33,858 bases of DNA from Candidatus Yonathbacteria bacterium (lineage in GTDB: Bacteria > Patescibacteriota > Minisyncoccia > Phycocordibacterales > UBA1550), in NCBI GenBank assembly GCA_016215205.1, contig JACRKU010000003.1, positions 1 to 33,858 of the forward strand, read 5' to 3'. The position numbers and the translations under genes were made by a program. Below are positions 1 through 33,858 of this stretch, piece after piece (within the stretch, counting starts at the first letter, position 1; the number at the start of each line of letters is the position of its first letter). The notes under the pieces were generated by a model, which was not told the DNA's origin, did no database searches, and saw only the letters and a program-made list of their open reading frames with translations.

Positions 1-113
1 GGATCAAAGGTTGCTAGGCACCTCCCCGAAGCTTATCGCAGCCATGCTACGTCTTTCATCGCCTCTTAGAACCAAGGCATCCACCATATGCTCTTAAATT
101 TCTTATTAGGAAA
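1..113 (-). rRNA. 23S rRNA, 5' end (gene runs off the left edge of the window)
   Basis: Reverse complement reads ...AAGAGCATATGGTGGATGCCTTGGTTCTAAGAGGCGATGAAAGACGTAGCATGGCTGCGATAAGCTTCGGGGAGGTGCCTAGCAACCTTTGATCC, the conserved 5' domain of bacterial 23S rRNA. Exact 5' boundary approximate. Confidence 0.93.
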
Positions 114-479
114 TTTAAAAACCACAATCATTATTTGTTCTCCCCCACCACTCGTGGCGGGGGACTGCCTCGCTTGCTTAGAGCGAGGACTAGCCATCTT
201 CGATTAAATTCTTCGTGTAATTTTGCTAAAAATTTCAGGCGAGACGAAGAGAAAAATTTGAATCAAACCGAGGTTTGAAGAAAATTTTTCTTTTATGTCC
301 AAGACACGAATCAGCTGATTCGAGGTCGTAGCCGACATTTTTAGCAAAATACGAAGAGGATAATCGAAGATGGCGTAATTTTTACCTGCCTGTCTACACG
401 TACCTCTAAAGACCCACATTAACGAGTACGCGTGACAGAATTTAATTGTCAATCAACATTCGATGAGCTGGCCTCTCCA

Positions 480-503
480 ACAAAAAACCCGCATAACGCG
501 GGC
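480..503 (-). terminator. Intrinsic terminator-like hairpin inside the pre-23S leader region
   Basis: Minus strand CCCGC-GTTAT-GCGGG followed by TTTTTT. Confidence 0.6.
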
Positions 504-574
504 AACGAGCGGCCATGAGCCCCCCTTATACCCGCCTAAAGTTTTCTGTTTTGCTCATATGCAACAATCCAGCC

Positions 575-602
575 ATTATATACAAAAGAAAAGCGATGTC
601 AA
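575..602 (-). promoter_or_regulatory. Sigma70-type promoter, consensus -35/-10
   Basis: Minus strand TTGACA (597-602), 16-nt spacer, TATAAT (575-580), directed toward the 23S gene. Confidence 0.75.
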
Positions 603-632
603 GGACTTTAGCTGAATATGGAAAACCCACAG

Positions 633-659
633 AAAAACCCGCCGGAAGGCGGGTTTTTC
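633..659 (-). terminator. Intrinsic terminator (symmetrical, likely bidirectional)
   Basis: AAAAACCCGCC GGA AGGCGGGTTTTT just downstream of the 699-1388 CDS. Confidence 0.8.
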
Positions 660-698
660 TGTGCTAGATTCTACTTTCTAGATTCTAGATTCTGCTAC

Positions 699-1388
699 TT
701 AGCGATTCGAGATATCCCCGCGGAGCTTCTCGATGTAGCGTGCTGCTGCATCCTTGCCACCAAGGCCGAATGCAAGACCACCAGCGAGGGCAAGCATTGC
801 AACGAGACCAGTGAAAAGAGTCTGCATCATTCCGCCTGCGATACCGAGCTGGTTCAAAGCCGCAAGAATTGCAACGATCCAAATAGACCAGCGTGCGATA
901 CCTCCAACCATACCAGCATACTTTGACTCAAGAGCGCGCGCGCCTCCTGTCATAACTTTCTGCGTAAGATCAGCAAGTACTGCGGCAACAACCAAAATCA
1001 AGGTTGCGACGATAACTTGCGGAATATAGCCGAGAATAACATTCGTCAAAAATGCGTTTACTGCCTCAAGCTTGAGAATATCGAGTGCGGTAACGAGGAA
1101 TACGATAATAATAAACCACTTAATCAAACCGCCGAGAAACGCGCCTGTATTGAGGCTGAATCCCGCTTTTTCGAGGAGGCCCTTTGCGCCAGCGCTTTCG
1201 AGAATCGAATCAATTTTGATTGCTTTTACAATCTTTGAAACAACCTCTGCAAGAACTGAACCAACAACCCATCCTGCGATAAAAATAATGATGGCAAGAA
1301 TGAGCTTTGGAAGAAACTGGAGTACCTGCACACCAATGCCGGTGAAAGCGTCGCTCAACTGTACCCCCCAATCTGAAATAATAGGCAT
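699..1388 (-). CDS. Small membrane protein with conserved TM-helix repeats (MscS-related, non-channel-domain type)
   Basis: 229 aa; several hydrophobic segments and TM_helix-like motifs (AIIIFIAGWVVGSVLAEVVSKIVKA; LALAGGLAFGLGGKDAAARYIEK). Confidence 0.75.
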   Translation of the reverse strand: MPIISDWGVQLSDAFTGIGVQVLQFLPKLILAIIIFIAGWVVGSVLAEVVSKIVKAIKIDSILESAGAKGLLEKAGFSLNTGAFLGGLIKWFIIIVFLVTALDILKLEAVNAFLTNVILGYIPQVIVATLILVVAAVLADLTQKVMTGGARALESKYAGMVGGIARWSIWIVAILAALNQLGIAGGMMQTLFTGLVAMLALAGGLAFGLGGKDAAARYIEKLRGDISNR

Positions 1389-1594
1389 ATCTTTTTTTGC
1401 TTAACGCGAATCTCTTCGCGTGAAAACATTATTTTAAAAACTAAAACTGATAAATTATCTCGTATCATCAATTCAACTTGCACAGCGCCTGCGGTTTGCG
1501 CCGGCGAGCAGATGAGACTGATTTCTACCTTTTTATTATACCATTTCAGGTGGTACGAAAGAAAGGGGGCTGTGGATAACTTTTACCTATAAAA

Positions 1595-2215
1595 CTACTC
1601 CACCCCAAGTTTATCAATAATTCGGTCATGGCGGAAATCAAGCACATCGCGGACAAATTTGTCATACACGCTCACACGGTAAAGGAATTCCGGGGTTTCT
1701 AGCGCTCCATAAGAAAGCTCCTTCCCTATTTCCGCCTCAATAGTGCGTAAAACATTCTCAATCGAGCGTTTTTTAAGATTATCGCCAACGATGAGCACGT
1801 CTACGCGAGCTTCTGGCTCATCAATAAAAATACCGGAGATGGCTAAAAATTTAATTTTTCCAACGTTTTTGAAACGTCGAGCGATTTCATCACGATTTAA
1901 CGGCGTCCCTGAAACAACCAAGTTTTTAATGGCTGAAAGTAGCGGAAATGTTGTTTTGAGCTGGAAACCATCTACGCGTTTCTTTTTTGGTTTACTATTT
2001 TTGCTCCGTTTTGACAGTATTTCTTTAAAAAAAGACTTATTAATTAAAATTCCGGCGGATTTTATAAGAGAAAGCTCGCGTCTTGCTTCCGCAACTGATA
2101 CCTTGCTTTTTTCTGCGACCATTGTCGTATCGTATACTTCGAGCGGGTTCAAGAGAAATAGGCGCAAAATCTTCACCCGCGCCTGACTTCCAAATAGTTT
2201 TCCGAGAATATCCAT
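1595..2215 (-). CDS. HTH-type transcriptional regulator with a possible minimal nucleotidyltransferase-like C-terminal part
   Basis: 206 aa; N-terminal winged-HTH style (LFGSQARVKILRLFLLNP...); C-terminal 'LAISGIFIDEPEARVDVLIVGDNLKK' resembles proteins common in Parcubacteria. Confidence 0.6.
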   Translation of the reverse strand: MDILGKLFGSQARVKILRLFLLNPLEVYDTTMVAEKSKVSVAEARRELSLIKSAGILINKSFFKEILSKRSKNSKPKKKRVDGFQLKTTFPLLSAIKNLVVSGTPLNRDEIARRFKNVGKIKFLAISGIFIDEPEARVDVLIVGDNLKKRSIENVLRTIEAEIGKELSYGALETPEFLYRVSVYDKFVRDVLDFRHDRIIDKLGVE

Positions 2216-2242
2216 AGCGGGTATTGTAACATTTATAGGGGC

Positions 2243-2292
2243 AAAAGGAAAAAGAGGGGGCGGCCGTAAGGCCGCCCCCTCTTTTTCCTTTT
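2243..2292 (-). terminator. Strong symmetrical terminator hairpin downstream of rplL
   Basis: Perfect 23-bp inverted repeat AAAAGGAAAAAGAGGGGGCGGCC-GTAA-GGCCGCCCCCTCTTTTTCCTTTT. Confidence 0.8.
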
Positions 2293-2493
2293 TACAAAAT
2301 CCTGGACTTTAAGTTACTTCAGCGTAACCTTGTCACGAGTTACTAAGTTTTTCATTTCGCTTCGCTCATAAAAATCTAAGTACTCGCGAAGTCCATCAGA
2401 TTGAAGATGGACACCTGTAGACGGCCCGCCTCGCTTCCGCTGCGCGGCCTTCGCTACGCTTCGGGCGCTCCGGCCGAAAGGTTACGTTGAAGA

Positions 2494-2892
2494 TTACTTC
2501 AACGTAACCTTTCCACCCGCAGCTTCAAGCTTCTTCTTGAATTCCTCTGCGTCTGCTTTCTTCATACCCTCTTTAAGCATTGAAGGAGCAGCATCTACGA
2601 GGTCTTTTGCCTCTTTCAAACCAAGGGCGAGAACCTCTTTTACCACCTTGATAACGGCAATTTTTGTCTCCCCTGATGCAGTGAGCTCTACATTGAATGA
2701 GTCCTTCTCCTCTGCGGCACCCGCACCTGCGCCTACTGCTGGGGCCGCGGCTACTGCCGCTGCAGATACGCCAAACTTCTCTTCGAGCACCTTTACGAGT
2801 TCGTGAAGGTCAAGGACTGACATTGTCTCGATTTTCTCAACAATATCCTTGAACTTTGCCGGAATTACTACGTCTTTTTTTTCTTCTGTCAT
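2494..2892 (-). CDS. rplL: 50S ribosomal protein L7/L12
   Basis: 132 aa; characteristic acidic/Ala hinge and C-terminal '[71 protein letters not shown]'. Confidence 0.98.
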
Positions 2893-2921
2893 AATATTTA
2901 TTGTTAATTGTTAAATTCGTA

Positions 2922-3425
2922 TTACACTTGTGCCTCTTTTTTCTTGCGAATTTCCTCGGTCACGATAGCCAAACGCTGAATTGGTGAATTGATGAGATTT
3001 ACAAACATTCCACGAAGCACCTGAAGCGGTGGAATTGTGGCGATTGCCATCATTTCGGCTTGTGTTTTGTATTCTCCGTCAAAGATACCGCCGACGATTG
3101 AGATTGAACCCTTGTCGCGGGAAGTCTTTTGGAATGCGTAAGTCTCGCGTGCGGGAGCAAGGAGGTCATCTCCATATGCTATCGCAAGCTCACCGGGAAG
3201 CTCAGGCATACCGCCTTTCGCTTTTAGGTCGCCGAGAACACGCTTTGCCAAAGTCTTTTTTGATACGAAGTACCCCACATTGTCCGCTGAAAGCTTCCTG
3301 CGAAGCATTTTTGTTTCAGCGACCGATAGTGCTTTGAAGTTTACAAAAACGATTGATTTTGCGCCAAGAAGGCGTTTCTTCATAGACACAATAAGTTCTG
3401 CTTTTTTTTGTTTTGTAATTGCCAT
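2922..3425 (-). CDS. rplJ: 50S ribosomal protein L10 (start chosen at MAITKQKK; the ORF could extend to 3470)
   Basis: L10 motifs (KKRLLGAKSIVFVNFKALSVAETKMLRRKLS); located directly upstream of rplL. Confidence 0.95.
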   Translation of the reverse strand: MAITKQKKAELIVSMKKRLLGAKSIVFVNFKALSVAETKMLRRKLSADNVGYFVSKKTLAKRVLGDLKAKGGMPELPGELAIAYGDDLLAPARETYAFQKTSRDKGSISIVGGIFDGEYKTQAEMMAIATIPPLQVLRGMFVNLINSPIQRLAIVTEEIRKKKEAQV

Positions 3426-3474
3426 GATATTTTTGTGACCCGAACGCGAAGCGTTCGGGTCAAAAGCCATTCTT

Positions 3475-3548
3475 TTTACAGAAATGAGTCGACCTCCGCA
3501 GGGCTTAATGTTCCTTTTCTCCAGAACGGCCTACTTCTTCGGGCTTCG
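3475..3548 (-). ncRNA. Ribosomal L10 leader (autoregulatory mRNA structure)
   Basis: Minus strand AGUAGGCCGUUCUGGAGAAAAGGAACAUUAAGCCCUGCGGAGGUCGACU has the conserved L10-leader signature (UUAAGCC(C)UGC.GAGGU, GUUC/GAAC stem, AGU..GGCC/GGUC..ACU closing stem), directly upstream of rplJ. Confidence 0.8.
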
Positions 3549-3553
3549 GGCTC

Positions 3554-3582
3554 ATATTAGCGTGTGTGGACAATGTTGTCAA
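3554..3582 (-). promoter_or_regulatory. Sigma70-type promoter of the rplJL operon
   Basis: Minus strand TTGACA (3577-3582), 17-nt spacer, TAATAT (3554-3559); the start site would fall at the beginning of the L10 leader. Confidence 0.8.
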
Positions 3583-3700
3583 CCGTCATAACAGTTGCGT
3601 TCATATCCCCCAGCCTCATCGCCTTTGAAATAGTCACGCCGGCAAGACCGACGAGCAAAATCGCCGTAAATCCCGCTATCATTTTGACGACTTCATACAT
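3557..3700 (-). CDS. Small single-pass membrane protein (47 aa, start at MYEVVKMIAG)
   Basis: One hydrophobic helix (MIAGFTAILLVGLAGVTI); only small ORF evidence. The longer 101-aa ORF start overlaps the upstream gene. Confidence 0.4.
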   Translation of the reverse strand: MYEVVKMIAGFTAILLVGLAGVTISKAMRLGDMNATVMTVDNIVHTR

Positions 3701-3755
3701 GAAATTACTGTACCACATACTAGAAAACACGTCCACGCCTCGAAGCGACAGAAAA

Positions 3756-6700
3756 CTACCACGCGACAATATTATCACTCTCGCTCGTTCCATTATCGTG
3801 TACGGAAGAAACGTCGGAAACAACCGCTGCGCCGTCTGGATACATTGCCACTCCAACCGCATTCCACGTCACCTCTCCGCCAGTGATTACGACTGGTTCC
3901 TTTGGTTCTGAAACTGCAATACCAATTCCACCAGTAAACCCGGAAACAGCGGTGTTTGTGATTGCCGCCATACCGCCATCAATACTGATTCCGCTCACAC
4001 CATCACTATCATTCAGTACACCACCTTGCACAACCGTATTCGCAATCGTCGTTGTGCTATTTGAGAGCCACAGCGCATCGCTTTCTGTGTTACTCACAGT
4101 TGAGCTTGCGATTGAAACGAGCGAGTAATAAGCACCGATGCCATTGCCGTCATGCACACCGTCGATAGTCGTTGAAGACATAATAAGGGAGCTGTAATAC
4201 ACTCCTATTGCGTCGTCGTCTATCTGATTCTCAATTGTTGAGGATGCTATGGAAACCACACCGCCATTATACACACCAATCGTATCATCAGTAGAACTTG
4301 CAAAACGAGTGTTTTCAATAAAAACTCTGGAATTTTTACCGTAAGCACTTACGCCTCCGTCTGTATTTACAAATTCTGAATCAGAAATTTCAAGTACCCC
4401 GCCATCAACAGCAAAAACATTATTCATATTTTCAAAATGCGCGTATTCAAAAGTGCTTGTCCCTGTGGCATTGTCAATCCAAAAATCACCATCGCGTTTT
4501 TCCGAAAAAGAGTTGAAGATGACTGGGTTTTCTTGAGTTCCGCGCGCAAGAACTGCCCCATTAACCCACATCTCTCCGCTATAAAATTGGATCGTGACCC
4601 CCGGCTCAATTACAAGAGTGCTTGAGGCATCAACCCATAATTGGTTCGGCACAACATATCGCTCCTCGTCAGGTGTTAGGGTGAGGTTACTCGTAATATC
4701 TTGCCCCTTGTTGATAAGCGTACTCACTGAGTTTTGCGCGCCGGGGGTGCCTTCGATTGGTTTTCCAGCGGCATCAGTGCCGTTTTTAATATAGCCGAGG
4801 TTCGTACCCCAGTTTGAAGGGTCAGTGCCGGATTCTCGCGAAGAATAGCGCTCCATTGTCTGTCTCGTTGAGGTAGCGCCTGCAACCCACGCGCCGTCGG
4901 GCGTTTGATCGAAAATGACGGAATCGCGGGAGAGGGTCAGCTGATCACCGCCATTATTCAATGCGCCCGTAGTGGTCGCATGAGCCAAAACATCCTTCAC
5001 TGTTTCATCGTTTGTTCGTTCAAAAATAATATACGCGTGCGGATCAATTGTGCCTTTCATCGCGACGTTCGGCGTGCCGTCTTTCGCATTAAGCGCCCAC
5101 TGTGAGAGGTCAAGTGTGTGGCTCGTGTTGTTTTTAATTTCAAACCACTCATCGTTTAATGATGCAGTGGTCCCCATCCATGCGATTTCGTTGATGGCTA
5201 TGGGGATCGTGGCAACAGAAACATTTTGCGTGCTCGTCGCGCTCGCATTACTGTCTGAACCGATCGCCACGACTTCGAGCGTATAATCTGAAAAATCTTT
5301 TATCGTGAGGTCAAGCGTTGTATTGGTAGTCGTCGCGTATTCGCCATTTTTGTTTGTGAGATAATGATTTGCGCCGGAAACAGGCGACCATTCAAAACGT
5401 ACTGTGGTGGTGGCGAGGAGGCATCCGTCGGTAGCGAGCGACAATGCGCATTGGGGGACAGAAAGAGCGGGCGCGGCCATGGCCGCGCCCGCACCCGCAC
5501 CACCTACTACTTCTCCATCAGTTGTCGCTTCATCCGCCGCCACAACGGTTGTTTGAGTGCCGAGTACTTGGGGCGCAGGCGAAAGCCTGCGCCCCACCCC
5601 CAAACGACCCCACAAACACAAGCTTTGGCGCATTTGTCCCCACTTGCACCTTCGGCTCAAACACAAAAACCGCTTGCGGTTTTTGTGGGGCTGTTGCCGA
5701 TTGCTCTGTAACTGGTGGCTGAAGAATGGCGACAACTTGATTGTTCACCGGGGTAGAATTCTCTTGAGTTTGCGCCGGCAATGTAGCAAGTATCACCGAG
5801 GCGTTATTGTTGCTTGCGATGAAGCCATTAGAAAATGCCGATGCAATTGCATTGTACACGGCAGATGAAACAGCGATTCCAGTATCGTATGTCCACACAA
5901 AAATCTTAGCATAGGTATTGTAACTTGCGGCAAACGCGCCTGCGGTAGTATTAAAAACGGTATCAACTACAGCAAGTGTTACTCCAGCTATTTTATTCAT
6001 GAACGAAAGTTTTTGCACAGAGATGCACGATGAATCTACCGGTTGAATAGTATTTGTCGTAAGTTTCTCAAGAGAACTTTGAATACCCGAGACGATTTCT
6101 GTACCGAGATATTTCAAATACACTCCCGAAAAATCATGACCTAATGAATCATCTCCACTTTGTAGTCCAATATGCTTATTGGGTGGCATAATTTTTTTAA
6201 ACGGAATATGTCCCACAAGTCCGGCAATTACCTTATCTGTATCGGATATTATCCACCCCCCTCCACCGGCAACATGGTCCGATGGAGTCGCTACGCTAAA
6301 TACACCAATTGATTCTTTCGGTACTCCGCCCACTTGCCCCGCGACGACATCATAGAAACTATTAGCATAAAAATTGCCCTGCGAATGGGCGACAAGGAGA
6401 AGTTTTTGAGTTTTCACTTTTGCGCTTGCATCATTGATCATGTTTGCCAGGTCATAATCAACAACGGCTTCCGAATCAAAAAGTCCTTGTTTAATTGATT
6501 TTAGAATGTCCCCGAGGCCGAGAGCGTGTGGAGGGTTGAGGAGGTAGTCGATGGTTAGGGGTTCGCCATTATAGGTATTCTTAAAATAATATTTTAAAGC
6601 ATCCCTATTAGCGATAGCTCCGTCTTCGTCAGTAAGCACTCCATTGATGGTAGTAATCGTATAACCACTTGACGAGCAGTTCTGACTACCGGTTTGAGCA

Positions 6701-6774
6701 AAAAGTACCGACGGGAACAAAGCAAACAAAAGAAGTGTTACGAATGTTTTATGTTTTGCTAAAAATAATTTCAT
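3756..6774 (-). pseudogene. Secreted lipase/alpha-beta-hydrolase + LTD (lamin-tail domain) + beta-helix protein, split into two frames by an apparent 1-nt frameshift near 5580-5600
   Basis: 5530-6774 frame: signal peptide (MKLFLAKHKTFVTLLLFALFPSVLFAQ) and a VAHSQGN nucleophile-elbow-like motif. 3756-5735 frame: LTD domain (AINEIAWMGTTASLNDEWFEIKN) and beta-helix-like repeats. The first ~50 residues of the second ORF look non-coding and the last ~15 of the first look out of frame. Removing one G from the GGGGGTGGGG run joins them as ...FVGSFGGG-RRLSPAPQVLGTQTT... Confidence 0.7.
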
Positions 6775-6780
6775 TAGATT

Positions 6781-7386
6781 TTAATTTGGTAGCATTGAAA
6801 GCTTGATGTCGCACACATCATTTTCTGACTCAGAGTAACTCCTTACTTTTTTGACAAAATCTTTTCTAAAATCCACCCTTGCTTGTGTATTTCGTTGTTT
6901 ATCTTCGACAAACCCATGTAATTTATCCCCAACTTCAATAAATTTCTTCATATCATCTCTTGAAGTAATTTCGCCAACACAATAATGCGCTCTACTCTGC
7001 TCCCTTACCACCTCCGTTACATTCTTTTCATTCTCAAACGGTTGCGTTAACTCCATCTGTAGCGCCAGCGCATACTGCAAAAGCACTGCTCTCGTCTTTG
7101 CCGAGTTTGGATATTCTTTAAAAATCGCAAGCTCCACATCATCGCGGATGCCGTTTTTGTTTGCATCAATGCCAGCAATAGTTTTATCCGCTTCTGCACC
7201 AGGATCCGGCGGTAGATTTACTCCCATTACATCATCTATAGTGAGCTTCGTCGCATGAATTTTCGCCACTTGCTCATCTGTTTTTTTGTTTTGAAGATAA
7301 AACGGTAAACGCAAAATCATCAACAAAATAAAAGCAGCGAGTATTGTTGTTGCCATCCACTTCAAAATCTTAATTAAATTTTTCAT
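6781..7386 (-). CDS. Membrane-anchored hypothetical protein with an EF-hand-like DxNxxGxxDDxE segment
   Basis: ~201 aa; N-terminal TM helix; 'IDANKNGIRDDVE' calcium-loop-like motif; immediately upstream of the lipase/LTD gene. Confidence 0.65.
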   Translation of the reverse strand: MKNLIKILKWMATTILAAFILLMILRLPFYLQNKKTDEQVAKIHATKLTIDDVMGVNLPPDPGAEADKTIAGIDANKNGIRDDVELAIFKEYPNSAKTRAVLLQYALALQMELTQPFENEKNVTEVVREQSRAHYCVGEITSRDDMKKFIEVGDKLHGFVEDKQRNTQARVDFRKDFVKKVRSYSESENDVCDIKLSMLPN

Positions 7387-7452
7387 ATTTCCCCTAATTC
7401 TACCAACCACCGCGCCAACCCCCTAATTCCCTCACCCAAACCTGTGGATAAC

Positions 7453-7511
7453 TTTTTACTAAGGCCTTTTTACTAAGGCCTTGCCTTAGTAAATTTGCTT
7501 TAGTAAATCTA
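7453..7511. repeat. Nested palindromic repeat cluster (REP-like), transposase-proximal left flank
   Basis: TTTTTACTAAGGCC x2 (7453-7466, 7467-7480), then TTGCCTTAGTAAAT and TTGCTTTAGTAAAT in inverted orientation; includes a perfect 11-bp-arm palindrome 7469-7479/7483-7493. Confidence 0.8.
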
Positions 7512-8180
7512 ATTGACTCCGCCATACGATAGCCAATCACTAATGAACGCATCAAAATCTCCTACTGTTGTAAAATATTCTGGGAAGGCCGCACGACTGA
7601 GAATCTTTGACTCGGGTCGTACTACCCCTTGATAGTCAGGATAACTTGAGTATGAATACTCCATAAGGAATCGTTTCGCTGTTTCGCGGTCGGCGATGCC
7701 GTTTTCTTTCCATTTTGGATCAATAATCTTTACGGGATTTAGGTGCTGATATGCAAAATTATACTTCAAATATTCATCAGTATTTACATGCTTTGCCTTA
7801 AATTTGCTCTCAAAAAGAGAGCCTGTGCGACTATTTTTTTTATTAAAATACATGGAATACGCAGTCAAAAGCTTATGCATAAACTTTGTAATTCCACCAT
7901 CTGTTTTTTCTCGTACCAAAAGGTGAATATGGTTCGGCATTAAGCAATACACGCCTATATCCACCAATGTATCCTCGCGCTCAATATCAAAAAGCTCCTC
8001 GAATGTGCGCCCTCCTCGAAAATGCTTTGCTATATCCACTGGATTTGTGCTATTGCAAACATACAATAGTGCCTTGAATCGCTGGTAATCATGGTGATCC
8101 ATAAAAATAATACGCTTATCGGTGCCACGACTATAAAGGTGATAAAATTCGTCAACAGAAAAGATAATGTTCCGTATCAT
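7509..8180 (-). mobile_element. REP-associated tyrosine transposase (RAYT; Y1/HUH, IS200-like)
   Basis: ~223 aa; 'GVYCLMPNHIHLLVREK' HUH motif, 'YHLYSRGTDKR', 'GSLFESKFKAKHV' and 'YLKYNFAYQHLNPV' motifs of this family. ATG at 8180; the ORF track starts at an upstream TTG. Confidence 0.9.
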
Positions 8181-8206
8181 ATGCAAAAGTATACAACATA
8201 TTACTA

Positions 8207-8232
8207 TTTTTACTAAGGCAAGGCCTTGGTTT
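8207..8232. repeat. REP-like palindrome, right flank of the transposase
   Basis: TTTTTACTAAGGC-AAG-GCCTTGGTTTTT shares TTTTTACTAAGGC with the left-flank repeats. Confidence 0.75.
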
Positions 8233-8243
8233 TTATGGGACGC

Positions 8244-8280
8244 AAAAGCCCCACCACCTCTTGCGAGGGGCGGGGCTTTT
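8244..8280 (-). terminator. Intrinsic terminator downstream of the surface-protein gene
   Basis: AAAAGCCCC...GGGGCTTTT hairpin with additional CCTC/GAGG pairing. Confidence 0.8.
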
Positions 8281-8403
8281 GTTGAATTGAGATTGGTTCG
8301 TTTTGGGTCTATCTGATCGAGAATAATTTTTCTTCGATGCGAGAAATCAACCTAATTGAGACCGTTCCCTTTTCGGAAACTATCTAATCTAGCCGTTCAA
8401 ACA

Positions 8404-11400
8404 TTAGTTAGTAATAACCGATGTTTCTGTTGGGTAGTTGTAGATAAGAGTTCCAGTGATACCGTTTACACCACCAACCATATCATTCCACAATAACGAT
8501 GCGGCTGCGCCGAGCTTCGTAGAAAGCGACATCGTGTTTACTGCGCCAGATACGAGAGATGCGGTGTTGTAGATTCTGAAGGTCTTTGAAGTACCTGCAG
8601 GAATCAAGTAACCGCTGGTGATGGTAATAACGGAATCATTACCCGGAGTAACTGACGTGTTGGTGGAAGCAATTGTAGTTCCATCAGTACCCTTCACAAC
8701 GTAGGAAGTCGTGGTTGAAGCAACCAATACAGCCCCCGTTGACGTTACGCTAATTGGCAATGCAGTGAGCTTTACATCACCTGCGGCATCAGCCGTAACG
8801 GTAATTTCAGCAAGTTTTACAAGGCCATTGAGAAGCGTGTCACTTGAATCAGTGATCGTTACCGTTGGCTTTGTTCCAACCATCGTAAGCGTGTTAGAAG
8901 GAACTGCAGAGAACGAGATCAACCCAAGAGGGGTTCCAATCGTAGTAGATGCCCACGTTACCATAAAGTTCTGATTGTCCGTAACCGTTGCAATGGTTCC
9001 AAGACCTGCTACTACAGTAGCTGGACTTGATGTAGCACCGATTGCAGTGATTACCATTCCAACCTTAGGAGTTGAGCTTGCGATAATCGCAAGTGCGGTT
9101 GTAGCACCAGCTGCTGGCGTAGGACCACCACTATACGTTCCGATTGCCTGAGCTGTACCAACATTCGTTGAAGTTGTCGTACCACCGATTGTGTACTTCA
9201 TGTAGGTAAGATTCAAGACAGCCGTCGTATTTGACGTTACCCCGTTCACACCTACTGGAGCAAACGTAGCACTTGCCGTTACGTTCAAACCAGCTGAGCT
9301 GTTAGGAACGGAAAGAGCAAGACCTGTGAGGTAAGCAACGTTGTTCACTACTGGAGCGCATACGCCACCTACACAAACCTGTGTAATTGGGCTTGTTGAA
9401 GTTCCGGTAACAAGGTACTTGAGCTCAGAGATTGTTGCCACACCGTTTGTAGCGACAAAGTTGTACTGAGCAACCCCGAGGTTAGAAGAACCACCAACAA
9501 CAAACTGTGCTGCAAGCGAGCTTGGAGCAGGGTTAAGCGTTGGAGCGTTAGAAACTGAACCTGTCTGAACCGTAAGTGTCTGACCTGCTGTTGCAGAACT
9601 TGGGGTCAACGTCACATTTGAACTTGATCCCGTTGCTGTAGGAAGAAGTGTTGATGAATACGTACTCGTAGATGTTGCAGAACCGAGGTCAGCCATTACG
9701 TCAATTGTCTTACTCTGCCCTGGAGCGAGAGTGAAGTTAACTGAGAAGTTGTTAGCACCAAGAGCTGGGCTGATTGGCGTTGAGCCGGAACCAGACGTCT
9801 CTGTAGTGCGCAAGTTACTCAAGTTTGTAATAACACCTGTTGTGCTTACTGCAACCGCGAGGTTTGTAACACGAACTGACTCTGATGTGCTTGTGTTCTG
9901 GAGAACATACGAACCCAACTTTACGTTAGCCGTGTTTGGATTCACTGTTTGCGCAGAAGCATAACCAGCATTCTGCGCAATACTAAGCGCGCCAGTTGCT
10001 ACCGTCAAGCCCGTTGTTGCAACTGCTGCTGTAGGAACATTAACCAAGGTAGACGATGTCTGACCCTGACCGTAGTTCGTACCAACGTTCAAAGTAGCAG
10101 TTACGGTACCTGCAGTGTAGTTTGCATTCCCAGCCGTCTGAAGATCAGCACGTACTTCAAGAGTTCCTGAAGTGCCCGCTGAAACGATAAGTGACGAACC
10201 GAGCGAGAATACAATTTGAGTACCTGACGTACCTGCTGCGAGTGAACCAACTTGAGCGCCATCGTAATAGAGGGCTACGTTGTTGATTGTCGAAGAAGCA
10301 GGTGTCATAGATGTAAGAGTTGGCGTCACTGAAAGTGATGAAACCTTTACATCTTCACCGTATGCCTGAAGTTTGAACTTACCAATAACTGCGCCTGTTG
10401 CTCCGCCCGTTACCGTAGTAAACGAGTTGAACGAAGGGTCAATTGTTGTTGTAATCGAACCGGCATTGATACTCATCGTACCGCCTGCAGATGCAGTAAA
10501 CGTAGACAATGCAACGTTTACACCAAGCTGTGAATCGGTAAGAATGAGGTCACCTGAGTTCTGAAGAGAGAACGATGCCGTGCGGCTTGAACCTTTCATA
10601 ATATCCGCGCGTACTTCAACTGTTGAAGCACCCGTGTTCAATGTGACAGGAGCTGAACCGAAATCAAACGCAAGAAGATTCGTTGCTGAATTGATTGTTC
10701 CTGCTGTGCCCACTGCCGTGCCGTTCACATAAAGCTTGATGTTTGCAAGAGCATCAGTCGTAGCTGACCCAATGTACTTGAATGTCGCGCCTTTAAGCAA
10801 AACTGAGCGTGATGTTACAGAAACTGACTGTGACCAGAATGTGTATGCCATTGTCCCAGCATTAACATTGGCTGCCGCTGCCTGTGTTCCTGAAATACTA
10901 ACTCCTGCCATGGTACCTGCAGATGCAACACTCATGAGATTTCCTGCAATACTTGCAGTAGTCATTGAGGTAGCGCCCGTAGGTGTGTAGCCAGTAAGGG
11001 TTACACCGACAATCTGACCTCCGGTGCTTGCGGCAATATCGGCCTTCACTGAAAGTGTGAGTGAGCCAGTGACTACAAGACCGAGGTTGTTGAAGGTGAT
11101 AACACCGTTGGAATCCACCGAAGCGCCATCAGATACGCGCGCATTCCCCTGGAAGAGGTACACGTTTGAAAGTGTGGTGTTTGATGAGATGCCAGTGCGC
11201 TGGAGTTTCACTGTTGAAAGTGTGCCATTGCCAGTGAACGTAAAGTGTGCGAGATCAGCAGTTGCCTGTCCAGCCACTACAGCTGATGCTGCAGGGTTGT
11301 CGTTAGCAAGCATTACTGAAATCGGACCTGACGTTGTTGTGGTCGCGGTTGTCGCGGTTGTCGCGGTTGTTTGTGAACCAGCGCATGACTGACCTGTCGT

Positions 11401-11823
11401 TGGGCTAAAGCCAACGTTTGAAGTACATCCTGCAACTGTTGATGTGGTGGTTGTTGTACCGCCCATCGTGTTCAACTTTGCACGAGTAAGCGCGCCAACG
11501 AAACCCGTACCTGCTGTAAGGCCAGCTGGTGCAAGAGTGTCTGATGCGTACTTATTCTGGAACTTGATAACTGCAGCTTTTGTTGCAGGACCAAAGGTTG
11601 AAGTTTCATTCCCTGGTGAACCTGCGCCGGTTGCTACAACCTGCGTATCAGCGCTCATGTTCAAAACCATTTGAAGGTTCTTTACATCAGCACCTTTGCT
11701 GCCTTGCTTCAAGTTTGTTGTGAATGTGTAAGCTGATGCTGTTGCAGCGAATGCAAAAGCGGCAACTACGCCAACGAAACCTGCAGCAATTTTTGCAGAC
11801 TTTGATGAAATAATTTTATTCAT
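8404..11823 (-). CDS. Large secreted surface-layer-like protein with N-terminal peptidoglycan-binding domain
   Basis: 1139 aa from MNKIISSKSAKIAAGFVGVVAAFAFAATASA (signal peptide); PG_binding_1-like 'LKQGSKGADVKNLQMVLN...FGPATKAAVIKFQNKY'; Thr/Ser/Ala-rich beta-type repeats. Confidence 0.85.
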   Translation of the reverse strand: MNKIISSKSAKIAAGFVGVVAAFAFAATASAYTFTTNLKQGSKGADVKNLQMVLNMSADTQVVATGAGSPGNETSTFGPATKAAVIKFQNKYASDTLAPAGLTAGTGFVGALTRAKLNTMGGTTTTTSTVAGCTSNVGFSPTTGQSCAGSQTTATTATTATTTTSGPISVMLANDNPAASAVVAGQATADLAHFTFTGNGTLSTVKLQRTGISSNTTLSNVYLFQGNARVSDGASVDSNGVITFNNLGLVVTGSLTLSVKADIAASTGGQIVGVTLTGYTPTGATSMTTASIAGNLMSVASAGTMAGVSISGTQAAAANVNAGTMAYTFWSQSVSVTSRSVLLKGATFKYIGSATTDALANIKLYVNGTAVGTAGTINSATNLLAFDFGSAPVTLNTGASTVEVRADIMKGSSRTASFSLQNSGDLILTDSQLGVNVALSTFTASAGGTMSINAGSITTTIDPSFNSFTTVTGGATGAVIGKFKLQAYGEDVKVSSLSVTPTLTSMTPASSTINNVALYYDGAQVGSLAAGTSGTQIVFSLGSSLIVSAGTSGTLEVRADLQTAGNANYTAGTVTATLNVGTNYGQGQTSSTLVNVPTAAVATTGLTVATGALSIAQNAGYASAQTVNPNTANVKLGSYVLQNTSTSESVRVTNLAVAVSTTGVITNLSNLRTTETSGSGSTPISPALGANNFSVNFTLAPGQSKTIDVMADLGSATSTSTYSSTLLPTATGSSSNVTLTPSSATAGQTLTVQTGSVSNAPTLNPAPSSLAAQFVVGGSSNLGVAQYNFVATNGVATISELKYLVTGTSTSPITQVCVGGVCAPVVNNVAYLTGLALSVPNSSAGLNVTASATFAPVGVNGVTSNTTAVLNLTYMKYTIGGTTTSTNVGTAQAIGTYSGGPTPAAGATTALAIIASSTPKVGMVITAIGATSSPATVVAGLGTIATVTDNQNFMVTWASTTIGTPLGLISFSAVPSNTLTMVGTKPTVTITDSSDTLLNGLVKLAEITVTADAAGDVKLTALPISVTSTGAVLVASTTTSYVVKGTDGTTIASTNTSVTPGNDSVITITSGYLIPAGTSKTFRIYNTASLVSGAVNTMSLSTKLGAAASLLWNDMVGGVNGITGTLIYNYPTETSVITN
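11342..11368. repeat. Three perfect 9-bp tandem repeats in the surface-protein linker
   Basis: GTCGCGGTT x3, encoding a TTA-type tripeptide repeat (TTATTATTA). Confidence 0.85.
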
Positions 11824-12241
11824 ATTTAATAGTAATTTTCTAATCGCACATGCGAACTTAATTTGGCTTCGACTAAGATGCCAATTGTTCGCGAATACTA
11901 AGTGAACTAATTCTGTCGTTTTGTCGGTCATGCGGTAGTGCTTCGACCACTCGGGTCGAGGCCATGGAAAACTGAAAATGCACCGTCTTGTGTGATGCGA
12001 TTTCCTATGCAAGACCCGGTGCGAAAAGATTTCATAAAGGACCGGCCTTTGGCCCAAATTTCTTAAGGCCGGTCCTTGGGTGCAAAAAATCTTTTCGCAC
12101 CGGATCTAGTTTTCAATGGACTCTCCCCTTGCTTGCAATCTATCGTAAGCCGGGAGCTTTCTATTTAATTGGCAACAACAATTAGAACATCGTTGTTACG
12201 CCTAAATCCAGTGCCGAGTATTTTTACCCAGCACTGAACTT
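11824..12241 (-). promoter_or_regulatory. Long structured 5' leader of the surface-layer-like gene
   Basis: Several stem-loops between the candidate TATAAT (12248-12253) and the ATG (11823), including 12209-12236 and 12016-12103. Confidence 0.6.
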
Positions 12242-12427
12242 ACATACATTATATACGGTGCAAGATGAACCTGCAAAGTACATATGTGGATAACTCGTGG
12301 AAAAGCAATTTGCCCAGAGAAATCAAAGAAATCTGTAGAGCAAACTACCAGAACCGACATCACTCCACACAGGTTAAAAATAGCAGAAAAAGGCGTAAAA
12401 AGCAACAAATCAAAAGAAAACGGAAGT

Positions 12428-13231
12428 TTACGCTATCGCATATCGGGACCAGCGGCGTTCGCCAAATTTCTTTAAGACACCGCTATCGGACATTGCAACA
12501 AGCTCTCGTTGAATGGTCTTTTCGGAAAGCTCCGGAAAGTGTGCGACGATGTCCTTTATCGTAACTTCTCGGTTGTCCTTTATAAGTTTTAAAATGCGTG
12601 TACGGCGGGACTCTTTAGCGATGTCGGTGATGGCGCGGGGTGTATGGGCAGGTGTTAGGTTTGGGGTGTTAGGTTTTAGAAAGGGTGCTGGTGCTTTTCT
12701 ATCGGACATTGTGATATTCATTTGTCCGATAGAATGTCCTTTAGGGAGTGGCTGTGCTGTGCGCGCCAGAGCAGAAGTTTCCGTTCGAAACTGCGGAGCA
12801 AAAAAGTTGTCCCCCAAAATACTATCGCTCTGCGATTCACGCGACACCTTCTTAACCTCAATCGTGTTCCGAAGCGAAACATATTCCCTCTTCAAAATAG
12901 TGAAATTCATCTCGGACGCGAGACCAGCAATAAATGCAAGCTCTAAGAGAGAGATGGTTTCCTCTATGTTTGCGCGGAGCGCTTCAAGGACATTGTGTTC
13001 CATCATTTTACCACCGTTTTTTATAAAGGACGCGTCTCGGACAAGCTCAAGCGACAGGGTACGAAGGCGGGACTTCATCGGCTCTGTGTCCGATAGAAAA
13101 TTGGTTACGAGGTAGATTGCCGTTGCAAGACGCTCGCACTTTTTTGATATGGTGACGCCAAAAGCAATCATTCCGTTTGACGGATGCCTGCTCGCGATAT
13201 CAATATCTTTTATGTCTTTTTTGTAATCCAT
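12428..13231 (-). CDS. DeoR-like winged-HTH domain protein (putative transcriptional regulator)
   Basis: 267 aa; C-terminal HTH 'RRTRILKLIKDNREVTIKDIVAHFPELSEKTIQRELVAMSDSGVLKKFGERRWSRYAI'; N-terminal helical domain. Confidence 0.75.
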   Translation of the reverse strand: MDYKKDIKDIDIASRHPSNGMIAFGVTISKKCERLATAIYLVTNFLSDTEPMKSRLRTLSLELVRDASFIKNGGKMMEHNVLEALRANIEETISLLELAFIAGLASEMNFTILKREYVSLRNTIEVKKVSRESQSDSILGDNFFAPQFRTETSALARTAQPLPKGHSIGQMNITMSDRKAPAPFLKPNTPNLTPAHTPRAITDIAKESRRTRILKLIKDNREVTIKDIVAHFPELSEKTIQRELVAMSDSGVLKKFGERRWSRYAIA

Positions 13232-13279
13232 TGTATGTCCTTTTAGTGTCCTTTATTGAGAACTTCGTAATGTTTGTCC

Positions 13280-13309
13280 ATTATATAACTGACGTTCAAA
13301 CAAAGTCAA
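13280..13309 (-). promoter_or_regulatory. Sigma70-type promoter of the HTH regulator gene
   Basis: Minus strand TTGACT (13304-13309), 18-nt spacer, TATAAT (13280-13285). Confidence 0.65.
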
Positions 13310-13340
13310 TGATTATATATTGTCTTTTATGGATTAGTCC

Positions 13341-13369
13341 TTGGGAAGAACGCTTATATCTGTTACTAT
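13341..13369 (+). promoter_or_regulatory. Possible ftsK promoter
   Basis: TTGGGA (13341-13346), 17-nt spacer, TACTAT (13364-13369), 15 nt before the ATG at 13384. Confidence 0.4.
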
Positions 13370-13383
13370 GTAGAGATATTTAT

Positions 13384-15654
13384 ATGTCAAAAAAAGAACG
13401 AAGCGGCCGCAGAAAGAACGATACTAAAGTTACTAAAAAAATAGAGGACGGGCCACGCGAAAAAACTTCTTTATTTAGCAATATCTCATTTCTTGGCGGA
13501 CTTTCAGATGAAACGAGGCACAGTGTCATTGCTATCCTTTTTTTCGTGGTCGGTATCTTTTTTTCCGTCGCGCCGTGGGGTAAGGCTGGGGTGCTTGGAC
13601 ACTCAGTCTACGGCGGATTTGAGTACCTTCTTGGCGTGGGATACTTTGCGCTCCCATTACTTCTCTTCCTCCTTGGTATTTCTTTTTTTCGCGAGTCGCG
13701 GCCAAACATTGCGGTAACGGCAAGCCTCGGCGCATTCCTTTTTCTTTTTTCCATTCTCGGACTGGTGAATATATTTTCGGGTGACTCTTCCGGCGGAATC
13801 CTCGGACAACTTGTTTCTATTCCACTCGTTAAACTTTTCGACACATATGTCGCGACGCTTTTTCTTATTGCATTCCTCGCTATATCGTTCCTGATAATGT
13901 TCAACGCGCGACCAAACTTTAGCGCGCTCTTTTTTTGGAGAAAGAGTGTGGACGAGGACGATAGCGGACTAAACACTGAAGAAGATGCGGAGGTTCTAGA
14001 AGCGATAAAGAAAATTGAAGTAAGGGACGAGGTTCTGGAAGAGAAACCAACGGTAAACAAGTTGAAAGTTGAAAGTGTTTATGGCCGAGCCACGAAATCA
14101 GTTGATTCGAAGTTGAAAGTGGGTACTGATGCGGATGAGTCGGGTATATCGCTCAAGGAAGTTATGAGCACCGCATACACCCCTCCCCCGCTTTCTATTT
14201 TTGAAGACGACCGCGGCAAGCCCGGAGTCGGCGATATAAAAGCGAATGCAAACATTATCAAACGCACCCTCGCGCAATACGGCATTACGGTCGAGATGGA
14301 CGAAATCTCTATCGGGCCATCGGTCACACGCTACGCGCTCAAGCCCGCGGAAGGTGTAAAACTTTCGCGAATCGTGGGGCTTCAAAATGAACTCTCGTAC
14401 GCTCTCGCCGCGCACCCGCTTCGCATCGAAGCGCCAATCCCGGGTCAATCGCTCGTCGGCATTGAGGTGCCAAACTCCACAAAAACAGTAGTTGGACTGA
14501 AGACACTCTTTAGCTCGGAAGAATTTCAGAACTCGTCAAAACACCTCCTCCTTGGGCTTGGGCGCGGGGTGTCGGGCAAGCTTTATTTTGCCGACCTCGC
14601 AAAAATGCCGCACGTGCTTATCGCTGGCGCCACCGGCTCGGGTAAATCCGTGACCATCCACGCCATCGTAAATTCGCTCCTCTATAGGAACGCCCCGGAA
14701 AATTTGCGCTTCATTATGATAGACCCGAAGCGCGTCGAGCTAACCCTCTACAACAAAATCCCTCATCTTTTGACTCCCGTCATTACGGATTCCAAAAAAG
14801 CCATTCTTTCCCTCAAATGGGCGGCAAAGGAAATGGACCGACGATACAATATATTGGAGTCCGAGTCGGTGCGCGACATTTCGTCATATCATAAAAATAT
14901 TCTTGAGCCGGCGCTCAAGCAGTCGAAAGTAGGTACAAATGCGAAAGAAGATGCAATGATGCCGGAAAGGATGCCGTATATCGTCATTATCATTGATGAA
15001 CTCGCAGACATTATGCAAACATACCCGCGCGAGCTCGAAAGCGCTATCGTACGCCTTGCGCAAATGAGCCGCGCGGTGGGCATTCACCTCATTCTCTCGA
15101 CTCAGCGCCCATCGGTAAATGTAATCACTGGACTCATCAAGGCAAACATCCCTGCCCGTATCGCGCTTCAGGTTTCCTCGCAAATAGACTCACGCACAAT
15201 TTTAGATGCTTCCGGCGCGGAAAAACTCCTTGGCGCGGGCGATATGCTTTATATATCGGGAGAAATGTCCAAACCTACGCGCATTCAGTCGGCATTTATG
15301 TCCGAAAATGAAGTAAAAGCGGTAGTAAAATACCTCGCGAATTTAACTTCAAATGGTATTCCGGACGAGATCAATCTATCAAGCGGGAGCATTAGCAACG
15401 AGCGCGACTCCCTCTTTAGCTCTTCATTTGACGAAGACGAGGGCGGTGATGACGATGACTTGTACGAAGATGCGCGAATGATTGTCATTGAAGCCGGAAA
15501 GGCATCGACCTCGTACCTCCAAAGACGCCTCAAGGTGGGTTATGCGCGCGCGGCGCGCCTCATGGATATGCTTGAGGACCGCAATGTCATCGGTCCCGGA
15601 GACGGCGCGAAACCACGCGAAGTTCTTGAAAAGTCGGGTAGCACAGTTGAATAA
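13384..15654 (+). CDS. ftsK: DNA translocase FtsK/SpoIIIE family
   Basis: N-terminal TM segments; 'LIAGATGSGKSVTIHAIVNSLLYR' Walker A; 'IVIIIDELADIM' Walker B; C-terminal gamma winged-helix domain (YLQRRLKVGYARAARLMDMLE). Start taken at MSKKERSGRRKN. Confidence 0.95.
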   Translation: MSKKERSGRRKNDTKVTKKIEDGPREKTSLFSNISFLGGLSDETRHSVIAILFFVVGIFFSVAPWGKAGVLGHSVYGGFEYLLGVGYFALPLLLFLLGISFFRESRPNIAVTASLGAFLFLFSILGLVNIFSGDSSGGILGQLVSIPLVKLFDTYVATLFLIAFLAISFLIMFNARPNFSALFFWRKSVDEDDSGLNTEEDAEVLEAIKKIEVRDEVLEEKPTVNKLKVESVYGRATKSVDSKLKVGTDADESGISLKEVMSTAYTPPPLSIFEDDRGKPGVGDIKANANIIKRTLAQYGITVEMDEISIGPSVTRYALKPAEGVKLSRIVGLQNELSYALAAHPLRIEAPIPGQSLVGIEVPNSTKTVVGLKTLFSSEEFQNSSKHLLLGLGRGVSGKLYFADLAKMPHVLIAGATGSGKSVTIHAIVNSLLYRNAPENLRFIMIDPKRVELTLYNKIPHLLTPVITDSKKAILSLKWAAKEMDRRYNILESESVRDISSYHKNILEPALKQSKVGTNAKEDAMMPERMPYIVIIIDELADIMQTYPRELESAIVRLAQMSRAVGIHLILSTQRPSVNVITGLIKANIPARIALQVSSQIDSRTILDASGAEKLLGAGDMLYISGEMSKPTRIQSAFMSENEVKAVVKYLANLTSNGIPDEINLSSGSISNERDSLFSSSFDEDEGGDDDDLYEDARMIVIEAGKASTSYLQRRLKVGYARAARLMDMLEDRNVIGPGDGAKPREVLEKSGSTVE

Positions 15655-15659
15655 GTAAC

Positions 15660-16064
15660 ATGCAAGCGAACACGGACGCGCGTAAGCTAATAAAGTGGGG
15701 ACTAAGCGGGCTCGGAGTTGCGATAATCATCGGATATTCTTACTTTGTTCTCAATGACTTTGTTCGCGGGCCGCGAATTGTGATTTTGAGTCCGGAAAAC
15801 GGATTTTCAACAACAACTCCGGTAATTATTATTTTTGGTAAAGCTGTTCATGCAAACAACATCACGATTAATGACGCGGGAACGCCCGTTGACCTCAATG
15901 GAAACTTTCGGAGCCAATTGATACTCGCGCCTGGGTATAATATAATGAGAGTTACCGCTAAAGATAATTACGCACGAACTGTAGAAAAAACAATAGAGAT
16001 AAATCTAATTCAAAAAGAAACAAGCTCGACAACGACAGCAACCACAACAATTAATCAATCTTAA
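15660..16064 (+). CDS. Membrane-anchored Ig-like/glucodextranase-B-type domain protein
   Basis: 134 aa; N-terminal TM helix, '[42 protein letters not shown]'. Confidence 0.6.
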
Positions 16065-16069
16065 ATATC

Positions 16070-17095
16070 ATGGCATTAGTAAAAAAGGCGGCAAAGGAGA
16101 AAAAGGAGACGGGCGCGAATATTGAGGATACAATCAAGGCTATCCAGGCAAAGTTTGGCGAAGGCGCTATTATGAAACTTGGGGATAAGCCGAAAGTTGG
16201 CGTGGATGCCATCTCGACCGGTTCAATAGGGCTCGACTACGCTCTCGGCGTTGGTGGTCTTCCCCGCGGACGCATCATTGAAATTTTTGGACCTGAATCA
16301 TCGGGGAAAACGACACTTACTCTGCATGTGGTTGCGGAGGCGCAAAAAATGGGGGGTATTTGCGCGTTTGTGGATGCGGAACACGCAATGGATCCCGAGT
16401 ACGCAAAAAAACTCGGTGTGAACATTGACGAGTTACTCATCTCTCAGCCGGACACGGGCGAACAAGCGCTTGAGATTGTGGAATCACTCGTACGTTCGGG
16501 GAAAATTGACGTCATTGTGGTGGACTCTGTCGCCGCGCTCACTCCGAAAGATGAAATTGAGGGCGATATGGGAGCGCACCATGTAGGCAAGCAAGCGCGT
16601 TTGATGTCACAAGCTCTTCGCAAACTCACCGCCATCGTTGCCAACTCAAAAACCATTGTTATTTTTATCAATCAAATTCGCATGCAGATTGGCGTGATGT
16701 TCGGCAACCCCGAGACAACTCCCGGCGGCAAGGCGCTTAAATTTTATACTTCTGTTCGTCTCGACATCCGCCGTATTGCGCAAATAAAAAAAGGTGAAGA
16801 TGTTGTCGGCAGTCGCACGCGTGTGAAAGTGATTAAAAATAAAGTCGCGGCGCCATTCAAGCAGGCGGAGTTTGACCTAATGCACGGCAAAGGCATCTCG
16901 CAAGAAGGCGAGATATTGGGTCTCGGAGAAAAGTTTGAAATATTGCAGAAATCCGGCTCTTCGTATGCTTATGGCGACATAAAAATCGGGCGCGGGTATG
17001 ATTCAGCGTGCACATTCCTCGCAGACAAAGAAAACAAAGCGGTGCGCGCGACTCTTCTCAAAGAAATTCGTACAAAATTGAAGGAGACAGAGTAG
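16070..17095 (+). CDS. recA: Recombinase A
   Basis: 341 aa; '[24 protein letters not shown]', '[21 protein letters not shown]', '[23 protein letters not shown]'. Confidence 0.99.
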
Positions 17096-17108
17096 TCATA
17101 ACACCATG

Positions 17109-17157
17109 CACAACCCCATACCTAGGAAGGCCGTGCCTTCCTAGGTATGGGGTTGTG
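17109..17157. repeat. Perfect 23-bp inverted repeat between recA and efp
   Basis: CACAACCCCATACCTAGGAAGGC-CGT-GCCTTCCTAGGTATGGGGTTGTG. Confidence 0.9.
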
Positions 17158-17205
17158 TGTATCGTTTGTTGCAATTTGCTAAAAAATGAGTAAAATGGGC
17201 AGATT

Positions 17206-17775
17206 ATGCTTGAATATAACGAAATCACACCAAAAAAATATATTGTGTATCAGGGCGAGCCGTACGAAGTTGTAGACTCTCATGTTGCGCGCACTCAGCA
17301 ACGCAAGCCACAAAATCAGACAAAATTGCGCAGTCTTTTGTCTGGTCGTGTAATTCCAGTGAGCTTTCATTCCTCCGACAAAGTGGCGGAAGCTGATATT
17401 GAACTGAAACCTGTAAAATATCTTTACACTAACTGTGGCGAATCGTGGTTTTGCGACCCAAAAGAACCTTCAAATCGTTTCTCGCTCAAACAAGATATCC
17501 TTGGAGGGAAAGAGGGTTTCCTAAAGACCAACTCAATCGTCGACGCAATGAGTTTTGAAGATCGAATAATTGACATTCGCCTTCCTATCAAAGTAGACCT
17601 CGCAGTCAAAGAAGCGGCGCCTGCCGTACGCGGCAACACGGTCCAGGGCGGTTCCAAGCAAGTCGTCCTTGAAACCGGCGCGACAATAAACACACCTATG
17701 TTCATCAATGAGGGCGACCTAATTCGCGTGAACACGGAAACGGGAGAATATACCGAGCGAGTAGGTAAGAAATAA
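17206..17775 (+). CDS. efp: Elongation factor P
   Basis: 189 aa; KOW-like N-domain and C-terminal 'DLIRVNTETGEYTERVGKK'. Confidence 0.93.
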   Translation: MLEYNEITPKKYIVYQGEPYEVVDSHVARTQQRKPQNQTKLRSLLSGRVIPVSFHSSDKVAEADIELKPVKYLYTNCGESWFCDPKEPSNRFSLKQDILGGKEGFLKTNSIVDAMSFEDRIIDIRLPIKVDLAVKEAAPAVRGNTVQGGSKQVVLETGATINTPMFINEGDLIRVNTETGEYTERVGKK

Positions 17776-17897
17776 AGGCCGCTCGCTAAATTCTTTTCAT
17801 GGTACGGATTTTTTGAAGCTTAAAAAATCCTGAAATGCTCGTGTCGACACACTCACAACCTCATAAAAAGCAATTTGGCTCGCTCTGAGGACAGGAT

Positions 17898-17957
17898 GCG
17901 AAACAAAGAAAAAATCCTAGCAACTTTAGAGTTGCTAGGATTTTTTCTTTGTTTCGC
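17898..17957. terminator. Bidirectional terminator between convergent efp and rpsR
   Basis: Perfect 27-bp inverted repeat GCGAAACAAAGAAAAAATCCTAGCAAC-TTTAGA-GTTGCTAGGATTTTTTCTTTGTTTCGC. Confidence 0.85.
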
Positions 17958-17962
17958 ACTAT

Positions 17963-18172
17963 TTATTTCGCGACAAATGGAAGAAGCCCCATGAAGCGCG
18001 CGCGCTTGATTGCTCCTGCGAGCTGGCGCTGATGCTTTGCGCACACGCCGGTTCGTCTTCCCGCAATCATACGCGCATGCGGAGTAAGAAACTTTTTCAA
18101 AATATCGACATCTTTATAGTCGATAAGTTTTACATTATTTGCCGTAAAGTAGCATTGGGTGTTTGTTTTCAT
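17963..18172 (-). CDS. rpsR: 30S ribosomal protein S18
   Basis: 69 aa; 'IDYKDVDILKKFLTPHARMIAGRRTGVCAKHQRQLAGAIKRARFMGLLPF'. Confidence 0.97.
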   Translation of the reverse strand: MKTNTQCYFTANNVKLIDYKDVDILKKFLTPHARMIAGRRTGVCAKHQRQLAGAIKRARFMGLLPFVAK

Positions 18173-18294
18173 GGTAGTTTTTTTAATTTAATCTAGAACA
18201 TTCAGAGGTGAGATTAAAAATTTCCACCCGCCAAAATTTTTATTAAAAAACTTAGGCAGATAAGAAAATTATAGTCGCTTCGCTTCTTAATTTT

Positions 18295-18759
18295 CTAAAA
18301 AGGAATGTCGTCCGGGCTGATATCCTCCTGTGGGTATTCAATGGTTTCAAGAGATTCTTGTACGGGGGCGGGTGCTCCCTTTGATGAACCTCTCGGCGCA
18401 GAGTATCCGCCTCCGGCTGGTGCTCCGCTCGCGCGCGGTCCAAACTGCATCGTGTCGGCAATAATCTCGGTGCGATATTTTTTCCCGCCACTTGTCGCAT
18501 CATCCCAACTGCGAGTCTGCATGCGACCTTCGATAAACACAGCGGAGCCCTTTTTCAAGTATTGAGCCGCGAGCTCTGCAAGCTTGGCGAACATCACGAT
18601 ATTGTGATAGTCCACGCTCTCCTGCTTGGCGCCGCTTTTATCTTTCCAAACACGGTTGGTTGCAAGGCTGAAATTTGTCACTTGCTGCCCGGACGGAAGC
18701 GCCCTCATTTCCGGGTCGCGCGTCAAGTTCCCATAAACCATTGCTTTGTTGATATACAT
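18295..18759 (-). CDS. ssb: Single-stranded DNA-binding protein
   Basis: 154 aa; OB-fold 'MYINKAMVYGNLTRDPEMRALPSGQQVTNFSLATNR', acidic C-terminal tip 'DISPDDIPF'. Confidence 0.98.
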   Translation of the reverse strand: MYINKAMVYGNLTRDPEMRALPSGQQVTNFSLATNRVWKDKSGAKQESVDYHNIVMFAKLAELAAQYLKKGSAVFIEGRMQTRSWDDATSGGKKYRTEIIADTMQFGPRASGAPAGGGYSAPRGSSKGAPAPVQESLETIEYPQEDISPDDIPF

Positions 18760-18928
18760 AATTGTAATTAATTTCTACTTTTACGGTTTGAGACCGAGAA
18801 CCTATAAGGGCTTACATTTTGGATGCAGTCCGATGCGCCCGTGAGTATTCTGACCAAGCTGTATAGTAATACTGCGCGGGAAGAAACGGAGCGGGCAACA
18901 AAGGAATGCGCCAAAATTAAGTTCTTAT

Positions 18929-19405
18929 TTATGCTACCAATTCTTCAATGGCCTTGTCCAGTGCGTCTTCGACCGGCGCCACTACTGCTGTTTCTTCTAC
19001 GGCGGCTACAACCTCTTCTTCTGACGCTCTTACTTTTGTAGAAGCAAACTTCTTTGCAATAAACGTATTCTCGCGAACAGTTTTTACAATGATGTAGCGA
19101 AGAACATTTTCGTCTTTTTTGAGACCTTCTTCAAGCTCGGAGATAGCCACGGGGGAAGCTTCAAACTTAATCCACCCGAAATAGGCTTCATCAAAGCGCT
19201 TGTTCTTGTGGTCGATTGTTTTCACAATCTGATAGGCGAGGTCGATGAATACGGGTAATTCCTCGGCGATAATATCCTTGGAAATCCGTTCAATCATACC
19301 ACGCACGGCTCCCGACGCTTCCGGGATTTGCCCGTCTGCAAGCGTTGGAACGAGATGGTAGCCTAGCTCGTAAATGCGAGGCTCCGTGTGTTCATTATGA
19401 TTCAT
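18929..19405 (-). CDS. rpsF: 30S ribosomal protein S6
   Basis: 158 aa; 'YELGYHLVP...', 'FGWIKFEASP'; rpsF-ssb-rpsR order. Confidence 0.9.
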   Translation of the reverse strand: MNHNEHTEPRIYELGYHLVPTLADGQIPEASGAVRGMIERISKDIIAEELPVFIDLAYQIVKTIDHKNKRFDEAYFGWIKFEASPVAISELEEGLKKDENVLRYIIVKTVRENTFIAKKFASTKVRASEEEVVAAVEETAVVAPVEDALDKAIEELVA

Positions 19406-19434
19406 GTTTTTTTAATTAACCTAGTAACTCGTGT

Positions 19435-19463
19435 ATCCTACCAGAGAGAGCCATATAAGTCAA
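19435..19463 (-). promoter_or_regulatory. Sigma70-type promoter of rpsF-ssb-rpsR
   Basis: Minus strand TTGACT (19458-19463), 17-nt spacer, TAGGAT (19435-19440). Confidence 0.65.
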
Positions 19464-19481
19464 AAAATGCATAGGCCTCGC

Positions 19482-20300
19482 CTATGGGGTGATATTGAAT
19501 GTCCGCAGGGCATTTTGAACAAGCGCGATACGGACAGTTTCAAAATCTTCTCCGCGAATCTCGGCGATTTTTTTCACCACCTCTTCCACATAAATAGGCT
19601 CATTGCGTTTCCCGCGATACGGTACAGGAGAAACATAGGGGCAGTCGGTCTCGGACATAATTTTGTCGAGTGGGGCGAGGCGCACCGCTTCATCGTATTC
19701 ATTTGAAAATGTTATGACACCGGTAAACGAAATCGTGAAATCGAGTTCAAAATATTCGCGCGCGATATTGATAGTCTGCGAAAAAAAATGCACATTGCCT
19801 CGGAGGCGCTTCCCTGCCATCTTTTTCTTTTCAGATAGAATTTCAAGGATATCTTGGTGCGCATCCGCAATAGCCTTGTCACTGTCACGCACATGGAGCA
19901 TAAGCGGTAAATTTCGCGCAAGCGCAAAGTCGATTTGTGCTTCAAAAAGTTCACGCTGGCGCGTTTTTCCCGCGGCGACGTCTGAAACATCGCCAAGGCG
20001 CGAGTAATCAAGCCCGCACTCCCCCACAAGAACAACGCGCGGAGACAGAACAAGGTCTACAAAAAGTAGTTCGCGAAATTTTTCGTTTCGGTCGTCAATA
20101 GGGTGAACACCGATAGACGCATATACTCCGCCACCTACAAATGAAGCCATGGTCGTCGCCTCTTGCGAGCTTTTATAATCAGTGCCGACCATAATCGCAA
20201 AAACTCCCCTTTCGCGCATCCGCGCAAGAACATCATTCCTGTCTTCATCAAAACGCGCGTCATTCACATGCGCATGGATGTCAAAAAATCGCGGAACCAT
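19482..20300 (-). CDS. TatD family metal-dependent hydrolase
   Basis: 'FFDIHAHVND', 'SIGVHPIDD', 'VGECGLDYSR', 'LPLMLHVRDSD', 'MSETDCPYVSPVPYRGKRNEP'. Start at MVPRFFDIH. Confidence 0.93.
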   Translation of the reverse strand: MVPRFFDIHAHVNDARFDEDRNDVLARMRERGVFAIMVGTDYKSSQEATTMASFVGGGVYASIGVHPIDDRNEKFRELLFVDLVLSPRVVLVGECGLDYSRLGDVSDVAAGKTRQRELFEAQIDFALARNLPLMLHVRDSDKAIADAHQDILEILSEKKKMAGKRLRGNVHFFSQTINIAREYFELDFTISFTGVITFSNEYDEAVRLAPLDKIMSETDCPYVSPVPYRGKRNEPIYVEEVVKKIAEIRGEDFETVRIALVQNALRTFNITP

Positions 20301-20301
20301 A

Positions 20302-21870
20302 TCATTCTTTGCGCTTAAAAAGCGGCTCTGCGGGAGCTTTTGATGAAAAAGCTGTCTCGCCATTCGCACTTACGGAAGCACCCACCAATTCGAGAATTGT
20401 TTTCGCTGTGTCCGGCATCATAGGGATAAGCATTTGTGCGACCTCTCGAAGACCGTACAAAAGTCCCCAAATAACATTCTCGGCAGCCTTTTTGTCCGTC
20501 TTTACGAGCTTAAACGGCTCGAAGTCAGTGACAAATTGGTCGAGGTGTGAAATGAGCTCCCAGATAACATCTGCGGCCTTGTTTATTTCATTCGCGCTCA
20601 TATAAGCATGGTAGCGTGTAAGGATACTGTTTGTAATAATGTACGGAATGTTCAACCCCGCAACATCTCCAGATATTTCTACGGCTGAAATTTTTGTGCG
20701 AATGGCGGGGACGCTTGCGACATCTCCCGTGACATTCCCGACAAAATATTGCTCCGCCATTTTAAGCGTGCGCGAGACCAGATTACCCAACCCGTTCGCA
20801 AGGTTTGCATTATAAACTTCTTTGAATTTTTCACGAGTCAAATCCCAGTCTTCCGAGGGAGTTACCTCTCGTGCGAAGTAGTACCGCAGAGCATCTTTTC
20901 CGTACTCCGCAATAAATTCACCGGGGCTTAAAACATTCCCGAGAGTTTTCGACATTTTTTTACCGCCGGAATTTACAAATCCGTGAACCAAGAGCTCGCG
21001 CGGGAGCGGAAGCTTTGCGGAAAGAAGCATTGCTATCCACAAAAGCGCGTGAAATCTCACAATATCTTTCCCGAGTACCTGAATGTCTGCAGGCCAAAAA
21101 ATTTTAAATTTTTCTTCGTTATCGCTTCCGTAACCGAGTGCGGAAATATAATTTGAAAGGGCGTCGCACCATACATACATAAGCTGTGCTGGGTCATTGG
21201 GCACCGGAATCCCCCATGGAATTGCGCGCTCTGGGCGTGAAATGCTCACATCGCCCAAAACGCTTTCGCCTGAAGGACCAGCTATGAGCGCAATCATTTC
21301 ATTAACTTTTGACTGTGGCGTTATCTTGAGAACACCCTCTTCCATAAGTCGCCTTATCTCCGAACCGTATTTTGAAAGTTTAAAAAAATAATTTTCTTCC
21401 TCAATGTGTTCGGGTGCGGTGTCGTGGTGTACGCATTTCCCGTTGACGAGTTCCTTTTCCGTAATAAACGCTTCGCACCCTACACAATACAACCCTTTGT
21501 ATGTGCCTTTATAAATATCTCCAGCCTCTTCGAGCGCGCGCCACAGCTTTTTCGCTCCGGGCCAATGGAGTTCTTTGTCGGATGTGCGAATAAAAAAATC
21601 GTTTGATACGCCGAGCTCCCGGATAAGCGCTTCCATCTTTGCAACATTTTCGTTTACAAAAGCTTGCGGACCAAGATTTACTTTTTGCGCCGCGCGCACG
21701 ATCTTGTCGCCATGCTCGTCAGAACCCGTTAGGAAAAAAGTTTTGTCTCCGACTGCGCGATGATATCTCGCTAAAATATCCGAAAGTATGAGCGTATATG
21801 TATGCCCGATGTGCAGTTCCGCATTCGCATAAAAAATCGGCGTAGTGATGTAGAATTTTTTCTCACTCAT
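20302..21870 (-). CDS. metG: Methionyl-tRNA synthetase
   Basis: 'FYITTPIFYANAELHIGHTYT', 'FLTGSDEHGDKI', 'KMSKTLGNVLSPGE'. Confidence 0.97.
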   Translation of the reverse strand: MSEKKFYITTPIFYANAELHIGHTYTLILSDILARYHRAVGDKTFFLTGSDEHGDKIVRAAQKVNLGPQAFVNENVAKMEALIRELGVSNDFFIRTSDKELHWPGAKKLWRALEEAGDIYKGTYKGLYCVGCEAFITEKELVNGKCVHHDTAPEHIEEENYFFKLSKYGSEIRRLMEEGVLKITPQSKVNEMIALIAGPSGESVLGDVSISRPERAIPWGIPVPNDPAQLMYVWCDALSNYISALGYGSDNEEKFKIFWPADIQVLGKDIVRFHALLWIAMLLSAKLPLPRELLVHGFVNSGGKKMSKTLGNVLSPGEFIAEYGKDALRYYFAREVTPSEDWDLTREKFKEVYNANLANGLGNLVSRTLKMAEQYFVGNVTGDVASVPAIRTKISAVEISGDVAGLNIPYIITNSILTRYHAYMSANEINKAADVIWELISHLDQFVTDFEPFKLVKTDKKAAENVIWGLLYGLREVAQMLIPMMPDTAKTILELVGASVSANGETAFSSKAPAEPLFKRKE

Positions 21871-21880
21871 AAAAACATGA

Positions 21881-22951
21881 TTAGGCAAGCAACCCCTTTT
21901 TGCGTTCTATGTCTTCCACGAGCTCCATAATTGCGGCGGCAACAGGGACAGAGATGAGGATACCCAAAAACCCACCGAGCTGTGCGCCGATAATAAGGGC
22001 TAGGATGACAAGGATTGGTGGAACACCGACGACTTTTCGTACGACCAGCGGATAAATAAGGTGACTTTCAAACTGCTGAACGAGAAGATAAAATCCTGCA
22101 ACAACAGCCGCTAATGTCGGACCTCCAACCGTAGCAGCCAGTATAACGCCTGGAACTGCGGAGAGAATCGGACCGAACACTGGAATAATTTCCAAAACAC
22201 CTGCAAGAAGAGCGAGCGACATAGCGTACGGCACGCTAAAAATAGTGAGCCCGAGATACACGAGCACAAAGATGAGGACGCCGAGGAGCAGCTGCCCTTG
22301 CATCCATTTTCCAATCTTCGCCTTTGAGCGTTCCCATAAATTTATCGCGTACTCCTCGTTTCCAAACGGAATGATAATTCGCAAAAAATTTTCAATGCCG
22401 CGCTCCTGCATCGCAAAATAAAACGACAGAACAACAATAAGCACAAAACTAAATATACCTCCAAAGATTGCGCCAGCGGCGCCAAGCACTCCTTGGCTTG
22501 CAGTAGCACCGCCTGAAATTTTACCGAACAAATCTTCGAGTGCCGGATTTACAGAGGAAACGGCGGCTTTGTTGTCACCCCAGAAAGTATTAGACAAAAT
22601 ATTTTTATCACCTAAAATGTTTTTATCGACAGACTGTATCATCCCGGGGAGTTTTTGGGTAATATCCGATGCCTCGTTTATAATCGGCGGCACAAACCCG
22701 ATGATGAGACTGAGGAATACTCCGGCAATACCAACATACATCGCAAGCACGGCGGGAATACGATGAATGCGAAAACGTGAAAGAAATTTGATTCCCGGTT
22801 CAATAGATGAAGCAAGGATAACCGATGTGACGATAACCATCACAAGGTCGCGCAAAATCCATAGCACCCATGCGCCCAAAAAGATGGCGACAGATTTTAC
22901 AACAGTACCGGCGGTAATAGAGATGACAGTATCTTTTTCCTGACCTTTCAT
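21881..22951 (-). CDS. AI-2E family transporter (PerM-like)
   Basis: 'VLWILRDLVMVIVTSVILASSIEPGIKFL...', 'VLEIIPVFGPILSAVPGVILA', 'LVQQFESHLIYPLVVRKVVGVPPI'. Confidence 0.9.
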   Translation of the reverse strand: MKGQEKDTVISITAGTVVKSVAIFLGAWVLWILRDLVMVIVTSVILASSIEPGIKFLSRFRIHRIPAVLAMYVGIAGVFLSLIIGFVPPIINEASDITQKLPGMIQSVDKNILGDKNILSNTFWGDNKAAVSSVNPALEDLFGKISGGATASQGVLGAAGAIFGGIFSFVLIVVLSFYFAMQERGIENFLRIIIPFGNEEYAINLWERSKAKIGKWMQGQLLLGVLIFVLVYLGLTIFSVPYAMSLALLAGVLEIIPVFGPILSAVPGVILAATVGGPTLAAVVAGFYLLVQQFESHLIYPLVVRKVVGVPPILVILALIIGAQLGGFLGILISVPVAAAIMELVEDIERKKGLLA

Positions 22952-22975
22952 ATGGACATCATAACACAAAGAAGG

Positions 22976-24244
22976 CTAGAATTTAAGAAGTGACTTGAGC
23001 GCTCCGCTGTCCTTGGTAGGACCAATAAGCGCAAGGTTCAAGTTTTTCTCCACAAAAATCTTCTTGGCAATTTTACGCACGTCTTCCGCCGTCACTGCGC
23101 GAATGAGGCGTTCGCGCTCTTTTGGGGTGCGTATTTCACGACGGAGCACTTCTTGTGTGCCGTAATACTCTGCAAGGTCGTCTGATGACTCAAGTCCGAG
23201 ATACATCATCCCAACTAAATGCTCCTTTACCTTTGCAAGCTCGCCCTCGGAAACGAGGCTGTCTTTCAATTTCGCAAGCTCGCCAATAATAGCGCGCAGG
23301 ACTTCTTCGAGGCGGTTATTTGCAACACCTGCGGACACGGCAAAATATCCGCTGTCGGTGGATGCTCTGTTTCCGGCATTCACATAGTACCCAACTCCCA
23401 TTTCGTCCCGGATTTTTCTGAAAAGTCGCGATGACATTCCGCTCCCGAGCACGCCGCCCAAAACAGCGAGAATCAGATTGCGCGCATCATACACGGGAAA
23501 CGACCTCACTCCGAGAACAAGGTGCGTTTGGTCGGTTTCTTTAAACCGCGCTCTGACATGCGGCTCTGACTGCGTGTCGCGCGTTTTTTTCTTGCCTATC
23601 TTTTTGTTTTCGGCAATCCCATTAAAACTTCTTGCAATTTCTTTGAATGCGCGCGCAGAATCTATGTTTCCGGAAACTATCACGGTCGTCGCGCTCGCCA
23701 CATAGTGCGCCTTGCGATATGCCACGAAATCTTTGCGGGACATTTCGCGCACAACATCGCGCTCGCCGGTAATAGTCCACCCAGCCGGCTGGTCGCCATA
23801 AAGAAGATTCATCCATACTTCGTGCACTTTTTGCATCGGCATATCGTCGTACATATTTATTTCGTCCACAATCACTCCCTTTTCTTTTTCTATTTCATCT
23901 TCTTTGAGAAGCGGGTTTATGTACAGGTCTGAAACAACATCGAGAAGTTTTGAAAAATCCATTGCCTTTCCTTTTGCGTAGTAGCCCGTAAACTCCTGTC
24001 CGGTAAATGCATTGTATTCGCACCCGAGCGTATCAAGCTCTTTTGAAAGGTCGCTCGTGTTGGGGCGCGTGGTCGTCCCTTTGAAACACATATGCTCCAG
24101 AAAATGCGAGAGTCCGTTCTTCTCTTTGATTTCGTACTTCGAACCCGTCTCCACAAGGACGAGCACCGTCACGGTCGGATTATCCGCCATCGGAACCGCG
24201 ATCATACGCATGCCATTGGGTAATGTTTTTTTCTTGAATTTCAT
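22976..24244 (-). CDS. M16 family zinc peptidase
   Basis: HxxEH motif 'LSHFLEHMCFKGT', 'KEKGVIVDEINMYDDMP', C-terminal M16 half. Start at MKFKKKTLPNGMR. Confidence 0.93.
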   Translation of the reverse strand: MKFKKKTLPNGMRMIAVPMADNPTVTVLVLVETGSKYEIKEKNGLSHFLEHMCFKGTTTRPNTSDLSKELDTLGCEYNAFTGQEFTGYYAKGKAMDFSKLLDVVSDLYINPLLKEDEIEKEKGVIVDEINMYDDMPMQKVHEVWMNLLYGDQPAGWTITGERDVVREMSRKDFVAYRKAHYVASATTVIVSGNIDSARAFKEIARSFNGIAENKKIGKKKTRDTQSEPHVRARFKETDQTHLVLGVRSFPVYDARNLILAVLGGVLGSGMSSRLFRKIRDEMGVGYYVNAGNRASTDSGYFAVSAGVANNRLEEVLRAIIGELAKLKDSLVSEGELAKVKEHLVGMMYLGLESSDDLAEYYGTQEVLRREIRTPKERERLIRAVTAEDVRKIAKKIFVEKNLNLALIGPTKDSGALKSLLKF

Positions 24245-24280
24245 AGTGAATGAAGTGTAGCACACGAAGCAGGCAAAAGA

Positions 24281-24308
24281 AAAACGGCTCGATTTCTCGA
24301 GCCGTTTT
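24281..24308 (-). terminator. Intrinsic terminator
   Basis: AAAACGGCTCGA TTTC TCGAGCCGTTTT, downstream of the 24329-24706 CDS. Confidence 0.75.
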
Positions 24309-24328
24309 GAACACAACAGCAATTAGCG

Positions 24329-24706
24329 TTATCTATTTTTCGGGACCAGAAATCTTTCCTTGTCTCCCTTTATGTCAAACATATCAAATCCGTCTTTGTT
24401 GCTCACGCACACCCGAAGTTTACTGGTCTTATCGCGAACAATTACAACATCGTGTTTACCGAATATCATCTCACCCTCAATGGGATAAATGATTTTCGGC
24501 ATCTCTTTTTCGGTAAGCATTCGCCCTTTACCGGCATAGTAAGCGCTAAAGAACGCCAGAATCCCAAAAACAGCGGCGGGTATAAAAAACCTCAAGTCGG
24601 ATTGAGTTACCGCCACGACAATAAAAAGCACGCACAGTGAAGCGGTAATTAGGGCATGTTTCGTTGCGTACCTCCAGAAGTTGTCAAGAAAAATCAGTAG
24701 AACCAA
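24329..24706 (-). CDS. Small membrane protein of unknown function
   Basis: 125 aa, TTG start; two hydrophobic helices then a beta-rich C-terminal part. Confidence 0.55.
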   Translation of the reverse strand: MVLLIFLDNFWRYATKHALITASLCVLFIVVAVTQSDLRFFIPAAVFGILAFFSAYYAGKGRMLTEKEMPKIIYPIEGEMIFGKHDVVIVRDKTSKLRVCVSNKDGFDMFDIKGDKERFLVPKNR

Positions 24707-24721
24707 ACCTTAAAAAGCTGC

Positions 24722-26065
24722 TTAAAATATAGCGTTTTTAAGGTAATTTGTCAATTCACTGATTTGGAGGCGCTGTTGCGTGCCGGTGTCGCGGTCGCGG
24801 ACAGTGACAGTGTCTTTGTGCTCTGGAGTTTCACCGAGCGTATCAAAATCAATCACAATGCAAAATGGCGTGCCGATTTCATCCTGACGGCGATAGCGCT
24901 TGCCCACATTACCGTTGTCGTCCCACATTATTTGGGGAATTTCTTTTTTAAGCATTGCGTACACTTCGCGCGCTTTTTCCACAAGCTCGGGTTTGTTTTT
25001 AAGGAGCGGAGAGATGGCGGCTTTGATGGGAGCCACGCACGGATGAAACTTCAAGTACTCGCGCGGGCTGTCGCCCATCGTATCTTCGGTGTATGCGGAA
25101 AGAAGCACGGCAAGCATAGTGCGATCCAAACCAAACGATGGCTCTATTACGTGCGGCATAAACTTTTCTCCAGCTTCCTCGTCGCGATACGACAAATCCA
25201 CTTTGCTTGCCTCGCTATGACGCGAGAGGTCGAAGTCGGTGCGATATGCAAGACCGTAAAGCTCTTTTTGTCCGAACGGATAATCAAATTCGAAATCAAT
25301 CGTGCGTTTTGAATAGTGCGCGCGGTCTTCTATCTCCACCTCGTGCACGCGCGCGCGGTCAATGCCAACCACATCAATCCATGTGTTCATCGCCACGCGC
25401 CATTCTTCAAATGCGCGCGACCAATCGCTTTCCTTTACAAAATATTCAATCTCCATTTGCTCGAGTTCGCGCAAGCGAAAAATAAAATCACGCGGTGTGA
25501 TTTCGTTCCTGAATGCTTTGCCGACCTGCCCCATGCCAAACGGCATCTTTGGATGAAACGAGTCTACGACATTTTTAAAATTGACAAACATTCCTTGTGC
25601 CGTTTCAGGTCGAAGGTACGAAATAGACGACGAGTCTTCCATCGCGCCGACGCGCGTACTAAGCATCATATTAAACTGTCGCTCCGCGCCAGTGGTACCG
25701 CCACAGGCGGGACACTTTGTCCTGTCTTCAAGCTGGTCCGCGCGAAAACGCTTTTTGCATTTTGTACATTCGACAAGCGGGTCCGCAAAGCCGGCAACGT
25801 GCCCTGTCGTTTCCCATACGCGCGGGTTCATCAAAATCGCCGCATCCATACCGTACATATCATCACGGCCGTCGACAAACATCCTCCACCAGAGATTCTT
25901 GATATTATTTTTAAGCGCGGTGCCAAGAGGACCGTAGTCGTAAGTTCCCGCGAGTCCGCCATAGATTTCGGACCCTTGGTAAATAAAACCGCGGCGCTTG
26001 CAGAGCGACACGAGTTTTTCCATCATATCCGCGGGATATGCCTTCTTTTCTTTTCCTTCTGTCAT
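24722..26065 (-). CDS. glyS: Glycyl-tRNA synthetase (class II, homodimeric type)
   Basis: 'RRGFIYQGSEIYGGLAGTYDYGPLG', 'YLRPETAQGMFVNFKN', 'FRNEITPRDFIFRLRELEQMEIEYF', Zn motif CTKC...CPAC. Confidence 0.96.
   Translation of the reverse strand: MTEGKEKKAYPADMMEKLVSLCKRRGFIYQGSEIYGGLAGTYDYGPLGTALKNNIKNLWWRMFVDGRDDMYGMDAAILMNPRVWETTGHVAGFADPLVECTKCKKRFRADQLEDRTKCPACGGTTGAERQFNMMLSTRVGAMEDSSSISYLRPETAQGMFVNFKNVVDSFHPKMPFGMGQVGKAFRNEITPRDFIFRLRELEQMEIEYFVKESDWSRAFEEWRVAMNTWIDVVGIDRARVHEVEIEDRAHYSKRTIDFEFDYPFGQKELYGLAYRTDFDLSRHSEASKVDLSYRDEEAGEKFMPHVIEPSFGLDRTMLAVLLSAYTEDTMGDSPREYLKFHPCVAPIKAAISPLLKNKPELVEKAREVYAMLKKEIPQIMWDDNGNVGKRYRRQDEIGTPFCIVIDFDTLGETPEHKDTVTVRDRDTGTQQRLQISELTNYLKNAIF
24726..24754 (-). 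promoter_or_regulatory. Consensus promoter embedded in the 3' end of glyS
   Basis: Minus strand TTGACA (24749-24754), 17-nt spacer, TATATT (24726-24731). Confidence 0.65.
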
Positions 26066-26070
26066 AATCC

Positions 26071-27981
26071 CTAATTTACCACATTTGCATCATTTGGGCT
26101 AAATTGCGGGTCAGACGAAATGTTAGTCGTCAAAGCCGGCTTCTTGTCGTTTATTTCTGTTTTTGTGAAGTCATCCGTCCCCGCCAAAGATGTATCTCCA
26201 ATGAGAAACGGTGCACTGTTAATCTGGCTCACGCTGGGCAAAAGTGAAATCTGAAATGATGTGTCGCGCGTTCCTCCTGATGGGATGCGCCCCACATTCC
26301 ATGTTATCTCTCTCGTGCTCTCGTTATATGCAACATCCTCGCCATCCGGGTAAACTTTTCCGAGCCACTTCACATAAATAGGCAACGATGTCTTTGCCAA
26401 TACATTTGAAACGCTGTTCGAAGAGTTGCGCGCCGAAAGCGATATGGTGTACATCGTTTCTTTGTCTGCCTGCGGCGGGATTGGGCCGGTATTTTCGAAT
26501 GGTCCCGAAAAGTAGAGTCCGCGCGCGGTAATACGCAAGTCCGTCTCAAACTTTACGCTACGCGTCGCGAAAGTCGTGATGTCCTCGGAAGCGCTTGCCT
26601 CCGAAATGCGCCGAGCGGTCGCGCGCACTTCAAAAATCATTTGCGGGTTTTTTATAAGACGAGCCGCTTCAACACCGAGAGCAATTGGAGAAAAACTAAA
26701 ACTTACGATGCCGCGCGCACCCGGGTCAAGAGACGCGAGCTCGCGCGCACCCGTCTTGTCCCAAACGATAGTGTTGTCAACCGACCTGTAAAAACCGCCG
26801 CCTGACGCATAAATGGAATATCGATCAAGTATCCCGCCTTTTAATCTAACCTCGATTACCGCGTCAGAAACTCTTGTGGGATTATTATTCTGCCAAAGCA
26901 CCTCAACTTTCACCCCTTTGCCGAGGGACGCGACATTGTTCTGTGCGCGGTTATTATTTACAACGAGGTCAATCCCTAAAACCGACTTCGTAATGACACT
27001 CAATTCAGTGGTTGCATTATACACAACGCCAATAAGGCGCTCGTCTTTTGCGCTTGGAGTTCCAAGAGAAATCTTTGTGACCTTTTCCTCGTTTTCTTGC
27101 CCTTCAATAATTCCACGAATTTTTATGGTGCGTTTTTCTTGAGGCGAAAGCCCTGAAATACTCCATGTGTTTTCGCTGTACGAAGGGGCCGGATCGGCGC
27201 TTAAAAAGCTGAAGCCGGAAGGATACGCCGCAGAAATGACGAGTGTGCTGATTGGGTCCTTGCTGTTTGAAGCGACTTCTATCGCAAGATTAACCTCTTG
27301 CCCCGAACTCACTTCTTTGAGCATCTTCAGTTTTACGTTGACCGGCGATGATGCGATTTTTATCAAATATGTTTTTGATTTTTTAAGTATTGCGTTCGAG
27401 CCAGACATGCGATACTCAAGAGTCACGGATACTTCTTTATTTGTGTTATTCTCGCCGTATAAAAGCGCGCTCACGCTTGAGGTCAACGACTGTCCGGGAG
27501 TAATTGCGCCGAGATTCTTAGAAGTGCGCGGAAGCTCCGCGCTGTCTCCGACAGAATAAAACCCTGTGGGGTATTCCACAAAAAGCGTTGCCATTTCAAC
27601 GGAAACTTTGTTGTCATTTGTTATCGTAAACTTTGTTTCAAACGGCTCCCCTCCGGAAACGGTTAAGGGCGCCGCAATATCAATCGCGATGTTTTCTCCG
27701 GAAATGATGTTCGAACCGCGCCACCAAATAAATCCGGCAACTATTGCCGCGATGACAAAAAAACCTATCGAGATTTGAACAAATTTTTTCATTATACGAT
27801 GTTTTTCTTCAACGCTGAATCCTTTGTCCAAAAATGAAGTTGTGTCCTCCGCCTCACCCCACGCGGGCGCTGGTGCTGCCTCTTTGCGCGGCACAATATC
27901 CTCTATTGTGTGTGTTTTAAAATCTTTCGCATAAAGCTCTTTTTCTAGCTCTGCAATTTTATTTTTTACATCGTCCGCCAT
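26071..27981 (-). CDS. Single-pass membrane protein with extracytoplasmic DUF11/CARDB-like repeats
   Basis: 636 aa; TM 'FVQISIGFFVIAAIVAGFIWW'; repeated Ig-like segments ('PFETKFTITNDNKVSVEMATLFVEYP', 'GVKVEVLWQNNNPTRVSDAVIEVRL'). Confidence 0.6.
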   Translation of the reverse strand: MADDVKNKIAELEKELYAKDFKTHTIEDIVPRKEAAPAPAWGEAEDTTSFLDKGFSVEEKHRIMKKFVQISIGFFVIAAIVAGFIWWRGSNIISGENIAIDIAAPLTVSGGEPFETKFTITNDNKVSVEMATLFVEYPTGFYSVGDSAELPRTSKNLGAITPGQSLTSSVSALLYGENNTNKEVSVTLEYRMSGSNAILKKSKTYLIKIASSPVNVKLKMLKEVSSGQEVNLAIEVASNSKDPISTLVISAAYPSGFSFLSADPAPSYSENTWSISGLSPQEKRTIKIRGIIEGQENEEKVTKISLGTPSAKDERLIGVVYNATTELSVITKSVLGIDLVVNNNRAQNNVASLGKGVKVEVLWQNNNPTRVSDAVIEVRLKGGILDRYSIYASGGGFYRSVDNTIVWDKTGARELASLDPGARGIVSFSFSPIALGVEAARLIKNPQMIFEVRATARRISEASASEDITTFATRSVKFETDLRITARGLYFSGPFENTGPIPPQADKETMYTISLSARNSSNSVSNVLAKTSLPIYVKWLGKVYPDGEDVAYNESTREITWNVGRIPSGGTRDTSFQISLLPSVSQINSAPFLIGDTSLAGTDDFTKTEINDKKPALTTNISSDPQFSPNDANVVN

Positions 27982-27999
27982 CCTGCCATTGTACCACGA

Positions 28000-28587
28000 C
28001 TAAAGGTGTGAAGCACTTAAAGCTTCGTTGATTTGAGAGAGAACCATGGGGCGGATTTTTTCAAACTCCTGCAGAATCTCCCCAGAGTATGGAATAGGGC
28101 TCAAAAATTTTTCATACCCTTTGGGGTCTAAATACCCCAAATGCGCAAGCACGCGAAGCGATACAAGTGTTTCAAAAGATAATACGAGCTCGCTATTAAT
28201 CTCCCATGTTTCCAAAAAATCCGACACCGCGACAATCTCCTCAAAAAGTTCTTTGTTACGCCATTCACCATGGAGAAACCTCGACAAAAGCGAGCAAAAA
28301 CTTGCGAGGAGTTTTATGCGTATTGAATCTTCTTTTACGAGGTCGAGTGGGCGCCATGCCCCGGCGCTTACAATTCGCCATACTTCTTTTCCACGCACAA
28401 AATCAACCGAAACCATGGATAGGTCTTGGAGCGTGTAGCGAAGTTTTGACTTCCCTTCGCGCACCGACTGCGCCGTGGCGCCCACTAGACCTAACTCTTC
28501 GGTAAAAATTTTGTAGAAACGATTTGATTCCCCTGCGGGTCGACTGCTCAAGATTATTCCGCGCGTATGATAGATATGGTGCGACAT
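28000..28587 (-). CDS. recO: DNA repair protein RecO
   Basis: 195 aa; N-terminal OB-fold 'HHIYHTRGIILSSRPAGESNRFYKIFTEELGLVGATAQSVREGKSKLRYTLQ'. Confidence 0.88.
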   Translation of the reverse strand: MSHHIYHTRGIILSSRPAGESNRFYKIFTEELGLVGATAQSVREGKSKLRYTLQDLSMVSVDFVRGKEVWRIVSAGAWRPLDLVKEDSIRIKLLASFCSLLSRFLHGEWRNKELFEEIVAVSDFLETWEINSELVLSFETLVSLRVLAHLGYLDPKGYEKFLSPIPYSGEILQEFEKIRPMVLSQINEALSASHL

Positions 28588-28626
28588 GGGAATAGATGGT
28601 TAGCCACTAGCAACTAGGGGTTAGTG

Positions 28627-31600
28627 TTACTTTTTCAAAAAAAATGCGAAAGAGATGCCGTTTATATCAATGGCTTCACCCGGAGCTTCTCCGAATACAA
28701 CCTCGTGAACAAGTGCGGTCTTTTTTAGTTCATCCATAAATTCTCTCACAATATCACGGCCCTCGTCGGTGGTTTTAATATGAAGAGTAACAATATCCGA
28801 TGGATCAAGTTTAATCTCTTTGCGGAGCTCTTGAATACTACGGAGTAGATCGCGAAACTGTCCTTCGCGTTTAAGCTTGGATGTGATATTCGTATCAAGA
28901 ATCACGTCTTCGGGGATAGCGCCGTCAAATGAGACTTCTTTCACATTTATTTCGTCCTCAATGAGAGAGATGTATCCATCCTTGTCTTTGAGTGATGAAT
29001 CTTTAATCGTAAGACGCGCGAGCGGTTGACGAACTTTTATCCCCGCCTTTGCGCGCACTTCAAGGGCGAGCGACACGGCATTGCGCGCGATAGCCATATA
29101 TTTGAGTATTTGCTTGTCTGGCTCTGTGGACGATGGCCACTTTTCAAGGTGCACGCTTTCTTTCTCTCCTCCCGCGCGCAGATAAATATGGTCCGCGAGA
29201 AACGGCATTACCGGTGCGAGTAATTTTGAGAACTCAATAAGGACTGTGTGTGTAGTTGCGAGAGCGGACGCGCGGTCATTCTCGTTTTCAGACTTGAATC
29301 GGTCGCGCGAACGACGAAGATACCATGTCGAAAGATCGTCCACAAAAAGGCTGAGCGGTTTCACCGCGCGGTCAAGCTCATAGGCATCAAACGACTGAGA
29401 CATCTCGAGCGTAATCTCAGCAAGGCGCGCGAGTATCCATTGATCAAGGATATTTGGCGCACCAGCCGCCGTACCGCCATCCTTTTTGTAAAGCTCATAA
29501 AATGAGAGAACGTTGGACAAACGCATAATAAATTTCTTTACCACTTCATCTGCGCCACGCCCCGAAAAAGCGAGGTCTTCAGCATGCACGATTGGTGATG
29601 CGAGCATATAGTAACGCATCGCGTCGGCTCCATACTGGTTCAAAATATCCTGCGGGTCCGGATAGTTTTTTCGGCTCTTTGACATTTTTTGTCCGTCTTC
29701 CGCAAGCACCATGCCGTTCACGATAACATTTTTAAACGGCGCCTTTCCAAAAAGTCCGACGGAAAGAACCATAAGGGAGTAAAACCATCCGCGCGTTTGA
29801 TCGACGCCCTCGGCAATGAAATTCGCAGGAAAATTTTTTTCAAAAAGTTCCTTATTTTCAAACGGGTAATGAAACTGCGCATACGGCATTGAGCCGGACT
29901 CGAACCAGCAATCAAACACATATGGCACGCGGGACATACGTCCGCCGCATGTACATGACACTTCCACCGTATCTATGTACGGCAAATGAAGGTCAAATTC
30001 AAAATCGGCATTGTGCGGGAACGGCGCGTAGTCAATATCAAGCACCTCGCCCGTTGCAATAAAATCTTCGCGGTCGCCGCGCATTGAGGCAGACTCGGGG
30101 GCGGTCGCGCCGCGCGATCCGGAAGCGACCATCCATACCGGATATTCGTGCGTTACGATCAAAATAGTCTTTCCTTTGTATTCGTTTTCAAGCTGTGATA
30201 CGAGGTCCATCACGCGTCGTTTTACATCAAGGAGATTTTCCCCTCCATTCGGGCGCTTAGTAATCTTTTCCGCAACAGAAGCAAAATGTCCGCGATATAG
30301 GGCGATTGGTTTCCCGTCAAAAACGCCCGTATCGATTTCTTTGACGCGCTCGTCGACGATAATCTTTCGCGTGTCAAAACCAATCACCCCGGCGACAATT
30401 TCCGCAGTTTGCTTAGCGCGCACAAAAGGCGAAGTGATTATGATGTCAATCTCCTCTTCTAAAAGTTTTTTACCGGCCTTCTCCGCCGAAACGCGCCCTT
30501 TTTCCGTCAAGCTATATGAAGCGCTTCCGTCGATTTTTGAGCTCACAATACCGCGCGCATTGCTCTCGGCCTCGCCGTGTCGCATTACGATATACTTGTT
30601 GCCGGACTTCTTTGTGTGTTCGGCAAGCTCCGCGCGCGAGCCGAGCACTTTGCGTTCACCGCATTCTCCGCACTCCCACACAGGAATAGGCGCGCCCCAA
30701 AAACGCGAACGAGAGATAGCCCAGTCGCGCGCTCCTTCAAGCCATTTTCCAAAGCGCCCGTCCTTCATATTTTTTGGCACCCATGAAGTGCCGGCATTTT
30801 CTGAAAGCAAGTTGTCTTTAAGCGCGGGCACTTTTACAAACCACGACTGCGCCGCGTAGTTGAGGAGCGGTGTGTCGCAACGCCAACAATGCGGATACGC
30901 GTGAATTATTTTTTCTTTTGAAAATAACGCCCCTGTGACAGCAAGATGTTTGATAATTAAAATATCGGTCGCTTGATGTCCATCTTTTTCCTCTGCCTTT
31001 GGTTTTACTGAAACGCCTGCGAAGTCGCGGACTTCTTTTTTCATTGTGCCATCCATCCCCACATGCTGAACGAACGGCAAATTTTCGCGCGCGCCAAGAG
31101 CCATATCGTCCTCGCCAAACGCAGGCGCGATATGCACCACGCCGGTGCCGCTCTCCATTGTTACAAATTCCGCACCATATATTTTCCATCCGTTTTCGCG
31201 ATTTGGAAGTGTGCCCTGCGACGCGTAATAGTCAAAGACGGGTTTATATTCCGTACCAATGAGACCCGCGCCAGTAATCCGCTCAAGAACCGTATGCTCT
31301 TTGCCCGCAAACACAGTTTCCACGCGCGCGGCCGCGAGGATATATTGTTCATCCCCCATTGCCACCTTTGCGTATTCCTCGTCGGGATTTACCGCAAGCG
31401 CGACATTGCCGGGAAGCGTCCATGGCGTCGTTGTCCATGCGAGAATATATATTCCGGGGTCCTTCGCAAGTTCAAACTTTACCGTCACCGAAATATCCGT
31501 GATATCTTTGTATCCGAGCGCGATTTCGTTGTTTGAAAGTGTCGTCTCACACCTCGGGCAAATATGCATTGACTTGAATCCTTGGTATACGAGCCCTTTT

Positions 31601-32103
31601 TCATAAAGCGTTTTGAACGCCCACCACACGCTCTCGGTGTAATTTGCGTCCATCGTGCTGTATGAATGCTCCATATCAATCCACCTGCCGATGCGTGGAA
31701 TCATTTTTTTCCATTCAGTATCATAACGATAGACCGAACTGCGGGCCGCCTCGTTAAATTTTTCAACACCATAGGCCTCGATATCTTTTTTATGCCCGAG
31801 CCCAAGTTCCTTCTCGATTAAATTTTCAATGGGGAGTCCGTGGCAATCCCAACCCCACACGCGACGCACATAGCGCCCGCGCATCGTTTGGTATCGCGGA
31901 ATTGCGTCTTTTATGGTGCTGGCTAGAATATGTCCGTAGTGCGGAAGCCCCGTCGCAAAGGGCGGACCGTCGTAAAAAATAAATTCCTCGCCGCCTTTCG
32001 TTTGCTCAAGCGATTTTTCAAAAATATGCGCCGACTGCCAGCGCGCAAGGGTTTCCTCCTCGCGTTTTGCGATATCCGAGAGTTTTCGCTCTGGTTTATT
32101 CAT
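28627..32103 (-). CDS. ileS: Isoleucyl-tRNA synthetase with an inserted histidine-phosphatase domain
   Basis: 1158 aa; 'FYDGPPFATGLPHYGHILAS' HIGH-type motif, 'GWDCHGLPIE', editing-domain 'TTTPWTLPGN', 'KMSKSRKNYPDP'. Residues encoded at about 30000-30600 form an RHGE histidine-phosphatase domain. Confidence 0.96.
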   Translation of the reverse strand: MNKPERKLSDIAKREEETLARWQSAHIFEKSLEQTKGGEEFIFYDGPPFATGLPHYGHILASTIKDAIPRYQTMRGRYVRRVWGWDCHGLPIENLIEKELGLGHKKDIEAYGVEKFNEAARSSVYRYDTEWKKMIPRIGRWIDMEHSYSTMDANYTESVWWAFKTLYEKGLVYQGFKSMHICPRCETTLSNNEIALGYKDITDISVTVKFELAKDPGIYILAWTTTPWTLPGNVALAVNPDEEYAKVAMGDEQYILAAARVETVFAGKEHTVLERITGAGLIGTEYKPVFDYYASQGTLPNRENGWKIYGAEFVTMESGTGVVHIAPAFGEDDMALGARENLPFVQHVGMDGTMKKEVRDFAGVSVKPKAEEKDGHQATDILIIKHLAVTGALFSKEKIIHAYPHCWRCDTPLLNYAAQSWFVKVPALKDNLLSENAGTSWVPKNMKDGRFGKWLEGARDWAISRSRFWGAPIPVWECGECGERKVLGSRAELAEHTKKSGNKYIVMRHGEAESNARGIVSSKIDGSASYSLTEKGRVSAEKAGKKLLEEEIDIIITSPFVRAKQTAEIVAGVIGFDTRKIIVDERVKEIDTGVFDGKPIALYRGHFASVAEKITKRPNGGENLLDVKRRVMDLVSQLENEYKGKTILIVTHEYPVWMVASGSRGATAPESASMRGDREDFIATGEVLDIDYAPFPHNADFEFDLHLPYIDTVEVSCTCGGRMSRVPYVFDCWFESGSMPYAQFHYPFENKELFEKNFPANFIAEGVDQTRGWFYSLMVLSVGLFGKAPFKNVIVNGMVLAEDGQKMSKSRKNYPDPQDILNQYGADAMRYYMLASPIVHAEDLAFSGRGADEVVKKFIMRLSNVLSFYELYKKDGGTAAGAPNILDQWILARLAEITLEMSQSFDAYELDRAVKPLSLFVDDLSTWYLRRSRDRFKSENENDRASALATTHTVLIEFSKLLAPVMPFLADHIYLRAGGEKESVHLEKWPSSTEPDKQILKYMAIARNAVSLALEVRAKAGIKVRQPLARLTIKDSSLKDKDGYISLIEDEINVKEVSFDGAIPEDVILDTNITSKLKREGQFRDLLRSIQELRKEIKLDPSDIVTLHIKTTDEGRDIVREFMDELKKTALVHEVVFGEAPGEAIDINGISFAFFLKK

Positions 32104-32143
32104 ATTCTCTCAGAATACCAGATGTGGGGCACACGCGCAAAAA

Positions 32144-33715
32144 CTACATTCTATCCGGAGAATGTATGCCGAGAAGAGCGAGGGTCTCTGCGAGGGTCTC
32201 TTTTGCGCGAATGGCGAGAGCGAGCGCGGCAGTGTTCACGCCGTCGTCGTTTATTATACGCACATCGCGATAAAAAGCATTGGCGGATATGGCAAGCATC
32301 GTTGCGTAACTCGTAAGCGCCTGCACCGCGTATTCGCGGGCGACATGCATTACCACTTCGGGAAATTCAGTAATTTTTGAAGCAAGGGCTCGAGCGGATG
32401 GAATTTGAACAACATCTGCAAATTTATTCGTGCGGCCTTCTTTCACACCTCGCACTTTTTCCACGATTGAAACTAAGCGCGCATGCGCGTATTGCGCGTA
32501 GTACACAGGATTTTTTTCTGATTGCTCTCGCGCAAGCGCCATATCAAATGTCATTTGTGTCGAGAGCGCTTTCTCATTGAAAAACCATCTCACGATGTCG
32601 ATTCCGAATTCTTCCACAAGGTCGCGGAGCGAAACAACATTCCCTGCGCGCTTGGACATTTTTTTTGAAACGCCGCCATCTGAGAGCGATACGAGCTGTG
32701 CGATAAATACGATGGGTTGGTCAGCAGGGCGAAGCGATTTCGGCCAGCCGAGCATTTTCCCGACCGCTTGCATTCTTTTGACATGCCCATGGTGGTCCGC
32801 CCCCCACACGTCGATGACAGTTTGAAATCCGCGATCAAATTTATTTTGATGATAAGCAATGTCTGCTACGAAGTAGGTCATAGTGCCATCAGAGCGTACT
32901 ACCACACGGTCTTCGTCGTCGCCGTATTCCGTGGTCTTCAACCACACTGCTCCATCTTTTTCGTACGTAAGATTTTTTTCTTTAAGAAGCTCGAGTATCT
33001 TATCGTTTGCCCCGCTCGCGCGAAGCTCTTTGTCTTCGGAATACCACACGTCAAAATGCACACCCAAACCTTCTTCTATAAACTTGCGGTTACTTGCTTG
33101 TATCGCGCTCGCGAGTTTCGCACCAGCTTCCTCTTCGGAATTCCCTGAAAAATCGAGAGCGCGCATTTTTTCTTCGAGCTCCGGAGTTTTGTACTGTTCC
33201 CCTGTTCCAAGTGCCGTCTTGCCGAGCTCGCGAATCTGATTGCTCTCACGCGAGTCGTTAATATAAAATTCGCGCGTCACGTTCGCACCAGCTAAAGCAA
33301 GCACGCGTGCAAGCGTGTCGCCAAAAAATGCAGAGCGTCCGTGTCCGATGTGGAGCTCGCCTGTTGGATTTGTTGAAATAAATTCAATATTCACCATCTC
33401 TCCCGTTTTTACAAAGTCCCGGACTTTGTAAGTTGCTTGTTCGAGCGCGCTGTCTGAAAGGAAAAAGTTTATAAACCCCGCGCCGGCAACTTCAATTTTT
33501 TCAATATCACCTGACGAGGTTTCAAGAATTTTTTCAACAAGTTTTCCCGCAAACTCGCGCGGTGAAACGCTGATTTTTTTGCCGTACACCAAAGCAGCAT
33601 TTGTTGAATAGTCGCCGTGCAATGAATCCGCTGGGCGCTCAAGCGCGACCTCTGGCGACACAACCCCCATTGCCTCGAGCGCCTCGATAATTACTAATTC
33701 GATTCTTTCTTTCAT
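32144..33715 (-). CDS. argS: Arginyl-tRNA synthetase
   Basis: 523 aa; 'EFISTNPTGELHIGHGRSAFFGDTLARVL', 'DVWGADHHGHVKRMQAV', C-terminal anticodon-binding (DALR-type) region. Confidence 0.97.
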   Translation of the reverse strand: MKERIELVIIEALEAMGVVSPEVALERPADSLHGDYSTNAALVYGKKISVSPREFAGKLVEKILETSSGDIEKIEVAGAGFINFFLSDSALEQATYKVRDFVKTGEMVNIEFISTNPTGELHIGHGRSAFFGDTLARVLALAGANVTREFYINDSRESNQIRELGKTALGTGEQYKTPELEEKMRALDFSGNSEEEAGAKLASAIQASNRKFIEEGLGVHFDVWYSEDKELRASGANDKILELLKEKNLTYEKDGAVWLKTTEYGDDEDRVVVRSDGTMTYFVADIAYHQNKFDRGFQTVIDVWGADHHGHVKRMQAVGKMLGWPKSLRPADQPIVFIAQLVSLSDGGVSKKMSKRAGNVVSLRDLVEEFGIDIVRWFFNEKALSTQMTFDMALAREQSEKNPVYYAQYAHARLVSIVEKVRGVKEGRTNKFADVVQIPSARALASKITEFPEVVMHVAREYAVQALTSYATMLAISANAFYRDVRIINDDGVNTAALALAIRAKETLAETLALLGIHSPDRM

Positions 33716-33858
33716 AATAAAATAAAGGTTCCCCGCGGCAAGCCGACGGTGTATTGTCGGAGCTCGCTTTTCATTCAGCAGAATGACTCTTGGAGTATTC
33801 GCACTTTCTCACCGCAAGCGGTGAGATATTAAACCTATATTAACTCCTCGGCTCGAAA

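Follow-up and report, generated by a model that had tools for sequence, protein, structure and literature searches.

The isoleucyl-tRNA synthetase (IleRS) encoded in the window, i.e., the whole stretch of 33,858 nucleotides from a Candidatus Yonathbacteria bacterium that was analyzed here, contains a branch-1 histidine phosphatase of the PhoE/PspA/CobC-like kind within its zinc ribbon. Nearly every member of the Paceibacteria/Parcubacteria, a large assemblage of very small bacteria that have not been cultured, has a synthetase fused in this manner.

The ileS gene and its product

The ileS reading frame (28627-32103, minus strand) is unbroken and encodes a protein of 1158 amino acids that scores 871 bits against the equivalog model TIGR00392 (ileS, cut-off 621 bits). 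Matches to Pfam tRNA-synt_1 flank the insert on both sides and Anticodon_1 follows further on. The protein is a type-2 IleRS with the HXGH and KMSKS signatures and with editing as well as anticodon domains, and it is closer to IleRS2 (8c8u, 773 bits) than to IleRS1 (1ffy, 325 bits; 8c9e, 313 bits). The whole protein was modelled by AlphaFold2 with 69 relatives at a pLDDT of 91.4 and a pTM of 0.84, and Foldseek returned Priestia megaterium IleRS2 (8c9d) as the top PDB match of this model, with a target-normalised TM score of 0.83. The features of the gene, in the order of translation, are the following:

28627-32103, minus strand: ileS, type-2 IleRS with inserted phosphatase, 1158 aa (open reading frame list, TIGR00392, Foldseek)
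31930-31941, minus strand: HXGH signature (HYGH, aa 55-58; sequence and alignment)
30904-31506, minus strand: CP1 editing domain, approximate limits, aa 200-400 (matches the solved IleRS editing domains 1wk8, 1udz and 1ue0)
30661-30672, minus strand: first Cys pair of the second zinc ribbon, C478-x2-C481, upstream of the insert (sequence; aligns with the CxxC of 8c8u)
30016-30612, minus strand: histidine-phosphatase module, aa 498-696, 199 aa (phmmer alignment to 8c8u; AlphaFold2 pLDDT 95.9)
30115-30591, minus strand: Pfam His_Phos_1 match, aa 505-663 (Pfam search)
30577-30582, minus strand: R508-H509 of the RHG motif, H509 being the expected phospho-acceptor (kept in 123 of 123 rows with letters)
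30418-30420, minus strand: catalytic R562 in SPFVRAKQTA (kept in 123 of 123 rows with letters)
30337-30339, minus strand: E589, general acid/base, in KEIDTG (kept in 122 of 123 rows with letters; Asp in the ValRS L074)
30148-30150, minus strand: catalytic H652 in VTHE (kept in 123 of 123 rows with letters)
29947-29955, minus strand: second Cys pair of the second zinc ribbon, C717-x-C719, downstream of the insert (sequence; 8c8u alignment)
29674-29688, minus strand: KMSKS motif, aa 806-810 (alignment)

The HXGH signature is replaced by a swapped GXHH in 34 of 123 fused relatives (26 GIHH, 5 GLHH, 3 GVHH), the window protein itself having HYGH. In IleRS2, GXHH confers hyper-resistance to mupirocin (PMC10485003); that paper names neither Patescibacteria nor Parcubacteria.

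In the gene order, argS comes before ileS, and after it come a recO-like gene, a gene for a DUF11-domain protein, glyS, genes for an M16-like protease and a putative transporter, and metG. Four synthetase genes (argS, ileS, glyS and metG) thus lie on one strand between 20302 and 33715, with recO and the DUF11-domain protein in between. Rfam yielded no match to an RNA element upstream of ileS. Elsewhere in the window, an open reading frame of 1217 amino acids (8404-12057) has neither a Pfam nor an NCBIfam match.

Position and fold of the insert

In the phmmer alignment with P. megaterium IleRS2 (8c8u), residues 12-497 of the window protein correspond to residues 11-478 and residues 697-1080 to residues 480-868, so that these two blocks leave residues 498-696 opposite a single residue and thereby delimit the insert. 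It is situated between the Cys pairs of the zinc ribbon, after the editing domain and ahead of the remaining half of the catalytic core. An earlier note on this DNA had located a complete histidine phosphatase at 30000-30600, between the HIGH and KMSKS parts of the synthetase; the limits agree with ours within about 16 bases and the site can now be narrowed down to the segment between Cys 478/481 and Cys 717/719.

The domain search of the 1158-aa protein that the same note had proposed matched both His_Phos_1 and tRNA-synt_1, with PF00300 recognizing the insert at an E-value of 7.6e-31 and 107.7 bits against a cut-off of 21.7. Structure prediction, likewise proposed there, yielded a phosphatase fold for the insert and an IleRS2 for the whole protein. 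Modelled alone, the insert reaches a pLDDT of 95.9 and a pTM of 0.93, and its best Foldseek matches (4ij6, 6s2q, 4qih and 1h2e; query-normalised TM scores of 0.74-0.79) share the alpha/beta phosphatase fold. They comprise the phosphoserine phosphatase PspA, glucosyl-3-phosphoglycerate phosphatase, PhoE, a phosphatase of the riboflavin pathway and CobC, and sequence searches with the insert agree in returning histidine phosphatases. The presence of a phosphatase domain inside IleRS is hence confirmed by Pfam, by sequence searches and by AlphaFold2/Foldseek alike. In the model of the whole protein, both junctions are predicted at pLDDT values of about 90 or above and N502, located just ahead of the phosphatase domain, is invariant among 62 relatives; on the basis of this confident prediction and the invariance of N502, the module seems to be held rigidly and not via floppy linkers.

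Conservation of the catalytic residues and co-inheritance

The catalytic set of branch 1 is complete in the insert (R508, H509, R562, E589 and H652), just as the earlier note had read it from the sequence. All five residues are kept in 121 of 123 aligned fused proteins, the exceptions being the ValRS with a Glu to Asp exchange and one protein that is unaligned. These residue counts refer to 123 fused proteins plus the window and to rows with letters at the respective position; those for R508 and H509 are partly biased by the RHG..N pattern through which 80 of the loci were found, those for R562, E589 and H652 are unbiased. Pairwise differences average 61% for the insert (about 39% identity) and 48% for the core. 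As the catalytic positions are near-invariant while the insert as a whole differs so much, they appear to be under selection, and on the same grounds a dead domain was rejected.

These observations also bear on the idea of a non-catalytic structural or tRNA-binding insert that merely resembles a phosphatase. Synthetases often gain appended domains without catalytic function, and the phosphatase of the ValRS L169 no longer has its catalytic Glu; however, retention of the catalytic five in 121 of 123 proteins with a mean insert identity as low as about 39% speaks against this explanation, which we consider decidedly improbable.

Distances between inserts correlate with those between the respective synthetase cores (Mantel r 0.56; none of 1000 permutations gave a value as high). 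Among near relatives, identity amounts to 0.59 for the insert, 0.58 for the C-terminal domain, 0.68 for the editing domain and 0.79 for the catalytic domain. Given the correlated distances and a rate resembling that of the C-terminal domain, the phosphatase domain appears to have largely travelled with its synthetase, keeping its catalytic set.

Distribution of the fused synthetase

A profile spanning the junction detected the fusion in 124 of the 129 near-complete genomes of the order, the five genomes devoid of a junction-spanning match being G043, G068, G086, G151 and G200. In the phylum-wide sample, it was found in all six genomes that represent the class outside this order, and in 12 of 136 genomes outside the class. 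This occurrence across the order, class and phylum samples rules out that the insert is limited to the genus of the window organism. Within that genus, a His_Phos_1 match was obtained for 14 of 16 genomes, and in 13 of these a match resides in a frame of about 1126-1193 amino acids; in the remaining one (G014), the match falls into a 757-aa frame at locus L008, which is limited by the contig and likewise aligns as this IleRS fusion. Eleven genomes of the order are without any PF00300 match. The ileS gene is missing or broken in nine of them, although the broken copy of G119 has kept the linker located behind the phosphatase. Among the eleven, G043 and G069 alone possess an intact ileS free of the insert. 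Together with the five near-complete genomes that gave no spanning match, these two indicate that the domain is dispensable.

A single scan covered 84,980 named species genomes; its best 80 loci, found through the RHG..N pattern, were all located inside IleRS, and the nearest among them stem from Candidatus Yonathbacteria and Nomurabacteria. One apparent carrier outside the group, labelled Spirochaetia (L099, QYPD01000003.1), has a genome of about 400 kb and an IleRS that groups with the Parcubacterial ones, and is therefore probably a mislabelled bin. An open frame of 25,277 amino acids around ileS in G169 turned out to be masked sequence (14,000 N per 20 kb).

Hundreds of independent genomes share the identical junction, among them AP024682 (L135, one of the best 80 loci), the record of which is titled a complete genome. 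An assembly chimera or two separate genes can thus be dismissed; together with an annotation error, a chimera retains a practically negligible probability and nothing was found in its favour. The survey of the insertion point suggested in the earlier note therefore bears out very strongly its expectation that the architecture may recur in related Parcubacteria, and its view that two adjacent genes are not involved is upheld by the recurring junction and the single continuous frame of 1158 amino acids.

Variants and repeated captures

Among the synthetases examined, captures of a phosphatase were seen only in IleRS and ValRS. In six ValRS (L166, L167, L168, L169, L175 and L176), the domain is found at the homologous place and a further one (L163) contains two phosphatases. 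The ValRS form is rare and occurs in one of 59 near-complete genomes of the order. Two IleRS of about 1470-1480 amino acids (L164 and L165, family f153) possess two phosphatases in tandem, the second copy deriving from another phosphatase lineage according to the tree. Still another arrangement is present in genome G442, where an IleRS (L162) combines a GNAT acetyltransferase with a phosphatase at a second site after KMSKS (aa 666-764 and 920-1068) and which also encodes the two-phosphatase ValRS L163.

When 106 phosphatase domains were placed in a tree, those inserted in IleRS formed a weakly supported set (62 rows, SH-aLRT 93) that includes two ValRS copies, and most ValRS copies as well as the second tandem copies group among stand-alone phosphatases. 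We read this topology as reflecting a single early capture by IleRS that was followed by two or more further captures. G136 and G185 carry a phosphatase in both IleRS and ValRS, each of its own lineage.

The inserts of two IleRS (L201 from G218 and L202 from G076) have kept the catalytic residues, but the lid that separates the catalytic Glu from the GE motif is deleted. The same two proteins have lost the zinc-ribbon Cys residues as well.

Fusions of another kind are represented by L172, L173 and L174, in which the phosphatase domain is joined to a D-2-hydroxyacid dehydrogenase (phosphoglycerate dehydrogenase-like in L173). The phosphatase part of L173, the one that was profiled, is of the dPGM type. 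These fusions possibly link two steps of serine metabolism or glycolysis.

Comparison with known enzymes

The window protein has the HXGH signature, CP1 editing domain, zinc ribbon, KMSKS motif, anticodon domain and C-terminal domains in common with the IleRS2 from P. megaterium (8c8u/8c9d), Thermus thermophilus (1ile) and yeast (8wnd); it differs in having 199 residues where 8c8u has one, and none of the solved IleRS that were matched contains a phosphatase. PhoE (1h2e/1ebb), PspA (4ij5), CobC (6nru), the riboflavin-pathway HFP (9mmh) and the glucosyl-3-phosphoglycerate phosphatase Rv2419c (GpgP, 4pz9) resemble the insert in fold and full catalytic set. Unlike the insert, all of these are stand-alone proteins, and Foldseek aligns them with it at about 20-28% identity. 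The scores of the insert lie far under the tested NCBIfam cut-offs for stand-alone branch-1 equivalogs (dPGM_arch 94 vs. 225 bits, CobC 65.5 vs. 162.9 bits and PspA 62 vs. 350 bits), so that it cannot be assigned to cofactor-dependent phosphoglycerate mutases, CobC or PspA; since the listed phosphatase equivalog matches all stay below their cut-offs, specificity is not transferable from any of them.

Two known architectures are comparable. NCBIfam NF040702 describes an IleRS with an N-acetyltransferase (GNAT), i.e., another IleRS bearing an extra catalytic domain, and L162 unites GNAT and phosphatase. The domain is a different one, however, and the window IleRS is not a member of this family (320 bits vs. 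a cut-off of 1999, no Pfam GNAT match). In the RNase H/CobC-type acid phosphatase fusion (PRK07238), a phosphatase of the same branch is covalently joined to an enzyme acting on nucleic acids. That fusion is end-to-end, in contrast to an insertion within an essential synthetase, and the window protein scores 82 bits vs. a cut-off of 326.

Proposed function

Based on the conservation of the catalytic residues, catalysis is likely, and we strongly infer that the insert is a working phosphohydrolase acting in cis. The earlier note had suggested that the module may hydrolyse a phosphorylated product connected with aminoacylation, or may regulate the enzyme. A catalytic role in cis is likelier than a passive one in view of the invariant catalytic residues and of captures that recur in one and the same pair of synthetases, and the separate-lineage domains carried by IleRS and ValRS in G136 and G185 favour a local role in cis. 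The data show that a branch-1 phosphatase was long ago inserted into the post-editing zinc ribbon of a type-2 IleRS, that nearly the entire Paceibacteria order, as sampled, has since passed it on together with the synthetase and with its catalytic set intact, and that similar domains were recaptured by ValRS. In the explanation that we regard as the best overall, albeit with rather less than even confidence, catalysis would proceed via a phospho-histidine intermediate on H509, with R508 and R562 binding the phosphate and E589 acting as acid/base. The phosphatase would serve its own synthetase in cis, and our best guess for the substrate would be a phosphomonoester bound or made by the synthetase, most plausibly of the nucleotide type (AMP, an adenylate-like inhibitor or a side product). 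By removing it, the phosphatase would clear the synthetase and IleRS would gain a second hydrolytic module beside the editing domain.

Our apportioning of substrate classes is a rough judgement. A nucleotide-type ligand of the synthetase comes first as a possibility, the terminal phosphate of tRNA and a free metabolite unrelated to aminoacylation are both unlikely, a phosphoprotein, including the synthetase itself, is less likely still, absence of catalysis is improbable and any other class very improbable. A nucleotide substrate is confronted with the objections that hydrolysis of AMP would be wasteful and would leave the restriction to Ile and Val unexplained, and that the lid-less L201 and L202 would suit a larger substrate (tRNA or protein) at least equally well.

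A larger substrate is envisaged if the phosphatase strips a 2'-/3'-phosphate (or 5'-phosphate) from damaged bound tRNA and thus enables charging. The CP1 region of class I synthetases handles the 3' end of tRNA, and it is in the CP1 zinc ribbon, adjoining the editing domain, that the insert is found. The lid-less variants would fit a large substrate and the verified captures are all in tRNA-binding, editing synthetases. On the other hand, we know of no established RNA-end phosphatase activity in the histidine phosphatase superfamily, and tRNA-end repair, too, leaves the restriction to Ile and Val unexplained. Such a function is, in our estimation, rather unlikely.

Alternatively, the domain might act on a phosphoprotein, either the synthetase itself or a partner, and so keep IleRS active. 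The Ser of KMSKS would be one such target; in class I synthetases other than this one, it is phosphorylated by toxin kinases of the HipA-like kind. Placement in cis within an essential enzyme would be in line with this proposal. Enzymes that dephosphorylate phosphoproteins and phosphohistidine belong to the superfamily (PMC6282199; PMC7948535), and the lid-less L201 and L202 resemble SixA, which represents the minimal core fold (PMC6282199). However, the solved structures closest to the insert mostly belong to phosphatases of small molecules, only 68 of the 121 rows with letters at position 5 of KMSKS have Ser there, and near-universal presence in the order suggests housekeeping rather than immunity to toxins. 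We judge a phosphoprotein substrate of this kind to be quite unlikely.

It is also conceivable that a housekeeping phosphatase or mutase is simply parked on an abundant essential protein and has no link to aminoacylation. The insert is the sole His_Phos_1 domain in the window's genome, and the same applies to nine of 14 PF00300-positive genomes of the family sample. Many genomes, however, own further stand-alone phosphatases, enolase is absent from 18 of 41 sampled genomes of the order, most of them with a fused IleRS, and the parallel captures by ValRS at the homologous site as well as the tandems in IleRS argue against chance. This explanation, too, appears unlikely. For the window's genome, a glycolytic phosphoglycerate mutase within IleRS can be rejected, as enolase, iPGM and a PF01676 (metalloenzyme-type) mutase were all absent from this genome, though the insert is intact.

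Returning to a phosphatase that serves its own synthetase, a wider formulation would be that the IleRS of a bacterial class has acquired, beside the classical editing domain, a second, chemically different hydrolase, which in cis clears a phosphorylated ligand or repairs tRNA in the course of charging and which ValRS re-acquired independently. We consider this formulation doubtful; if true, it would constitute a step of translation quality control or self-defence that is not known elsewhere.

Implications

A search of the open-licence literature found no paper describing this architecture and the word phosphatase is absent from a catalogue of synthetase domains published in 2024 (PMC11580382). 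A phosphatase inside IleRS thus looks undescribed, and a domain database may well list it without comment. Both the synthetase and the fold are known as such; what had not been described is the presence of this fold at this place in the synthetase, and it extends over a bacterial class. Aminoacyl-tRNA synthetases rank among the best-studied enzymes, yet in a bacterial lineage of very large size the majority of species appear to possess one with an extra catalytic domain. Severe reduction of the genome has not eliminated the phosphatase domain, and species that are divergent and number in the hundreds retain it; its function is therefore probably a necessary one. The insert provides a marker for the IleRS of this group, and the fused enzyme points to an unfamiliar chemical step tied to translation in uncultured Patescibacteria.
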